The notes: a model not told the origin generated them from the letters alone. A stretch of 64,000 bases of DNA from a bacterium (GCA_013360215.1 JABWCP010000014.1:1-64000), one strand, 5' to 3'; shown: positions 1 to 64,000, counted from the stretch's first letter. Numbers and translations: made by a program.

Positions 1-1
1 T

Positions 2-1741
2 GCAAACGGTGATCCTGCTTTAATCGCTGATCAACAAACATGGGCCGTCTTCAATGATCTGGATACCACGCTCAGCCAAGAAGGCACCCTATCCAGCCCA
101 TCACCGGGCCTTGGACTTGAAGTAACACTCGAATCATTCGTCTTTGATAAGCCCATACTTGAGGATGCTGTTATCTTAAAATACACGATCACCAATAAAA
201 CCAATACCTCCTACCCGGGTGCGTACTTCGGCCTATGGATGGATGCTGATGTGGATGTTTCGGGCAATGACCTCATAGGTTCGGATTCGATTCGTGGACT
301 GGGATATGTTTATAACGTAGATAACTCCGATACACCGCTTGCCGTAGGGCTTGATTTTTTGCAAGGGCCTGTGGTAAACAGTGATAGTCTTGCACCGCTG
401 TATGCCATGAAGTTTCAACATCAAAAACAAATCCTCACCTATGATCCTTCAAACAATCAATATATCCCACGTACGCTCGGTGGCGATTCTGTGTTGCTGA
501 GGGCTACCTCAATGTTCGATAATACTAAGGATTTTCCACATAACAATTATGAACGTTATAATATGCTCAGAGGTTTAACTATGTCTGGACAAATTGATGC
601 GAAGACACGAAACGGATGGTATTTTCCCGGCAATCCGATTGCAGGTAGTGGGTTGATTGATCGTACCCCGACTGAAAAACGCATCCTCCTCTCCACCGGC
701 CCGTTTCGTGTGGAAGCCGGCTCCACGCAGGAGATATGGGCGGCGGTGGTGGGTGGACGCGGCTCCGATCACTTGGATGCCGTGAGTAATCTCTTCGTAA
801 ACGATGACATCCTGCAATCTCTGATGACGACCGGCCTCGGCCTTCACCTCTTCGATGTCCCGGCACCCGAGTTTCACGCCACCGCCGGTGACGGATTTGT
901 CACACTCGCCTGGGACACCACGGCCGAAGCCATGATACATCCCTATGCTATGGCTTCCATCATCGATACCGCCAATGGTTACAGTGACGCCCTGCGTGTA
1001 TACGACTTCCAGGGCTATCGCATCTACCGTAGTCTCACCGGGCTGGAGGGTCATTTTACACGTATCGCGCAATTTGATAAAATTGACTCCTTAAACACGC
1101 TCCGGGAGTGGTACCTCAATACGTTCTCACACTGGGAGAGCCGCACGATTGATGTCGGTCATAATACCGGTCTGGTTTACTCCTATACCGATCATGATGT
1201 CACAAGTTTACACAAATACTTCTACGCCGTGACAGCCTATGGCGCTCAACCGGAGATCGTCAATCATCGTTATTACTACAAACAACTGACTCCGGGTTAT
1301 GTATCACCCATACCGCTCAATTTACCCATCCTGCGCGAATCCCCCATACACGGGCATATAATCAAAGTAACACCGCAAGCGGAAATAGCACGCAAAGCCG
1401 GCGATCTCTCCCTTATACGCGTGGTACCTAATCCTTACATCATTCGTAGTGATGAAGGCCGGCAAATCAAGTTCACCGGACTGCCTGCACGTTGCACGAT
1501 GCGTATCTTCACCGTTGCCGGAGATCTTGTCAAAACATTGATACATAACACCGCCAGCAACAACCATCGTGTGGATGAAACACCCCATGATGACAACACG
1601 GAGCCTGTAGCTCAGGAAACATCTACGGAGACATGGAATCTCCGCAACGAAAACAATTACCTCATAGCCTCCGGTGTGTATATCGCGCATATCCATTCAT
1701 CGCTCGGTGATAAAATCGTCAAATTCGCCGTCATACGGTGA
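2..1741 (+). CDS. Secreted FCB-type protein with C-terminal sorting-like domain (5' end missing)
   Basis: The frame is open from base 2, well upstream of the first internal ATG at 239, so the gene is cut by the left edge and the N-terminus is outside. The visible part starts in a beta-rich region with acidic turns such as 'GLWMDADVDVSGNDLIG' that may bind calcium. A fibronectin-like stretch follows. The last ~110 residues contain 'VVPNPYIIRSDEG', 'RIFTVAGDLVKTL' and 'NNYLIASGVYIAHI', the pattern of FlgD-like or type IX-like C-terminal domains on large exported proteins of Ignavibacteriota, Calditrichota and KSB1. Substrate or role cannot be told. It converges with the LytTR operon. Confidence 0.8.
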   Translation, partial: ANGDPALIADQQTWAVFNDLDTTLSQEGTLSSPSPGLGLEVTLESFVFDKPILEDAVILKYTITNKTNTSYPGAYFGLWMDADVDVSGNDLIGSDSIRGLGYVYNVDNSDTPLAVGLDFLQGPVVNSDSLAPLYAMKFQHQKQILTYDPSNNQYIPRTLGGDSVLLRATSMFDNTKDFPHNNYERYNMLRGLTMSGQIDAKTRNGWYFPGNPIAGSGLIDRTPTEKRILLSTGPFRVEAGSTQEIWAAVVGGRGSDHLDAVSNLFVNDDILQSLMTTGLGLHLFDVPAPEFHATAGDGFVTLAWDTTAEAMIHPYAMASIIDTANGYSDALRVYDFQGYRIYRSLTGLEGHFTRIAQFDKIDSLNTLREWYLNTFSHWESRTIDVGHNTGLVYSYTDHDVTSLHKYFYAVTAYGAQPEIVNHRYYYKQLTPGYVSPIPLNLPILRESPIHGHIIKVTPQAEIARKAGDLSLIRVVPNPYIIRSDEGRQIKFTGLPARCTMRIFTVAGDLVKTLIHNTASNNHRVDETPHDDNTEPVAQETSTETWNLRNENNYLIASGVYIAHIHSSLGDKIVKFAVIR

Positions 1742-1793
1742 GGGAAGTATGCATGAGAATATCTGTTGCATGTTCAAAGACAAACACTATTTC

Positions 1794-1846
1794 TCGCAAA
1801 GACGCTAAGAGCGTAAGACATCAATTACGCTTTGCCAACTTTGCGA
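1794..1846. repeat. Imperfect inverted repeat between convergent genes
   Basis: Outer arms TCGCAAAG (1794-1801) and CTTTGCGA (1839-1846) flank inner arms AGCGTAA (1810-1816) and TTACGCT (1825-1831) around an 8-base loop. The sequence is built on 'CGCAAAGACGC'-like units. It lies between a plus-strand and a minus-strand gene end and has no U-tract, so it is not a classical terminator. It could be a REP-like dispersed element or a transcription-end hairpin. Confidence 0.45.
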
Positions 1847-1949
1847 CTTAGCAAGCATATATGACGTTATTGTTCTTAGAAAATCACCCGATAGTGCAGG
1901 TATTTAAATCGCTTACATCCACTCACCACGCGGCGACAGAATCGGCAAT

Positions 1950-2723
1950 TCACCATCCTAACACATCCCTTAACGCCTGCACTCGTCCCCGCGCTACGTC
2001 AATTTCCGAATTCTTTTTATCGTTGAGAATGATTTTATAGGCGCCGTTGAACCACGGCGTCATCTCGCGGATCGCATTCAGATTGACGATCGTAGCCCGA
2101 TGCACACGCAAAAATTCGGACGGCCTGAGACGTTGTTCGATTTCATCCAATGTGTAGCGAATATCATGCGCCGATTGGTCCGTATGCAGGTACGTCACGC
2201 TGTCTTGGGTGTCAAACCACAAACACTGTGCAGCTTTGATAAAGCGAATTTTTTCACCGTCACGATACGGGATGCGTTCCAGATACGCGGTTTGCGTGTT
2301 CTTTTCCTGTATCGCATCGGTTATCAGTTTTTGTATGCTAAGTGTGCTTGCGGATTCTGGAACTGTGAGGTGCGCAATGATGCGTTCGATAGCGCGTTTT
2401 AACCGCTCTTCATCAAACGGTTTAAGCAGATAATCAACGGCATTCACTTCAAACGCACGGATCGCATAATGATCGTAGGCCGTCGCAAATATCACCGGCG
2501 GAACTTTTTTGAGATGCATCAAAACTTCAAAACCGCTTAGTCCCGGCATTTGAATATCAAGAATAATGAAATCGGGTTGCAAACTTTCGATTTTTTCCAA
2601 CGCTTCGATGCCGTCGGATGCTTCGTCCATGATAGCAATTTGTCCGGCAAACGATACCGACAACATATCTCTCACGCGTTGGCGTGCGAGCGGCTCATCG
2701 TCTATAAGCATACAACGGTACAT
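1950..2723 (-). CDS. LytTR-family response regulator
   Basis: 257 residues. The receiver domain (about 1-115) has the acidic pocket D8/D9, phospho-acceptor D56 in 'IILDIQMPG' and K101 in 'YLLKP'. The LytTR DNA-binding domain (about 150-255) contains 'FLRVHRATIVNLNAI'. Such proteins bind promoter direct repeats when phosphorylated. It is the last gene of an operon, 3 bases after the sensor kinase, which is its evident partner. The ABC exporter genes upstream in the same operon are the likeliest regulated output, but that is inference. No operator was identified. Confidence 0.93.
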   Translation of the reverse strand: MYRCMLIDDEPLARQRVRDMLSVSFAGQIAIMDEASDGIEALEKIESLQPDFIILDIQMPGLSGFEVLMHLKKVPPVIFATAYDHYAIRAFEVNAVDYLLKPFDEERLKRAIERIIAHLTVPESASTLSIQKLITDAIQEKNTQTAYLERIPYRDGEKIRFIKAAQCLWFDTQDSVTYLHTDQSAHDIRYTLDEIEQRLRPSEFLRVHRATIVNLNAIREMTPWFNGAYKIILNDKKNSEIDVARGRVQALRDVLGW

Positions 2724-2726
2724 AAA

Positions 2727-3821
2727 TTAACTCACTCGTATCGGAATTCGCACTTCGGCCACGGCGCCGCCTTGAGGACGGTTGGTCAAAATCAATTGAC
2801 CTTTGCCGCCGTACATTTTTTCGATTCGCTCGCGTACATTTTTTACACCGATGCCTTCGCGATTTAAAATCACTTTCCCGTTGCGATCTACAGAAAAGCC
2901 TTCGCCGTCGTCCGAAATACGTAACATTAAAAAATCGTCCTGACGCGACGCTGAAATTTCCAATACCCCATTCTCTCGCCGCGAAGCAAGACCGTGTTTG
3001 ATTGCATTCTCAACAAGAGGCTGCAAAATAAGCCCCGGTACCCTTACCGATCGTACCGTTGCATCCACATTTTCACAAATGGTAAGTTTTTCGCCGAACC
3101 GAACGCGCTCGATGCGCAAATAATTATCTAAAAAAGTAAGCTCTTCGTCCAACGTGACGGTTTCCTTTTCCGAAGCGACCAGCACATAACGAAACACCTC
3201 CGATAAACGCTGGACCATCATTTCAGCGCGTTTGGGATCCGACGCGATCAAAGCCGCTATGGCATTCAGCGTATTAAAAAGAAAGTGAGGATTGACCTGA
3301 GCACGCAATGCACGCAACTCCGCTTCGACCGCGGCTTCACGTAATTCTTGTGCGATTTTCATTTTATTCAGCATTTCGCGATAAAAGGCTACCGAATAAA
3401 AGCTGACCGTAACCAATAATGTTAAAATGACAGCGATGAAAACTTGCACATAGATCATGCGCAGCGAAATCAAAAAATTAATACCCGTGATAAATTCAGC
3501 AAGCATAAACGCCAAAAAACTTCCCACCGTCCCCAGTATTACGCGGATAAGTATCTCGATAGCAAAAAACTTTTTGGGACGCTCCAAAGTACGCGGAACA
3601 AACCGACGTATCACCCGTTCGGCAAATGTGCCCATTAAAATTCGCATGACAACATAAAACGAAAATGATACGCGCAGGGAAATCCAATAATTATTCCATG
3701 TCCATACCGGCACATAGAGCGAGCCGATGATAAAGCCCGTCGCGCAGATGACTACGACAGCCCATGCGATCTCGTGAATAATAAAACGTTTTATCGTATT
3801 ATTGCTTTTCATGACGGACAC
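2727..3821 (-). CDS. LytS-type sensor histidine kinase (His_kinase + HATPase_c)
   Basis: 364 residues. Four or more hydrophobic segments fill the first ~155 residues with no large extracytoplasmic domain, so the signal is probably sensed within the membrane or through a partner. A short coiled linker leads to the His_kinase domain with phospho-accepting H179 in 'QVNPHFLFNTLNAI'. The C-terminal ATPase has the N-box 'LVENAIKHGL' and the G-box 'DDGEGF'. It sits between the ABC permease (6 bases upstream) and its response regulator (3 bases downstream), as expected for transporter-linked LytS/LytTR systems. Confidence 0.92.
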   Translation of the reverse strand: MSVMKSNNTIKRFIIHEIAWAVVVICATGFIIGSLYVPVWTWNNYWISLRVSFSFYVVMRILMGTFAERVIRRFVPRTLERPKKFFAIEILIRVILGTVGSFLAFMLAEFITGINFLISLRMIYVQVFIAVILTLLVTVSFYSVAFYREMLNKMKIAQELREAAVEAELRALRAQVNPHFLFNTLNAIAALIASDPKRAEMMVQRLSEVFRYVLVASEKETVTLDEELTFLDNYLRIERVRFGEKLTICENVDATVRSVRVPGLILQPLVENAIKHGLASRRENGVLEISASRQDDFLMLRISDDGEGFSVDRNGKVILNREGIGVKNVRERIEKMYGGKGQLILTNRPQGGAVAEVRIPIRVS

Positions 3822-3827
3822 TCGTTC

Positions 3828-4940
3828 CTATTCCCACTTAAATAATTTGACAGCTACCGCATAAACGACCACACCCCAAACGCCCAATACCATCAATTCA
3901 AAACCCACGTCGGCAAAACCTGCGCCTTCAAAGGCTATTTTGCGCAGCGCATCATTGACATACGTCAGCGGTAAAGCATGGCACACCGGTTGTAGCCATT
4001 CCGGGAAAACGCGAATACTAAAGAACGTGCCCGCCAACAAGAACTGTGGCATTACGATCAAATTGGCAATGGGGGGAACGGCTTGTTCATGGCGCGCTAT
4101 ATTTGAAACGATCATTCCAAAACCCAAAAACACCATGAGCGCGATGAGACAAACCAGCAGCATCATGAGTAGTGTCACCCATCCGTTGATCAGCGTGAAT
4201 CCGAAAACCCATTTGCCGATGAGTACGATGATGGATACTTGCGCCAACGCAAAAAGCATCCGTGCAATAGCCTCGCCGACCAAAATCACGCTCTTCGGCG
4301 CCGGTGTAGCAAACATTCGCTTGATCACCAATCGGGACTTGAGGGCAATAAGTAAATACGCCGCGCCGAAAATACCCGAACTAAGCACCACAAATCCTAA
4401 CTGACCCGGTAAAATAAAATCAATCGTTTTGTATCGCCGCCCTTCTATCGTCGTGTGCGCGATCGCAAGCGGCACATGCTGCACTTGCATCATAAGTAGA
4501 TTGGCCTGTGCGGTAAGACCGCGCAACATATTAAGCACCACAATACCATTGGGGGAAGCGTCGGAGGTCTGAATATGCGCAACATAACCGGAATCGGCTT
4601 TTTCAACGCGCATCAGCGCATCGACTTCACCTTTGCGTAGCTTTTCTGTCAGCGCTACGTCATCCAGATTACGCACCAATTTTATTTGATCAATATGACT
4701 GAGCATTTCCATCATCGGATTTTCTTGCGAATCATTTTGTATCATGCCGATGGTCAAATTCAATGTACGATTTCCTATAAAACCGAAAATGACGATGAAA
4801 ATGACAGGAAAAATAAATCCGAAGACGATGCTCGACGGATTGCGGCTAATCGCACGAAGGCTCGTAATGACATACACACGCAAAGCGTGAAAATAGGAAT
4901 AAGATTCGGGTTGATTCATCATGGTGTCTGGTTTTTTCAA
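3828..4940 (-). CDS. ABC-2 type exporter permease
   Basis: 370 residues. One N-terminal membrane helix (about 35-58), an extracytoplasmic loop of about 120 residues, then five closely spaced helices from about residue 175. This is the ABC2_membrane_3 (drug/lipid exporter) topology. It starts 3 bases after the ATPase gene and ends 6 bases before the kinase gene, so all four are probably cotranscribed. It should pair with that ATPase to export a hydrophobic or peptide substrate. Which one cannot be told; antimicrobial resistance is a common role of kinase-linked exporters. Confidence 0.88.
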   Translation of the reverse strand: MKKPDTMMNQPESYSYFHALRVYVITSLRAISRNPSSIVFGFIFPVIFIVIFGFIGNRTLNLTIGMIQNDSQENPMMEMLSHIDQIKLVRNLDDVALTEKLRKGEVDALMRVEKADSGYVAHIQTSDASPNGIVVLNMLRGLTAQANLLMMQVQHVPLAIAHTTIEGRRYKTIDFILPGQLGFVVLSSGIFGAAYLLIALKSRLVIKRMFATPAPKSVILVGEAIARMLFALAQVSIIVLIGKWVFGFTLINGWVTLLMMLLVCLIALMVFLGFGMIVSNIARHEQAVPPIANLIVMPQFLLAGTFFSIRVFPEWLQPVCHALPLTYVNDALRKIAFEGAGFADVGFELMVLGVWGVVVYAVAVKLFKWE

Positions 4941-4943
4941 AAT

Positions 4944-5711
4944 TTAAGCGTCGCGCAGTTCTTTGCCGGTCAGATGTATAAATACATCTTCGAGTGTTGC
5001 TTCGCGTACACGGGTCGGTCGTTGGAACCCCGTAGCGAGTAAGCCGTGAATAAGCCGCTCCGGTGAATCCAGTGCTATGATACGTCCTTCATCCATGATA
5101 CCGACGCGATCGCATAACAACTCGGCTTCGTCAAGATAGTGTGTCGTCATGATAACCGTCGTACCGTCGTCGCGAATGGATCGAATCAATTCCCACAAAT
5201 TACGCCGGGCTTGCGGATCCAATCCTACGGTGGGCTCATCCAAAAAAACCACACGCGGTTTATGTATTAACGTCGTTGCTATGGAGAAGCGCTGTTTTTG
5301 TCCGCCGGAAAGTTTATCCACACGCGTTTTAGCCTTATCCGTCAGGCCGACTTTCGCCAGCAAGGCCGATGCATCATGATGCACATTGTACAAACCGGCA
5401 AACAGTACGCACACTTCGAGCAATGTGGAATTGGGATAATATCCCGCTTCCTGTAGCTGCACGCCGATTCGGCGTTTGATCAGCATCGGATCGCGATCAA
5501 CGGAAAATTCTTCAATCAGAACTTCGCCGGAAGTTTTTTCGCGCAATGTCTCCATGATCTCAAGCGTCGTCGTTTTGCCGGCGCCGTTAGGACCGAGCAA
5601 TCCGAAAATTTCGCCTTCGTACACATCAAAACTAATACCACGAATGGCTTCAAAAGAACCGTAATTTTTTTTCAGGTCACGCACCTGAACTATTTTTTTT
5701 CTCTCTGTCAT
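4944..5711 (-). CDS. ABC exporter ATP-binding protein
   Basis: 255 residues, full-length for a CcmA/NatA-like ATPase. Walker A is 'GPNGAGKTT', the signature is 'LSGGQKQR', Walker B is 'VVFLDEP' followed by 'GLDPQARR', and the switch histidine is in 'TTHYLDEAE'. It powers the ABC-2 permease encoded immediately downstream. It is the first gene of the exporter / two-component operon. Its promoter must lie in 5712-5798, where no clear consensus was seen. Confidence 0.93.
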   Translation of the reverse strand: MTERKKIVQVRDLKKNYGSFEAIRGISFDVYEGEIFGLLGPNGAGKTTTLEIMETLREKTSGEVLIEEFSVDRDPMLIKRRIGVQLQEAGYYPNSTLLEVCVLFAGLYNVHHDASALLAKVGLTDKAKTRVDKLSGGQKQRFSIATTLIHKPRVVFLDEPTVGLDPQARRNLWELIRSIRDDGTTVIMTTHYLDEAELLCDRVGIMDEGRIIALDSPERLIHGLLATGFQRPTRVREATLEDVFIHLTGKELRDA

Positions 5712-5798
5712 ATATTTCTCGATTAACCGAAGTGCAGGCCAATATACCTTTTTACGGCAATTTTTAAACCGATTTATTTTTACACTAAAAAATCACGG

Positions 5799-7991
5799 TC
5801 ATAAGCTCAAACTAAAACCCATCACAACGGTTCGGTTGCTGAAATAACTCGGCACACTATGACGTTCGGAGAAATCCTCGGAATATGAATAATCAAGAAT
5901 ATTTCGGATACCCAAAAGATTGAGCGCTTCAATATATAACACGACATGTTTCTGCGGACCGAGGATAAAAAACTTCGACAGACGGGCATCAAGCCGCTTG
6001 AAATCCGGGAACCGATCGGAATAATCGGCGGCATAAACCGGTTGCCAAATCCCGCGCACCGGATCGTATTGACCGGCGGTAACCGGCGTATAGGGGCGTC
6101 CTGTCGCATACCGCAGTGTAGAAGCCAATTCAAAATTACGCCCAAGGTTTTGTTTGACGATCAATGAAATATTATGGGTGATATCATAAAGACTGGGCCG
6201 CATTGTTTGAATCTGCATTTCTTTTCGCCGCGTCTGAATAAAACTATAGGAAAACCAACCGCTGGTTTTTACAAAACCGCCCTTTAGAAAAAAATCTAAA
6301 CCGCGCGCATACCCGCGCCCTTGACTGACATAGTTTTTATCTTCATCGGAAAGCGGCAGATGATCATACCATTTGTAGTACGACTCTATTTTTAGTTGAT
6401 ACGTCGCAGCATTCTTTTCCCACCCGACGACGGCATGGCGCGCACGCATCGCCTTAAGTTCGGGATTGCCGATGGTTTTATCGTACATCGTAATGTGCGG
6501 AAATTGATGAAATGTCCCGGCTGAAAAGCGTAAAAAAGAATTCGCGGCTAATTCATGCACAACGGAACCGCGTATATCCCATATTTGATTTTGTGACAAG
6601 GTCTGATAATCGGTGCGAAAACCTATTTGTGCCGACCAACGCCGCGCAATTTTTTGCTGCACTTCGGCATACGCAGCCACTACGGCAGCATGGTGATTTC
6701 CTTGCAAAACCACACTATCGGCGCCATTGTAATATTCGCCGCGCCGTAGCGGGAGTATATAATCAAACCGGTAGAAATCACCGTAGGTTTCTCCGCCAAA
6801 ACTCAAAATGGTTCGGTTATGCAATGCATAATGATGATCCCAGCGCCATTTGATATTGTACTCACGGTTCGCCCGCTTCCAGTCACCGAACGTCCAGTCG
6901 TTACGGTACATGCTATACGACCACGACGCCTTACTTGTCCATTGGGGGTTAAATAATTCCGACCACTGGAGACTCACAACGCGATTGCCGGTTTCCAAGG
7001 CGTACCGCTGGCTATTGGACTGCAACGTCAGGTCAAACGTCTGTGCATCGCGGCTTTCCAATATCATAGCCTGGATTTGCCCCGACGGACGGTAATTATA
7101 ATTAACGATGCCCGTGACATTGCTCGTTACCGGATCACGCACAACATCAAAAGCCGGTTTGTTCATTTTAAAAAGCAAAGCGGTCGAGGTATGATCCGCA
7201 TAGACCTGCGCGGAAAGCGTATTGGGAATAATCTGCCGTTGTAATCCTCCGCCGACCGATACGAGATTGGCATCCACAGCTACCCTGTTTTGCGCCACGT
7301 GATTATCCGTTTCGATATCCAGGACGCCGGATAACGCATTGCCATACCGCACGGAAAAACCGCCGCTGGAAAAATATAATTTTCTGATCACGGCGGTTTT
7401 GACAATCGTAAAAAGACCGTTGCCCGCCGTATTTTCGCCGTGATACGGATGAGCCAACGTCGCACCGTTGAACAGAATCAGGTTTTCGGAAGGACTGCCG
7501 CCGCGCACGGGAACAGCCGCTGTCTCATCCGTTTGTGTTACACCCGGCAAAACCTTGACGCTCTGAAAAACATCGGCGGCGCCGCCCGGCGTAGTATATA
7601 CATCTATTTTAGAAACGGCGACCTTGCCTTCACCGCCGCCGTAGGCGCTGGCCTCGATCACCAGTTCGCCCAATTCTACCGACTTCTCATGCATGGTGAC
7701 ATGAATTGTTTGAGCATGAGGTACTTTTATTTTCTTAACTTCCGTATCATAGCCGATCAAACTCGCTGTCAGATGACGCTCTCCGGCTATGTGCGTGCGA
7801 ATAATCGCCACACCGCTGTCATTGGTAAACGCTCCGGCAAAATCGCCGTCGGCAAAATACACATTGGCGTACGCCACTTTTTTTCCATCACTATCCACCA
7901 ACTGTACACGTACGGCATACGATGCGGCCGTCTGTGCGTAACTTTGGTATTGCGCGCATAGCAGCAGAACTACGATAAAAGTTTTTTTCAT
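5799..7991 (-). CDS. TonB-dependent outer membrane receptor with carboxypeptidase-regulatory domain
   Basis: About 730 residues from the ATG at 7991. This start gives a clean signal peptide (MKKTFIVVLLLCAQYQSYAQ), whereas the longer frame from 8030 overlaps the preceding gene. A CarboxypepD_reg-like beta-sandwich covers about 20-105, then the plug ('VLPGVTQTDETAAVPVRGG'), then a barrel rich in aromatic strand ends, finishing 'VVMGFSLSL'. It imports a scarce ligand through the outer membrane using TonB energy. The ligand is unknown. No SusD partner is present, so it is not a polysaccharide-utilisation locus. It lies 16 bases after the TPR gene. Confidence 0.9.
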   Translation of the reverse strand: MKKTFIVVLLLCAQYQSYAQTAASYAVRVQLVDSDGKKVAYANVYFADGDFAGAFTNDSGVAIIRTHIAGERHLTASLIGYDTEVKKIKVPHAQTIHVTMHEKSVELGELVIEASAYGGGEGKVAVSKIDVYTTPGGAADVFQSVKVLPGVTQTDETAAVPVRGGSPSENLILFNGATLAHPYHGENTAGNGLFTIVKTAVIRKLYFSSGGFSVRYGNALSGVLDIETDNHVAQNRVAVDANLVSVGGGLQRQIIPNTLSAQVYADHTSTALLFKMNKPAFDVVRDPVTSNVTGIVNYNYRPSGQIQAMILESRDAQTFDLTLQSNSQRYALETGNRVVSLQWSELFNPQWTSKASWSYSMYRNDWTFGDWKRANREYNIKWRWDHHYALHNRTILSFGGETYGDFYRFDYILPLRRGEYYNGADSVVLQGNHHAAVVAAYAEVQQKIARRWSAQIGFRTDYQTLSQNQIWDIRGSVVHELAANSFLRFSAGTFHQFPHITMYDKTIGNPELKAMRARHAVVGWEKNAATYQLKIESYYKWYDHLPLSDEDKNYVSQGRGYARGLDFFLKGGFVKTSGWFSYSFIQTRRKEMQIQTMRPSLYDITHNISLIVKQNLGRNFELASTLRYATGRPYTPVTAGQYDPVRGIWQPVYAADYSDRFPDFKRLDARLSKFFILGPQKHVVLYIEALNLLGIRNILDYSYSEDFSERHSVPSYFSNRTVVMGFSLSL

Positions 7992-8007
7992 TTTTATACC
8001 GGATTGA

Positions 8008-8784
8008 TTATTGCGTGTTTTTGTTCTCAAGTCGCATCAATTGCGCTTTAGCCCGGCGCGATTCGGGATTGATGGTCAATGATTTCTGATAACAACTTTT
8101 AGCTTCGTTAAACATTTTTTGCGCTTCGTATGCGGATCCTAAAAAAGAATAACACTCATCATAGCCCCATGTCGGCGCCAACGGATCCGCCGGCGGGTTG
8201 GTCGCTTCTTCTTCATACAAACGTATAGCTTTGAGAAAATCGCCCGTCGCTTTATCCGCACCGCCGCCAAACATGGACGGTGTATTCATCGTACCGATAC
8301 CGGTAAGATAAAAAACACGAGGGCTTTTGGGATCCGCTTCGACGGCTTTACTCATATACTCCTGTGATTTAGGGCCGAGCCACATAGCCGATAATGGATT
8401 AAAACGAATTTTCATACCTGTGAGAGAGCCCGTTAATGCTAACGACTCCGCATGACCCGGTTTGAGCGTGTTGATTTTTTCCAATAGAGACAGTCCCGTT
8501 TCGATATATTGTTTACCGGCGTCTTCATCGGGTTCGCTGCCGTACAGTTTCATGATCGCCAGACGATAATGTGCAAATGCGCTCCAATACAACGGCCACA
8601 CATTCTGCGGATCGGCCATAGCAGCCCGTTCACACAGTGCGCTGCCCTCGCGGATCATCGTTTCATTCCATGCGGCAAACCCATTTTGAATTTTGTTTTT
8701 TCCTTCGATGGCTATAGAAGCCGCCGGGTTTTGAGAAAAAAGTGTCCCCGCGGTCAACATCAGTACAACGATCATGCGCTTCAT
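8008..8784 (-). CDS. Exported TPR-repeat protein
   Basis: 258 residues from the ATG at 8784, preceded by a good GGAGG site and followed by a signal peptide ending near 'TAGTLFSQ'. The longer frame to 8916 adds a non-conserved leader and runs into the neighbouring gene. The mature part is helical, with TPR-like units (near 'VWPLYWSAFAHYRLAI' and 'CYSFLGSAYEAQKMFNEA') and a last TPR 'CYQKSLTINPESRRAKAQL'. It probably acts as a periplasmic scaffold. It lies between an outer-membrane protein gene and the TonB receptor gene with short gaps, so it may assist that receptor. Confidence 0.82.
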   Translation of the reverse strand: MKRMIVVLMLTAGTLFSQNPAASIAIEGKNKIQNGFAAWNETMIREGSALCERAAMADPQNVWPLYWSAFAHYRLAIMKLYGSEPDEDAGKQYIETGLSLLEKINTLKPGHAESLALTGSLTGMKIRFNPLSAMWLGPKSQEYMSKAVEADPKSPRVFYLTGIGTMNTPSMFGGGADKATGDFLKAIRLYEEEATNPPADPLAPTWGYDECYSFLGSAYEAQKMFNEAKSCYQKSLTINPESRRAKAQLMRLENKNTQ

Positions 8785-8813
8785 ACATCCTCCTCTATTG
8801 TGATAATTAAAAA

Positions 8814-9521
8814 TTAACGTACTCCAAATCCTGCGGCGCCAAAAAGCAATGTCGCATAAGGCCCGTTCCACAAAGGAATACTTCGCCCTTCCGTATCGCC
8901 GCCAAAGCGTTGCCAATCATTTGTAGCCGGTGTGTAACGATATCCGATTTGCATAGCGATGGCAAAACCTCCGCCGGAACGTCGCCCGCTGTCAAACAAC
9001 GTATGCAATACGCCCCATCCGGCATCAATGGTCGTCGCCTTGACACGGAGTCTTGAAGCTCTGGCCGGCTGATCCAATATGTCTTCAAAATCCGCCGGTA
9101 TGCGCTCGGCAATCTCCAACATAAAATCAGACTCACCCAATCCGACAAACGGATAAAAGCGCGTTGATCCTTTTTGTAAAAGTATGTATCCGATTTTAAA
9201 CTGCCCCACAGCACCGCGCAGTTTTACCCGATACAGCGCATTCTCCGATACCGTGTTGCGGGCCATCAAAGCATGGCTTTCACCGCCAAACAAGAACCGT
9301 CCCAATACGGCAAAACCACCGCCGCCATACATCCAGCTCTGATTTTCGTAACTGCGGTATCCGCTATTCTTGAGGGTTTTATTAAAATCTCTCATATCTT
9401 GTTTACTCGCACCGAAAATAAAACCGCCGAATCCGCCATAGGTTTTACGAACTTGCTGCGCTGTGCCAGGGCTGACGGCAATTATTATCATACATACGAG
9501 AAACCATACACGATACCGCAT
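8814..9521 (-). CDS. Putative outer membrane or periplasmic protein, function unknown
   Basis: 235 residues from the ATG at 9521, which has AAAGGAAAG upstream and begins a signal peptide (MRYRVWFLVCMIIIAVSPG, cut near 'GTAQ'). The longer frame to 9695 has no leader character. The mature protein is glycine-rich with alternating strand patterns ('GGFGGFIFGASKQ', 'GGGFAIAMQIGYRY', 'LLFGAAGFGVR') and an aromatic-poor end, suggesting a small barrel of about eight strands. First gene of a likely operon with the TPR protein (29-base gap) and the TonB receptor. No family is recognised with certainty. Confidence 0.7.
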   Translation of the reverse strand: MRYRVWFLVCMIIIAVSPGTAQQVRKTYGGFGGFIFGASKQDMRDFNKTLKNSGYRSYENQSWMYGGGGFAVLGRFLFGGESHALMARNTVSENALYRVKLRGAVGQFKIGYILLQKGSTRFYPFVGLGESDFMLEIAERIPADFEDILDQPARASRLRVKATTIDAGWGVLHTLFDSGRRSGGGFAIAMQIGYRYTPATNDWQRFGGDTEGRSIPLWNGPYATLLFGAAGFGVR

Positions 9522-9730
9522 AACTTTCCTTTCATTTTTAATAACAATACGCCCAATACCGTTTTTTTCCGACATACTTCCGCCAAACTGCAGTAAATGG
9601 GGGTTGAAGTGCACAATACTGCGTACGAAAAGCCCCTTTGTGCCGATGCATGCAAGGCATGCAACACGATTTTCAAAAAGTGGCAACCTAGGCATTGAAA
9701 AAAAATTTGCTTTCCGATGTTAGATTCGTT

Positions 9731-9812
9731 AATATGAAGTCCCCACAAGAGGTCTCCCCGACCTCTGGCTACGATAGAGACCCGGAAGCTTGTCTTCCGG
9801 GTGTTTTTTTTA
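9731..9812 (+). ncRNA. Candidate small RNA or leader transcript (two hairpins and a terminator)
   Basis: Hairpin 1 is AGAGGT (9748-9753) with ACCTCT (9761-9766). Hairpin 2 is ACCCGGAAG (9780-9788) with CTTCCGGGT (9794-9802), followed by a run of eight T's. No protein gene on the plus strand ends here, so the terminator must end a short transcript starting within the gap. A Bacteroidota-like -7 box 'TAGATTCG' lies at 9721-9728. It resembles no RNA family I can name. It could also be a regulatory leader for the BMC operon. Confidence 0.38.
9780..9812 (+). terminator. Rho-independent terminator
   Basis: Nine-base-pair GC-rich stem with a five-base loop (CTTGT), then G and eight T's. It is oriented on the plus strand, 130 bases before the BMC genes, and isolates them from any upstream plus-strand transcription. 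Confidence 0.8.
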
Positions 9813-9940
9813 TAATGATGTTCTTTTTGTGCCGTATGACGGACAAAATTACATTTGACTTTCATGCGCCGTTTATATAATATCGAATACTATTTTGCAC
9901 ACTTGATGTCCTATCTCAATATTTTCTAGGAGGAATTTCC

Positions 9941-10225
9941 ATGGCTCTGGATGCATTAGGCATGGTAGAAACCAAAGGTTTGGTCGGCGCAATCGAAGCC
10001 GCTGACGCGATGGTCAAAGCCGCAAAAGTCGAATTAATCGGCAAAGAAAAAATCGGCGGTGGTTACGTGACCGTCATGGTACGTGGCGATGTCGGCGCTG
10101 TAAAAGCAGCTACCGATGCCGGCGCTGCAGCAGCAGAAAAAGTCGGCGAACTGGTTTCCGTCCACGTCATTCCGCGTCCGCATCCGGAAGTGGAACTTAT
10201 TCTTCCCAAAAAAGGCTCCAACTAA
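9941..10225 (+). CDS. Bacterial microcompartment shell protein (BMC-H, PduA/CcmK-like)
   Basis: 94 residues, a single Pfam BMC domain of standard length. '[20 protein letters not shown]' is the family N-terminus and '[10 protein letters not shown]' the conserved strand near the C-terminus. The start is fixed by AGGAGG at 9928-9933, seven bases before the ATG. BMC-H proteins form hexamers that tile the polyhedral shell; the pore loop here is near 'KEKIGGGYV'. No encapsulated enzymes are encoded nearby, so this is a satellite shell locus. It is followed after 18 bases by a second shell gene. Confidence 0.95.
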
Positions 10226-10243
10226 TTTAACACGGCAAATCGT

Positions 10244-10576
10244 ATGGCAGATGAACGTGCATTAGGAATGGTGGAAACGCTCGGATTGGTCGGTGCGATC
10301 GAAGCCGCAGACGCTATGATCAAAGCTTCCAATGTCAAACTGATCGGCAAAGAAATAACCGATGGTGCCATGATCACGATCAAAGTGGTCGGCGAAGTAG
10401 GCGCTGTACAAGCCTCTGTGTCCGCCGGTGAAGCCGCTGCACGTCGTGTAGGACAAGTCGTTTCCGTTCATATTATACCGCGTCCGGATGCAATGACGGA
10501 ATCCATCATCTATGATGAAGGATTGGTAGAAGCTCCGAGCGGCGGCACGGGCTCAAAAAAAAAACTGAACGCCTGA
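10244..10576 (+). CDS. BMC-H shell protein, second copy, ending at an A10 run (probable frameshift)
   Basis: 110 residues as read. Residues 1-88 are a complete BMC domain ('[19 protein letters not shown]', 'VSVHIIPRPD'), close in sequence to the preceding gene. A short tail ends 'GGTGSKKKLNA' right after ten consecutive A's (10555-10564). One extra A, or a -1 slip, joins it to a further ~78-codon frame ending at 10800, immediately before a terminator, giving a shell protein of about 187 residues. BMC proteins with long C-terminal extensions are known. Whether the shift is real, programmed or a homopolymer error cannot be decided from one sequence. Confidence 0.9.
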   Translation: MADERALGMVETLGLVGAIEAADAMIKASNVKLIGKEITDGAMITIKVVGEVGAVQASVSAGEAAARRVGQVVSVHIIPRPDAMTESIIYDEGLVEAPSGGTGSKKKLNA

Positions 10577-10800
10577 CGCTTGCGCAGCAAGATCTGTTTA
10601 AGGGTGTTCAAAAAGGCGAATCCATACTTAAGAAGAAAAAGTTAGTTGTTCCTGAAACCGATTATCATGAGTTCAGCGTTTCGGAACTTCGGCATTATGC
10701 ACGGTCTGTTCCCAATTTCCCGCTAAAAGGCCGCGAAATTTCCAAAGCCAACCGGGATATGCTGATCGAAGAACTGGATAAAATAATTCCTAAAAAATAA
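10565..10800 (+). pseudogene. Out-of-frame C-terminal extension of the second BMC shell gene
   Basis: In the -1 frame an open run continues from the A10 tract to TAA at 10798-10800. It contains 'TERLTLAQQDLFKGVQKGE', a lysine-rich linker, then a helical segment 'FSVSELRHYARSVPNFPLKG' and 'NRDMLIEELDKIIPKK', reminiscent of small SAP/Rho-N-like helical modules. It has no ATG, GTG or TTG start of its own before its conserved-looking part. The terminator stem begins in its stop codon. The best reading is the 3' part of the preceding gene, displaced by one base. Confidence 0.65.
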
Positions 10801-10833
10801 ACACCCTGAACATCCTTCAGGGTGTTCTTTTTT
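10800..10833 (+). terminator. Rho-independent terminator of the BMC operon
   Basis: Eleven-base-pair stem AACACCCTGAA (10800-10810) / TTCAGGGTGTT (10816-10826), a five-base loop, then CTTTTTT. It abuts the stop codon of the displaced extension frame, which supports that frame as the true 3' end of the gene. Confidence 0.88.
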
Positions 10834-10853
10834 ACGCTTCATTTCTACGACGT

Positions 10854-12344
10854 ATGTTTAAATTGCCCGAATGGCTTCTGCGTGCCGACCGGCGAATTCA
10901 GGAGCTTAATCTCTTTCGCCGGATCTTCATCATGATGTTTCCGCTCATGATCGCGGCGATTGGTGTATTTGAAATCACCATACGCTGGTTTGATATCCAC
11001 GCTATCGAGTACGCACACATATGGATCATACTAATTCCGCTTATTTTTTCTATCATCATATCGTATTTATCGGCTCGATTTACCGCGAAAGAAGTTGCCC
11101 ATCCTATCAAACTCTTCATCGAAAGCGCCAAAGCCATCGCGCGTGGTAATTTTGATCACAAGGTCAATGTGCATACCAGCGAAGAAATGACTCAGCTTTC
11201 GCGCATTTTTAACTATATGACCCGTGAATTGAAAGAGATCAATCAGGGCAACATCCGAAAAACAATCCAAGAAAAAATTAAGACCGAAGCCATCATTCGC
11301 AATATTGCCGACGGTATTATCGTGGTCGGCCCGCTGAATGAAGTTCTGATGATCAATGAAGTGGTCGAAGGATGGTTTCATGTACAACAAAAAGCCGTCA
11401 TCGGTTTTTCGCTCAATTTTTTCTTTCCCGAACTCAAATTTCTCGTGAAACAGGCGCTTGACACACAAGGCGAAACGGTTTTTCAGGACGAACTTACGAT
11501 CAAGCCGCTCAATAGCCCCTCGGAAATCTATCTCGGTGCCAATGCTTCCAAAGTCATGGATAACGACGATCTGATTGCTTTGGTTATTGTTCTTAGAAAT
11601 ATTACGAAAGAAAAAGAAATTGATCGGATGAAAACCGAACTGGTGAATGTCGTCGCCCATGAACTGCGCTCACCGTTGACCAGTATCGCCGGTTTCAGTG
11701 AAATCATCAAAGATCCGCATTTATCGGAAGCCATTCGTAAAGAATACATTGATATTATCCACTACGAATCCGGTCGTTTAGCTGAAATGATTTCCAAGTT
11801 TCTGGACATCAGTCGCATTGAAAGCGGTAAAACGGTTATCAATAAAGTCCCATGCGATCTTACCACGGTTGTAGATAACACCATCACCGCCAACACACCG
11901 ATGGCTCAAAAGCGCAGCATGCACGTCAGCAGCACATTGCCCAAATGGGTTCCTCTGGTTCACGCCGATCCCGACCTGATCGGTCAGGTCGTACTCAATT
12001 TCTTTTCCAATGCCGTGAAATACAGCCCCGAAGGTTCAGAGATCAAACTGCGTGTCGCGGTCGCGGATGATACGGTGATCGTGGAAGTGTCCGATAACGG
12101 CTACGGTATATCCAAAGAGAATATGAAACATCTGTTTCAGAAATTTTTTCGCGCTAAAGATGAGAAACATGTGAAAGATGTGGAAGGCACCGGTTTGGGA
12201 TTGGCGTTCGTCAAAGAAATCATCCATCAGCACAATGGTACCATACATGTCGAGAGCGAAGTCGGAAAAGGTTCTTCTTTTTCGTTTGCCCTGCCGATTG
12301 ATTTTACACTGCCGGAAAATGCTGCGCTCAAACCCGCTTCATGA
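10854..12344 (+). CDS. Membrane sensor histidine kinase, WalK/PhoR-like
   Basis: 496 residues. Membrane helices at about 24-41 and 53-73 with almost no periplasmic loop between them. A HAMP domain (about 74-128), a coiled linker, a PAS domain (about 140-250), HisKA with H269 in 'VVAHELRSPLTSI', and HATPase_c with 'NAVKYSP', 'DNGYGI' and 'GTGLGLAFVKEI'. With so little outside the membrane, sensing probably occurs through the PAS or membrane part. No response regulator is adjacent, so it is an orphan kinase. It starts 20 bases after the BMC terminator and converges with the ABC exporter gene. Confidence 0.92.
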   Translation: MFKLPEWLLRADRRIQELNLFRRIFIMMFPLMIAAIGVFEITIRWFDIHAIEYAHIWIILIPLIFSIIISYLSARFTAKEVAHPIKLFIESAKAIARGNFDHKVNVHTSEEMTQLSRIFNYMTRELKEINQGNIRKTIQEKIKTEAIIRNIADGIIVVGPLNEVLMINEVVEGWFHVQQKAVIGFSLNFFFPELKFLVKQALDTQGETVFQDELTIKPLNSPSEIYLGANASKVMDNDDLIALVIVLRNITKEKEIDRMKTELVNVVAHELRSPLTSIAGFSEIIKDPHLSEAIRKEYIDIIHYESGRLAEMISKFLDISRIESGKTVINKVPCDLTTVVDNTITANTPMAQKRSMHVSSTLPKWVPLVHADPDLIGQVVLNFFSNAVKYSPEGSEIKLRVAVADDTVIVEVSDNGYGISKENMKHLFQKFFRAKDEKHVKDVEGTGLGLAFVKEIIHQHNGTIHVESEVGKGSSFSFALPIDFTLPENAALKPAS

Positions 12345-12352
12345 TATCTTTT

Positions 12353-14149
12353 CTAAGCAATGAACTCCTGATCTTTGTATTGCAATTGATACAACCTGTA
12401 ATATAATCCACCCATAGCCAATAATTCTTCATGCGTTCCGCGCTCACGGATTCGCCCCTTGTGTAAAACCAGAATCTGATCCACGTGTCTGATGGTTGAC
12501 AGACGGTGGGCAATGATTACCGACGTGCGCCCTTGCATCAGTTGGGCTATGGCTTTTTGTATCAGGCGTTCCGTTTCGGTATCGATACTTGATGTTGCTT
12601 CATCCAAAATCAATATCCGCGGATCAAAAACCAACGCGCGCGCCATCGCAATCAATTGGCGTTGGCCTACCGAAAGCGTGCTGCCGCGCTCTTGCACGGG
12701 TTCAAGATATTGTAAAGGAAGCCGGCGAATAAAATCATCCGCACCGACTCGCCGCGCGGCTTCTTCGACCTGCGCTTCACTAATATCATGACGACCTAGA
12801 CGTATATTGTCTAAAATCGTACCCGAAAATAAAAATACATCCTGTAACACCACGGCCATCGTGCGACGCAAAGCATATTGATCCATCCGGCGAATATCCG
12901 TCTGATCCAGTAAAATATCGCCGCGCTGAGCTTCATAAAACCGCGACGCAAGGTTGATAATCGTACTTTTGCCCGAACCCGTCGCACCGACCAATGCAAC
13001 ACTTTGACCGGGCTGAGTAACAAACGAAATATCTTTTAAAATATAGTCTTCATCCGAGCGTATATCCTGAGGATTATAAGCAAAATACACATTACGAAAT
13101 TCAATGCGTCCTGACATCACTTTCGGCGTTATCGGTTGAGCCGGATTAGGTATTTCCGTCGGTGTGTCTATGAGTTTGAAAACACGCTCCGACGAAGCCA
13201 TCGCTGTCTGCAGAATATTGTATTTATCACTCAGATCCTGAATCGGCCTGAAAAACAACATGCCGTACTGTATAAAAGCAATCAATGTACCCAGTGTTAT
13301 TGACGAAGAGCGCACTTCTCCGCTTCCATACCAAATCAACATGCCGATGGCAAAACTACTCGCCACGTTGATCGCCGGATAAAACCAGGCGTAATGAAAT
13401 ACCGAATCCAAATGTGAATCCGTGAGCGTACGATTGAGCGCATCAAACTTTTCAAAATTTTTCTTCTCACGATTAAAAATTTGAACCGTGGTGACGCCGG
13501 TGATATTTTCCTGAAGATACGAATTTAAAGCTGCGATTTTAAGACGCACTTCGCGAAACGCGACCCGTACCTTGGACTTGAACACAACGGATATATAGAA
13601 TATGAGTGGCAAAATGGCCAGCGTAACGAGTGTCAAATGTACATCGAGAACAAACATCATGACAATAATGCCGGCCAATAAAAAAATATCACCGAAAAGA
13701 TAGACAAGCCCGGAAGTAAACATATCGTTAAGCGATTCGATATCCGATGTTACGCGTGTGATAAGTCGGCCCACGGGGTTTCGATCAAAAAATTGCAAAT
13801 GAAGATGCTCGAGATGCGTAAATAATTTCATCCGCAGATCAAAAATGATACGCTGACCCATCAGTTGAGTCACATAGATCACACAGTATTGTAAAAGAAA
13901 TTCGCCGATCAAAAGAACGACAAACAAGATGGCAAAATTGCGTAAACGTAATCCGTCACCGGCCAGTATAGCCGCGTCCACGGCTTCCTGAACAAGTTTG
14001 GGACGGTATGCGCTAAAACCCTGAGCGGCTATTAATAAAATCACAGAAACAACGGCCATCCATCGATACGGGCGAACCAAACTCAATAGCCTACGCATCA
14101 AACGCGCATCGTAGGCTTTCCCCATGATATCATCATCTTGTGTCTGCAT
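12353..14149 (-). CDS. ABC exporter with fused membrane and ATPase domains (MsbA/MdlB-like)
   Basis: 598 residues. A six-helix ABC_membrane domain (about 25-310) with the coupling segment 'LMGQRIIFDLRMKLFTHLEHL', then an ATPase with Walker A 'GATGSGKST', signature 'LSVGQRQ', Walker B 'ILILDEATS' and H-loop 'IIAHRLSTI'. Half-transporters of this kind work as dimers and flip lipids, lipid A precursors or drugs. The substrate is not inferable. Last gene of an operon after the M16 homologue (6-base gap). Its stop is only 8 bases from the convergent kinase stop. Confidence 0.92.
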   Translation of the reverse strand: MQTQDDDIMGKAYDARLMRRLLSLVRPYRWMAVVSVILLIAAQGFSAYRPKLVQEAVDAAILAGDGLRLRNFAILFVVLLIGEFLLQYCVIYVTQLMGQRIIFDLRMKLFTHLEHLHLQFFDRNPVGRLITRVTSDIESLNDMFTSGLVYLFGDIFLLAGIIVMMFVLDVHLTLVTLAILPLIFYISVVFKSKVRVAFREVRLKIAALNSYLQENITGVTTVQIFNREKKNFEKFDALNRTLTDSHLDSVFHYAWFYPAINVASSFAIGMLIWYGSGEVRSSSITLGTLIAFIQYGMLFFRPIQDLSDKYNILQTAMASSERVFKLIDTPTEIPNPAQPITPKVMSGRIEFRNVYFAYNPQDIRSDEDYILKDISFVTQPGQSVALVGATGSGKSTIINLASRFYEAQRGDILLDQTDIRRMDQYALRRTMAVVLQDVFLFSGTILDNIRLGRHDISEAQVEEAARRVGADDFIRRLPLQYLEPVQERGSTLSVGQRQLIAMARALVFDPRILILDEATSSIDTETERLIQKAIAQLMQGRTSVIIAHRLSTIRHVDQILVLHKGRIRERGTHEELLAMGGLYYRLYQLQYKDQEFIA

Positions 14150-14155
14150 CGTGTA

Positions 14156-15475
14156 TTATTGTCTTTCGTAATGATGTAATAATTCTTGGATCGGCTGCCG
14201 TATTAGAGCCTCGTTTCCTATAATTGCTAAAACCCAATGTTTGGGATCAATCATATCAGCGGCTTTTCTCAAATCATCCTGCTCTAACGATTGTAATTCG
14301 GCCAATTCGCGCTCAACGTAATCCGGCGGTAAATCAAAAAAAACGCCTTGTTCGATCAATAAAGCCATGCGCTCAATGGTTTCCATCGTAAACGGATGAT
14401 GTCCTGAAAAATAAAGTTTTGCATCCTCGAGTTCCTGATCCGACACACCATCGGCTTTGATGGCTTCCAGTTCCTTTACAATAGCCGTAACGGCGCGAGG
14501 CGCATGAGCCGCAGAAGTTTGCAGCACAACGGAAAACATACCACCGAATTTACGTTTTGTAAGACTGGAATATACGGAATAAGCCAAACCTTGTTGCGTC
14601 CGGATATGATGGGTTAATCGGGACGATAAACCGGCGCCGCCTAGAATATAATTTAGCGCCATCTGCGGCACATGGCCCGGCTCACCGCGTGCGGGGCCGG
14701 TATGGCCCAGCGCAATGTGCGCCTGTGCGATCGGACGGTCGGTCAAACAAAAAAACCGTTGTCCCAATGGTTGCGGGCTATCCATCTGAATCGTGCTTAT
14801 ATTTACCGAATTTTTAAAATGGGAAGCCCAGTTATTTTCAACGAACGTTCTCATTTTAATTTCATCCACATCACCGACCACCGTCACGATCGCACCGCAC
14901 GCGGTGAGCTTTTCGTTATAAAATCGCAGCACTCCATCGCGCGATAAATCATCCACACCGCTTTCCATGCCATCGGTCGAGCGGCCATAGGGATGTCCAC
15001 CAAATAATGTACTTTGGAATAATTCTCCCAATAAAACCCCGGGCATATCTAATTTCTTTTTACAATCGGCTTTCATTTGCCCTCGTGCACGTTGCAGTTC
15101 GTGTTCCGGGAAAACAGCATCCGTAAGAATTTCGTGCACGATCTGAAGTGCCGGATCCAATTGTTCGCGGCTAACAGTTAGATGTAATGTAAACGCATCA
15201 TGGGTAACTGATACGGAGAGCGAAGCCGCCAGATATTCCAGCGCATCGGCTATACTCAGAGCGGTTTGTTTGGATGTGCCGGATTTTAGCGTCAGCGCAA
15301 GTAACTTACACAGACCGGGTTGGTCGGCGGGTTCATGCGCGATACCGAAAGGAAATCGCAAGCGTAAAACCACAAAAGGTGTGTGCGTGGATTGACGAAG
15401 GTGAAACGTCCACCGATTGGATAGAGTGTGGGACACGGCTCCGACGAAATTAGAAAGCGGATTGAACTCGGGCAC
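14156..15475 (-). CDS. M16-family peptidase homologue lacking the zinc site (probable non-catalytic subunit)
   Basis: 439 residues, the length of one M16B subunit. The place where HxxEH should stand reads 'QPGLCKLLALTLKSGTSKQ', with no histidines, so it cannot bind the catalytic zinc. The C-terminal half keeps the substrate-side signature 'RTQQGLAYSVYSSLTKRKF'. In bacterial M16B pairs a zinc subunit works with such a zinc-less partner; no zinc subunit is encoded here. It starts with GTG at 15475, 2 bases after the LytR_C gene. Probably periplasmic or membrane-associated, though no clear signal peptide is seen. Confidence 0.85.
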   Translation of the reverse strand: MPEFNPLSNFVGAVSHTLSNRWTFHLRQSTHTPFVVLRLRFPFGIAHEPADQPGLCKLLALTLKSGTSKQTALSIADALEYLAASLSVSVTHDAFTLHLTVSREQLDPALQIVHEILTDAVFPEHELQRARGQMKADCKKKLDMPGVLLGELFQSTLFGGHPYGRSTDGMESGVDDLSRDGVLRFYNEKLTACGAIVTVVGDVDEIKMRTFVENNWASHFKNSVNISTIQMDSPQPLGQRFFCLTDRPIAQAHIALGHTGPARGEPGHVPQMALNYILGGAGLSSRLTHHIRTQQGLAYSVYSSLTKRKFGGMFSVVLQTSAAHAPRAVTAIVKELEAIKADGVSDQELEDAKLYFSGHHPFTMETIERMALLIEQGVFFDLPPDYVERELAELQSLEQDDLRKAADMIDPKHWVLAIIGNEALIRQPIQELLHHYERQ

Positions 15476-15477
15476 TT

Positions 15478-16095
15478 CTAATCGCGCGGATTGGTAAATT
15501 TGAGCGATTTATAATCTTGTCCGACGATGACGGTAACTTCAAGCATCAACTGTGGGTTCTTCTGCTGAATAATACCCGACTCGCCGACACCAAGCGCGAC
15601 GGCGACTTGTTGTGCACCGGCTAAATTTCCAGCCCGATCCTGTACGATTGTTTTTTTGTAATTGGAATTCGGCGCATTGCCCGTACTCACAACATCAAAT
15701 CCTTTACTGCGTAGATAATCGGCCGCTTTGGCTGCCAGTTTGGGTACACCGCTGCCGTTGAGCACTTCGATACGGATTTTCTGAGGACGTGATTGGGTAC
15801 CATCAAACGTGGTTGACGGTGAAGTCTCCGCAGGAACTTCATTGGTCTGTGTTTCGGCTTCTGATGTGCCGCTGCTATTGATACGAATAATCAACGAAAT
15901 CACGAGAATTAAAACAACTAGGCCCAAACCGCCAATCATGTAATTCAAAATTTTGTCCCACTTGGGATCGTGAATGCCGGTCATCGTCAGTTGAGTCGGC
16001 TCCGGCTTCGGATCTTGAGTTCGGGTAGCCGATGTTTGGTCCAAGGTCTGTGTTGATTCTTTCGGACGGTCGTCCGTGCGTACTTTGCGTTGCAT
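15478..16095 (-). CDS. Membrane-anchored LytR C-terminal domain protein
   Basis: About 205 residues from the ATG at 16095. GGAG overlapping an upstream in-frame GTG (16101) lies five bases before that ATG, which decides the start. A charged, proline- and threonine-rich cytoplasmic N-terminus is followed by one membrane helix (about 50-71), a low-complexity linker and a LytR_C domain (about 98-195; 'RIEVLNGSGVPKLAAKAADY', 'GAQQVAVALG'). LytR_C domains are found on cell-wall-associated proteins, usually after an LCP catalytic domain that is absent here. First gene of an operon with the M16 homologue and the exporter. Confidence 0.85.
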   Translation of the reverse strand: MQRKVRTDDRPKESTQTLDQTSATRTQDPKPEPTQLTMTGIHDPKWDKILNYMIGGLGLVVLILVISLIIRINSSGTSEAETQTNEVPAETSPSTTFDGTQSRPQKIRIEVLNGSGVPKLAAKAADYLRSKGFDVVSTGNAPNSNYKKTIVQDRAGNLAGAQQVAVALGVGESGIIQQKNPQLMLEVTVIVGQDYKSLKFTNPRD

Positions 16096-16112
16096 ATCCA
16101 CTCCGTAAACAA

Positions 16113-16137
16113 TTAATCCCGACGGTATCGGGATTAA
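16113..16137 (-). terminator. Hairpin, probable terminator of the upstream hypothetical gene
   Basis: Ten-base-pair stem TTAATCCCGA / TCGGGATTAA with a five-base loop, 9 bases after the stop of the 16146-16655 gene on the minus strand. The following minus-strand sequence is only moderately T-rich, so termination may be partial. Confidence 0.55.
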
Positions 16138-16145
16138 AAGTATTT

Positions 16146-16655
16146 TTAAGGCCTCATAAATCCGTAATCGTCAAACAATCCTCCTGAACCGCTTCGTTGC
16201 GGGCCCGGATTAAAAAGACTATTACCAGTATAATAAGGATTGTTACTGTATCCCACTTGCATCTGAAAATGTCGGCTCGGTCTATAAACCAATTCTGCTC
16301 CGTGCAATATTTCACGGTTTTTTTGCATTAGGCTATTCTTATTCTGACCAAACGGCTGATGCATCAATCCTGTATTGAGACGCAGCACCAAAGGATCCGA
16401 GAGACGAATATTAAGCGAATTGGAATACATGCCCAAGGTACCGCTTGCACCGCCACCGCTATAATATGTCATGGCATAACTCTGCGTCATCGTCACGCGG
16501 TCGGAACCGATAAAACTGAGAAGCGATCCGGGAACGGCTGAAGTAATACCACCATGCACATCGATGGGTTCACGCCCAGTCTGAGTTTTGAGTTGCGCGG
16601 AAAGCGAAACTGAACAAAGCCCGAAAATCAAAAGGAATATTGTTTGTTTTTTCAT
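16146..16655 (-). CDS. Exported protein of unknown function
   Basis: 169 residues from the ATG at 16655, which begins a signal peptide (MKKQTIFLLIFGLCSVSLSA); AAAGGG lies upstream. The longer frame to 16712 is hydrophobic but not leader-like and is rejected. The mature part has serine/glycine-rich strands and repeated 'NPYYTGNSLFNPGPQRSGSG'-like turns near its end. 'LVYRPSRHFQMQVGYSNN' suggests membrane-facing strands. No family is recognised. It may be a short outer-membrane or surface protein. It has its own terminator-like hairpin and is probably transcribed alone or at the end of the operon before it. Confidence 0.6.
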   Translation of the reverse strand: MKKQTIFLLIFGLCSVSLSAQLKTQTGREPIDVHGGITSAVPGSLLSFIGSDRVTMTQSYAMTYYSGGGASGTLGMYSNSLNIRLSDPLVLRLNTGLMHQPFGQNKNSLMQKNREILHGAELVYRPSRHFQMQVGYSNNPYYTGNSLFNPGPQRSGSGGLFDDYGFMRP

Positions 16656-16730
16656 GCTAACCCTTTCTACGCTTAGCCGAATCAATATCAAAAAAAGGTA
16701 TAAAAAAGTCAAGAGAACGCAGCTCGGTTT

Positions 16731-17474
16731 TTATGGTACCTCGACAACGTACCCGATGCCGTAAACCACGCCGTCAGCGATAAATTTTTCATATACCCCC
16801 GTTTGACCGATAACCGATTGCACTTCCCGCGCAATTACGCCTTCGATCACAACACTATTTTCGGCGGCATTGGGTTCGTAATAACTAACGTCATGCGTAT
16901 AGACGGAAGACGGTAAAATCGCGCGCACAGGCCACGCAGGCCATTGCACACCGCGCGCTGAACCGGATTTTTTCACATAGAGTCGGATACGTGATGCCAC
17001 ATAAGGACGGAGCGCCTCATATTCCCATGTATCCATTTCTTGATTACAATAATGCATACTATCCAGCCAACCGCCTTGGGCTGAAAATCCAAGCCCTCGC
17101 ACAGCGAGCGTATCCCAACCTATGATCCACTCTATCACTGGAATCGCCGCGGACGTATCCACAGTTTTGTGATGCATGGCCTTCACAGAATCCCTGATGT
17201 TTTGTATGCGTTTTATACGTTCACGAAACACTTGCGGTTTCATATGACCGAGCATCCAACGGCGTTTACCTTCGTTATATGCGGGACGTATTACCACACC
17301 GTTGGCATAAATTGCCAAAGATGGCGCATTGAGTTCCTCGCCGGTCCAAGCGGCCGCACCGCCGCGAACCCATTTGGAAAAAACAATCGGACTCTCCGGT
17401 TCAATCAAAACATGCCGCGATGTACATCCAATAGCACCAAACAAAAAAATAAAACTGCCTACAAATTTAACCAT
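16731..17474 (-). CDS. Putative lipoprotein of unknown function
   Basis: 247 residues from the ATG at 17474. That ATG overlaps the stop of the phosphatase gene by 8 bases (ATGGTTAA) and has GGAG seven bases upstream, which points to translational coupling. A hydrophobic leader ends in lipobox 'LFGAIGC', predicting lipidation and anchoring. The mature part contains 'LAIYANGVVIRPAYNEGKRR' and helix 'KPQVFRERIKRIQNI', which could be a small alpha/beta domain. No family recognised. It is the last gene of the long purH-mre-rodA run. Confidence 0.72.
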   Translation of the reverse strand: MVKFVGSFIFLFGAIGCTSRHVLIEPESPIVFSKWVRGGAAAWTGEELNAPSLAIYANGVVIRPAYNEGKRRWMLGHMKPQVFRERIKRIQNIRDSVKAMHHKTVDTSAAIPVIEWIIGWDTLAVRGLGFSAQGGWLDSMHYCNQEMDTWEYEALRPYVASRIRLYVKKSGSARGVQWPAWPVRAILPSSVYTHDVSYYEPNAAENSVVIEGVIAREVQSVIGQTGVYEKFIADGVVYGIGYVVEVP

Positions 17475-18168
17475 GGAACGGCTCCACCGCGATATCAAGC
17501 AATTGCCTGAAATCGGTCAATTCGTAATCCGCACCGGATTCGCGGGTATCAAACGTATCGCCGTATCGGGCAAATGCCGTTTTCATTCTGATCTGTTTGG
17601 CACCGGCCATATCGCGTTCCGCCCAATCACCGACCATCAAAGCGTGCTCCGGCTGGATGTCCATCTGGGTAAGCGCTTTGCGAAACGGCTCCGGATTAGG
17701 TTTTCGCTGAAACGTATCTTCGTACGTCACGACGGCATCAAAAGTATGATGGAGACGCAGATAGCAAAGGCGCAGCCACGCTTCGCGCGTCGGCGCATCA
17801 CTGACAACGGCCAATTTAAAGCGCCGTTTGACCAATTCATTGAGCGTGGATAAAACATGCGGATAGGTGACCAGCGAAGCTTCGCGGGTCTGGCGATACG
17901 CCACAATACCGTTGGCTAAGATTTTGTGGTCAATGCGGCCAAGCGTATTCTCCAAAAAAATATCGAACACCTTTTGGTATTCGTAGCCTTGCGAATTATA
18001 GATCGTCCATATTTTGGATATAATATCTTCTTTTTTTACCTCCAAGCCGGCATCTATCATGGCTTCCGCTGCACTGGCAATCGCACGTTCTTTGAGGCGC
18101 ATAAAATCAACAAGGGTATTGTCGAGATCAAAAATAATCGCTCGCAGATGGATATCGGGTTTCACCAT
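17467..18168 (-). CDS. HAD-superfamily hydrolase (subfamily IA phosphatase)
   Basis: 233 residues from the ATG at 18168, chosen because the HAD core begins directly after it ('IHLRAIIFDLDNTLVDF') and the longer frame would run into rodA. Motif I is D14xD16, motif II falls near 'LAVVSDAPT', motif III is the lysine in 'FQRKPNPEPF' and motif IV is 'MVGDWAERDMAGA'. A helical cap lies between motifs I and II. It dephosphorylates a small phosphorylated metabolite. Nucleotides or phosphoglycolate are typical of the family; the substrate cannot be told. It lies 11 bases after rodA. Confidence 0.88.
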   Translation of the reverse strand: MVKPDIHLRAIIFDLDNTLVDFMRLKERAIASAAEAMIDAGLEVKKEDIISKIWTIYNSQGYEYQKVFDIFLENTLGRIDHKILANGIVAYRQTREASLVTYPHVLSTLNELVKRRFKLAVVSDAPTREAWLRLCYLRLHHTFDAVVTYEDTFQRKPNPEPFRKALTQMDIQPEHALMVGDWAERDMAGAKQIRMKTAFARYGDTFDTRESGADYELTDFRQLLDIAVEPFHG

Positions 18169-18179
18169 ACAAAATCCAT

Positions 18180-19421
18180 TTAATGTATTTCGTAATTTTT
18201 TTTGCGCATGGCCACATTTAATACAAATCCGATCAGGAACATATTGGCCCAAAGCGCCGAACCGCCATAACTCAATAAAGGTAAGGGTATACCCGTAACC
18301 GGCATAAGACCAGTGGTCATGCCTATATTGACAAGCAACTGAAACGCAAACAGCGACGCAATACCGATTAATGCGAGACTGGCAAATTTATCATCAACCG
18401 CATCGGCAATAATGACAATTCGAAAAATAAGGATACCGAATAATGCCAACAAAAATAGACTCCCTAAAAATCCGAACTCTTCCCCGATCACCGAAAAAAT
18501 AAAATCCGTATGCTGCTCCGGTAAAAAATTGAGCTGCGTTTGCGTGCCGTGAAGATAGCCTTTACCGGCCAAGCCACCTGAACCGATAGCAATCTTGGAT
18601 TGTGTAACCTGGTAACCGCTGCCCTGCATGTCGCGTTCCGGTTCTATGAAATTGAGAATACGCTGCTTTTGATAATCTTTGAGTGATTCCCAAATCGGTT
18701 CCGATGAAAGTCCCACAATCACATTGACGGCAAAAACGCCAAGGATGATCAGTGTTTTTCGTTTTGAAAAATACAGTATGGTCAGAATAATAAACAGCAT
18801 CGTAATAAACGCATTAAAACTGTAACCGCTGATGATGTGCACCAGTACGGTCGCAATCGGCGAAAACATAACGAAGATGGAAAACAACGATATACCGTTC
18901 CAATACAGGATAGGCAGCGCTACGCTGCCCACGCAAAGCGCCGTACCCAAATCGGGTTGTTTCATAACTAACAGCATCGGTATCGCCGCAACGGAAAACA
19001 CGATAATGATATTCATCACTTGCGAACTGTTGACTTGCCGCAATGCCAATATCCGCGCTATAAAAAGAATGGCTGCAATTTTGGCAAGCTCCGACGGTTG
19101 GAATCCGAATGGGCCAAGAGTAAACCAGCGCCGAGCGCCATAACGTACCGAGCCGGCAAAAAAAACTAAAATAAGAAGCGCTATGGTGACAGCGAAAACA
19201 GTAAACGAGGCGCCATCTATCAATCGCAGCGGGATAAGCACCGTCATGAGCATCAGCATGACACCGATGAAAAAAAACGTGAGCTGTTTGGTGAAATTTA
19301 ATTGATCGCCCGTAAACGTCGCACTGTAAATACACGCCAATCCTAAACCGCACAACATCAATGTGGGCGCAAGAATCAGATAATCCAAGTCCTGTAAAAA
19401 TTTTTTAATTCGTTGTACCAT
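18180..19421 (-). CDS. rodA: Rod-shape peptidoglycan glycosyltransferase RodA
   Basis: 413 residues, ten or so membrane helices, FtsW/RodA/SpoVE (SEDS) family. Diagnostic stretches are 'GPFGFQPSELAKIAAILF', 'QPDLGTALC', 'NFLPEQHTDFIFSVIGEEFG' and 'PLPLLSYGGSAL'. It polymerises lipid II into glycan strands for side-wall growth, together with the transpeptidase PBP2. Its start overlaps the end of the PBP2 gene by 17 bases, which fits coordinated production of the pair. Confidence 0.96.
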   Translation of the reverse strand: MVQRIKKFLQDLDYLILAPTLMLCGLGLACIYSATFTGDQLNFTKQLTFFFIGVMLMLMTVLIPLRLIDGASFTVFAVTIALLILVFFAGSVRYGARRWFTLGPFGFQPSELAKIAAILFIARILALRQVNSSQVMNIIIVFSVAAIPMLLVMKQPDLGTALCVGSVALPILYWNGISLFSIFVMFSPIATVLVHIISGYSFNAFITMLFIILTILYFSKRKTLIILGVFAVNVIVGLSSEPIWESLKDYQKQRILNFIEPERDMQGSGYQVTQSKIAIGSGGLAGKGYLHGTQTQLNFLPEQHTDFIFSVIGEEFGFLGSLFLLALFGILIFRIVIIADAVDDKFASLALIGIASLFAFQLLVNIGMTTGLMPVTGIPLPLLSYGGSALWANMFLIGFVLNVAMRKKNYEIH

Positions 19422-21279
19422 GAACTTCGACTACGGCCGCTTGCGGGGCCGGAGTATTTTTAGGCGTTTCTTTGCGATCTTTTTCTTTCGGATCAAACGA
19501 TTTTTTGTTCCGAACAAAATTGAAATAATAATTCATCACAAGTGCACTCATCGGCGCCGCCACATCGGAACCCTCGCCGCCGTTTTCCATTAGCACAACT
19601 ATAGCTATTTCTGGATTTTCATACGGTGCGAAACCTACAAACCAGCCGTGATAACCTTCGGTACCGGAACCGACTTTACCATGTACGTTCTCTGCCGTTC
19701 CTGTTTTACCAGCAACCTGCGCCGCTTTCAATCCCGCTTTTTTTCCCGTACCTTCAAAATAATTGACGACGCCGAACATCGCTTGCCGCATCATATCCAT
19801 GTGTTCTTGTTTTACGGCCACATGCTTGACCGGGAATGTTACACGGCGGATACCTTCACTATCCTCCGCATACCGCACCAAATGCGGCGTTTGGTAAGTG
19901 CCGGCATTCGCAAAAATCATCGCGTATTGCAAAAGTTGCACGGGTGTCACCAAAATTTCCCCCTGACCGATACCCAGATTGACCACCGCGCCGCCTTTCC
20001 AATTATTGAAACCATACCGGCTGTTGTAGTATTCTGTCGTAGGAATCAATCCGCGGCGTTCGTTGGGAATATCCGTTCCTGTAGGTTCACCCAGACCAAA
20101 CATACGCGCATATTTAGCCAAACGGTTGATCCCCAATTTCCATGCTAATTCATAAAAATACACATCGCACGAACGCACCAATGAACTGGAAACATTCATG
20201 TGACCGTGGCCTTTGAGATTCCAGCATCGAAATTTATTACCACCGAGCTGATACACGCCTGTACACTCCACATACGTTTCCGGTGTTACCAATCCCTCTT
20301 CCAAACCGGCCAATGCCGTGATCATTTTAAAGGTGGAGCCAGGCGCATACCCGCTCTGTACCATACGATTAAAAAGCGGTTTGTCGGGATTTTCATTAAG
20401 CTCGCGCCATTGATCAATCGTAATGCCGTCCACAAACCAACGAAAATCATAATCCGGTTTGCTGGTTGCAGCCAAAATTTCACCCGTTCGTGTATCGGCC
20501 ACCATGATCGAACCGCGACGCGTGCCCAAAGCGCTTTCGACAAATTTTTGATAATCATTGTCTATCGAGAGATACAGATTATAACCGTCGCGCGGGTGCT
20601 TGGATATGCCGAGATCGCGCAGAACTTGCCCCTTGGCATTGGTTTCTAAACGATGATATCCTTTTTCGCCACGCAATTCGACTTCGTAAAACTTCTCCAA
20701 TCCCGATACGCCGACACGCTCGCCGATTTTATAGTCGGTATCCTGAAACTCGGCAGTTTTGTAATAACCGATGGTATTATCCGTAATCTGGCTCATATAG
20801 CCGATCAGATGCGGCATGGTAATATCGTCGGCATAAATCCGGTTGATATCTACTTTATATCCGATGCCTCGATGAAAACGGCGCTCTTCTTCAAGATGCG
20901 CGATCGTGACAAAATCCACTTCCGGTTTTATTACAACCGGTGCGTAGGGCCATGCGCCGCGCAATTTTTTGAGAATGTCCTCATCCGTCATACCGGTCAG
21001 CGAACGCACATACTGCATTTCGCCGGCGTTAAGCGTGTCAAATTCCGACAAGGTAATCGTCAATGCAAACGTAGGCCGATTTTCAACAATGCGCCGTCCA
21101 TATCGATCGTAAATCAATCCGCGCGAGGGAATCTGATCAATCGTGCGGGTGCTGTTATCCTCAGCGCGTGCGTGAAAATTATCATAAGCCATGATTTGCA
21201 AATAAAACAAACGGCCGAGCAGCATCAGCAAAATAGCCGCCAACGAAACATACATGGTAACGACACGATGATGATTCAT
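19405..21279 (-). CDS. mrdA: Penicillin-binding protein 2 (rod-shape transpeptidase)
   Basis: 624 residues. One N-terminal membrane helix (about 7-27), a pedestal domain, and a transpeptidase domain with the active-site serine S315 in 'GYAPGSTFKM', an SxD-type second motif near 'VRSCDVYFYELA', and 'AGKTGTAEN'. The C-terminus is a charged tail. It cross-links glycan strands made by RodA in the elongasome, in the periplasm. It sits between mreD and rodA, the standard arrangement. Confidence 0.96.
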   Translation of the reverse strand: MNHHRVVTMYVSLAAILLMLLGRLFYLQIMAYDNFHARAEDNSTRTIDQIPSRGLIYDRYGRRIVENRPTFALTITLSEFDTLNAGEMQYVRSLTGMTDEDILKKLRGAWPYAPVVIKPEVDFVTIAHLEEERRFHRGIGYKVDINRIYADDITMPHLIGYMSQITDNTIGYYKTAEFQDTDYKIGERVGVSGLEKFYEVELRGEKGYHRLETNAKGQVLRDLGISKHPRDGYNLYLSIDNDYQKFVESALGTRRGSIMVADTRTGEILAATSKPDYDFRWFVDGITIDQWRELNENPDKPLFNRMVQSGYAPGSTFKMITALAGLEEGLVTPETYVECTGVYQLGGNKFRCWNLKGHGHMNVSSSLVRSCDVYFYELAWKLGINRLAKYARMFGLGEPTGTDIPNERRGLIPTTEYYNSRYGFNNWKGGAVVNLGIGQGEILVTPVQLLQYAMIFANAGTYQTPHLVRYAEDSEGIRRVTFPVKHVAVKQEHMDMMRQAMFGVVNYFEGTGKKAGLKAAQVAGKTGTAENVHGKVGSGTEGYHGWFVGFAPYENPEIAIVVLMENGGEGSDVAAPMSALVMNYYFNFVRNKKSFDPKEKDRKETPKNTPAPQAAVVEVHGTTN

Positions 21280-21285
21280 AGTTTA

Positions 21286-21810
21286 TTAAAAATCATAAAT
21301 AGTGTTGAAACGAACATAGTCCAGTGTGCGCAGGGGTATGGAAAGATAAATCACAAAAGCGGTAACGGCTGAATACAGTGAATTCCATAATCCATAGTGA
21401 AACATCAGATTCCAAAAATCTACGACGCCGTCCAGCGATTGGATCGCATAAAAAAACACGGCATGAATAACCGATAGAAAAAAAATCATGATCGGGAAAT
21501 AATATTTTTCGATCAACATCACGCGATCGGCCGCGAAGAAGTATGTCGCAAAGGCGGCAATTGTTTTACATAACGCATTGAGTCCGTAAAAATCAATCAT
21601 CGCATCTTGCCAAAGCCCAACCGTAAATCCAAATAACATACCCGGGATCTGCCCGAGGCGCATGCTTACAAATACCGTCAATATCAAAAGCAAATCCGGC
21701 ACATTATCCCCGACGGCCAGAAAAACTGAAACAAAACTTACTTGCATCAGGTAAAAAAAAGCCGCCGCACCCAGCAGCGAGAATGTCAAAATATTTCGTT
21801 TACGACGCAT
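21286..21810 (-). CDS. mreD: Rod shape-determining protein MreD
   Basis: 174 residues, five to six membrane helices, with the family feature 'GFTVGLWQDAM.DFYGLNAL'-like stretch (residues about 60-80). MreD is a small membrane protein of the elongasome that works with MreC and RodA. Identity rests on topology, length and position between mreC (3-base gap) and mrdA (6-base gap) more than on strong motifs. Confidence 0.9.
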   Translation of the reverse strand: MRRKRNILTFSLLGAAAFFYLMQVSFVSVFLAVGDNVPDLLLILTVFVSMRLGQIPGMLFGFTVGLWQDAMIDFYGLNALCKTIAAFATYFFAADRVMLIEKYYFPIMIFFLSVIHAVFFYAIQSLDGVVDFWNLMFHYGLWNSLYSAVTAFVIYLSIPLRTLDYVRFNTIYDF

Positions 21811-21813
21811 AGG

Positions 21814-22680
21814 TCAACGCTTTACGATAAAATAATTTTCAAAGCCTACAGCCACCGAACGCGTTCGGGACGTATCCGTTACGACAAACACTTCCTCCAA
21901 ACGATCGAAATCAACGGCCGTTTGCACCCGGATATCTTTAAAAAGGCCTTCGATCTCGTTATTCACTTCCGTAACCACGCCGACACGAAAATTAGGAAGA
22001 AAATATTCGCTATACTCTGACGTCAGAATGACATCGCCGATACGCACATCCAGATTCTTAAGAACGCCATAAAATGCCACTTCATCCGGATTGCCGAGCC
22101 AAAATACCACTCCGTTGGCACGGGTACGTTGTATTTTTGCGGCAACACGAAAATTTTTATCCAACAGCATCTGGCAAACGGAATGCTCTTCAAACACTTC
22201 GGCGATCTGGCCGACAAGACCGTATTCGTTGATCACATTTTGGTGCAGCCGTACACCATCGGCAGAACCTTTATCCAAAACAATATTACTGATCGCAGGA
22301 CGCGACTCCCGTGCAATGATGCGTGCGGGGCGCACACTCAGCGGAAACCGACTTCGAAATTCGACCAACTGGCGCAGGCGCACGTTTTCCATATACGCAT
22401 CTTCCAAAACGATATTACGCGACGCCAATTCGATATTGCGTTGTTGTAATTCCTTAATAACAACATCCGAATCGCGCCACCGCGGACCGGATGAAATTTT
22501 TTCACCCAGCATCGCCGCGAGATAAATCACGCGTTTGCGGAGAAAAATCATCGATTGATTGGGATTATTCTGCAAAAGAAGAATAGATGCGATGACAAGA
22601 ACGAGAAAAACAAATGAATGCCGGTAGACATACAGGATCTCTTTCAGGCCGGCATAAAAGTTTCTTAGTTTCCAGAGCAT
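21814..22680 (-). CDS. mreC: Rod shape-determining protein MreC
   Basis: 288 residues. An N-terminal membrane helix (about 20-40), a coiled coil (about 75-105; 'VIKELQQRNIELASRN') and a double beta-barrel periplasmic domain with 'ARIIARESRPAISNIVLDKG' and 'NEYGLVGQIAEVFEE'. MreC activates PBP2/RodA in the periplasm. It follows mreB by 39 bases. Confidence 0.95.
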   Translation of the reverse strand: MLWKLRNFYAGLKEILYVYRHSFVFLVLVIASILLLQNNPNQSMIFLRKRVIYLAAMLGEKISSGPRWRDSDVVIKELQQRNIELASRNIVLEDAYMENVRLRQLVEFRSRFPLSVRPARIIARESRPAISNIVLDKGSADGVRLHQNVINEYGLVGQIAEVFEEHSVCQMLLDKNFRVAAKIQRTRANGVVFWLGNPDEVAFYGVLKNLDVRIGDVILTSEYSEYFLPNFRVGVVTEVNNEIEGLFKDIRVQTAVDFDRLEEVFVVTDTSRTRSVAVGFENYFIVKR

Positions 22681-22719
22681 GATGGGATCTTAATGCACGC
22701 TACCGGTACGGTACGGCGA

Positions 22720-23745
22720 TTAGTATTTGCGATTTTTGAGAATGACGGCCTGATATTTGGTCAGATTTTCCAGAACGCGTCCGACACCGCGCACGACGGC
22801 GGTCAGCGGATCTTCGGCGACGATCACCGGTAAACCCGTTTCTTTGCGCATACGCTCATCGAGCCCTTTGATCAAAGCACCACCGCCGGTAAGAACAATA
22901 CCGCGGTCAATCAGGTCCGATGCCAATTCAGGCGGGGTTTTTTCCAATGTACTTTTCGTACCTTCCACGATTTCACGAATCGTTCCTTCCAGTGCGCGTC
23001 GTACTTCTTCGGAATCCGTTTTCATCGTTTTGGGAATACCCGAAACAATATCGCGACCTTTGATTTCCATTTTCAATTCCTGCGCAAGCGGTACGGCGGA
23101 GCCGATATTACATTTGATGTCTTCCGCCATTTGTTCGCCCAAAAGCAAATTGTGCTGGACGCGGAAATATGTGATAATAGATTTAGTCAGTTCATCACCG
23201 GCGCTGCGAATCGAACGGTCGCATACGATGCCCGACAATGCAATCACGGCGATTTCGGCCGTTCCTCCGCCGATATCAATCACCATACTGCCTTTGGAAG
23301 CTTCGATATCTATACCCACGCCGATCGCCGCCGCCATAGGTTCTGCCACAAGATATACTTCTTTTGCCCCGGCATGTTCAGCCGAATCGCGCACGGCACG
23401 TTGTTCGACCATTGTAATTCCGGAAGGAACGCCTACGACAACGCGTTTACCCATAAACCGGGCCGGGCTCACCTTGCGAATAAACTCCTGCAGCATCAGC
23501 TCGGTCATTTCGAAATCAGCGATCACTCCGTCTTTCAGCGGACGCACCGTGAGTAACTCGTCATGGGTACGTCCTTCCATTTCTTTGGCTTCTTTGCCGA
23601 TCGCCATCATTTTATTGGAGCGCTTATTGATCGCTACGATCGAAGGCTCATTGATCACGACGCCTTTGTCTTTGACATAGACCAACGTGTTGGCCGTCCC
23701 GAGGTCAATCGCAATTTCATTGTTAAAAATATCAAACAGGCTCAT
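22720..23745 (-). CDS. mreB: Actin-like cell-shape protein MreB
   Basis: 341 residues, full length. Actin-fold phosphate loops 'AIDLGTANTLVY' and 'VIDIGGGTAEIAVIALSG', the adenosine motif 'IVLTGGGALIKGLDERM', and a conserved C-terminus. GGAG lies a few bases upstream of the ATG. It forms membrane-bound filaments that direct side-wall synthesis by RodA and PBP2. A 307-codon open frame on the opposite strand is a shadow of this gene's codon bias. Confidence 0.97.
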   Translation of the reverse strand: MSLFDIFNNEIAIDLGTANTLVYVKDKGVVINEPSIVAINKRSNKMMAIGKEAKEMEGRTHDELLTVRPLKDGVIADFEMTELMLQEFIRKVSPARFMGKRVVVGVPSGITMVEQRAVRDSAEHAGAKEVYLVAEPMAAAIGVGIDIEASKGSMVIDIGGGTAEIAVIALSGIVCDRSIRSAGDELTKSIITYFRVQHNLLLGEQMAEDIKCNIGSAVPLAQELKMEIKGRDIVSGIPKTMKTDSEEVRRALEGTIREIVEGTKSTLEKTPPELASDLIDRGIVLTGGGALIKGLDERMRKETGLPVIVAEDPLTAVVRGVGRVLENLTKYQAVILKNRKY

Positions 23746-23778
23746 AACGCTCCGTATGCGTGGTTTTCTTAAATGGAT

Positions 23779-25332
23779 CTAATGTTTGAAATGACGGATA
23801 CTTGTAAATACCATCGCCATATTGTGTTCATCCGCCGCCGCGATTACTTCCGCATCTTTCACGGAACCGCCCGGCTGGATCACGGCCGTAGCACCTGCCG
23901 CCGCCGCCGCGTCAACGCCGTCGCGAAAAGGAAAAAAAGCATCCGACGCGATGGCCGAATTTTTCAACGAAAGCCCACTCTTGCCGGATTTGCTGACGGC
24001 TAACTCCGACGCATCAACCCGGGACATTTGTCCGGCACCGATACCGAGTGTCCGATCCGCCGCGGCATATACGATGGCGTTGGACTTAACGTGTTTGACG
24101 ATCGTCCATCCGAAAAGCAACGCGTGCATTTCTTCCGCATTGGGAGCGCGTCGCGTTACGACCTTCCACTCCGTCTGCCCCGCACGACGCATATCGGCGT
24201 CCTGAATCAAATAACCATCCAACGCTTTGCGGATCTCCGGCAACGCCGACCCCTGCGCCCGCGCCGCTTCAAAATCATAACGGATTAACCGGATATTTTT
24301 TTTCTTGGAAAGGATCTCAATTGCACCCGATTCAAATTCCGGTGCGATGATCGCCTCCACAAACACTTCACTTAAGGCTTCGGCGGTCGTCGCATTGAGA
24401 CGGCGATTAAAACCGATCACTCCGCCAAATGCCGAAACCGGATCTGTGGCTCTGGCATTCTGGTACGCCTGATACAAGTCGTCGTGCATCGCGGCACCGC
24501 AAGGATTGGTGTGCTTGACGATAACGCATGATGGTTTTTCAAAATCCGATACAACGCGCACACAGGCATCAAGATCGAGAATATTGTTGTATGACAATTC
24601 CTTGCCGTGCAACTGATCATAATACTTTTTAGAGTGAAAATTAGCCGCATAAAATGACGCTTTTTGATGCGGATTTTCGCCGTAGCGGAGCGGCTGAATT
24701 TGCTTAAACGTAAGATTTATTTTTTCGGGCAATGTCTCCGAAGAAGCGGTTACCTTAGATGCGAAATAACTTGAAATCAACGCATCATAACGTGCCGTAT
24801 GTTCAAACGCCTTGATCATCAAACGATAACGGGTGTCTTGCGATACATCGCCGCTAGTCATGATTTCCTGCATGACAGGTTCGTAATCCGACGGATCTAC
24901 CAATACAATGACACTGCGATAGTTCTTTGAAGCCGATCGTATCATCGAAGGTCCGCCGATATCAATATTTTCGATAGCCTCATGCAAAGGTACATCGGGT
25001 TTGCTGATCGTCGCTTCGAAGGGATATAGGTTAACCGCCAAAAGATCGATCATACCGATGCCGTGGTGATTAGCTTCTTCCATGTGGGTAGCATTATCGC
25101 GCAACGCCAGAAGTCCGCCATGTATCTTAGGGTGCAGTGTTTTGACGCGGCCATCCATCATTTCGGGAAATTGCGTGAGGTCCGAAATTTTTACGACGGG
25201 GATTCCATTTTGAGACAGCGCGGACGCCGTACCGCCGGTTGAAATAATTTCGACACCGACTTGATGCAGTTTTTGAGCCAGCGATTGAATTCCTGTTTTA
25301 TCGGATACACTAATAAGCGCACGTCGAATCAT
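23779..25332 (-). CDS. purH: Bifunctional AICAR formyltransferase / IMP cyclohydrolase PurH
   Basis: 517 residues. The N-terminal MGS-like cyclohydrolase domain (about 1-145) has 'RRALISVSDKTGI' and 'STGGTASAL'. The AICARFT domain (about 150-517) has 'IVKHTNPCGAA', 'DPVSAFGGVIGFN' and the C-terminal 'AAAAGATAVIQPGGSVKD'. It catalyses the last two steps of IMP synthesis in the cytoplasm. It precedes mreB by 33 bases on the same strand, so it may lead the cell-shape operon; that linkage is not the usual one. Confidence 0.97.
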   Translation of the reverse strand: MIRRALISVSDKTGIQSLAQKLHQVGVEIISTGGTASALSQNGIPVVKISDLTQFPEMMDGRVKTLHPKIHGGLLALRDNATHMEEANHHGIGMIDLLAVNLYPFEATISKPDVPLHEAIENIDIGGPSMIRSASKNYRSVIVLVDPSDYEPVMQEIMTSGDVSQDTRYRLMIKAFEHTARYDALISSYFASKVTASSETLPEKINLTFKQIQPLRYGENPHQKASFYAANFHSKKYYDQLHGKELSYNNILDLDACVRVVSDFEKPSCVIVKHTNPCGAAMHDDLYQAYQNARATDPVSAFGGVIGFNRRLNATTAEALSEVFVEAIIAPEFESGAIEILSKKKNIRLIRYDFEAARAQGSALPEIRKALDGYLIQDADMRRAGQTEWKVVTRRAPNAEEMHALLFGWTIVKHVKSNAIVYAAADRTLGIGAGQMSRVDASELAVSKSGKSGLSLKNSAIASDAFFPFRDGVDAAAAAGATAVIQPGGSVKDAEVIAAADEHNMAMVFTSIRHFKH

Positions 25333-25488
25333 CTTGGAAGCAACACTTTTATAAATAAAATATAATTTTTCGGGCGCGCCAATGTAGAAACTGAGCGGTT
25401 AAAATGCAAGGTGTTTAGAGGCGAAATTCATTTGATAAGGGCATGGAAACGTAGACATACTTATAACAAACCCTCTCGCTGATAAAAT

Positions 25489-25520
25489 AAAAAAGGAAGA
25501 GTTTTAGCTCTTCCTTTTTT
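25489..25520 (-). terminator. Bidirectional-looking rho-independent terminator
   Basis: Thirteen-base-pair stem AAAAAAGGAAGAG / CTCTTCCTTTTTT with a six-base loop. It lies 20 bases after the stop of the DUF2914 gene and ends in a U-tract on the minus strand. Confidence 0.85.
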
Positions 25521-25539
25521 ATACGATTCCTTATACCTA

Positions 25540-25920
25540 CTATTGAGCGGTCGCCGTAAATTCGCCGGACTGCAACACTTTACCGGTGCTGTCCACGATT
25601 TCGACTTTCCAGGTACCGGCACGGTGCACTTCATAAAACGCATACGTGCGCATCGACCAGGATTTGATTTCGAGCGGTACTTCATTTTTCAAGGTTTCGC
25701 CGTGATACCATTTCATGGTAACCGTCTGGCCTTCACCGCCGACAACTTTGATCCAGCAATAAACATTGCTTCCATTGGCGGGAAACGATGTAGCTTCGCC
25801 GACAACTTCGCTTTTCTCGACGGCGGTACCAAACTTCATGCCGTCAATCTTAACCTGAGCATGACCGGATTGAACAAATGCCAATGCGATCAAAATGACC
25901 AAAGCACTTACGTACTTCAT
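25540..25920 (-). CDS. Exported DUF2914-like protein
   Basis: 126 residues from the ATG at 25920, with AGAGG upstream and a signal peptide ending near 'QSGHAQ'. The longer frame to 25977 adds a polar leader and is rejected. The mature domain matches DUF2914: 'NVYCWIKVVGGEGQTVTMKW', 'YHGETLKNEVPLEIKSWSMR', then a beta end 'GTWKVEIVDSTGKVLQSGEF'. Function of the family is unknown; it is a small periplasmic beta-sandwich. Probably monocistronic, with its own terminator. Confidence 0.85.
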   Translation of the reverse strand: MKYVSALVILIALAFVQSGHAQVKIDGMKFGTAVEKSEVVGEATSFPANGSNVYCWIKVVGGEGQTVTMKWYHGETLKNEVPLEIKSWSMRTYAFYEVHRAGTWKVEIVDSTGKVLQSGEFTATAQ

Positions 25921-26019
25921 ACTACACCTCTTCTTAAAATTAATAAAATAAATATCGCGAGTTTTCCCACTTCGCATGCCTATTATACACGAAAGTGTCT
26001 ACGTGGTCAATATATAAAT

Positions 26020-26047
26020 ATAAAAACCTACGAAAAAATCGCAGGTT
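26020..26047 (-). terminator. Probable terminator
   Basis: Stem AACCT (26025-26029) / AGGTT (26043-26047), extended by CG/CG across a mismatch, followed on the minus strand by TTTTTATATTT. It lies 30 bases after the stop of the lipoprotein gene at 26077. Confidence 0.5.
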
Positions 26048-26076
26048 CTAATAGTAACCGTCTATTTTTTTAAATT

Positions 26077-26544
26077 TTATCTCGATCCGGCGCCCCATTC
26101 GTAATTAAGATCCAAACGAAATGAAACCTCTTTTTTATCTTCTTCCGACGGATTGTCAACAATCAGGTAATACAGTGTTTTTTGCGCTCGAAATTGATTA
26201 AGTAACCGAATTTTAAATGTGTGTTGTATTTTTTCGCCGGAATCATACTGTGTTTTGTAGGGTTCTTCTTCTTTAAATTTGAGAAAATTTTCTTCGTCCA
26301 TCACCATCACACGCGCTTTGCGATCGCCACCGTCTTCGACACGCCATTCACCATCCACTTCGATCGCTTCCATCTTATCTTCCAGCGTAATTTCAAACTG
26401 ATAATACTCACCTTTTCCAAGTGTTTCTTTCTTTTCGACATGTGTGATTTTACTGTTCATCACGGCTTTATTGCTGCCGCAGCCAAACAGCATCACGGAC
26501 GCCAACATCGCTACGCTATAAAGCCAAATTTTACTTAAGCGCAT
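26077..26544 (-). CDS. Small lipoprotein of unknown function
   Basis: 155 residues with lipobox 'VMLFGC' (cysteine at 22). The mature part is beta-rich and charged, with 'EYYQFEITLEDKMEAIEVDG', 'ARVMVMDEENFLKFKEEEP' and 'KTLYYLIVDNPSEEDKKE'. It could be a single immunoglobulin-like or C2-like domain. No family recognised. It has its own likely terminator and is separated from the ABC operon by 76 bases. Confidence 0.75.
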   Translation of the reverse strand: MRLSKIWLYSVAMLASVMLFGCGSNKAVMNSKITHVEKKETLGKGEYYQFEITLEDKMEAIEVDGEWRVEDGGDRKARVMVMDEENFLKFKEEEPYKTQYDSGEKIQHTFKIRLLNQFRAQKTLYYLIVDNPSEEDKKEVSFRLDLNYEWGAGSR

Positions 26545-26620
26545 ACATTTCCCTTTCTGAAATAATAAAAGTTATTGACCTCGCATACATCAGTATATCT
26601 ATTTTGAGGTAAACGATGAT

Positions 26621-27919
26621 TCATCCTTTATAAAACATCCATTTGGCTAATTCGGGCAACGTGATTTTTTTACCGTACATGAGGATTCCGATACGATATA
26701 TGCGACCGGCTACCCACACAGCGCTCAAAAAACCGACGATCAGCAAACTCATCGAAAGGGCCAATTGCCACCAAGGCACGCCAAAAGGTATTCGTCCTAA
26801 CATTACAATGGGTGATGAAAACGGAATCATCGATGCCCAAAATGCCACCGGCCCGTGCGGATCATTGACCGAAACCTGAAGCAGAAAAAAAGATAGAATC
26901 ACCGGTATGGTGACGGGAAATGATAACGACTGCACGTCACCGGCATCATTGGCGCCCGAGGCCGCGGCGGCGTACAATGCCGCATAAAAAAGATAACCGC
27001 CTAGAAAATAAAACACGAAGCAGAAAAATAATTCTGTAAAATTAATCGAATCCAGATTTTTCATAAATACGGTTATCGCCTCCGCATCACGGGCGTTGAT
27101 ACCGCCTTGGGCAAGTGCATCCGGAGATAGCTGACCCATCTGCGGACCCAGCAGCAGCATTGCCCCCTGAAACAGTAACGCGCCGATAGCTATCCATGAC
27201 ACGAGCTGAGTCAATCCGACGGCAGCTACGCCGAGTATCTTACCTGTTAACATTTCAAAAGGCCGCACGGACGAGACGATCACTTCCACGATGCGATTGG
27301 CTTTTTCCTCCACCACACCATTCATCACCATCACGCCGTAGATGATAAGAATGATATAAATAATGATACCCATAATAATAGCCGTCGTAAGAGCGACAAC
27401 TTTATTATCTGAAGACTCACCTTCTTCGGTCATAATGATCGTTTCAAACGAAACACGCTGTTTGATCGCATCGATCTTATCCTTAGTCATTCCGGCCTCG
27501 GATAATCGCTCTTTTTCCTGTTCACGTGACAGTTCGCTATTGATATATAAGGTTGTCGTAAACCCAAGACCGCGGGATGAAAAATATTTTACCCCATCGT
27601 TTGGATCGGTACTAGCCGCAGGAATATACAAAACACCGTCATAATTATATTTGGTGTCCCGATACACGCGTTTGAGCGAATCCAGGGGCATGGATTCGTA
27701 GAAAAACTGAACAAGCCGTGAATCCTGTAATTTCTGAATATATAACCCGCTTTCGTCTCGTACGGCAATACGTTCGGCATCGTTATTGCGCGCGATCAGA
27801 AATATCGTCACCGGCAAAAGAAGCATCAAAAAAGGTACGACCAGTGTCGTAATCAAAAATGATCGTTTGGTCACGCGGCTGATATATTCACGTTTTAAAA
27901 CAAGGCCTATTTTACGCAT
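26621..27919 (-). CDS. ABC-2 exporter permease, NatB-like
   Basis: 432 residues. Helix at about 20-42 after 'KREYISRVTKRSFLITTL', a long extracytoplasmic loop (about 45-175), then five to six helices. This is the NatB / ABC2_membrane_3 architecture, known in B. subtilis NatAB sodium export and in many uncharacterised exporters. It overlaps the ATPase gene by 8 bases. GAAGGG lies ahead of its ATG at 27919. Last gene of a sigma factor / membrane protein / ATPase / permease operon. Substrate unknown. Confidence 0.88.
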   Translation of the reverse strand: MRKIGLVLKREYISRVTKRSFLITTLVVPFLMLLLPVTIFLIARNNDAERIAVRDESGLYIQKLQDSRLVQFFYESMPLDSLKRVYRDTKYNYDGVLYIPAASTDPNDGVKYFSSRGLGFTTTLYINSELSREQEKERLSEAGMTKDKIDAIKQRVSFETIIMTEEGESSDNKVVALTTAIIMGIIIYIILIIYGVMVMNGVVEEKANRIVEVIVSSVRPFEMLTGKILGVAAVGLTQLVSWIAIGALLFQGAMLLLGPQMGQLSPDALAQGGINARDAEAITVFMKNLDSINFTELFFCFVFYFLGGYLFYAALYAAAASGANDAGDVQSLSFPVTIPVILSFFLLQVSVNDPHGPVAFWASMIPFSSPIVMLGRIPFGVPWWQLALSMSLLIVGFLSAVWVAGRIYRIGILMYGKKITLPELAKWMFYKG

Positions 27920-28826
27920 GGTTGTATCCCTTCACGTGTTCGATGAAAATTTCATTGAGCGACGGTAAAACCTCCTGAAATGCATGCATTTCCACCCGGC
28001 TCAAAAGGTGCGTTAATAATTGATTGGGCGAAACACCGGGTTGTGTTGCGATCACGGCCTCACCCGTTTTTTGAGATACGATCGAATAAACGGCATCGCC
28101 GGATTGCGGTAAAGCTCCGTCAAATTGTATGCGATAGTGATGCTTTTTGAACTGTTGTTTGATCGCTTTGACTTCACCATTAAGTATATTTTGACCTTGA
28201 TGCACCAGCGCTATACGATCGCATATTTCTTCGACTTGCTCCATACGGTGTGTGGAAAATATAATCGTCGCACCCAGTTCTTTGAGACGATGGATTTCAT
28301 CTTTGATCAGATCGGCATTGATCGGATCCAATCCGGAAAAAGGTTCGTCCAGTATAAGCAGGTCCGGTTCGTGTACGACGGTTGCAACAAATTGAACTTT
28401 CTGTTGCATCCCTTTGGATAACTCCTCTACCTTTTTATTCCACCAGTTCATGATATCCAACCGTTCAAACCAAGCTTTCACTTTTTTTTCAGCATCCCAA
28501 GATGACAACCCTCGCAACTCGGCGAGATACATCACATGATCGCCGATTTTCATTTGTTTATACAATCCTCGTTCTTCAGGCATATATCCTATTTTTTGAG
28601 TGTGTTCGGGTTTGATAGGATTCCCGTCAAAAAGAATAGCGCCTTCATCCGGCATCGTGATTTGTGTGATCATACGGATCAATGATGTTTTGCCTGCACC
28701 ATTGGGGCCAAGTAAACCGAAAATGGATTGCCGAGGCACGTCCAGAGTAATACGATCCACCGCCGTGTGCGACTGATAGCGCTTGACTACATCGCGCACA
28801 GAAAGTTTAGCATCCGTCATCGTCAT
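27912..28826 (-). CDS. ABC exporter ATP-binding protein, NatA-like
   Basis: 304 residues. Walker A 'GPNGAGKTSLIRM', Q-loop near 'IGYMPEERGLY', signature 'ELSKGMQQKVQF', Walker B 'LLILDEPFSGLD', switch histidine in 'FSTHRMEQVEE'. The Q-loop 'PEERGLY' and 'SKGMQQK' are typical of the NatA branch with a C-terminal DUF4162-like extension (about 225-304). It drives the permease encoded immediately after it. Confidence 0.93.
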   Translation of the reverse strand: MTMTDAKLSVRDVVKRYQSHTAVDRITLDVPRQSIFGLLGPNGAGKTSLIRMITQITMPDEGAILFDGNPIKPEHTQKIGYMPEERGLYKQMKIGDHVMYLAELRGLSSWDAEKKVKAWFERLDIMNWWNKKVEELSKGMQQKVQFVATVVHEPDLLILDEPFSGLDPINADLIKDEIHRLKELGATIIFSTHRMEQVEEICDRIALVHQGQNILNGEVKAIKQQFKKHHYRIQFDGALPQSGDAVYSIVSQKTGEAVIATQPGVSPNQLLTHLLSRVEMHAFQEVLPSLNEIFIEHVKGYNHA

Positions 28827-28845
28827 GATTTTCCCTCGAAAGTAA

Positions 28846-29457
28846 TTAATTATGTAAAGTCGTTTCTATGTTTTCCAAGACTTGTAACTGAGCCGCCATT
28901 TGTTGTGCATCTTTATCAAACATCCAGCGAACATAAGGGCGATAAAAAACTGTAACTACGGCGATAAAACCCATAAATCCGAGTTTGAAATACATCATAT
29001 AATTTTCGTTTACAGCCTCCATAGGTATAAACAAAACAATCAATGCAAGCACTATGCTGAAGCCGTATGCCGAACGCAGGTAGATACGAATTGTTTTTTG
29101 ATGAAGCCGAAGGTATGCCGTATGACGTGCACGCAGATCAATTCCGTAATCTAATGATGATACCCGGCGAATCAGAAGAATAAACAAAAAGCCATTGGGT
29201 ATAATAAAAAGAAAAGACGCCACTGTAATCGTCAATGAAATCAGTGGTAAATGCGATTGGACAAATAACACCGCGCCAATCATAAAAAGGATGGCCAACA
29301 TTCCGCTCAATTCAAAAAGAAGTTTTTTTCGGATACGAAGTTGCGCCGTTCGAATCCGCATTTCCAGAAGTTCACGAATATCCTTTTCATTCATACCGGT
29401 TTGAGGATAAAGCGACTGCCCTTGTTTCCAAAGTTCACGGAGTTCATCGTTTTCCAT
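28846..29457 (-). CDS. Four-helix membrane protein, candidate anti-sigma factor
   Basis: 203 residues. A cytoplasmic N-terminus of about 45 residues starts 'MENDELRELWKQGQSLY' with helical heptads. Four membrane helices follow (about 47-67, 72-95, 128-146, 155-172), then a short cytoplasmic tail. It starts inside the end of the sigma factor gene (14-base overlap), with GGAGG eight bases upstream. A membrane protein with a cytoplasmic N-terminus right after an ECF sigma gene is the usual place for an anti-sigma factor. No zinc-binding HxxxCxxC motif is present, so the assignment is inference. Confidence 0.7.
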   Translation of the reverse strand: MENDELRELWKQGQSLYPQTGMNEKDIRELLEMRIRTAQLRIRKKLLFELSGMLAILFMIGAVLFVQSHLPLISLTITVASFLFIIPNGFLFILLIRRVSSLDYGIDLRARHTAYLRLHQKTIRIYLRSAYGFSIVLALIVLFIPMEAVNENYMMYFKLGFMGFIAVVTVFYRPYVRWMFDKDAQQMAAQLQVLENIETTLHN

Positions 29458-29950
29458 GATTTCCGGCCTCCATGATTTGTTTGAGTTGTTTCTTAATACG
29501 ATTGATTTTTACGCCGACGTTGGATTCCGTCAGACCCATGATCACCGCCATATCGGCGTAACTTACTTCCTCGAGATACAAAACGATCAGCGCTTTTTCG
29601 ACGGGTTCGAGCTGCGTTATCGCCGACTCCAATCTCCGTAACGGTTCGGTGTCTTCACTTTTTTCCGGAGCCATATTTTCCAGTACGCCGTCTTCCACCC
29701 GCTCGGCGACGATCGAACGCTGCTGCTTACGTTTGTACATCAGCGCCGTATTGAGTGCCACGCGATAGAGCCACGTCGAAAACTTGGAAGCACCTTCGAA
29801 TCGCGGATACGATTTCCATGCATTGAGCAAAACTTCCTGAAAAAGATCATCCTGATCATCCGGCGTGTGCGCGTACACCCGGCATATTTTATAAATGATC
29901 CCCTGATGTGTATGCACCAGATCGAGAAAAGTTTTAGAAATAACGTCCAT
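29444..29950 (-). CDS. ECF-family RNA polymerase sigma factor
   Basis: 168 residues from the ATG at 29950, which has AAAGG just upstream; in-frame ATG (29971) and TTG (29983) starts are possible alternatives. Sigma-70 region 2 covers about 10-75 ('DDQDDLFQEVLLNAWKSYP', 'FSTWLYRVALNTALMYKR') and region 4 about 105-160 ('EKALIVLYLEEVSYADMAVI', 'TESNVGVKINRIKKQLK'). It would direct RNA polymerase to a small regulon, probably including its own operon. The following genes are a candidate anti-sigma and an ABC exporter. Confidence 0.92.
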   Translation of the reverse strand: MDVISKTFLDLVHTHQGIIYKICRVYAHTPDDQDDLFQEVLLNAWKSYPRFEGASKFSTWLYRVALNTALMYKRKQQRSIVAERVEDGVLENMAPEKSEDTEPLRRLESAITQLEPVEKALIVLYLEEVSYADMAVIMGLTESNVGVKINRIKKQLKQIMEAGNHGKR

Positions 29951-30019
29951 CCGACCTTTCGTTTTGCTCATAGGTTGCCGCAAAGTGCGAAAACTTACAA
30001 GGTTTCAAAACGAAATCGT

Positions 30020-30055
30020 ATAAAAAAGAAAACCGGGTATGAGGAAACCCGGTTT
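30020..30055 (-). terminator. Rho-independent terminator of the esterase operon
   Basis: Nine-base-pair stem AAACCGGGT (30030-30038) / ACCCGGTTT (30047-30055), followed on the minus strand by TCTTTTTTA. It isolates the sigma-factor operon from the esterase gene that ends at 30108. Confidence 0.82.
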
Positions 30056-30107
30056 ATACGATATATTGCAGGGCGCCGATATATCGCGGATACATATATA
30101 GGATAAA

Positions 30108-30962
30108 CTAAGGCGTGCGGGATTTGGTTTTGAAAAAACTCAGCACGGTTTCCGTTGTATTAAAATCATTAAAAAACCATTGATGTCCTTCTTCTTCCGG
30201 CGTCAGCAGACGGATTTCATGGCCCGATTCCAAACCATACCGATCCAACGTAGTATTTTTCCCCGCTTTTTCGCCGATCGCCGTTCGCTGCATTTTATAA
30301 TAATTGCCCCACCACGTTAATGTTTGTGGCGCAGAAAGCAGCGAAAAACTGCCTTCATTGGAACCTTGATACGGTAAAACGCCGTCATTTTTACCGTGAA
30401 TGATAAGCACCGAAGTTTTTTCTTCCGGCGCACCATAGGTGGAGAGCGGCTGATTCATCGACGATGCCACACTGGCAACAGCGGCAAAACGATGGGATAA
30501 ACGGCAAGCCACATGATGGGCAAAAAGCCCTCCCTGCGAAAATCCGACAGCATATACACGGCGCGTATTTACAGGATATTTATCTATCATCGTTTTATAT
30601 ATCGCATCAATAAACCCTATGTCGTCAATGCCGAGACGGTAAGGTTTATTACACCGGCAGCCTTCGTCCCAATTTTCGACTTTGGCATCCGGATACACAA
30701 AGATACAGGAATCACCCCACGTACTTTTGTCAAAACCGGAGAACGAACGAATACCCGCGCCGTTTCCGCCGGCGCCGTGAAAAACAAAAACGAGCGGATA
30801 TTTTTTTCCATCGCGTAGCATCGGCACCGATGTGATATATGTACGATCGGCAAAAGTCGAATCCGCCACCGTTTCGGGATACACCGGTTTGAGCGGCCCG
30901 TCTTCGCATGCCGTCATCATTGCAGCCAATGTATAGATCATAAGAAGTAAGGAATGCAGCAT
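30108..30962 (-). CDS. Lipoprotein alpha/beta-hydrolase, LpqC / PHB-depolymerase-like esterase
   Basis: 284 residues. The leader ends at a lipobox-like 'AAMMTAC' (C19), so it is probably an anchored lipoprotein. Oxyanion motif 'FVFHGAGGNGAG', nucleophile S142 in 'VGFSQGGLFA', acid D193 in 'IIHGKNDGVLPY' and H260 in 'EEGHQWFF' make a full catalytic triad. This group includes feruloyl esterases, acetyl-xylan esterases and polyhydroxybutyrate depolymerases. The substrate is not clear. It follows the propeller protein gene by 2 bases. Confidence 0.87.
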   Translation of the reverse strand: MLHSLLLMIYTLAAMMTACEDGPLKPVYPETVADSTFADRTYITSVPMLRDGKKYPLVFVFHGAGGNGAGIRSFSGFDKSTWGDSCIFVYPDAKVENWDEGCRCNKPYRLGIDDIGFIDAIYKTMIDKYPVNTRRVYAVGFSQGGLFAHHVACRLSHRFAAVASVASSMNQPLSTYGAPEEKTSVLIIHGKNDGVLPYQGSNEGSFSLLSAPQTLTWWGNYYKMQRTAIGEKAGKNTTLDRYGLESGHEIRLLTPEEEGHQWFFNDFNTTETVLSFFKTKSRTP

Positions 30963-30964
30963 AG

Positions 30965-32242
30965 TTATTTGGCCTCCGGTGTAAAGCGACGAATCATCGG
31001 AGGCGCCGCCTTGGTTATATCCAATTGATGATTTTTATCGTAAGCGCCCCACGGGCTATTGGCTATGTAGTACAAAGAACCGCTCGCCACACATCCCAAC
31101 GTAGGTTCACCTAAGAAATGAGCATTATTATCAATAACCTCAACGGAAGTGATTTTATTCCATGCCGGATCACAGCTCAATCGTAGAACACGCAACGGGC
31201 TTGTTCCATTTTGTATCGCATAAATGGCCGTGCCGTCTATCAGTAATCCATCAATGCCTCGCAACAGCGAAGACGGCTTGAAGAATAGTTTTACCGTTTC
31301 ACCTGTTTTGATGCTAAGGCGATAGATGCCGGAAACGTAATCAGCGATGACAATGTACTGCTGATCGTGCGTTACGTCGATACCTTGCAAATTCCATACG
31401 TCATCCATTGTTTTCCATTTTACCATTTTTTTCATATCCGGATCGATGTGATAAATCTCCGGCGCTTTACTGTCGCTGATAAAAACCGAACCCGAAGCCG
31501 TAACACAAAGGTCACCGAAAATATGCCCACCCGAAACTTCAAATCGAGCGACTTCATGACCGCCATCAGCATCAAAACAAACAACAGCGGCTCTCCCGTC
31601 AAGTGAATCCGTGAACCCTGACATTTCCGACATGACCGATGTTGTCACCCATAAACGACGACGCAGAGAATCTATACGCATGCCCATCACCGAATACAAA
31701 GGTTTCGACGGCTTAAAAAAAGTCGTACCCCATATCCCGTCAGAACGCCGGACTCCGATCAATCCTTTCCTAATACTTCCTGTGATCCAGCGTTTGTTTT
31801 TTTTATCAAAAGTAATCCCTTCGGGATGAAAACCACGATCATCCAGTGTAAAAGCCGTTTCAGATTTTACAATTACGGTTTGGAGTGATTCGGCTAATTG
31901 CCGGGTGGATGCAAATCGCGGATCTGTTTTTACCGCATCGAAATCCGAGTCTTCAAAAAATTTTAATCCGGCATTCACATACAATGCAGCGCGAAGCGGC
32001 GCCCATACTTTATCTGTCTGACCTGTCAACACATATCCGGCAGCAAGGTTATATAGTATTCCGTAGTTATTAGGACGCAGAGAATCGGCCCGTTCGAAAT
32101 GATAAATCATTTTTGTGTAATTTTTTTCATTGGCTGCCGTCGCGGCTTCTTTGTAATGAAACTGATACTTCTCCATACGAGTTTGGGCTTGCGTCGTAAT
32201 CGTTATTAACCAACAAAAAGCAAAAAATGAAATTCGATGCAT
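30965..32242 (-). CDS. Secreted TPR plus SMP-30/NHL-like beta-propeller protein
   Basis: 425 residues. Signal peptide about 1-19 ('FFAFCWLITITTQAQ'). A TPR region follows (about 22-115; 'ATAANEKNYTKMIYHFERAD', 'LAAGYVLTGQTDKVW'), then a six-bladed propeller resembling SMP-30/gluconolactonase (about 130-425; 'FHPEGITFDKKNKRWITGSI', 'VWNLQGIDVTHDQQYIVIAD'). The family includes lactonases with a metal-bound centre; the ligands were not verified. Probably periplasmic or extracellular. Operon partner of the esterase. Confidence 0.82.
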   Translation of the reverse strand: MHRISFFAFCWLITITTQAQTRMEKYQFHYKEAATAANEKNYTKMIYHFERADSLRPNNYGILYNLAAGYVLTGQTDKVWAPLRAALYVNAGLKFFEDSDFDAVKTDPRFASTRQLAESLQTVIVKSETAFTLDDRGFHPEGITFDKKNKRWITGSIRKGLIGVRRSDGIWGTTFFKPSKPLYSVMGMRIDSLRRRLWVTTSVMSEMSGFTDSLDGRAAVVCFDADGGHEVARFEVSGGHIFGDLCVTASGSVFISDSKAPEIYHIDPDMKKMVKWKTMDDVWNLQGIDVTHDQQYIVIADYVSGIYRLSIKTGETVKLFFKPSSLLRGIDGLLIDGTAIYAIQNGTSPLRVLRLSCDPAWNKITSVEVIDNNAHFLGEPTLGCVASGSLYYIANSPWGAYDKNHQLDITKAAPPMIRRFTPEAK

Positions 32243-32299
32243 AAAAATGTTTCCTGTTTTGATTTTTCAATCATACTTCATACGAACTGCGACTTCGTA

Positions 32300-32860
32300 T
32301 TATTTTTGAGATTCAATCATTTGTTTCAATTTTATTTTTCTACCGTCAGCGCCCAACTTTAAAGCTTTTTCCCACATTTCTTTGTAGTTATTTGTTTTAT
32401 TGCTTCTCTTGTTCTCTGCTTTAATCTGCAATTGGGCGAACTCCTCCCCATATAAATCAAGCCAAACATCATATAGATATAAGAATAATAATTCATGATC
32501 GTTAAAATCCTTTGTACGACGTTTCAAACAAAAATGAAGCCTATGTCCTAACTCATGAATCAAAGTACCTTGTTTGATAAGAGTAGGGTAACTTGATCTC
32601 AATCGCATGGGCGTGTCCGGCCCACCTGAATTACTGGGCATGTCGACGACATGCACTATTACAAGTGTATCAATAAAATTCATGCCGGAAATACGCTCCA
32701 TTGCTTCAACTATTTTTTTGCTTTCGGAATACCATATAGAGTCGTATTCATTTTTTTCTGAAACTGTAGTTGAATCGGAAGCCATAAAAATCAATTTTAG
32801 TTTTGTCTGTCCAGCGATGTGCGCCGAAAAAAGAAGAAACGTCATGACTAAAATTTTCAT
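32300..32860 (-). CDS. Secreted putative zinc metallopeptidase-like protein (HELGH)
   Basis: 186 residues from the ATG at 32860, with AAGG upstream and a signal peptide (MKILVMTFLLFSAHIAG). The zinc motif is H102-E-L-G-H106 in 'GTLIHELGHRLHF'. A third ligand could be H or E in 'FNDHELLFLYLYD' or 'LYGEEF' downstream. This is much shorter than most metallopeptidases; no known family is recognised. The longer frame to 32962 has no leader. It sits alone on the minus strand, divergent from the second LytTR system. Confidence 0.72.
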   Translation of the reverse strand: MKILVMTFLLFSAHIAGQTKLKLIFMASDSTTVSEKNEYDSIWYSESKKIVEAMERISGMNFIDTLVIVHVVDMPSNSGGPDTPMRLRSSYPTLIKQGTLIHELGHRLHFCLKRRTKDFNDHELLFLYLYDVWLDLYGEEFAQLQIKAENKRSNKTNNYKEMWEKALKLGADGRKIKLKQMIESQK

Positions 32861-33015
32861 AATCAGCCTTACCGGATATGTGAAACATGAATTGATCAAC
32901 CTGACCACACAATATACGGTGACTTTATCACTGTAAACGATATCGGTGGCGTGAAACGTCATTTTTTTGGAGGGAATGGTATGTTTATGAAGGAAAATCC
33001 AATTATATTGGTCGT

Positions 33016-34062
33016 ATGATTAATTTATTGTATCCCTCATGGTTGTGGCGCATGACGATTGCCGCATGTATCGGTTTATTTTCATATCCCGTGATCATGC
33101 TTATCCGCGGTTATACGATCGAATTGACCACAGGATATTATTATGCCGGTTTTTCTTTGTATGCTGCTTGTGCCCATGCCTGGATGATAGAGTGGCATTT
33201 ATTTAAGAATCGCCGTTTGCGGAACAAACTATCATGGCTTGATCATACCTGGTTACGTTTTTTAATTGAGCTTCCGTTGGCCTTTCTGATCGGAGCAACA
33301 GGGGTTTTTATCGGGCTGTCGGCGCTGATGCTGAGTTTTTTTGAAGCCTACAACCTCAGTCTGACACTCTGGTCATTTTACTTGACGTTGGGTATTCTGA
33401 TGTCGCTGGTATATTCCGCATTTTTTCATGTAGCCGAATTATTGCATGCCTGGCAGTCCGCAAAAGTACGTGCCGCCGAAATGGAGCAAGCCTCCGTTCG
33501 CGCACAAATGGCAGCCTTACAAAATCAAGTCAGTCCTCATTTTTTGTTTAATAGCTTAAATATGGCGCATGCTTTGATTGATCGCGACACGGAGGAGGCC
33601 AAATCGTTTATTGACCAACTCGCCGAGGTGTATCGCTACGTTCTGAAAAACCGGCAGGAGGAACTCGTTTCAGTACAAGAAGAAATCGAATTTGCTCGCC
33701 ATTATCTTGCGCTTGCTCAAATGCGATTTCAATACATCCTAATCAAAGAATCTGTTTCGCCGGATGCCCTGCAAAGGGCCATTCCTCCGGTTACGCTACA
33801 AATCCTGATTGAAAATGCCTTGCATCACAATGCCATTACGCACGAACATCCTCTGCATCTTTATATCGAATCTACGGACAACTCGCTCATTTTACGAAAT
33901 ACGCGAAACCCACGATTGCACGCTCCTGATCATTCCCACGCCGGAACAGGGTTAAACAATATTCGGCAACGTTATCTTTTTTTTACGGAACGTGCGATAC
34001 AGATTAATCAAACTGACGCGATGTTTTCAGTAACCATACCATTATTGGAATTTCCTGCATGA
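33016..34062 (+). CDS. LytS-type sensor histidine kinase (second system)
   Basis: 348 residues. Four membrane helices in the first ~140 residues with no periplasmic domain. His_kinase with H175 in 'QVSPHFLFNSLNMAHALID', and ATPase with 'LIENALHHNAI' and a G-box 'AGTGLNNIRQRY'. The ATPase domain is compact and its D-box is degenerate. It overlaps its response regulator gene by 4 bases (ATGA), which points to translational coupling. Upstream, the divergent HELGH gene shares the intergenic region. Confidence 0.92.
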   Translation: MINLLYPSWLWRMTIAACIGLFSYPVIMLIRGYTIELTTGYYYAGFSLYAACAHAWMIEWHLFKNRRLRNKLSWLDHTWLRFLIELPLAFLIGATGVFIGLSALMLSFFEAYNLSLTLWSFYLTLGILMSLVYSAFFHVAELLHAWQSAKVRAAEMEQASVRAQMAALQNQVSPHFLFNSLNMAHALIDRDTEEAKSFIDQLAEVYRYVLKNRQEELVSVQEEIEFARHYLALAQMRFQYILIKESVSPDALQRAIPPVTLQILIENALHHNAITHEHPLHLYIESTDNSLILRNTRNPRLHAPDHSHAGTGLNNIRQRYLFFTERAIQINQTDAMFSVTIPLLEFPA

Positions 34063-34811
34063 AGGTATTGATCATCGAAGACGAACCGGTCGCCGCGGAT
34101 CACGTGGCCTCGTTGCTCCGACGTATTTTGCCGGACGTCGAAATCACGGGACAAATCGCAACGGTGCGCGAAGCGGTGCACTTACTTGGACAAAATCGTT
34201 TTGATCTGATCTTATCAGATATCCAGTTAGCCGACGGGTCGTGTTTTGAGATTTTCAGACAAACCAAGGTTAACACGCCGATTATTTTTATTACAGCCTA
34301 CGATCAATATGCATTACGGGCATTCGAAGTATTCAGTGTGGATTACATACTGAAACCGGTAACCGAAAAAAAAATTGAAACAGCCTTAAACCGATTCAAA
34401 GAACGACGTGATTTGTTTTTTGCAGATTATGAAAAACTTGCGCAGCCCTCGGGTAAAGAATATAAACAACGGTTTTTGGTGCGAATTGGAAGTAAATTGA
34501 TTCCTGTGGAATGCAAAGACATACTGTTTTTTTATGCTGAAGACAAATGGATTGACCTCATAACAAAAGACAATAAGCGTTTTGTCGTAGACTTCAGCCT
34601 CAATCAATTGGAAGATTTACTTGACCCGAAGGATTTTTTTCGCATCAATCGGCAATACATCATTCACAGGCAGGCATTGATCTCCATCGCTCAGCATCAA
34701 CCGGGACAAGTAACGGCGCTTATCAAATCAAATCCATCGGAATCCCCGGTCATCAGTCGCCGAGTTACGCCCCGCTTCAAACTATGGTTATCCGAAAATA
34801 AAAAACCCTGA
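34059..34811 (+). CDS. LytTR-family response regulator (second system)
   Basis: 250 residues. The receiver (about 1-118) has E7/D8, phospho-acceptor D54 in 'ILSDIQLADG' and K99 in 'YILKPV'. LytTR domain about 145-245 ('FLVRIGSKLIPVECKDILFF', 'DFFRINRQYIIHRQALI'). It shares its layout, and 'TAYDQYALRAFEV', with the regulator at 1950-2723, so the two systems are paralogous. Its targets are unknown; the HELGH gene and the barrel-like gene are neighbours that could be regulated. Confidence 0.92.
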   Translation: MKVLIIEDEPVAADHVASLLRRILPDVEITGQIATVREAVHLLGQNRFDLILSDIQLADGSCFEIFRQTKVNTPIIFITAYDQYALRAFEVFSVDYILKPVTEKKIETALNRFKERRDLFFADYEKLAQPSGKEYKQRFLVRIGSKLIPVECKDILFFYAEDKWIDLITKDNKRFVVDFSLNQLEDLLDPKDFFRINRQYIIHRQALISIAQHQPGQVTALIKSNPSESPVISRRVTPRFKLWLSENKKP

Positions 34812-34828
34812 CGGTGACATCAGGGTTT
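34797..34828 (-). terminator. Rho-independent terminator shared between convergent genes
   Basis: Nine-base-pair stem AAACCCTGA (34803-34811) / TCAGGGTTT (34820-34828). The U-tract is good on the minus strand (TTTTTTATTTT) and weak on the plus strand. It overlaps the stop codon of the response regulator and serves chiefly the minus-strand gene ending at 34850. Confidence 0.78.
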
Positions 34829-34849
34829 ATAGTTAAATATGATGATGTA

Positions 34850-36307
34850 TTATAGCAAAGTTCGGTTAAAATGGTAGGTCAAGCTAATGCCATAGTACCA
34901 TTGTTTTGACGACTTCACGCCATTATAAGGGTCAAACAGATTTCCGCTATTAACAAACCGTATAGCCTCCATTGCACCCATGTCATAATAACCATTCAAA
35001 TCGGATGCCGGGCTATTTTTCTTCTTTAACCATGCGGCATCCCCCGAGATACTTAATCTGTTTTCGATAAAATAGGTTAAGTTAGTGCTAATTTTATATT
35101 TCTTACTTTTAAATGTTTCGTGTGTATCCTCATCGCCGATTTTAATATGTGCATTATCGTATGTGCCGCTGACAGTCCATAATAACCGATCCGCAATGGA
35201 ATACAGATGATTGACGGCCAACTGCATTTGCTTAAGATCACTGACAGGGTTGTATTTTTTTGAACTTGATCGAAAATCCAAACTACCTGTTGCCGAAAAA
35301 TCAATTTGCCCATTAATGGAGTAATTATGATAAAATTGCCCGTTGAGCATCATTCCTAAATAAGTGGAACGAAACTTCACGTCTTCATCATCCAGATAAT
35401 AATTGCTCGAATTTCTCTTATCTCGGCTTTGGTAGCGAATAATTCGTGGTCCGACATCAATCACATAGCCTTCCAAACGATTTCCGATCGCTTCCTGAAA
35501 AACATCGTTCATATAGTGCGCTTCAAACGGCGTTAAATCCGGTAATGCTTCATCTAACGAGTTCCAGAATTCTTTTTGATGCCTATCATAGACATTTTGA
35601 TAACCATATAACCGTGCAAACTCTGCGGCAACACGCTGCGTTGTTTCTTCGTTCCATGATTCACCCTTTCCGACAGCGTTGAGCCTTTCATGCACTCTCA
35701 TGGCGCGAATGACAGGTGTCACGTTACGGATTCGGCCAATACCAAACAATGTCGCCAAAGACAAATCAATGGCGTTTGATTTTTCTTTAGAACGCATTAT
35801 GGCCGTATCAGGAAACATATAACCGATATCCGTTACTTTATAAACAGACTCGCTCTTTGTATAAGCTATGTGCGGTAGAATGGTGGCATGATAATATCCC
35901 GCATAGTGGGAACTATTTCCTCGCAACATAACATGAGCAACTATGTCATTATAGTCACGGTCAGAGTGACCTAGATCGTTATTTCTACTGGTTTCATTGG
36001 TTCGTTTGGAATAAAATGCCGAAGCTGAAAAGTTTAAATCCTGCTTTTCCGATTCACGCATAAGGATATAATTGGAATTTAGCCAATACGACGAGTTATC
36101 ATTCTTATATTCTTCATCAGAATAATCCGAAGAGCTATTGTTTCTACTCAGGCTCGCATTGATCCATCCGCGGCTATATCCCCAATCGGGCAACCGGTAA
36201 TCCTTGATCGGTTTGGGATTATTATCTGAAAAGCCTACACTTGTCTGTGCGGATAATTGATCCTGCATTAATAGTGCAACCAAGCAAAGAAAAATGACTT
36301 TTCTCAT
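34850..36307 (-). CDS. Putative outer membrane beta-barrel protein, unknown function
   Basis: 485 residues. Signal peptide (MRKVIFLCLVALLMQDQLSA). The N-terminal mature region is rich in S, N and D ('SLSRNNSSSDYSDEE'), followed by barrel-like strands with alternating aromatics ('GQFYHNYSINGQIDFSATGS', 'ISTNLTYFIENRLSISGDAA') and a terminal strand 'GISLTYHFNRTLL' ending close to the last residue. A helical insertion lies near 230-270. No family is recognised. It converges with the second LytTR system. Confidence 0.72.
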   Translation of the reverse strand: MRKVIFLCLVALLMQDQLSAQTSVGFSDNNPKPIKDYRLPDWGYSRGWINASLSRNNSSSDYSDEEYKNDNSSYWLNSNYILMRESEKQDLNFSASAFYSKRTNETSRNNDLGHSDRDYNDIVAHVMLRGNSSHYAGYYHATILPHIAYTKSESVYKVTDIGYMFPDTAIMRSKEKSNAIDLSLATLFGIGRIRNVTPVIRAMRVHERLNAVGKGESWNEETTQRVAAEFARLYGYQNVYDRHQKEFWNSLDEALPDLTPFEAHYMNDVFQEAIGNRLEGYVIDVGPRIIRYQSRDKRNSSNYYLDDEDVKFRSTYLGMMLNGQFYHNYSINGQIDFSATGSLDFRSSSKKYNPVSDLKQMQLAVNHLYSIADRLLWTVSGTYDNAHIKIGDEDTHETFKSKKYKISTNLTYFIENRLSISGDAAWLKKKNSPASDLNGYYDMGAMEAIRFVNSGNLFDPYNGVKSSKQWYYGISLTYHFNRTLL

Positions 36308-36448
36308 GAGAATTCCCTCTAATTTGTGAAAAATGAAAGATTGACCTAAAAACTACGAAACCGTTATAGTAAAAAATTCATTGACTACCTGTGTTAAGTA
36401 AAAGAGGAATATGTCTGTATTAGACAGAGATAAGGCCGGAGGGTTTAA

Positions 36449-36485
36449 TAAAAAATCACCCGCCGCATGGAAAACATACGGCGGG
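36449..36485 (-). terminator. Rho-independent terminator
   Basis: Seven-base-pair stem CCCGCCG (36459-36465) / CGGCGGG (36479-36485), extended inward by partial pairing. On the minus strand it is followed by TGATTTTTTATT. It lies 15 bases after the stop of the E1 dehydrogenase gene. Confidence 0.82.
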
Positions 36486-36499
36486 AGTACAAATCAATT

Positions 36500-38572
36500 C
36501 TAGTACTTTGCTAAATTTTCAAGCGCGGTCGTAATGTTATGATCCTGCGGAAGTATCATTTCTTCGAGGAACCAGTTATACGGCACCGGTGAAAAAGCGC
36601 CAGCCACACGTTGGACCGGAGCATCAAGGTATTCAAATCCTTGGTGCATGATCTGCGCAACGATTTCGCTGCCAAAACCACAAAATTCGACATCTTCGTG
36701 CACCACGAGGCATTTGCCTGTTTTCTTGACGGAATTCAAAATCGTATCGGTATCCAAAGGCACGATCGTACGAATGTCAATCACTTCGATTTTCACATTG
36801 TGAGTTTCTTCCATGTACTTCGCGGCATTGAGGCATTTATTGACCATCATACCGTACGTCACGACCGTGATATCCGAACCCTCACGTTTGACGGCCGCTT
36901 TGCCGAAAGGAAGCAAATAATCTGCATCCGGTTCCGGCATCTGCGCAAAACCTTGACGATACATGCCTTTGTGTTCCAAGAACAACACCGGGTCATCACA
37001 ACGAATGGCCGTTTTCAGAAGCCCTTTCGCATCGGCTGCATTCGACGGTAATGCGATTTTCAAACCGGGAATATGCGCAAAAAAGGATTCGATATTCTGC
37101 GAATGGCAAAGCGCACCGTGAATATAACCGCCTATAGGAATACGCACGACCATCGGACATTTCCACGTACCATTGGAACGGTAACGCATCGTCGCGAGTT
37201 CGTTGCGAATCTGCATCATCGCCGTCCACACATAATCGCCAAACTGAATCTCTACCACAGGTTTCCATCCGCGCACGGCGAGCCCTACGGCCGTCCCGAC
37301 GATAGATGATTCCGCCAGCGGTGAATTGAATACGCGATCGCGTCCAAATTTTTTAGACAGGCCTTTAGTTGCCGTAAATACGCCGCCTTTGTCATCTTCG
37401 ATATCTTCACCGAACATAATGATTCTAGGATCACGCTCCAGTTCTTCGGCCATAGCATGATTGATCGCATCCACAAGCACGATGGGTTTTCCGCTCGGTA
37501 CGGTTTTTTCATATGCAAGCGTATCCGGTTCTTCAGAAAACACATGTTTCATGGCAACGCTTTTATCCGGGTGCGGCTGCGTTTCGGCCCAATCCGCTGC
37601 GTCATCTACAGATTTATAACATTCCTGACGAAACGCTTCATCGTCTTCTTTTTTAAGAATGCGGTTATCGGTGAGAAATTTGGCCATTTGTTCGATCGGA
37701 TCGCGCGCACGATCTTTCGCAAGATCTTCCTCCGGACGGTATTTACGCTGATCATCGGAAGAGGAGTGCGGTAATAAACGGACGACATCCGCCACAACCA
37801 AAGCCGGTCCTTCGCCTTTGCGTGCTTTCTCTGTCGCTTCTTTTATGATGGCATAGCTTTCTAGAAAATTCGTTCCGTCCATTTCATAGCAATGAATATT
37901 CGAATACCCGGCGCCGAGCGAGAGGATCGAATCCGATGTTTGCTGATGGATCGGTACAGAAATCGCGTATTTATTATCCTGAATAAAGAACACCACAGGA
38001 AATTTCTCACGGCTCGCCCAATTGAGGGCTTCGTGAAAATCACCTTGAGACGTCGTACCGTCCCCTGAAGACACATACACGACTTCGTCTTTGCCCTCTT
38101 TAGCCGCGCCCATCGCACAACCGACCGCCTGCAAAAACTGTGTTCCCGTGGGACTGGATTGCGAAGGAATTCGTAAACCCGCATGACCGTAGTGCTGGGG
38201 CATCTGACGACCGCCGGAATTGGGGTCATCGGCTTTCGCTAAAAAGCATAACATAAGTTCTTGAGCCGTCATACCTACGCTGAGGCAAAGCGCCTGGTCG
38301 CGATAATACGGATAAAACCAGTCTTTGCCGGGTTGCATGGCAAACCCCGCCGCCACCTGCGCGGCTTCGTGGCCGGAGCATCCGATATGAAAAAAACTCT
38401 TTCCTTGTTTGAGCATACGCAACATTTTGTCATCCAAATATCGTGCGATGATCATGTGACGATACGCGGCCAACAGCCGCTCTTTCGTCAATTCGGGAAA
38501 ATCGCTCAGCGAATATTTTTTTCCGTTACCGGGCCTGACCATATCGGGACGGGTCTGGGCTTTGGAAGCCAT
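36500..38572 (-). CDS. Fused E1 alpha-beta subunit of a 2-oxoacid (branched-chain) dehydrogenase
   Basis: 690 residues from the ATG at 38572, which has AAGGAG upstream; the frame to 38689 adds an implausible leader. The alpha half (about 25-340) has the thiamine-diphosphate motif 'SSGDGTTSQGDFHEALNW...N' and phosphorylation-loop-like 'LLPHSSSDDQRKYR'. The beta half (about 360-690) starts 'KPIVLVDAINHAMAEE' and contains 'NSPLAESSIVGTAVGLA'. Such fused E1 proteins decarboxylate 2-oxoacids in the pyruvate or branched-chain 2-oxoacid complex. The alpha half looks more like the branched-chain type. E2 and E3 are not in the window. Confidence 0.92.
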   Translation of the reverse strand: MASKAQTRPDMVRPGNGKKYSLSDFPELTKERLLAAYRHMIIARYLDDKMLRMLKQGKSFFHIGCSGHEAAQVAAGFAMQPGKDWFYPYYRDQALCLSVGMTAQELMLCFLAKADDPNSGGRQMPQHYGHAGLRIPSQSSPTGTQFLQAVGCAMGAAKEGKDEVVYVSSGDGTTSQGDFHEALNWASREKFPVVFFIQDNKYAISVPIHQQTSDSILSLGAGYSNIHCYEMDGTNFLESYAIIKEATEKARKGEGPALVVADVVRLLPHSSSDDQRKYRPEEDLAKDRARDPIEQMAKFLTDNRILKKEDDEAFRQECYKSVDDAADWAETQPHPDKSVAMKHVFSEEPDTLAYEKTVPSGKPIVLVDAINHAMAEELERDPRIIMFGEDIEDDKGGVFTATKGLSKKFGRDRVFNSPLAESSIVGTAVGLAVRGWKPVVEIQFGDYVWTAMMQIRNELATMRYRSNGTWKCPMVVRIPIGGYIHGALCHSQNIESFFAHIPGLKIALPSNAADAKGLLKTAIRCDDPVLFLEHKGMYRQGFAQMPEPDADYLLPFGKAAVKREGSDITVVTYGMMVNKCLNAAKYMEETHNVKIEVIDIRTIVPLDTDTILNSVKKTGKCLVVHEDVEFCGFGSEIVAQIMHQGFEYLDAPVQRVAGAFSPVPYNWFLEEMILPQDHNITTALENLAKY

Positions 38573-38787
38573 GCGTTTACTCCTTATTCGTACAATAATT
38601 TGAGTTATACAAAAGTAGTCTGAAACGCGGGATTGTAGGTAAAAAAACCTATATGCACAAGCGGAAATTAGCAGATAAAATATTCGCATCCAATCGAAAC
38701 AAATTCTTTATTTTATCGTTCTTACCATCAACCTTTCGTTTAACACTATTCTATTTTATATACCATTTTAGTTTGAGGTCATCGTAT

Positions 38788-41181
38788 ATGCTCTCCAATT
38801 ATCTGACGGTCGCATGGCGTTCTATCACCCGCAAAAAAGGATTCTCCGCCATTCTTATTTCCGGCTTAGCCGTCGGCATGGCTTGTTTTCTGCTTATCGC
38901 TTTGTACGCATTGGATGAATGGTCCTACGATCGCTTTCACGGCAAAAAAGATCGCATTTATCGTCTGGCGGAAAAGCTCGAATCGGAAAATTCATCGAGT
39001 AACCCGTTTCCGGTAGCCCAAGCTTTGAAAACCGACTACCCGCATCTTGTGGAGCAAACCGTACGCCTGTTTAATTTCCAATTAACTTCTTTTACGCTGC
39101 AGATCGGCGATCAAAAATACAACGAATCCAATTTGTACTTTGCCGATTCGACTTTTTTTCAAGTGTTTGACTACGCCTTAGCGGAAGGTGATCCGCAAAC
39201 AGCGCTTGCCCGCCCCAATAATATCATCGTATCCCGCGCCATGGCCAAAAAATATTTCGGTGATACGCCGCCGTTGGGAAAAATACTTCGATTAGAAGGC
39301 AAACTTGATCTGATGGTGTCCGGTATCTTTGCGGAAATACCGACCCAAAGCCATATTCGATTTGACGCGCTGATTTCGTTTTCTACGGCGGCTTCCTTGA
39401 CCGGACCGAATACATTCAAAGGCTGGGTTTGGAATCCGTGCTGGACATACTTGCTTCTGAAAGAGGGCGTTTCACCCGATGAATTGACAACTCAATTTCC
39501 GGAATTTATAAAAAAATATTATCCTGATTTTCTCAAAGCTCAGGTTACGCACTATCTGCAGCCCTTGACCGATATTCACTTACATTCCAAATTAGATTAT
39601 GAAATGCACCCCAACGGGGATGCGGCCACCGTATGGGTATTCTGCACCGTCGGTTTGCTCATTTTGCTTATCTCGTGTATCAATTTTACCAATCTCGCCA
39701 CGGCACGTTCGCTGATGCGCGCACGGGAAGTCGGTATGCGCAAAGTGCTTGGCGCGGATCGAAAGATGATCGTGCGTCAGTTTCTCGGCGAATCGCTTTT
39801 GATTAGTTTGATCGCATGGGTTGGTGCACTGATTCTGTCGGAAATATCATTACCGCTGCTGAATGCGCTCACGGGAAAAAATTTCAGTTGGGCCGCGTTT
39901 CAATATGCATGGTATATACCTCTCGGGTTACTGATCGCCGCGCTGTGCGGAGTTTTGGGCGGATGGTATCCGTCGTTGTTTTTAGCACGATTTGAGGCCG
40001 TGACGGTCCTCAAAGGACAATTCAAACATTCCGGTAAAACGCGGTGGCTGCGTCAAACTCTCGTGGTGATGCAATTTGCGATTTCTACCGGTCTTATTGC
40101 CGGCACTATCGTCGTCTATCTCCAGCTTCATTATATGCGTTCCGCCGATACCGGATTCCAAAAAGAACATATCCTCGTTATTCCTACGCGACCGGCGATG
40201 ATCAAACGGTATGAAACGCTGAAGTCCGAATGGAAATCCGATAGCCGAATTCAAGACGTCACCGTGATGAATGAAATCCTGGGTGTACATCATAATACCC
40301 ATGAGATTCGTTATGAACCTATGCCTGTCGGTCAATGGCAATATTTCCCCGGTCTCATGGTGGACGAAGATTTCGCGGAAACATTTGGCTTGCTACTGCT
40401 GGCCGGGCGGGATTTTTCAAAAGATTTTCCACGCGATGATTCGCTGGGAATTTTAGTCAATGAAGCGGCCGTTGAACGCATGGGCTGGGGTTCTCCGGAA
40501 AAAGCGATCGGTCAGATTTTTGAAACCATCGGCGGTCACGAACGCGTGATCGGTGTAGTCAAAAATTTTAACTACAAATCGCTCGCACACCGTATCGAAC
40601 CTTTTTTTATAGACATGCCCAACGCCGGTAATTTCAATTTCTTCAGAAAGTTCATGGCGCTTCGCATTCGATCCCATGATCTGCCCGGTACGATCTCACA
40701 CATTGAGTCGGTGTGGAATCGTATCGTTCCGGAATATCCGTGTGAATTTTCATTTCTTGATCAGAATATCGAAAAAATGTATCGCGCTCAGGAAAACCTG
40801 AGCCGGATTATCGGATACTTCGCCGGGCTGGCTATTTTTATTGCCTGCCTCGGTATGTTTGCGCTGGCTTCTTTTATGGCCGAACAGCGCACCAAAGAAA
40901 TCGGCATTCGTAAAACCCTCGGCGCGCGCACCTCCGAACTCGCGCTACTTTTCGCACGGGATTTTGTCATCTTGGTACTCATCGCCGCAGCGGTATCAAG
41001 CCTTCCTTCCGCATGGTTTATGCAGGATTGGCTGAATAATTACAATTTCCGCATCACATTGGAATGGTGGATTTTTGCCGCTTCGGCCGGTGTTGCGCTG
41101 TTGATCGCCGCACTTACCGTCAGCTATCAGGCTGTACGTACGGCTTCCCGTAATCCCGTAAAGGCGTTACGGTATGAGTAA
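38788..41181 (+). CDS. MacB/FtsX-family ABC transporter permease
   Basis: 797 residues from the ATG at 38788 (GAGG upstream); the frame to 38653 adds a non-conserved leader. Two copies of the architecture: membrane helix, MacB periplasmic core ('LRLEGKLDLMVSGIFAEIPT'), then three helices with FtsX motif 'ATARSLMRAREVGMRKVLGA', repeated as 'MAEQRTKEIGIRKTLGAR' near the end. Such permeases export lipoproteins, peptides or drugs with a separate ATPase. No ATPase gene is adjacent, which is common in Bacteroidota. Confidence 0.9.
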   Translation: MLSNYLTVAWRSITRKKGFSAILISGLAVGMACFLLIALYALDEWSYDRFHGKKDRIYRLAEKLESENSSSNPFPVAQALKTDYPHLVEQTVRLFNFQLTSFTLQIGDQKYNESNLYFADSTFFQVFDYALAEGDPQTALARPNNIIVSRAMAKKYFGDTPPLGKILRLEGKLDLMVSGIFAEIPTQSHIRFDALISFSTAASLTGPNTFKGWVWNPCWTYLLLKEGVSPDELTTQFPEFIKKYYPDFLKAQVTHYLQPLTDIHLHSKLDYEMHPNGDAATVWVFCTVGLLILLISCINFTNLATARSLMRAREVGMRKVLGADRKMIVRQFLGESLLISLIAWVGALILSEISLPLLNALTGKNFSWAAFQYAWYIPLGLLIAALCGVLGGWYPSLFLARFEAVTVLKGQFKHSGKTRWLRQTLVVMQFAISTGLIAGTIVVYLQLHYMRSADTGFQKEHILVIPTRPAMIKRYETLKSEWKSDSRIQDVTVMNEILGVHHNTHEIRYEPMPVGQWQYFPGLMVDEDFAETFGLLLLAGRDFSKDFPRDDSLGILVNEAAVERMGWGSPEKAIGQIFETIGGHERVIGVVKNFNYKSLAHRIEPFFIDMPNAGNFNFFRKFMALRIRSHDLPGTISHIESVWNRIVPEYPCEFSFLDQNIEKMYRAQENLSRIIGYFAGLAIFIACLGMFALASFMAEQRTKEIGIRKTLGARTSELALLFARDFVILVLIAAAVSSLPSAWFMQDWLNNYNFRITLEWWIFAASAGVALLIAALTVSYQAVRTASRNPVKALRYE

Positions 41182-41341
41182 TCACAGCTTAGGTTGGTTC
41201 ATGTTCTAACATACCCCGTCGCACTTGATCTTTGTCATGTCGCATGTCGTCAACGCACACGATATTTATTGCAAAATAGGCGAATCTTGGACATATTGCG
41301 CCGCTTTTTATTTAACCGCCTAACTTATAAAGGGCCCGGAC

Positions 41342-42415
41342 ATGCAATTAGACATTATCCGCGTTGACGAAAATAAGAAAAAAATCAAACCTACCGACGA
41401 ATCCACACTCGGTTTCGGAAAAATTTTCAGCGATCATTTTTTTCACATGACCCACACAACCAAGTTGGGTTGGCATAAAGCCATGATCGAACCGTATCGC
41501 GCACTCAGTTTGGATCCGGCGGCGGTGGTTTTCCACTACGCGCAGGAAATTTTTGAGGGCCTTAAAGCCTATCGCGGAAAAGACAACGGTGTGTACCTCT
41601 TCCGTTCCAAAGATAATTTCCGACGAATGAACCGTTCCGCCGTGCGTGTTTGTATGCCGGAGTTAGATATCGAATTTGTCAACGACGCGCTGAAAAAACT
41701 CGTATTGATAGATCAGGATTGGATTCCCCGTAGTCGCGGTACGGCGATGTACATCCGCCCCACCATGATCGCCACCGAACCGTCCGTCAGCGTCAAAAGT
41801 TCAGATGAGTTTTTGTTTTATATTCTTCTTGGTCCGGCGGGTAACTACTACCCGGAAGGCTTTAATCCGATAAAAATTTACGTCAGTAAAAAACATATTC
41901 GCGCGGCCAAAGGCGGACTTGGCGAAGCTAAAACCGGTGCTAACTACGCAGCCAGTCTTTATACTGCACAAGAAGCCAAGAAAAAAGGTTTTACGCAAGT
42001 ATTGTGGCTCGACGCTTTTGAACACCGTTATATCGAAGAAGTCGGCGCGATGAATATTTTTTTCCGTTTCAAAGACGAAGTCGTCACTTCCCCCTTAGGC
42101 GGTACGATCCTTCCGGGCATCACCCGCGACTCGATCATACAATTACTCAAACACTGGGGCATGAAAATTTCCGAACGGCCGATCACGATTGACGAAGTGG
42201 CCGAAGGCGCACAAAACGGCAACCTTCTGGAAGCGTTCGGTGCGGGTACGGCAGCCGTCATTTCCCCCGTCGGCGAGTTTTCCCATAACGATCAACCCAT
42301 CATCGTCGGACAAAACAAAGTCGGCGAATTGTCCAAAAAACTATACGACGAATTGCTGGCCATCCAATACGGCGAAAAGCCGGAACCTTTCGGATGGGTG
42401 GAACGTATCGGATAA
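41342..42415 (+). CDS. ilvE: Branched-chain amino acid aminotransferase
   Basis: 357 residues, class IV PLP aminotransferase, group of long BCATs. Likely PLP lysine K197 in 'GGLGEAKTGANYAASLYTAQ'. Also present are 'YAQEIFEGLKAYRG', 'YIRPTMIATEPSVSV', 'VLWLDAFEHRYIEEVGAMNI' and 'LEAFGAGTAAVISPVG'. It interconverts leucine, isoleucine and valine with their 2-oxoacids. Its position 3 kb from a branched-chain-like E1 gene fits the same pathway, although they are not cotranscribed. Confidence 0.95.
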   Translation: MQLDIIRVDENKKKIKPTDESTLGFGKIFSDHFFHMTHTTKLGWHKAMIEPYRALSLDPAAVVFHYAQEIFEGLKAYRGKDNGVYLFRSKDNFRRMNRSAVRVCMPELDIEFVNDALKKLVLIDQDWIPRSRGTAMYIRPTMIATEPSVSVKSSDEFLFYILLGPAGNYYPEGFNPIKIYVSKKHIRAAKGGLGEAKTGANYAASLYTAQEAKKKGFTQVLWLDAFEHRYIEEVGAMNIFFRFKDEVVTSPLGGTILPGITRDSIIQLLKHWGMKISERPITIDEVAEGAQNGNLLEAFGAGTAAVISPVGEFSHNDQPIIVGQNKVGELSKKLYDELLAIQYGEKPEPFGWVERIG

Positions 42416-42431
42416 ATCATCGAACGATTGC

Positions 42432-42457
42432 ATTCCCGCGCAAGCGGGAATTTTTTT
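42432..42457 (+). terminator. Rho-independent terminator of ilvE
   Basis: Eight-base-pair stem ATTCCCGC / GCGGGAAT with a GCAA tetraloop, then seven T's. Confidence 0.9.
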
Positions 42458-42494
42458 AGTATATAAAATACGTCTATTTACATAAGGAGTTCAC

Positions 42495-44381
42495 ATGCAT
42501 ACAATGGAAGTTCTTTTTATTTTCACAATCGGCTTGATTGCCGGTACGGTCGCTTTTGCACAAGAGCGCGATCGCACCAAAATCGAAGAAAAATACAAAT
42601 GGAATCTCACCGACATCTACAAATCGGATGACGACTGGAAAAAGTCCAAAGATCAATTGATTTTGGATATCCAAAAACTCGCACCGCATAAAGGCCAGCT
42701 CGGCAAATCCGCCCAACATCTTTTGGACGGACTCAATACGATGTTTGATCTTTCCAAAACGTTTACACGCTTGTACTCCTATGCCAGCATGTCGTCGGAT
42801 CAGGATACGCGCGATTCCAAATATCTTGCAATGGTACAGGAAATGAGCCAAATCGGATCTTCTTTCAGTGCGGCCGCTTCCTTTATCGAGCCTGAAATCT
42901 TAGCGCTTGATCGTGCCATGGTGGATGGTTTTATCAAACAGGAACCAAAACTGGCAATTTATAAATTTTATCTTAACGATATTCTTCGCCGTCAAGCTCA
43001 TACCGGTTCCGCAGCGGAAGAAAAAATCATAGCCGACGCCAGCCTGATGGCTGATGGCGCACAAAACATCTATAGCATTTTTTCCAATGCCGATTTTCCA
43101 TATCCCGAAGCTACGTTTTCCGACGGCAAAACAGTAAAGCTGGATCAGGCTTCGTTCGGCTTTTTCCGCGCTTCACAAAATCGCGAAGACCGCAAAAAAA
43201 CCTTTTCGACGTTCTTCGGAAAACTCAATGAATTCCGCCGCACCTACGGCACGCAACTGTATGCGGAAATCAAAAAGAATATTTTCTACAAAAATGCCCG
43301 TAAATATAATTCATCCCTCGAATCGGCTCTGGATGCCAATAACATTCCGACGGACGTCTATCATAACCATGTCAAAAATGTCAACGCCAATCTCAATTCG
43401 TTTCATCGTTATCTGAAGCTGCGCCAGCGTATCCTCGGCGTCGACCAATTGCATTATTACGATCTGTATGCGCCGCTCCTCAAAAACGTGGAGCTCAAAT
43501 ATTCTGTGGACGAAGCCGGCAAACATATTACGACGTCGCTAGCGCCTTTGGGCAAAGAGTACGTCGGCGTGATCGAAAAAGCATTAAACGAACGCTGGAT
43601 TGATATGTACCCGACCGACGGCAAACGCTCCGGCGCGTACTCCAACGGTTCCGCCTACGATGTGCATCCGTATATGCTGATGAATTATAAAGGCAAATAC
43701 GACGACATGAGCACACTGACGCACGAACTTGGCCACACGATGCAAAGCTATTTGTCCAACAAAAAACAACCATATCCCACGGCCAATTATCCGATTTTTG
43801 TTGCCGAAGTCGCTTCGACATTCAATGAGGCATTGCTCATCGAATATATGCTCAAAAATATCAAAGATGACGAGACGCGCCTTTCCTTACTCGGCAGTTA
43901 TCTCGAAGGCATCAAAGGAACCGTATTTCGTCAAACGCAATTCGCCGAATTCGAATTACGCATTCACGAAATCGCTGAAAAGGGCGAAGCACTGACAGGC
44001 GACCGCTTCAATGAAATCTACATGGAAATCACCCGTAAATATTACGGACACGACTTGGGTGTGTGTATCGTAGACGACGACATCAAAATCGAATGGGCCT
44101 ACATCCCGCATTTTTATTATAATTTTTACGTGTATCAATACGCCACATCATTTACGGCTTCTGCGGCATTATCCGAAAAAGTGATTTCCGGTGATAAAAC
44201 AGCGACGCAAGCGTATTTGAATTTCCTCTCATCGGGTGGTTCTAAGTATCCGATCGAACTGCTCAAAGATGCCGGCGTGGATATGCTCAGCACACAGCCG
44301 ATCGAACTCACGATGAAAAAGATGAATCGCGTCATGGATGAAATGGAAAAAATCCTTGATCGCATGAATAAGAAAAAATAA
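42495..44381 (+). CDS. pepF: Exported oligoendopeptidase F (M3B metallopeptidase)
   Basis: 628 residues. AAGGAG lies five bases before the ATG at 42495. An N-terminal signal peptide (about 1-23; 'FIFTIGLIAGTVAFAQ') precedes the M3B body. The N-terminal PepF domain is about 120-190; the peptidase domain has the zinc site 'LTHELGHTMQSYLS' near residue 410, with the third ligand E in 'AEVASTFNEALL' downstream. It cleaves oligopeptides of roughly 7-17 residues. Most PepF are cytoplasmic; export is therefore notable, and it may process peptides in the periplasm. Confidence 0.93.
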   Translation: MHTMEVLFIFTIGLIAGTVAFAQERDRTKIEEKYKWNLTDIYKSDDDWKKSKDQLILDIQKLAPHKGQLGKSAQHLLDGLNTMFDLSKTFTRLYSYASMSSDQDTRDSKYLAMVQEMSQIGSSFSAAASFIEPEILALDRAMVDGFIKQEPKLAIYKFYLNDILRRQAHTGSAAEEKIIADASLMADGAQNIYSIFSNADFPYPEATFSDGKTVKLDQASFGFFRASQNREDRKKTFSTFFGKLNEFRRTYGTQLYAEIKKNIFYKNARKYNSSLESALDANNIPTDVYHNHVKNVNANLNSFHRYLKLRQRILGVDQLHYYDLYAPLLKNVELKYSVDEAGKHITTSLAPLGKEYVGVIEKALNERWIDMYPTDGKRSGAYSNGSAYDVHPYMLMNYKGKYDDMSTLTHELGHTMQSYLSNKKQPYPTANYPIFVAEVASTFNEALLIEYMLKNIKDDETRLSLLGSYLEGIKGTVFRQTQFAEFELRIHEIAEKGEALTGDRFNEIYMEITRKYYGHDLGVCIVDDDIKIEWAYIPHFYYNFYVYQYATSFTASAALSEKVISGDKTATQAYLNFLSSGGSKYPIELLKDAGVDMLSTQPIELTMKKMNRVMDEMEKILDRMNKKK

Positions 44382-44400
44382 AAAACGCATATCATCCACG

Positions 44401-44436
44401 AAACGCCTGGGCCTCGCCGCTCAGGCGTTTTCTTTT
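44401..44436 (+). terminator. Rho-independent terminator of pepF
   Basis: Nine-base-pair stem AAACGCCTG (44401-44409) / CAGGCGTTT (44422-44430), then TCTTTT. It separates pepF from the ABC-F gene. Confidence 0.82.
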
Positions 44437-44456
44437 CTCAGAAATGAGTTCTTTGT

Positions 44457-46328
44457 ATGAATCTTCTGTCCGTCGAAAATGCCGGTAAAGCGTTTGGTGT
44501 AAAAACACTATTTGATAATATCACTTTTGGTGTAGCGCAAGGTCGTAAGATCGCTCTCGTGGCTAAAAATGGCGCCGGCAAAACAACGCTTCTCAAAATG
44601 CTGATGGGTACCGAACCACCGGATAGCGGACGGATCGTTTTTCGTAATAATCTTACGATCGGTTACCTAGCTCAAGAACCGCAGTTTGACGAAAAAGCCA
44701 CGGTATTAGAAACGCTTTTTGCCTCGGATACGCCCGCCCTGCGCGTGATCAAACATTACGAAGCCTTACTGGATTCGCCCGACTCGGATGCCGCTTATCA
44801 AAAGGCACTGGCCGATGCGATGGAGCAAATGGAACATCTTCAGGCGTGGGATTATGAATACAAAATCAAAGAAATCCTATCCCACCTCCAGCTTCATCAC
44901 TTACATCAGACGATACAAACATTGTCCGGAGGCCAACGCAAACGCGTAGCGCTTGCGCGGGTACTCATCGAAGAACCTGAATTATTGATACTGGACGAGC
45001 CGACCAATCATCTTGATCTCGATATGATCGAGTGGTTGGAATCTTATTTATCCCGGCCGGAGCAAACATTGTTTCTGGTCACCCACGATCGTTATTTTTT
45101 AGATCGCATTTGTGACGAAATCCTCGAACTGGAACGCGGAATCCTCTACAGACACATCGGTAACTATTCTTATTTTTTAGAGAAAAAAGAAGAACGCGAA
45201 TTTAAAGAAGGTCGTGAACTGAATCATACCCGCAATGTATTGCGTAAGGAACTGCAGTGGATTCGTCGTCAACCCAAAGCGCGTACGACCAAATCCAAAG
45301 CACGCGTTGATGCGTTTTATGTCTTGCAGGAAAAGGCGGAAGAAGAAATTCCGGACGATAAACTTAAATTGGCCATGCAGATGAAGCGTATCGGAGGAAA
45401 AATCCTGGAACTGCGCGATATCGAGCATCGGTTTGGCAACAACACGATTTTAAACGGGTTTTCGTATTCATTTAAAAAAGGGGAACGCATCGGTCTTGTG
45501 GGCCGCAATGGCGCCGGTAAAACTACATTTTTGGAAATCATTACCGGCCGTCTGCATGCCGATCACGGCACTATCGAAACGGGTGAAACGATCACATTTG
45601 GATATTATTCGCAAAAAGGCCTTCTGGAAAACGAACAGCAACGCGTGATTGATCTGGTGCGGAGTTATGCTGAAGTAATTCCGATGGCTGACGGTTCGAC
45701 ATTATCCGCATCGCAGTTTCTCAATCAATTTCTTTTTCCTCCGGAACTGCAGCATACACCGGTATATAAACTCAGCGGCGGCGAAAAAAGGCGACTTTTT
45801 TTGCTGACCGTTTTGATCAAGAATCCCAATTTTCTGATCCTCGACGAGCCGACCAATGATTTGGATTTGATCACGCTCAGCGTTCTTGAAGAATTTTTAC
45901 TTCATTTTCAAGGCTGCCTGCTGATCGTATCGCACGATCGTTATTTTATGGATCGGCTTGTAGATCACATCTTTGTCTTTGAGGGCGAGGGGGTGATTCG
46001 CGACTTTATAGGAAATTATGGCGAGTATCGGGAAGCTGAACGCGTAAAGGAAACTGTCAAAGATACCCCTGTAGAAAAAACTAACATCAAAGATACGAAT
46101 AAAAAAACAAAACTTTCGTACAAAGAAAAAATCGAATTTGAAAACCTTGAAAAAGAAATTGCAGCCTTAGAAAAAGAGAAAAACGAACTGGAGAATAAAC
46201 TCAATAACGGTTCCGCGGATTACATTGAACTTCAAAAATGGTCTGAACGTTTATCCGTTATTTCGCAAACGTTGGATGAAAAATCAATGCGTTGGTTGGA
46301 ATTAGCCGAATACACATCCGCCAAATAA
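44457..46328 (+). CDS. ABC-F family ATPase (Uup-like)
   Basis: 623 residues, no membrane helices. Two ATPase cassettes: Walker A 'VAKNGAGKTTLL' with 'LSGGQRKRVALA' and 'LLILDEPTNHLD', then 'VGRNGAGKTTFLE' with 'LSGGEKRRLFLL' and 'LILDEPTNDLD'. The linker has 'QWIRRQPKARTTKSKARV', and the C-terminus is a charged coiled coil (about 555-615; 'KEIAALEKEKNELENKLN'). ABC-F proteins act on ribosomes or, for Uup, on DNA and ribosome-related stress; none transports. Close to Uup by the coiled-coil tail. Confidence 0.93.
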   Translation: MNLLSVENAGKAFGVKTLFDNITFGVAQGRKIALVAKNGAGKTTLLKMLMGTEPPDSGRIVFRNNLTIGYLAQEPQFDEKATVLETLFASDTPALRVIKHYEALLDSPDSDAAYQKALADAMEQMEHLQAWDYEYKIKEILSHLQLHHLHQTIQTLSGGQRKRVALARVLIEEPELLILDEPTNHLDLDMIEWLESYLSRPEQTLFLVTHDRYFLDRICDEILELERGILYRHIGNYSYFLEKKEEREFKEGRELNHTRNVLRKELQWIRRQPKARTTKSKARVDAFYVLQEKAEEEIPDDKLKLAMQMKRIGGKILELRDIEHRFGNNTILNGFSYSFKKGERIGLVGRNGAGKTTFLEIITGRLHADHGTIETGETITFGYYSQKGLLENEQQRVIDLVRSYAEVIPMADGSTLSASQFLNQFLFPPELQHTPVYKLSGGEKRRLFLLTVLIKNPNFLILDEPTNDLDLITLSVLEEFLLHFQGCLLIVSHDRYFMDRLVDHIFVFEGEGVIRDFIGNYGEYREAERVKETVKDTPVEKTNIKDTNKKTKLSYKEKIEFENLEKEIAALEKEKNELENKLNNGSADYIELQKWSERLSVISQTLDEKSMRWLELAEYTSAK

Positions 46329-46391
46329 TCGCAACATATTCTCGACGCCGGATGCAGTGAAAACGACGTATTGAGGTGCCCGTCATTACGG

Positions 46392-46958
46392 CTAACGTGA
46401 TAAACGTACGGCATCAATATTAAAAAATTCCGGAATTTTTCCGGTTTTATCTTTATAAAAATCCCTGATCTTTGCCATATCCCCTATTTCATCACCGGTC
46501 ATATATAGTGCCGGTCCAAAGCCTGCGAGCTTCTTTTCATAATCCAAAAAACCCAATACGACCGGTACATTGGCACCGAGCGCCAGATGATAAAACCCGG
46601 ACTTCCATTTTTCAACGCGCTTACGGGTGCCTTCCGCAGGTATGATGATCATCAAATCTTCGCGCGCCTTGAAAACATCAATCATCGCATCCACCATACT
46701 GTTTTTTCCCGAGCGATCCACAGGAATGCCGCCCATACGCACAAACATGCCTTTCAACGGAAATCGAAAGAGTTCTTTTTTCGCAAGAAAATTAACACGC
46801 ATGTTAAAACATTCGAGCGCCCCTATACCGTACACAAAATCCCAATTACTGGTATGCGGCGCACCGATGATCACGCATTTTTTTATATTCGGAGCGATAG
46901 GCGCTGTGATCGTCCATCCCTTCATTCGGAAAAACCAGCGAAAAAGCTTAGCGATCAT
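46392..46958 (-). CDS. PlsC-type acyltransferase
   Basis: 188 residues. Acyltransferase motif I H35-x4-D40 in 'GAPHTSNWDFVYG', a motif II-like 'GGIPVDRSG' and motif III 'IIPAEGTRKR'. This short form without clear membrane helices is the type found as lysophospholipid or 1-acyl-glycerol-3-phosphate acyltransferase. It would add an acyl chain to a lysolipid at the inner membrane. The substrate may not be glycerol-3-phosphate derived. It converges with the ABC-F gene. The glycerophosphodiesterase further upstream is also a lipid-turnover gene. Confidence 0.85.
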   Translation of the reverse strand: MIAKLFRWFFRMKGWTITAPIAPNIKKCVIIGAPHTSNWDFVYGIGALECFNMRVNFLAKKELFRFPLKGMFVRMGGIPVDRSGKNSMVDAMIDVFKAREDLMIIIPAEGTRKRVEKWKSGFYHLALGANVPVVLGFLDYEKKLAGFGPALYMTGDEIGDMAKIRDFYKDKTGKIPEFFNIDAVRLSR

Positions 46959-47011
46959 ATTGTTTATTACATCAATTAGTGTGAAAAATTAGGTTCGGAA
47001 ATTAACGCATA

Positions 47012-47329
47012 TTATTTTTTAATAGTGCGCCGAGGTTTTGAATACAGCACAGGCTTCGGATGTCGGATAATTTTACCTTGCGCTTCGAGTTCACGGGCAA
47101 CAGAAATCGTATACCACGATAACGAGCCCTCAAAATCGGGAATCTTCTTCTCTACAAGCCGTACTATTTCCGTAAATCGTATAGGACTAGTGGTCAAAAC
47201 AGACAATATGGCTTTGGATACTATTTTGTATTTGTCCGAATCAATGGCCACGGATCTTTTCCAACCGAGGCCTTTTACACGCACTCGTTTTGTGGACTGT
47301 ACTTGGCTTTTCTTTGGCATAAATGACAT
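47012..47329 (-). CDS. Small winged-helix-like protein (DUF6958-like)
   Basis: 105 residues from the ATG at 47329, with GAGAG four bases upstream. An alternative start at 47374 forms an ATGA overlap with the stop of the phosphodiesterase gene and cannot be excluded. The basic N-terminus ('KRVRVKGLGWKRS') leads to a helix-turn-helix-like body ('ILSVLTTSPIRFTEIVRLVE', 'SLSWYTISVARELEAQGKII') and a basic tail. The pattern resembles DUF6958 proteins, for which no function is established. It may bind DNA. Confidence 0.7.
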   Translation of the reverse strand: MSFMPKKSQVQSTKRVRVKGLGWKRSVAIDSDKYKIVSKAILSVLTTSPIRFTEIVRLVEKKIPDFEGSLSWYTISVARELEAQGKIIRHPKPVLYSKPRRTIKK

Positions 47330-47370
47330 TTTCTCTCTGAATACGACATCAACGTAAGAAATATTAAAAA

Positions 47371-48306
47371 TCATGGAAATGTGATATACGGATCGGAAAT
47401 TACTTTTTCACTGCGAAAACGCTGAATCACTGACCACGCCTCAACATGACGGTCCGTAGATAACACATCGGCACCATTATTTAATAATTCATAATATACC
47501 GTATCACCACGGGCCTCGGCTTTTTTATCAAGGTTACCCATAGTTCCAAGTTGGCAAAAAATATTTTGCGCATGTAAGAGCTGATACAGTGATTTATTCG
47601 GTTCTGAAATTCCACAAAACGCTACTATATTCCTTGGTTTGACACCATATGCGATCAAGCGGTGATAATCTTCTTCTTTCTCAATACTGCATGATAAGAT
47701 CAACGTAGAATCCAGTTTGATAAACGACGCCGCTTCGGAAGCGTTATAAGTTATGGGAACAACATAGCTGAATGCCCCATGACGTCGAAGCGCTTCCATG
47801 ATCATTACCTGCGTGACACCTTCTTTTATGTCAAGCATCAATATAGTTTTGCCCTTAGCCCAAACTAACACCTCGTCAAGCGTAGGAATAGTATATGCCG
47901 TGATTTTACCGTCGTTGTCTTTTAATCGCAATTGCTTCAGATCTGCAAAAAGCATATCCGATACAGGGCCTTTGCCGGTAGTCGTGCGATCCAGTGTTTT
48001 GTCGTGCATCATGACCAGATTACCGTCTTTACTTATACGCACATCACACTCAATCAATGCATAAGTATACTTGATGGTATTTTCAAATGTTGCCAAGCAG
48101 TTCTCAGGAAAACCGGATATCGGGCCGCCGCGATGAGCGCTAATCAAAGGTGAGCGCTTTCCAGACCATAAAAAAAATTGCTGTAGCTCGTCTCGCGAGG
48201 CCGGAGTAATTGTTTTGAAATGAACATTCACCCCATGCTTCGGAGGGGACGGTGTACAGGACAAAATAACCGTCAGCCATGACAACACGACAACAAATGA
48301 GCGCAT
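47371..48306 (-). CDS. Glycerophosphodiester phosphodiesterase, lipoprotein
   Basis: 311 residues. Leader ends in 'LTVILSC' (lipobox, C17). GDPD TIM-barrel core: catalytic 'LISAHRGGPISGFPENCLA' and 'YALIECDVRISKDGNLVMMH', then 'HDKTLDRTTTGKG' and 'TILMLDIKEG'. It hydrolyses glycerophosphodiesters to glycerol-3-phosphate and an alcohol, in the periplasm. It ends with the ATGA overlap to the next small gene. The acyltransferase gene lies further along the same strand. Confidence 0.92.
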   Translation of the reverse strand: MRSFVVVLSWLTVILSCTPSPPKHGVNVHFKTITPASRDELQQFFLWSGKRSPLISAHRGGPISGFPENCLATFENTIKYTYALIECDVRISKDGNLVMMHDKTLDRTTTGKGPVSDMLFADLKQLRLKDNDGKITAYTIPTLDEVLVWAKGKTILMLDIKEGVTQVMIMEALRRHGAFSYVVPITYNASEAASFIKLDSTLILSCSIEKEEDYHRLIAYGVKPRNIVAFCGISEPNKSLYQLLHAQNIFCQLGTMGNLDKKAEARGDTVYYELLNNGADVLSTDRHVEAWSVIQRFRSEKVISDPYITFP

Positions 48307-48390
48307 AAATGATCGTTTGTTAGTAGTCTATGAAATATCCGGTCTATTTAAACTCATAACTATAAATAACTGCAAATCATTTCCTCAGCA

Positions 48391-48426
48391 CAAAAAGTAC
48401 TCAAAAGATCATTCTTTGGTGAGTAC
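48391..48426 (-). terminator. Terminator of the defence operon
   Basis: Stem GTACTC (48397-48402) / GAGTAC (48421-48426), extended inward across a GG bulge, followed on the minus strand by TTTTTG. It lies 5 bases after the stop of the AAA/TPR gene. Confidence 0.72.
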
Positions 48427-48431
48427 AAACT

Positions 48432-50948
48432 TCATACTATCTCACACTTTTTAGCTAAAACATCGGCTTCAACATATTTGTATTTTTTCTTTTCAATTCT
48501 TCCATCAGGATACTTTACTTCGACAATATCGTTTCTGCCAAATTTTTTAGAAGTAAGTAATAACATGAAAATCTCGTGTGAGTTTTTTATTTGAAGCAAC
48601 TGATTCTTTATTGTTTGGATTCCTTTTTCATCGATTACTGATGTTTTTTTTCTGCTTGAATTCTCCAGTAATTCCAACGCATGGTCGGCGTACAACATGG
48701 ACTTTTTCCCATCTCGTAATGAAAAATACAAGTTTGACATCCAATAATAAATAATTAACGATTCAAACTTTGTTTCATCGTCAATAGTCTCTTTAAGTTT
48801 AAGTTCAATTATTTTGGCTATGCTAAGCGCCTTATTTATCTCTGAACTATCTGACAAACTCTTGATTGCTACTGCGAATAAATATATATCGCTCGGATCA
48901 ATAAACGCATTCCCACTAAACAATTCCACATACTTATTAAAGTGTACGTTATCTGTCAAATTTGCCAGATCAATAAGGCATATTTCTTTAGTCGCCTTAT
49001 ACAACAACGTTTCATTTGTCTCATCTAAATTGTTTACTAAGTATTTGAGAATTTCGTTTCTCTTTAGCTTGGACAATTTACTTATAGAGTATATTATTTC
49101 AGGTTTAGTTATATCCTTCAAAAAATTCTTGTTTGAGTAGTCTAAAAGTAAAGAAAAGTTGTCTAAATTATCTTTGTCGAAAGCTAACTCCAAATACAGC
49201 AAGAGATTGTTTTTATTAAATCCAATTGGATGCGAATCACTTTCGATCTTCAGAATTGAACTACTAAGGATAGTTTTAAAAATATCGTCTTTTATAGAAA
49301 CATCAGTTTGTTGAGAAATAACATATTTTTGATATTTTAAAAAAAGAGAATCTGAAACATTACAAAACTCAAGAGCTTTGTTGATTTGCTCTAAAGCCGA
49401 TTCTACATCTTCTTTTTTTTTATATATAACTGCCTGGTAATATAGAGATAGAGATCTTATCTTATTAAGGTATTCCTTTTTTTCTCCGCTTGCTTTATAT
49501 GTCGAACTAAAGAGCTTTTCAAGTAAGTTGAGTGCCTGATTTTGATCATCAATAGAAATAGCAAGATTTAACAGTCCAATGTGATATGCACGATTGTGAT
49601 TCTCACCTTTTATGTACTCTTCTAAGATAGATATACCTTCGTTTTTTTCTCCAACAGCTATTTTACACACACCTAAATAGGGTTTGTAATCTAATACGAA
49701 TGGTTCTTCAGAGAAACCATCACTAAGAATTTGCATTGCTTTTTTATAATTTTTTACATTAAAATATGATAGGCCTAGGAAATATCTATTAGACTCTAAA
49801 TCTGTGTTCGATAGTGAGTCTTGATCTACACTTTCAAAAATCTCTATAGCTTCATGATAACTTTCATTAGAATACTTTATTAATCCATCTATATGAGTAT
49901 TATCTTTAATCGATGTCAACCATTCTTCTGAAAGACTTTCTTCAATAATTTTGTTTTTGATTCTAATTTCTCCTTCAAAATTAGAACTTATTATTCCGAA
50001 CAAATAGAGTTTACTTTTAATCTCATCAGTAAACTCCTCAGGCCTACCTTTGCGAAGAGCAATTAACGCGTTTTTTAACTGCTTATTGTTCTTAATTAGC
50101 TCTCGAATGTGATCTATCGGGGAGACATCAAAAAAAGTTAAATATTTTTTTTTAATTAAGTCTTCAATAAGATCAACAGTTACAGAACGTCCTTCTATCA
50201 CAAGACTTTCCACGTCTGAACAAATATCAAATGTCAGTCTTGGGTTACCGTTTGCCCACTTATAGATTTCGTTTGAAATTAAAGTTGATATTTGTAATCC
50301 ACTTTTTGATATAAAATCATCATGTTCAGATTTTGTAAAATCATCTAAATATATTTTTTCGCCAATATTAAACGGTGATTTATTTTTATCCTTTATCAAC
50401 TCCGTAGGCTCAACAACACCAGAAAGTACATAAGTTAATCTTTCAAATTCAGGGAAATTTGTTCTTGAAAAATAAGTACTTCTTATTTGAGCAAATATAT
50501 TGTCAGAGTACGAAATGCTTTTAAGAGCATCGATTTCATCTAAAATTATAACTAATTCACAATTAATTTTATTTAGAATTAACTTTAGACAACGATAATA
50601 TTCGCTATGTGGAGAAAGTGATTTTCTCCTAATTTGATCTATGTCGTTTTCAATATTCCCAATAACGCCGAGATTGGACTCAACAATGATATTAATAATA
50701 TTCCTATAACAATCGACTTCGTTATCATATAAATTTGATAAATCAATATAAGCAAATAACCTCTTTTCGTTTTCAAGAGTACCCTTGGCATGAAATAGTA
50801 AGTTTGTTTTACCCATTTGTCTTGCCACCAAAACGTACCCCGGCCTTTGCATCTCTTCAATTATATTTTTCAACTGAAGATCGGCGTTTCGTTCAACGTA
50901 TAAATGGGGTGGAATTTTTGTATATTTTTTTAAAACTTTTTCTTTCAT
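48432..50948 (-). CDS. AAA-like (AAA_35-type) NTPase with C-terminal TPR-like region; putative defence sensor
   Basis: 838 residues. N-terminal P-loop ATPase resembling AAA_35: 'YVERNADLQLKNIIEEMQRP', Walker A-like 'VARQMGKTNLL' (42-48 core), Walker B 'LVIILDEID' (132-140) and a winged-helix-like part to about 345. From about 350 the protein is alpha-helical with TPR-like units ('YHEAIEIFESVD', 'YFLGLSYFNVKNYKKAMQIL', 'YYQAVIYKKKEDVESALEQI') to about 780. A small basic tail ends 'YPDGRIEKKKYKYVEADVLA'. ATPase-plus-repeat layout is that of STAND-type signalling NTPases whose repeats bind a trigger. Its ATG overlaps the nuclease-gene stop (ATGA). Strong AT bias. Confidence 0.82.
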   Translation of the reverse strand: MKEKVLKKYTKIPPHLYVERNADLQLKNIIEEMQRPGYVLVARQMGKTNLLFHAKGTLENEKRLFAYIDLSNLYDNEVDCYRNIINIIVESNLGVIGNIENDIDQIRRKSLSPHSEYYRCLKLILNKINCELVIILDEIDALKSISYSDNIFAQIRSTYFSRTNFPEFERLTYVLSGVVEPTELIKDKNKSPFNIGEKIYLDDFTKSEHDDFISKSGLQISTLISNEIYKWANGNPRLTFDICSDVESLVIEGRSVTVDLIEDLIKKKYLTFFDVSPIDHIRELIKNNKQLKNALIALRKGRPEEFTDEIKSKLYLFGIISSNFEGEIRIKNKIIEESLSEEWLTSIKDNTHIDGLIKYSNESYHEAIEIFESVDQDSLSNTDLESNRYFLGLSYFNVKNYKKAMQILSDGFSEEPFVLDYKPYLGVCKIAVGEKNEGISILEEYIKGENHNRAYHIGLLNLAISIDDQNQALNLLEKLFSSTYKASGEKKEYLNKIRSLSLYYQAVIYKKKEDVESALEQINKALEFCNVSDSLFLKYQKYVISQQTDVSIKDDIFKTILSSSILKIESDSHPIGFNKNNLLLYLELAFDKDNLDNFSLLLDYSNKNFLKDITKPEIIYSISKLSKLKRNEILKYLVNNLDETNETLLYKATKEICLIDLANLTDNVHFNKYVELFSGNAFIDPSDIYLFAVAIKSLSDSSEINKALSIAKIIELKLKETIDDETKFESLIIYYWMSNLYFSLRDGKKSMLYADHALELLENSSRKKTSVIDEKGIQTIKNQLLQIKNSHEIFMLLLTSKKFGRNDIVEVKYPDGRIEKKKYKYVEADVLAKKCEIV

Positions 50949-52294
50949 TCTATTATTTCTTGATTTATTTGTTTGATTATTGAATCAATAATTTCCGCAT
51001 TTAATACTTCCGAACTAACGACTCTTCTAAGAATTGCTTTCAATCTTCTTGGTGAACAACTAGAGGCCTCGATTATTTTACATTTAAATGTGTCTAGGTT
51101 TAATCGTAATGCGTCCTGAATTAAACAAAAAAGCAACTCAATGCTTTCGTTCCATCCGTTATTACAGTTTATATATTGAAAAAAATCAGATGCTTTTGAC
51201 CAATTCTTAATTAAGATAGATGGATCTGCAATGGTAGATATTACAAACTTTAAACTATTATCTGTTTTTTTATTACCATAGTAGTTTACTAAACTTGTTA
51301 GATCATCTGATATTTTCCTAACAAGAGTTATATCAATTAACGGTAACTCATCTATTACTATTACTTTTCGTTCTCTGTTTACTTCGGCCAGAAGCTGAAC
51401 TATCTGTTTTATCACGTTCTGTTCCAATTGATTTCGTTCTTTGGAATACTTGTCTTCAATTCTACAAAGAACTTCTTCTAAAACGTCGTTTGACGTTCTG
51501 ATATTTACAGGGCTAAGGTCGCAGAAACAGTAATCAATATCTGAAATCAACAAATTTCGATTTATTAACGTTGTTTTCCCAACTCCCGATTTTCCGAAAA
51601 CCCATATATTATTTATGCTCAGAAATTTTATAAATTCGTCGTCTATTTTCCTTTTTAAATAAAAAGGTTCGCTTTTTTGGGAATAGCTATTAAATAGGAT
51701 CGTTTCCGAATCAGGTTTTGATCTTCTTTTTAAGATGTAAGTATCCGATTCCTTTGTTTGTGTAGCACCACAAATAGTTTGATGCATTTCCTGAATTCTA
51801 AGTGAATCTTCTATCCTGAAAACTGTATTATAAAGATCCTTCTCTTTAAGTAGATTGATTAGTTCATTTCCATTTATCAGTTTAATGAATTCATCTGTTT
51901 TACTATGCTCAACAATTTTCTCACTCTTCCACTTCTCCCACCAACGCGCTTGATCAATATCTAAAACCGATGGAATACATAAAATCCAACTTTTAAGTTC
52001 GAAATTATCGGATTCTCTCGCGGTATCGAATGACTTTCTGATTTGTTGTTTTTGACTATCGGAAAAACTTTCCAAGAAAAACTTACATTGAACTACTGTT
52101 ATTGGTTCTATTCCTATTTTCCCAATAAAAACATCAATCCCTCCATCTCCATGTTTTACTTCAACCTGACTTACGACCTGATTGGAATACATTTTTCTAA
52201 ATAAGTTCTCACAAGCAATTTCAAATGCTTTCCTTGCGCCCTCAATATTCCCATGTAGCGCTTTAAAGTCACTCCAATCTCTATTCATTTTCAT
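50945..52294 (-). CDS. Mrr-like PD-(D/E)xK nuclease fused to P-loop NTPase; putative defence effector
   Basis: 449 residues. N-terminal nuclease domain (about 15-150) with E29, D54 in 'HGDGGIDVFIG' and Q69xK71 in 'ITVVQCKFF', the E...D...QxK pattern of Mrr-type restriction nucleases. Then a P-loop NTPase with Walker A 'FGKSGVGKTT' (234-242), Walker B 'VIVIDEL' (311-317) and a helical end. Nuclease-NTPase fusions occur in Avs and related anti-phage STAND proteins, but those carry large C-terminal sensor repeats, which this protein lacks. The next gene supplies such repeats. First gene of the operon; AT-rich. Confidence 0.85.
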   Translation of the reverse strand: MKMNRDWSDFKALHGNIEGARKAFEIACENLFRKMYSNQVVSQVEVKHGDGGIDVFIGKIGIEPITVVQCKFFLESFSDSQKQQIRKSFDTARESDNFELKSWILCIPSVLDIDQARWWEKWKSEKIVEHSKTDEFIKLINGNELINLLKEKDLYNTVFRIEDSLRIQEMHQTICGATQTKESDTYILKRRSKPDSETILFNSYSQKSEPFYLKRKIDDEFIKFLSINNIWVFGKSGVGKTTLINRNLLISDIDYCFCDLSPVNIRTSNDVLEEVLCRIEDKYSKERNQLEQNVIKQIVQLLAEVNRERKVIVIDELPLIDITLVRKISDDLTSLVNYYGNKKTDNSLKFVISTIADPSILIKNWSKASDFFQYINCNNGWNESIELLFCLIQDALRLNLDTFKCKIIEASSCSPRRLKAILRRVVSSEVLNAEIIDSIIKQINQEIIE

Positions 52295-52453
52295 TTACCC
52301 AAAATGTCGTTAAAAGATGATGATTCTAAGGTTGGTTTAGAAATGCACAATAGCATAATGTATATACTATTTCAGTAGTCATAATATAATTAAATTTATC
52401 AATCCCAAACAGGAATCAATAATAATTATACATAATTTCCATATGTAAGATAT

Positions 52454-52485
52454 AAAAAAAGCCGTTTCATATTGAAGCGGCTTTT
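52454..52485 (-). terminator. Rho-independent terminator of ssrA
   Basis: Stem AAAAGCCG (52457-52464) / CGGCTTTT (52478-52485), extended inward by TTCA/TGAA around a short loop. On the minus strand it ends in TTTTTTTATA, 9 bases after the tmRNA 3' end. Confidence 0.88.
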
Positions 52486-52493
52486 AGAATTCG

Positions 52494-52854
52494 TGGAGAC
52501 GACGGGAATTGAACCCGTGTCCGAATATAAGTTCCTAAGGGCATCTACATGCGTAGGACTGTTTTGGTTTTTAACCGGCTCATAAAAAACGTCCAAAAAG
52601 CAAACCGGCGAGCTCGATAGTATTTCGCGTCAGACCTCCGAGCATTGGCCCTTCGCTAGTCGATCAAAAATGACATCTCAGCTAACTCCGATCAACGGGA
52701 GATGGCCGAAACGGACTGCAGGAAATTAATCCTTAGGCAGCCAACGCGTATGCGTTATTGTTGAGTATTGGTTTCCGCTTATTTTACGCGCACACAGAAA
52801 AAGCGCGGCATGCGACCCAAAGCACCCTATACCCGTCGAATCCAGTTCGTCCCC
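52494..52854 (-). ncRNA. ssrA: Transfer-messenger RNA (tmRNA)
   Basis: On the minus strand the 5' end reads GGGGACGAACTGGATTCGAC and the 3' end GGTTCAATTCCCGTCGTCTCC plus a discriminator A; GGGGACG pairs with CGTCTCC to make the acceptor stem. CCA is not encoded. It rescues stalled ribosomes and tags their products. The tag frame ending N-N-N-A-Y-A-L-A-A stops at 52733-52735, but usual resume codons upstream (GCG at 52776-52778, GGA at 52774-52776) are in other frames; the GCG frame reads A-E-T-N-T-Q-Q and stops at 52755. A one-base indel in this sequence is likely. Confidence 0.95.
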
Positions 52855-53009
52855 ATATTGCAAAAGAACATTGGTATCTGTGAGATACATTCCTAGAACG
52901 TCGCATGGTCGTAAAAAATTCCGTAATTGTCAACACCAAGGAACATCCTTGTATATAAATGCCGCATGTTTTAATTTACCACGTCCAACCATCTGCGAGG
53001 TTTTCATAT

Positions 53010-53999
53010 ATGCCGGCGAATTTATCCACTTCGTACATGGGTTTTACGTTAAAAAACCCGATTGTTCCTTCGGCTTCTCCGCTATCTAAACATTTAGACA
53101 ATATCAGGAAAATGGAAGATGCGGGGGCTGCGGCTGTTGTACTATTTTCGTTGTTTGAAGAGCAGATTTATCACGATGCGATGGAGTTAGTACAAGAAGC
53201 CTCCAAAATAAGTGAGGACTTCCGAAACTCCTTTGATTACTTACGCGAACTCAATCAGTCGCATTATAATCCTGATGCTTATCTTGAGCATATCCGCAAA
53301 GCCAAAGAAGTTGTTAAAATTCCTATCATTGCCAGCCTCAACGGATCTTCGGATAACGGTTGGTTACAATACGCCAAATCCATTGAAGCGGCAGGCGCTG
53401 ACGGGCTGGAGCTGAATCTGTATCACATCGCCGCAGATCCTAAAAAAAATTCTGCGCAAATTGAAGATCAATTCATACACGTCGTCCGTTCCGTCAAAAA
53501 TCTTAAGATCCCTGTTTCTGTCAAACTCAGCCCTCATATCACAGGGTTAGCTAACTTTGTTTCCCGGTTGGACGAAACGCGCGTGGACGGTGTTGTTCTT
53601 TTTAATCGCTTTTATCAACCCGATTTTAATCTTAACTCGCTCAAAGTTGTTCCTAATATCAATCTTAGTGACTCAACCGATTTACGGCTTGCTTTGCGCT
53701 GGACAGCGATCCTGTATGGTCAGGTGCATGCCCCGATTGCAGCGACAAGCGGCATACATTCCCACGAAGATGCGATCAAAATGATTATGGCCGGCGCTTC
53801 GGTAACGATGGTGTGTTCCGCCTTACTCAAAAACGGCATCTCTCACATTACGGAATTACTGCGTGATATAGAGCTTTGGATGGATATTCACGAGTGCCAA
53901 TCATTGAGCCATATCCGCGGCAGCATGAGTCAAAAATCCAAAGACGACCCATCGGCCATGGAACGTGCGCAATACATCAAAGCATTAGCTCAGTATTAG
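53010..53999 (+). CDS. Dihydroorotate dehydrogenase-like FMN protein
   Basis: 329 residues from the ATG at 53010, with GAGG ten bases upstream; the longer frame to 52959 runs into the tmRNA promoter region. TIM-barrel DHODH fold: 'STSYMGFTLKNPIVPSASPL', 'KIPIIASLNGSSDNGW', 'VKLSPHITGLANFVSRLDET', 'GVVLFNRFYQPDFNL' and the phosphate-binding end 'ATSGIHSHEDAIKMIMAGAS'. This DHODH-like group exists in Bacteroidota and Cyanobacteria alongside the true PyrD, so its substrate may not be dihydroorotate. Divergent from ssrA. Confidence 0.88.
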   Translation: MPANLSTSYMGFTLKNPIVPSASPLSKHLDNIRKMEDAGAAAVVLFSLFEEQIYHDAMELVQEASKISEDFRNSFDYLRELNQSHYNPDAYLEHIRKAKEVVKIPIIASLNGSSDNGWLQYAKSIEAAGADGLELNLYHIAADPKKNSAQIEDQFIHVVRSVKNLKIPVSVKLSPHITGLANFVSRLDETRVDGVVLFNRFYQPDFNLNSLKVVPNINLSDSTDLRLALRWTAILYGQVHAPIAATSGIHSHEDAIKMIMAGASVTMVCSALLKNGISHITELLRDIELWMDIHECQSLSHIRGSMSQKSKDDPSAMERAQYIKALAQY

Positions 54000-54335
54000 C
54001 GACCTACATCATTGATTTACTTTACATCGTAGTCGGCGCCATACGTCTGGAGTTGATCATCGCTAGTCAATCTTTGTTTTATGATGGCGCCAGTAATTTG
54101 TTTTCTGTCAATCCATGGGCACACTATACATGCGGCGTTCACCATATTCACCGGTTCAGACTCCATACATAGACGATATCTGAGTTGTCAAAAAAAATAC
54201 AAGTTTATCTGTGATATCATAATTCCAACATCTTCACGTTCATTCATACTCGATGAATGAATGCTTTTTACTGAGAGCTAATATGTTATTACAAAAGCCT
54301 CAAACTGATCCGAGTTCACATTGTTACCACACATG
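54000..54335. other. 336-base gene-free region
   Basis: Lies between convergent genes. It holds one clear inverted repeat: TTCATTCAT (54239-54247) / ATGAATGAA (54253-54261), a nine-base-pair stem with a five-base loop, followed after four bases by TTTTT on the plus strand, so it could be a late terminator. Elsewhere no coding frame, RNA gene or repeat is convincing. Confidence 0.55.
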
Positions 54336-55595
54336 CTATTGTTTTACGTTTCCATTCAAATCCAACTTCAAAAGATAAATATCGGTCGAATTGGAGTCCG
54401 TAAAAGTATATCCCGCACTGTAGATGGAATTTCTTATCACTTCCACCCCCATACCTTCATCATCCAACGCATCTCCATAATGTTTACTCCAAACCGCAGA
54501 ACCCTGCGCTGTAAATCGCGCTACCCACATTTGATATCTCGGCCCGACAAAGCGATCATAAAAACGTCCGCTTACAATATAGTCACCGTTGCTCAATCGA
54601 GAGAGCGCATGCGGACGAAGAATAGGGAAAGCATCTTCACGAAACTGTTCTCTGTATTTAGTTTGCATTATTATATTACCATCTAAGTCCACCCGGACAA
54701 ACCAAAAATCCGTGTGACCGTAATGAGGGAACGACAATAATGAACTCGCTGCTATTACAATATGCCCGGAGCTTTCAAAAGCCAAAGCTCGAGCCACATC
54801 ACGATTTGGAATAAGCCCTGTAGCAGAATCAATCAAACTATGGTATGTTTTTAACCATGTGGTTTGACCAAGATTGTTCATTTTGATCAAAAACGCATCA
54901 CTATAGCTACTATAAGGGGTATTCTGTATCGTCTGTCCACCAATGAAAATATCGTCGGCTGGTGTGATAAGAATATCTTTGGGTTCTATAGGAATGTCAG
55001 AAGTCACCGATTCTTGCCAAATTAATTTCCCATCGTCGCTGATTCTAAATACCAAAACATGGCCATCTTCCTGCAAAACCGTTTTCTCGTATGCAACGCC
55101 TGTAACCGATTCATCCGTACCCATATCCAGAGCAACACCATATGTACTGCTAGGACCTTCGACTTCGTATGTCCAAACAAGATTTCCGTCGGGCGACAAC
55201 TTTCCTACGACCGCATTCGTATCAGCGCTGGATCTACAGATGGTTCCAATGATATAAATATAACCTTCCTCGTCAACAACAGCGTCTGTCAATTCATCAA
55301 AATAATTCCCGCCCAAGGTTTTTGCCCATACGCTTTTCATGTTTTTATTGAAAAGTACGAGATATAAATCATATTGCCCTCTCAGGCTATTGGTGCGCCC
55401 CCCGATAAAGATTCCTCCCTCCGGCGTGGCGGCTACGACGCTGGCTTGTTCGGCACCTACAAGACCAAACGTACTGGCAAATTCACCGGAATTATTAACC
55501 GTAGAAACTGACTCGCACGAAACGGTTAAGAAGATTAAAAATAAATAGAGAAAATAAAAATCATCACATTGCATAGATAGAAGAGATTTGAACAT
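54336..55595 (-). CDS. Exported (probable lipoprotein) SBBP-type beta-propeller protein
   Basis: 419 residues. The start at 55595 keeps a lysine before the hydrophobic leader; the internal ATG at 55574 would put two aspartates there and is less likely. The leader ends 'IFLTVSCES', a plausible lipobox. The mature part has repeated blades of the form 'GGxYFDELTDAVVDEEGYIY' and 'PDGNLVWTYEV', 'DDGKLIWQESV', 'NNLGQTTWLKTYH', 'LDGNIIMQTKY', each resembling SBBP (Beta-propeller repeat) units. It probably lies on the outer surface. Ligand unknown. Confidence 0.82.
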   Translation of the reverse strand: MFKSLLSMQCDDFYFLYLFLIFLTVSCESVSTVNNSGEFASTFGLVGAEQASVVAATPEGGIFIGGRTNSLRGQYDLYLVLFNKNMKSVWAKTLGGNYFDELTDAVVDEEGYIYIIGTICRSSADTNAVVGKLSPDGNLVWTYEVEGPSSTYGVALDMGTDESVTGVAYEKTVLQEDGHVLVFRISDDGKLIWQESVTSDIPIEPKDILITPADDIFIGGQTIQNTPYSSYSDAFLIKMNNLGQTTWLKTYHSLIDSATGLIPNRDVARALAFESSGHIVIAASSLLSFPHYGHTDFWFVRVDLDGNIIMQTKYREQFREDAFPILRPHALSRLSNGDYIVSGRFYDRFVGPRYQMWVARFTAQGSAVWSKHYGDALDDEGMGVEVIRNSIYSAGYTFTDSNSTDIYLLKLDLNGNVKQ

Positions 55596-55695
55596 AGACG
55601 TAGGATTTGATTAATAATAAAATGTTATTTATTACGTAATATAATATAATATTTTTAAATAGAATACAATTTCTTCATAATTACTTTTTATGTAA

Positions 55696-55736
55696 ACAAG
55701 GAATCGAATCCCGCTGCAACAGGAAACTTAATGATT
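55696..55736. repeat. Partial copy of the tRNA-Lys 3' region
   Basis: ACAAGGAATCGAA at 55696-55708 is identical to 55860-55872 in the T-arm/acceptor part of the tRNA-Lys gene. A second match, TAATGATT (55729-55736), corresponds to TAATGATT near the anticodon stem (55882-55889). Between the two, spacing and sequence differ. It looks like a decayed tRNA fragment or an attachment-site scar. Confidence 0.5.
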
Positions 55737-55810
55737 GAAACCCACTACAATAACGCACAGAATGTGTAACACACTAAGTTAACCATTCCATTATCATCAA
55801 AATAAATCAC

Positions 55811-55850
55811 GCAAAAAAATAAAAACCTGAGTCTGTACAACTCAGGTTTT
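55811..55850 (-). terminator. Rho-independent terminator of tRNA-Lys
   Basis: Ten-base-pair stem AAAACCTGAG (55822-55831) / CTCAGGTTTT (55841-55850), with TATTTTTTTG following on the minus strand, immediately downstream of the tRNA. Confidence 0.88.
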
Positions 55851-55852
55851 TG

Positions 55853-55925
55853 TGCGTCCACAAGGAATCGAACCTTGAACCTAATGATTAAGAGTCATTT
55901 GCTCTGCCAATTGAGCTATGGACGC
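55853..55925 (-). tRNA. tRNA-Lys (anticodon CUU)
   Basis: On the minus strand GCGTCCA (5') pairs with TGGACGC (3'). The D-arm is 'AGCTCAATTGGCAGAGC'. The anticodon stem AATGA/TCATT encloses loop CTCTTAA, giving anticodon CTT. The T-arm is 'CAAGGTTCGATTCCTTG'. 73 bases, CCA not encoded. All positions fit the cloverleaf. Confidence 0.96.
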
Positions 55926-55979
55926 GTTTAAAAAATCGGACGCAATATAGTCGCGACATACTAACGACGCAAGCTCTTT

Positions 55980-58900
55980 TTATTCATTTTTATCATTGAT
56001 CACGTCGTATATTAATTGACGAAATGCATCCACCTGAAACGGTTTGATGATATAACCTTTAAACCCATACGATTTGTGATCAGCCATGATCGGATCGTTG
56101 GAATAGCCGCTTGAGACGACGGCGCGAACGTTCGGATCAATTTCTAAAAGCTTTTTTATTGTTTCTTTTCCGCCCATACCTCCGGGAATCGTGAGATCCA
56201 TGATCACGACATCATACGGCACTCCGGCATCTCGTGCCGTCGTAAACGCGCGTATGGCATCTGTGCCATCAGTGACGGAATCCGTCTGGTAACCAAACTT
56301 ACGCAGAATACGTGTGGTTATTTCCCGGATGTCTTCTTCGTCATCCATGACAAGTATTTTTCCGCTGCCCATTCCAAGTTCCTTTTGCGGGGCCGATTGT
56401 TGTTGCACTTGTTTTTCCGAAGCCGGCAGATACACCGTAAAAACAGAACCGACGCCAAGTTGTGATTCGACGGATATTGCGCCCTGATGGTTCTTTACGA
56501 TGGAATAACAAGTAGCCAAACCCAAGCCGCTACCGCGTTGTTTGGTTGTAAAATACGGATCGAAAATTTTAGACAAATATTCCGACGCAATGCCGACACC
56601 TTGATCGGTAATTCCCATGCGAATATATTTTCCTGCCGCAAGATGCATGATCGCATTTTCATCTAAGTATACGTTTTCTGCTTTTATATGTATAACTCCG
56701 CCGTCCGGCATCGCATGAACAGCGTTAATCACCAGATTCTGAATCACTTGACTGATCTGTCCCTCATCGATTTCGGCAGGCCATAAATCATCCGGCATAT
56801 CATACTCACACAACACATTGGATCCGCGCATCATAAAGTCCGCCGCTTCACGAATCAATTCACTGATGGTCAGCGTTTTCCTGACCGGCGATCCGCCTTT
56901 GGCAAACGTGAGTAATTGTTGCGTCAGTTCTTTGGCGCGAAATCCGGCTTTTTCAGAGCGGGATAATATATCATCAATTTTATCATAGTGATGCTGCTGA
57001 TGTTCCATACGCGCCAGTGAAATATTACCCAATATCGCTGTCAAAATATTATTAAAGTCGTGCGCAATACCACCGGCAAGTAATCCGACCGATTCCAGTT
57101 TGATAGATTTCAGGCGTTCTTCTTCTATTTTTTGTTTCTCTGTGATATCACGAAACACAAGTACCACACCGATGATCGTACTTTCTTTGTCACGGATGGG
57201 CGCACCGCTGTCGGCTATCAATCGTTCTGTGCCATCACGAGCGATCAACGCCGTATTTTGTTCCAGCTCAAAAATGCCGCCGCTTTGAATGATCCGACGC
57301 ACCGGCTCCGCAATACGCACTTTGGTTTTGTAATTGATGATATGAAAAATATCCTCGATCGGTCTGTCTTGCGCTTCTTCTTGCGTCCATCCGGTCAATA
57401 CTTCGGCAACACGATTGATCAAAACGATCCGTCCTTGCACATCCGTCGTGATCACGCCGTCACCGATCGAACGCAGTGTCACAGATAACCGCTCTTTTTC
57501 GGCTTCGAGAGCGCGTTCGGTTTTTTTGCGATCCGTTATATCATAATATACACCCTGAATAGCCGGTGTGTCATTCCATAAAATTTCAGCTACCCGCACT
57601 TCTAAATCACGAATGCGACCGTCTTTGGTGATTACCTTTAGTTCATACAAATCCGATACGGGTAATCCTTGACGTCGCCGTTCCATTCGCTCTTCGATCA
57701 TAGGCTTATTCTCGGGTGCGATAATCTTGTATATCGAGAAATCCGGTTGTGATACGTCATGCGCTGTATAACCGAACAGTTTTTCCCACGCCGGATTGAC
57801 AATTACGATTTTTTCGTTTTGCAAAACATACACCGGATTCAACGCTTGCTCGACCAATGTTTTATACTGAAGATCGCGTTGGCGAAGTATACTTTCTGCC
57901 GTCCGTAATTCGGTGATATCAGAAATAAATCCCTCGATGTATAAAAGTTTACCATCCGCATACACACCGGAACCGACTTCCGATAACCACCGCCAACTTC
58001 CGTCGCGATGTTGGATACGATAAGTTAAACTAAACGAATGTTGATCCCGCACGGCGGTATGAACAATATGATTGATCATAGCCACATCATCAGGATGATA
58101 CATCGTGCTCAGGCTTATTCGCCTGTCATAAAAATCTTCCTTCGGATACCCCGTGATGTCCAAAATCGCTTCGCTGGTATAAATGAACGTAAAATCAGCA
58201 TCGTTTTCACACATGTACACGACCCCCGGAAGGTTTTCGGCAAGTAATCGGAATTTTTCTTCACTTTGCCTCAACACTTCTTCCGATTTTTTACGTTCCG
58301 TAATGTCACGCGAATTAACCACGATGCCGCCGACAACCGCATCATGCAATAGGTTATGGGCCGTCACTTCCAATGTGCGCCATGAATGATCTTTGTGTAA
58401 AAATCGAAAATGGACATTGACTATTTTTTGCCCTTGATGAATTCCGGTTTGGAAGGCTTCGCGAATTAAGGGACGGTCTTCCGGATGGGCAAAATCTAAC
58501 ACGTTCTTACCGATAAGGTCGTTAGGCGTAAACCCGGTTATTTTTTCTACGGAAGGACTTTCGTACAAGATCGTACCATCAGCTGAAATAATACTGATAA
58601 GATCCAACGCATTCTCAATCAACGCGCGATAGTATTTTTCACGACGTTCCACGGCTTCCCGGCTTCGCACACGTTCAGTCACATCGCGCGAAAAAATGGA
58701 AGCGCCGCGAATAATCCCGTCGTCCGTGCGGATCGGAAAAAAAGAAATTTCATAATCACGCGACTCGCCGCCCAGATCATAGTGATCCGATTCCATAAAT
58801 ACCTCGCCGCGAACGATGACGCGTTCATACCTTGCCTTCCATAAGGCCTTGAGATCGTCGGGTATACTGTCAATCACATTCATTCCGACTTCCAATCGAA

Positions 58901-61604
58901 CCCCAAATGCCGCAAAATACGCATCGCGGAATGTCGAATTGATGGTGACAATCCTGTAGTCGGCGTCGATGGACCAAATGGAATCATGCGAATTTTCAAG
59001 AATTGCCGCTAAATTGGCTTCATTATTCCTTAAATCCTCTTCAACCAAACGTCGTTCGGTTACATCTTTGCGTACGGCCCATACGCGTTTCCAGAAACCT
59101 TGCTCCACGACACCGGTATAACTATTGATGAAAAATCGTTTGGAACCATCTTCGGATATTTTTTCCGACTCGATATCGCTCGCTGAATAACCGTTACGAA
59201 TTAAGTGTGCAACCCACTCGCGCTGTGCCGTTTGTTCCGTAGCTTCATCGCGCCAAACTTTGTTCCCCGTAAGCTGATCCGGTGTACGATAGCCTTCACT
59301 GAGCGCATACGTACTATTGCATTCACTGATAAAGGCCGTTTCAAAAAAAGATGCGATCTGATCTTCGACGGGTAGGTTCACGGCAATCGGTTTTTCAAAT
59401 TCAAATAAACAAATGCCATCGGAGCTGTTGGCCACAAATGCCCGATACCGCTCTTCACTTTGTTTGAGCGCTATTTCTGATTTTTTTAATTCTGTTATAT
59501 CTTTTTGCGTCCCCCAAATACGCGTAAGTTTTCCGTCTTCGACAATACCTATGGCACTGTTCAAAAATATCTTCTGCGCGCCATACTTATCCACTTCGTG
59601 CGATTCCTGATTGGCAAAATGATAACCCGATTTTACGAAGTCCACCATGTAGGCCACGTTATGCGGGTCATTTGGCAGAAGTAAGGTTTTGAGGGGTAAG
59701 CCAATTAACTCCTCTACCGAATTAAAGCCATACATCAGCGCTTGTACGGTATTGGCCTCGGCGATATAGCCTCCGGCAAATATACTAGCCACTTGCTCTT
59801 CCGGCATCCAATCAATCGGAACTGGTTCATCTAACTCAAGGCGATAAATACCCTCCGTACTTTGCTCAATGAAAGCGCGGTATTTTTGATCACTTTGGGT
59901 CAACGCTTCTTCAGAACGACGTACGTCGGAAATATCACGGCAAATAAACTGCAGGCACGGTTGATCGTCGTATTCTATTTTGGAAATCACTGATGAATAC
60001 CAGTGCATCTTTCCCCACCGATCAATAAAACGATTTTCTATGATGCCGGAATGGGTCCTCGCGCTTTGTGCAAATTCGTCAATAAGCGCATTGACTCTTC
60101 CAAAATCTTCCGGGTGAACAAAAGGGTTTTCATCGGGCGGAAAACGAAAGTCATTGAGTGTATAACCGGTTTGACGTTCCATCGCCGGATTGACATACAG
60201 CATATTGCGTTTGTAATCTGTGATAAAAAGTACATCATGGAACGACTCGACTAGTTTTCTGTAACGCTCTTCCCGCTCTTTGAGCAACTGTTCAGCTTCC
60301 ACACGTTCGGTAACATCGCGTGTCGTAATGAGAATTCCCTCAACGGATGCATCCAAAAGCAAATTGACACCGACGCTTTCACAGTGACGCCACGTTCCGT
60401 TTTTATGTAAAAAACGGTACATAGCCGTAGCCGATTCGCCCGGCACACGAAGCAAGGATTCAAAAGTTTTTTGCAATACTTCAAGGTCTTCCGGATGAAT
60501 CTGATCGAATGCATTGCGCCCAAGCAACTCGTCCTGCGTATAACCGAGCATCGGAAATATGGAGGGGCTCTCGTACCGGATCGTACCGTCCGCTGCGACA
60601 ATCGTGATCAGATCGCGTAGTTGGCGCACCAGCATCGTAAATCGTTCTTCACTGCGATGTAATGCGTCTAAGGCAAATTTTTGCCCGGTGATGTCGCTGA
60701 CAACAAACTGAATGGCCGGTTTTTGAAGGTATTCGATTTTACTAAGTACGGACGAATGCCAGCGTAATCTTCCCCAACGATCCACAAAACGGTTTTCCAA
60801 AGTTTTAGAAAACATGGCTTCGCTTTGTATAAAATCCGCTATGAAACGATTGACGTTAGGCAAATCCTCCGGATAGATCAACGGATGTTGATGTACGTTA
60901 AAATCATAATCTGTGGCCGTGTATCCCGTGTGTTTTTCGACAGCAGGGTTGATGTACAACACATTGCGATAGTAGTCCTCGATAAATACCATGTCATCCG
61001 ACGCTTCGAGTAAAGCGTGATACCGTATTTCGGCTTGGCGTCTTTCTTCCGCATGTTTTGAGCCGGTGATACAATCGGCTACAGCGTTGGCAAACTCTTC
61101 TTCGCGTCGGGCCCATCGGCGTGATCCTCCGACATGCTCATGGCACAAAACACCGATCACGCGGCCGTCCTGCCAGATCGGTACATCCATCATCGCGCCG
61201 ATCCCGTTGGGCAAAAGATAATCTTCCGTAAAAGCACTGGTGCGGGGATCTTTGTGAGCATTCTTCGCCAGTAATGACCGGCCGGAATTCAATGCCTTAA
61301 AGTAAGGTTTATATTTAGAAGCTAAAAGTACGTCCCCTTTGAAATATTTTTTTTTCTCCCGACTGTAAAGTGCGACACATTGGATAGCCGATCGGTCCGG
61401 CGTGAATAACCAGACACTGACGCGATCAATAGATTGCAAGTCGGCGGATATACGTACGGCGGCACGCACCAAAGCGTCAAAACCTTTACGCAGACGATAC
61501 AGATGCAGCAGGGCATCATGCTGTCGCGTGCTATCTAATTTTCGAAGAGTCTTTGGGGGACTCTTCTTTTTAGATGAAACTCGCTTTGGGGTTTTACGCG
61601 CCAT
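55980..61604 (-). CDS. Hybrid histidine kinase: GAF, about ten PAS domains, kinase, receiver
   Basis: 1874 residues, no membrane helix, so cytoplasmic. GAF domain about 25-190, followed by roughly ten PAS/PAC units from about 195 to 1475, each ending in a 'DITERKKSEE'-type connector. HisKA with 'GIAHDFNNILTAILGNISLA', HATPase with 'NLVINAVHAMPDGG' and 'GSGLGLATCYSI', and a C-terminal receiver (about 1745-1870; 'VVIMDLTIPGGMGG'). Several PAS units are near copies of others, showing recent internal duplication. It probably senses several soluble or redox cues and passes phosphate through its own receiver. It follows the DUF481-like gene by 3 bases. Confidence 0.92.
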   Translation of the reverse strand: MARKTPKRVSSKKKSPPKTLRKLDSTRQHDALLHLYRLRKGFDALVRAAVRISADLQSIDRVSVWLFTPDRSAIQCVALYSREKKKYFKGDVLLASKYKPYFKALNSGRSLLAKNAHKDPRTSAFTEDYLLPNGIGAMMDVPIWQDGRVIGVLCHEHVGGSRRWARREEEFANAVADCITGSKHAEERRQAEIRYHALLEASDDMVFIEDYYRNVLYINPAVEKHTGYTATDYDFNVHQHPLIYPEDLPNVNRFIADFIQSEAMFSKTLENRFVDRWGRLRWHSSVLSKIEYLQKPAIQFVVSDITGQKFALDALHRSEERFTMLVRQLRDLITIVAADGTIRYESPSIFPMLGYTQDELLGRNAFDQIHPEDLEVLQKTFESLLRVPGESATAMYRFLHKNGTWRHCESVGVNLLLDASVEGILITTRDVTERVEAEQLLKEREERYRKLVESFHDVLFITDYKRNMLYVNPAMERQTGYTLNDFRFPPDENPFVHPEDFGRVNALIDEFAQSARTHSGIIENRFIDRWGKMHWYSSVISKIEYDDQPCLQFICRDISDVRRSEEALTQSDQKYRAFIEQSTEGIYRLELDEPVPIDWMPEEQVASIFAGGYIAEANTVQALMYGFNSVEELIGLPLKTLLLPNDPHNVAYMVDFVKSGYHFANQESHEVDKYGAQKIFLNSAIGIVEDGKLTRIWGTQKDITELKKSEIALKQSEERYRAFVANSSDGICLFEFEKPIAVNLPVEDQIASFFETAFISECNSTYALSEGYRTPDQLTGNKVWRDEATEQTAQREWVAHLIRNGYSASDIESEKISEDGSKRFFINSYTGVVEQGFWKRVWAVRKDVTERRLVEEDLRNNEANLAAILENSHDSIWSIDADYRIVTINSTFRDAYFAAFGVRLEVGMNVIDSIPDDLKALWKARYERVIVRGEVFMESDHYDLGGESRDYEISFFPIRTDDGIIRGASIFSRDVTERVRSREAVERREKYYRALIENALDLISIISADGTILYESPSVEKITGFTPNDLIGKNVLDFAHPEDRPLIREAFQTGIHQGQKIVNVHFRFLHKDHSWRTLEVTAHNLLHDAVVGGIVVNSRDITERKKSEEVLRQSEEKFRLLAENLPGVVYMCENDADFTFIYTSEAILDITGYPKEDFYDRRISLSTMYHPDDVAMINHIVHTAVRDQHSFSLTYRIQHRDGSWRWLSEVGSGVYADGKLLYIEGFISDITELRTAESILRQRDLQYKTLVEQALNPVYVLQNEKIVIVNPAWEKLFGYTAHDVSQPDFSIYKIIAPENKPMIEERMERRRQGLPVSDLYELKVITKDGRIRDLEVRVAEILWNDTPAIQGVYYDITDRKKTERALEAEKERLSVTLRSIGDGVITTDVQGRIVLINRVAEVLTGWTQEEAQDRPIEDIFHIINYKTKVRIAEPVRRIIQSGGIFELEQNTALIARDGTERLIADSGAPIRDKESTIIGVVLVFRDITEKQKIEEERLKSIKLESVGLLAGGIAHDFNNILTAILGNISLARMEHQQHHYDKIDDILSRSEKAGFRAKELTQQLLTFAKGGSPVRKTLTISELIREAADFMMRGSNVLCEYDMPDDLWPAEIDEGQISQVIQNLVINAVHAMPDGGVIHIKAENVYLDENAIMHLAAGKYIRMGITDQGVGIASEYLSKIFDPYFTTKQRGSGLGLATCYSIVKNHQGAISVESQLGVGSVFTVYLPASEKQVQQQSAPQKELGMGSGKILVMDDEEDIREITTRILRKFGYQTDSVTDGTDAIRAFTTARDAGVPYDVVIMDLTIPGGMGGKETIKKLLEIDPNVRAVVSSGYSNDPIMADHKSYGFKGYIIKPFQVDAFRQLIYDVINDKNE

Positions 61605-61607
61605 AAA

Positions 61608-62375
61608 TCAAAAAACTATGTTAACACCATTACTCAATTCAACATCATATGTGCGAATCCCGGGTGCCGGGCGATGATCATACCGCGCATTGAAGGCCGT
61701 CACAAAACTCAATTTTTTCCAGAGAGCGATGGTCATACTCGTATTATGTAATAGACGGTAGTCGGAAAACGCGCGCGTATCGGCTTGATAATAGGTCGTA
61801 GCAACAAATGCTAACCGATCATCCGGATTCCATCGTATGGATAAATAATTAGTGGAGCGTAGTTTTCGGACGGTCGGCTCATTGTGTTCATACATTTCAC
61901 GCTCCCACATCAATCCAGCACCGACAGCCCATACCAATACTGGAGACTTGCGCCCCGAATCCGTTCGCATAATTTCATAGCGTAGACCACTGCCGATCAA
62001 TTGACGATCTTTAAGGTCAATAAACGCATTAAATTCTTTCTGCGTAAAACCTTCGGCAATTACGTAATCGCTCAGATTTCGGGTAACACGCAAATGCATA
62101 AATCCTTTATGCGAATACAGTTTTCCCCGGCTTTCGGCACGCTCATAATTCGCGGCAAAAAAAGAATAATATGCCGTGGTAAGCCAATCCAAGCGGTAAT
62201 TGCTTTTCATGCTCAGGGATTCGGAATTGCCTTCTTGGAGACCGAGACTAAAACCTACGGTATGATGGAATCCTCGATCCGCATTATACTTGCGTAAATT
62301 TTCAGTATTTACTTGCGCCAATAAGACACACGACAAGCTCAATGCGATATAAACGCAAAAAATTCTGATCTTCAT
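61608..62375 (-). CDS. DUF481-type outer membrane protein
   Basis: 255 residues from the ATG at 62375 (AAAGG upstream), which begins a signal peptide (MKIRIFCVYIALSLSCVLLA). The frame to 62414 adds a polar leader and is rejected. The mature part is a run of amphipathic beta strands with 'GFSLGLQEGNSESLSMKSNY', 'GFMHLRVTRNLSDYVIAEG' and 'DRQLIGSGLRYEI', the pattern of DUF481 (YdiY-like) proteins. Probably a small outer-membrane barrel. Cotranscribed with the multi-PAS kinase gene (3-base gap). Confidence 0.82.
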   Translation of the reverse strand: MKIRIFCVYIALSLSCVLLAQVNTENLRKYNADRGFHHTVGFSLGLQEGNSESLSMKSNYRLDWLTTAYYSFFAANYERAESRGKLYSHKGFMHLRVTRNLSDYVIAEGFTQKEFNAFIDLKDRQLIGSGLRYEIMRTDSGRKSPVLVWAVGAGLMWEREMYEHNEPTVRKLRSTNYLSIRWNPDDRLAFVATTYYQADTRAFSDYRLLHNTSMTIALWKKLSFVTAFNARYDHRPAPGIRTYDVELSNGVNIVF

Positions 62376-62496
62376 ATATGTAGAACCTTTAGACAAGGAG
62401 GGTATGCCGGACAATATATAATAAAATCGGTGTTATGTAAAATATTTTTCATAGGAAATCTGTTGAAGAACGAAAATAACCTCTTTATTATTTATT

Positions 62497-63273
62497 ATGA
62501 TTGATTATTTACTCATTGCTATTGCAGCCTTTACGGCATCCGCGCTTACTTTTTTTTCGGGTTTCGGGCTGGGGACAATTTTGATGCCGGTCTTTGCTCT
62601 GTTTTTTCCGGTTCACACAGCTGTCGCATTGACCGCTGTTGTTCATTTTTTAAATAATATTTTCAAACTGGGACTTACCGGATTCTTTGCCGATAAAGCC
62701 GTGATCCTGCGATTTGGCATCCCGGCCATCGTAGCTGCTTTCGCCGGGGCCGAATTGCTTACATGGATGTCCGCATCGGAGCCTGTTGCGAGTTATTACT
62801 TAGGTCATACGATCTTCTATATACGATGGGAAAAAATAATCATGGCTATTGTCATGATCATTTTTGCATTGCTAGAGATCATACCGGCTTGGTCACAGAT
62901 ACATTTTGATCCTAAATATTTACCATACGGCGGGATTCTCAGCGGTTTTTTTGGCGGGTTATCAGGGCATCAAGGCGCTCTGCGCAGCGCGTTTCTTCTT
63001 CGTTTAGGTCTCGGTAAAGAAAGTTTTATTGCCACCGGTGTCGTCATCGCATGTATGATTGACATAACGCGATTAAGCGTTTATGGGTTTTCTATTTTTC
63101 AGGAAAACATCGCAGCCCATTGGCCGTTACTGCTCATAGCCATCTCGAGCGCATTTGGCGGTGCGTTTCTTGGAAATCGGTTTCTTAAAAAAATGACCAT
63201 TGCTTTACTACAAAAGAGCGTGGCTTTATTTCTTATCGCCCTTGCCTGCGCTCTGGCCACGGGTATCATCTGA
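62497..63273 (+). CDS. TauE/SafE-family membrane permease
   Basis: 258 residues, about eight membrane helices in two halves, with the family motifs 'GFGLGTILMPVFALFFPVHT' in the first half and 'GGLSGHQGALRSAFLL' in the second. TauE/SafE proteins export sulfite, sulfoacetate or other organic anions; the substrate is not inferable. It ends before a terminator hairpin shared with the convergent alanine-rich lipoprotein gene. It stands alone on the plus strand. Confidence 0.9.
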   Translation: MIDYLLIAIAAFTASALTFFSGFGLGTILMPVFALFFPVHTAVALTAVVHFLNNIFKLGLTGFFADKAVILRFGIPAIVAAFAGAELLTWMSASEPVASYYLGHTIFYIRWEKIIMAIVMIIFALLEIIPAWSQIHFDPKYLPYGGILSGFFGGLSGHQGALRSAFLLRLGLGKESFIATGVVIACMIDITRLSVYGFSIFQENIAAHWPLLLIAISSAFGGAFLGNRFLKKMTIALLQKSVALFLIALACALATGII

Positions 63274-63280
63274 TCACAAT

Positions 63281-63310
63281 AAAAAACCCCGGAACTAAAA
63301 AATCCCGGGG
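63281..63310 (-). terminator. Rho-independent terminator between convergent genes
   Basis: Stem CCCCGG (63287-63292) / CCGGGG (63305-63310). The minus strand continues with TTTTTTATTG after the stem, a good U-tract for the lipoprotein gene; the plus strand side is AT-rich but lacks T's. Confidence 0.75.
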
Positions 63311-63335
63311 CTTAAAAAAATCAGCTATTCAGTTA

Positions 63336-63893
63336 TTACTTCTTAGCTGTCAATTTCTCATTGATTTTGCCGTACATCATAGCGGCTTCATCGGCCGTAG
63401 CGCGTGAAGCTTTGAAATCACCGGCGGCAAATTGTTTTTTGGCTTCTTCTAATTTAGCTTTGCAACCGGCATAGGTTGTTTCCACTTCTTTTTTGTCCGC
63501 CGCTTTGAGTTTGCCGGCCGCCGCCATCATGGCTTTTTCATTTTTCGTCCAGGTCGTTTCGCAGTTTTTGATGAAATCATCCGTGGATGTTTTCACTTGT
63601 TCCATACCGGCCGGAGCTGCGGTAGCGGCTTCGTTATAGAGCTTTTCGGCTTCGACGTAAGCGGCTTTGGACTTATCCCATTCTTTCTTAGCCACAAGGC
63701 CATCGGCTTCTTTCATTTTAGCTTCGGCTTTTGCAAACGATTCGCTGGCATAATCAGCAGCTTTAGCTTCAGAGGCTTTTTTCGCGGCAGCTTTAGCTTT
63801 AGCAATTTCCTGCTCCGGGGGACCGCCGCAACCGATCAGTACAAATGCTGTCATAGCGACAGTCAACGCGGATACGATCATACGTTTTAACAT
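63336..63893 (-). CDS. Alanine/lysine-rich lipoprotein, DUF4398-like
   Basis: 185 residues. GGAG lies six bases before the ATG at 63893. Lipobox 'VLIGC' (C22). The mature part is long helices rich in A, K and E: 'KAKAAAKKASEAKAADYASE', 'AKAEAKMKEADGLVAKKEWD', 'KAAYVEAEKLYNEA'. It resembles DUF4398 or TPR-like helical proteins that lie between membrane and wall. No enzyme motif. A related gene begins right beside it at the window edge. Confidence 0.85.
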   Translation of the reverse strand: MLKRMIVSALTVAMTAFVLIGCGGPPEQEIAKAKAAAKKASEAKAADYASESFAKAEAKMKEADGLVAKKEWDKSKAAYVEAEKLYNEAATAAPAGMEQVKTSTDDFIKNCETTWTKNEKAMMAAAGKLKAADKKEVETTYAGCKAKLEEAKKQFAAGDFKASRATADEAAMMYGKINEKLTAKK

Positions 63894-63933
63894 AGGATTC
63901 TCCGTTTATTTAAGGGTTATGGGAATATTTACA

Positions 63934-63964
63934 AAAAAACCCCGAATACAAGTATCCGGGGTTT
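63934..63964 (-). terminator. Terminator of the next gene
   Basis: Stem AAACCCCG (63937-63944) / CGGGGTTT (63957-63964), with TTTTTTTGT on the minus strand. It ends the gene that is cut at the right edge and stands between it and the alanine-rich lipoprotein. Confidence 0.8.
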
Positions 63965-63983
63965 ATTCAAAACTAAATTTGAA

Positions 63984-64000
63984 TTACTTCTTAGCAGGCA
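63984..64000 (-). CDS. 3' end of a gene cut by the window edge, possibly a paralogue of the lipoprotein
   Basis: Only five codons are visible, ending P-A-K-K-stop on the minus strand, followed by a good terminator. The neighbouring lipoprotein ends T-A-K-K-stop with the same TTACTTCTTAGC codons. A tandem paralogue is plausible, but the evidence is very short. Confidence 0.45.

What the first reader, a model, noticed from the sequence alone, without database searches (positions are those of the whole stretch)
48432..52294. Candidate new two-protein anti-phage system: nuclease-NTPase plus AAA/TPR sensor
The first gene joins an Mrr-like PD-(D/E)xK nuclease (D54, Q69xK71) to a complete P-loop NTPase (234-242, 311-317) but stops at 449 residues, without the long repeat sensor of Avs or other STAND defence proteins. 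The second gene has an AAA_35-like NTPase and about 430 residues of TPR-like helices. The ATGA overlap makes equal expression likely. Nuclease-STAND fusions degrading DNA on phage recognition are established (Avs families). A version with effector and sensor on two NTPases would be a distinct architecture. The division of labour is inference.
Basis: partly seen in the sequence, partly recalled or inferred. Interest (0 to 1): 0.88.

Follow-up and report, generated by a model that had tools for sequence, protein, structure and literature searches.

The report
Two-gene phage-defence system with swappable effectors
Two overlapping genes look like a previously undescribed bacterial immune system in which one molecular-switch protein senses an intruder and a second switch carries an exchangeable weapon: a DNA-cutter here, and a lipid-, protein- or nucleotide-attacking enzyme in relatives.

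Summary
Two minus-strand genes overlap by ATGA: a 449-aa Mrr/LmuA-type nuclease joined to a P-loop NTPase, and an 838-aa AAA_35 NTPase with a TPR solenoid. They form a low-GC (0.30 vs 0.44) insertion next to the tmRNA gene. I found 20 further pairs in Bacteroidota, Proteobacteria, a planctomycete, a plasmid and two prophages, always effector gene first, spacing -23 to +6 bp; one sensor gene was orphaned, between insertion sequences. In 205 Hymenobacteraceae genomes, independent searches for each protein found the same 7 places in 6 genomes. NTPase and AAA_35-TPR parts co-diverge, but the N-terminal effector is swapped: nuclease, trypsin-like protease plus MBL nuclease, alpha/beta hydrolase, PNP-type nucleosidase. 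Two close relatives (60%/62% identical cores) carry unrelated effectors. Both prophage copies lie beside the phage repressor; one Hymenobacter copy lies beside Septu genes. Models match CED-4/ORC (effector NTPase) and a STAND-TPR structure, Avs3 and Avs5 (partner). Best reading: a two-STAND defence system, sensor on one chain and executor on the other, unlike single-chain Avs and unlike Lamassu (no SMC). The nearest published idea, the nSTAND2 two-gene operon, has an inactive effector NTPase; here the motifs are intact. Function is untested.

The parts
50945..52294 (-). Gene 1: effector-NTPase, 449 aa (Mrr/LmuA-like nuclease + STAND/Cdc6-clade NTPase)
51830..52267 (-). Effector domain, aa 10-155: PD-(D/E)xK nuclease of the Mrr_cat/LmuA type; motif GDGGID..QCK at aa 49-71
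   Evidence: Pfam Mrr_cat, PADLOC LmuA 3e-22, motif conserved in L006 and L031; model confidence low here
50945..51703 (-). NTPase domain, aa 198-449: LFxxY..YLxR linker, Walker A 234-241, Walker B 311-317, SPR motif 414-416
   Evidence: pLDDT about 90 and PDB matches CED-4, SSO1545, Cdc6/ORC
48432..50948 (-). Gene 2: AAA_35 NTPase + TPR sensor, 838 aa, ATGA overlap with gene 1
49914..50948 (-). AAA_35 NTPase module, aa 1-345 (ARQMGKT 42-48, LDEID 136-140, SPFNIG 191-196, GNPR 234-237)
   Evidence: Pfam AAA_35 4e-19; invariant columns
48564..49901 (-). Helical TPR-type solenoid, aa 350-795; the variable part of the protein
   Evidence: Pfam TPR/ANAPC3; all-helical model, pLDDT 85.8 overall
48456..48545 (-). 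Conserved C-terminal motif, aa 802-831 (KFGRNDIVEVKY..KYKYVEADV), beta hairpin plus helix
52491..52854 (-). tmRNA gene (ssrA); the low-GC island lies directly downstream of its 3' end
   Evidence: Rfam RF00023, 2e-58; no integrase or duplicated tmRNA end found

Best explanation
This is a mobile, two-gene anti-phage (or anti-mobile-element) defence system made of two STAND-type NTPases. Protein 2 (AAA_35 + TPR) is the sensor: its variable TPR arm binds an invader-derived trigger and its NTPase switches state and assembles. Protein 1 is the executor: its own NTPase is recruited into or templated by the sensor assembly, which brings copies of the N-terminal effector together and switches them on. 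In this genome the effector is a DNA nuclease; relatives use an MBL nuclease with a trypsin-like protease, a lipase-like alpha/beta hydrolase, or a PNP-type nucleosidase, so the probable outcome is abortive infection or destruction of DNA. SHOWN: both genes and motifs, conserved pairing and order, co-divergence of the two NTPase proteins, effector exchange, prophage and defence-island settings, STAND-like fold matches. INFERRED: phage as target, TPR as sensor, hetero-oligomerisation, proximity activation, cell death.
For: Pairing: 21 of 22 sensor homologues have an effector-NTPase gene immediately upstream, spacing -23 to +6 bp. Profile searches of 205 Hymenobacteraceae genomes with the sensor and with the effector-stripped NTPase domain gave the same 6 genomes and 7 adjacent places. 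Co-divergence of the two cores r = 0.94, Mantel p = 0.0002. Effector swap: L030 (protease) and L031 (nuclease) share 60% (NTPase) and 62% (sensor) identity with unrelated effectors, while window and L031 share a 43% identical nuclease on 27% identical cores; nuclease and protease versions are interleaved on the sensor tree. Effector identities: Pfam and PADLOC, catalytic motifs kept. An MBL nuclease gene stands beside both protease versions, the pair known from Avs, Lamassu, Hachiman and DRT (PMC12799240). Prophage copies next to repressor and integrase (L004) or repressor and CII (L005). Second Hymenobacter copy beside PtuA, PtuB and a DUF4297/LmuA gene. Patchy: 6/205, 2/400, 2/301, 1/395, 3/401 genomes. 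Folds: CED-4 apoptosome, Cdc6/ORC; STAND-TPR 6mfv, Avs3, Avs5.
Against: No experiment. No other defence gene lies in this window's neighbourhood. Most of the nuclease part of the model has pLDDT below about 55. Whole-chain TM-scores of the sensor to STAND structures are low (0.23-0.29 for 6mfv). Physical interaction was not modelled: no co-folding tool. Many AAA_35 proteins in cyanobacteria were hit without sign of such a partner, so AAA_35 by itself does not mean defence.
Confidence: 0.68

Rival explanations
1. Toxin-antitoxin-like pair: the AAA_35-TPR protein is an inhibitor that holds the effector-NTPase off, and release (by its degradation or by a phage product) sets the effector free. No active sensing assembly is needed.
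For: Two overlapping genes, toxic-type effectors, mobile settings.
Against: The downstream protein is a large NTPase with every nucleotide-binding motif invariant, which an inhibitor does not need; the upstream protein also keeps a P-loop in all 19 checked; antitoxins are usually small and fast-evolving, here the AAA_35 core is the most conserved part.
Confidence: 0.12
2. Type IV restriction-like system: the NTPases move on or recognise (modified) DNA and the Mrr-type domain cuts it.
For: Mrr_cat match and DNA-processing Cdc6/ORC-like fold.
Against: The nuclease is replaced by hydrolase, protease or nucleosidase domains that do not cut DNA, on the same core; TPR solenoids are protein-binding.
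Confidence: 0.07
3. Split member of AVAST or a Lamassu derivative rather than a separate system.
For: Shared effector pool (LmuA, Avs1a, Avs1b models match the effectors) and STAND-like sensor fold.
Against: PADLOC Avs and LmuB models do not match the window's sensor at all, and match the first gene in its effector only; no SMC gene near; AAA_35 core instead.
Confidence: 0.08
4. A regulatory or housekeeping STAND pair with no role in defence.
For: Some STAND-TPR proteins regulate transcription (established knowledge, MalT).
Against: No DNA-binding output domain, swapped destructive effectors, presence in 0.25-3% of genomes of a family, prophage cargo.
Confidence: 0.05

Closest known systems
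nSTAND2 two-gene counter-invader system (predicted; Kaur et al. 2021 eLife, PMC8195603)
   Same: Mobile two-gene operon, each gene a STAND NTPase; one carries variable effectors on a constant core; predicted hetero-multimer.
   Different: There the effector-bearing NTPase has eroded nucleotide-binding motifs and the usual effectors are GT4 or HEPN; here all 19 checked effector-NTPases keep the P-loop, the effectors are nuclease, hydrolase, PNP or protease, and the partner is AAA_35-TPR. Sequence relationship to nSTAND2 could not be tested.
AVAST (Avs1-Avs5)
   Same: Same pool of effectors (MBL + trypsin protease as in Avs1, Mrr-type nuclease), STAND NTPase, TPR-like sensor arm; the sensor model hits Avs3 and Avs5 structures.
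   Different: Avs keeps effector (or protease), NTPase and sensor on one long chain; here effector-NTPase and NTPase-TPR are two proteins, and PADLOC Avs models do not match the sensor.
Lamassu (LmuA/LmuB/LmuC)
   Same: The nuclease domain is nearest to LmuA models (3e-22), and the protease and MBL versions also match LmuA models.
   Different: No SMC protein LmuB; the match ends before the C-terminal half of LmuA, which is replaced by a P-loop NTPase.
STAND protein with TPR sensor, PDB 6mfv
   Same: NTPase followed by TPR arm; best structural match of the sensor (1.4e-8).
   Different: A single protein; 12% identity; no paired effector-NTPase known to me.
AAA_35 proteins of cyanobacteria (Pfam PF14516)
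   Same: Same NTPase family; one Nostoc plasmid protein fuses an alpha/beta hydrolase directly to AAA_35.
   Different: That one matches the Pfam model far better (433 bits against 51-69 here); cyanobacterial members are annotated with other partners (WD40, CHASE2, TPR).

Membership tests
AVAST (Avs) | Effector, STAND NTPase and long repeat sensor on one polypeptide | tested here: not met
   Two genes in all 21 loci
AVAST (Avs) | Sequence match to Avs profiles beyond the effector | tested here: not met
   Avs hits, where present, cover the N-terminal effector (Avs1b in L030 runs a little into the NTPase part); none on the sensors scanned
AVAST (Avs) | Direct recognition of conserved phage proteins | not testable with these tools
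   needs experiment
Lamassu | LmuB SMC ATPase adjacent | tested here: not met
   No LmuB match in either gene or in 8 neighbouring genes
Lamassu | LmuA-type effector | tested here: met
   LmuA 3e-22 over aa 10-153, N-terminal part of the model only
nSTAND2 two-gene system | Two adjacent genes, each with a STAND-type NTPase | tested here: met
nSTAND2 two-gene system | Effector-bearing NTPase inactive (eroded motifs) | tested here: not met
   P-loop GxxGxGK[ST] in all 19, Walker B Glu invariant; definition from PMC8195603
nSTAND2 two-gene system | Sequence membership of the nSTAND2 NTPase family | not testable with these tools
   No nSTAND2 model matched in Pfam; no reference sequence at hand
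STAND superfamily | Cdc6/ORC-clade NTPase with GxP-type motif and sensor repeats | tested here: met
   Fold matches CED-4, Cdc6/ORC, 6mfv; GNPR and SPR motifs
Pfam AAA_35 | Score above gathering threshold | tested here: met
   69 bits against 27
Anti-phage defence system | Protects cells against phage | not testable with these tools
   Only indirect: prophage and Septu context

The most novel reading that the evidence does not exclude
A bacterial counterpart of the paired sensor and helper/executor NLRs of plants: two complementary STAND NTPases, one with a sensor and no effector, one with an exchangeable effector and no sensor, must both be nucleotide-competent and assemble together. It would be a plug-and-play immune chassis that accepts at least four unrelated effector chemistries.
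Probability: 0.5. Interest if true: 0.88.

Novelty: new variant of a known kind. Interest (0 to 1): 0.78.

Why it matters
Most known bacterial STAND defences put effector, switch and sensor on one chain. A system that splits executor and sensor over two active switches, and has changed its effector repeatedly while the two switches stayed together, gives a natural set of chimeras for asking how an NLR-like sensor passes its signal to a separate executor, and whether paired immune receptors arose in bacteria too. Neither protein's core is covered by the PADLOC profiles searched, so survey tools based on them would miss the system; the profiles made here would find it.

Tried and rejected
Single-protein scans of viral contigs found nothing; phage records have no homologue of either protein. 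PDB sequence search gave nothing useful. No homologue in the window's own small phylum. No homologue of the Aeromonas pair in E. coli genomes at DNA level. The weak mad8 (MADS) match of the NTPase was set aside: the ordinary ABC-F-type ATPase of the window matches mad3 and mad8 far better, so it is a generic P-loop signal. L016 and L017 are distant AAA_35-like proteins without the partner and were left out. An attachment-site duplication at the tmRNA gene was looked for and not found. An empty-site comparison failed because the flanking gene has no close orthologue in most relatives. Literature searches for an AAA_35-based system found none; bioRxiv and most subscription papers are not in that library.

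Full report
WHAT IS THERE. The two ORFs are as described: 50945-52294 (-), 449 aa, and 48432-50948 (-), 838 aa, sharing ATGA. Pfam puts Mrr_cat and AAA_22 on the first, AAA_35 and TPR/ANAPC3 repeats on the second; PADLOC finds LmuA (the Lamassu effector) on aa 10-153 of the first and nothing on the second. G+C falls to about 0.30 from 0.44 across 48.3-52.4 kb. The island lies between the tmRNA gene (52491-52854, -) and a glycerophosphodiester-phosphodiesterase-like gene. No integrase or repeated tmRNA end was found. The genome's few relatives (9 genomes in its phylum, itself included) have neither gene. So the pair looks recently acquired.

THE PAIR IS CONSERVED. A plasmid of Sphingobium carries both genes, adjacent and with the same 4-base overlap. 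With the sensors as a profile, two IMG/VR contigs and ten bacterial genomes gave further pairs; family-level genome searches added more. In all I count 21 distinct pairs: window, L003-L015, L020-L022, L030, L031, L054, L055. The effector gene is always directly upstream, from 23 bp overlap to 6 bp gap. One sensor gene, L028, has no partner and is flanked by transposase genes; the sensor of L012 is truncated. As a test that does not start from the same protein, 205 Hymenobacteraceae genomes were searched with the sensor profile and separately with the NTPase domain of gene 1, effector removed: the same 6 genomes and the same 7 adjacent places came out. Occurrence is patchy: 6/205, 2/400, 2/301, 1/395 and 3/401 genomes of five groups (each including the genome or genomes that led there).

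THE EFFECTOR IS EXCHANGEABLE. Upstream of a constant linker-plus-NTPase (LFxxY....YYLxR, W..GxSGxGKT, Walker B Glu, SPRxxK) sit: Mrr/LmuA nuclease (window, L006, L031); trypsin-like protease (L004, L030), each time with an MBL-fold gene of the Avs1a/LmuA type alongside (upstream in L004, divergent in L030); DUF676/PGAP1-like alpha/beta hydrolase (L003, L005, L010, L012, L013, L014, L054, L055); PNP_UDP_1 nucleosidase-type domain (L008, L009, L011, L015, L020-L022); and in L007 a short N-terminus plus a separate 137-aa ORF of unknown nature. L030 and L031 have NTPases 60% and sensors 62% identical but unrelated effectors; conversely window and L031 have nucleases 43% identical on cores only 27% identical. 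The NTPase and sensor identities over all pairs correlate at 0.94 (Mantel p 0.0002; the rank correlation is 0.57, so close pairs carry much of it). On the sensor tree nuclease and protease versions are interleaved with strong support. The MBL-plus-protease cassette is the one shown experimentally to work in Hachiman and Avs, where the protease is fused to the defence enzyme and cuts the nuclease open (PMC12799240); here it has entered a further chassis.

SETTING. L004 is a prophage region: repressor, MBL gene, protease-NTPase, sensor, then tyrosine integrase and a glutaredoxin gene that probably marks the host side. L005 lies beside repressor, CII and primase genes of a prophage. L031, the second copy in a Hymenobacter genome, lies within about 7 kb of PtuA (2e-129), PtuB (6e-36) and a DUF4297/LmuA gene, with serine recombinases on the other side. 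The window itself has no other defence gene nearby.

STRUCTURE. AlphaFold with the loci's own alignment gives the NTPase of gene 1 at about pLDDT 90 and the nuclease poorly (only one other aligned sequence in that run has the same effector). The best PDB matches are the CED-4 apoptosome, the archaeal ATPase SSO1545 and Cdc6/ORC. The sensor model (pLDDT 85.8) has an AAA module, an all-helical solenoid from about 350 to 795 and a small C-terminal hairpin-helix conserved in nearly all members. Its best PDB match is 6mfv, a STAND protein with TPR sensor; Avs3 with terminase and Avs5 are also in the list. Global TM-scores are low, so these say class, not detail.

HOW IT PROBABLY WORKS. The sensor has NTPase and TPR arm but no effector; the executor has effector and NTPase but no arm. 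By analogy with Avs, CED-4 and paired NLRs (established knowledge): trigger binding to the TPR arm, nucleotide exchange, assembly; recruitment of the executor's NTPase; effector clustering and activation; DNA destruction or other lethal damage. Only the anatomy, pairing, co-divergence, swapping and setting are shown. The rest is inference.

NOVELTY. Neither core is covered by PADLOC 2023. The nearest published concept is the nSTAND2 two-gene system (PMC8195603), which differs in having an inactive effector NTPase and other effectors; sequence kinship could not be tested. The pair does not meet defining features of Avs (single chain) or Lamassu (SMC). I therefore call it a new variant of a known kind: modular STAND-type immunity with an unusual two-switch layout. 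Papers outside the held library may already describe it.

Noticed in passing
L031:507-4294: Septu-like PtuA and PtuB genes and a DUF4297/LmuA-type gene lie beside the second Hymenobacter copy of the pair, a compact defence island.
   Followed up: partly
L056:4899-6773: A Nostoc plasmid protein fuses an alpha/beta hydrolase directly to AAA_35, a possible one-chain relative of the hydrolase version.
   Followed up: partly
L007:6680-7093: In Aureivirga the executor has only a short N-terminus (TNGNNNNILNNIQNSTI) and a separate 137-aa ORF of no known family stands before it; possibly an effector bound through an adaptor.
   Followed up: no
L014:5190-6269: Mrr-like nuclease gene (PDC-S02/ZorD-like) with a hydrophobic N-terminal part just upstream of the Delftia hydrolase pair.
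   Followed up: no
L028 / L032: Sensor gene without executor, bounded by transposase genes: probably a broken copy.
   Followed up: yes
window 48456-48545 and A4 alignment: Small C-terminal motif GRNxxVxVxY.DG....KYKK.E.DI conserved at the end of nearly all sensors; role unknown, perhaps the contact to the executor or to the trigger.
   Followed up: no
window 55980-61604: 1874-aa protein that reads like a hybrid histidine kinase with a GAF and many PAS domains, next to a tRNA-Lys gene.
   Followed up: no
L030:12142-13662: A second, larger MBL-fold gene lies a few kb from the protease-type pair.
   Followed up: no
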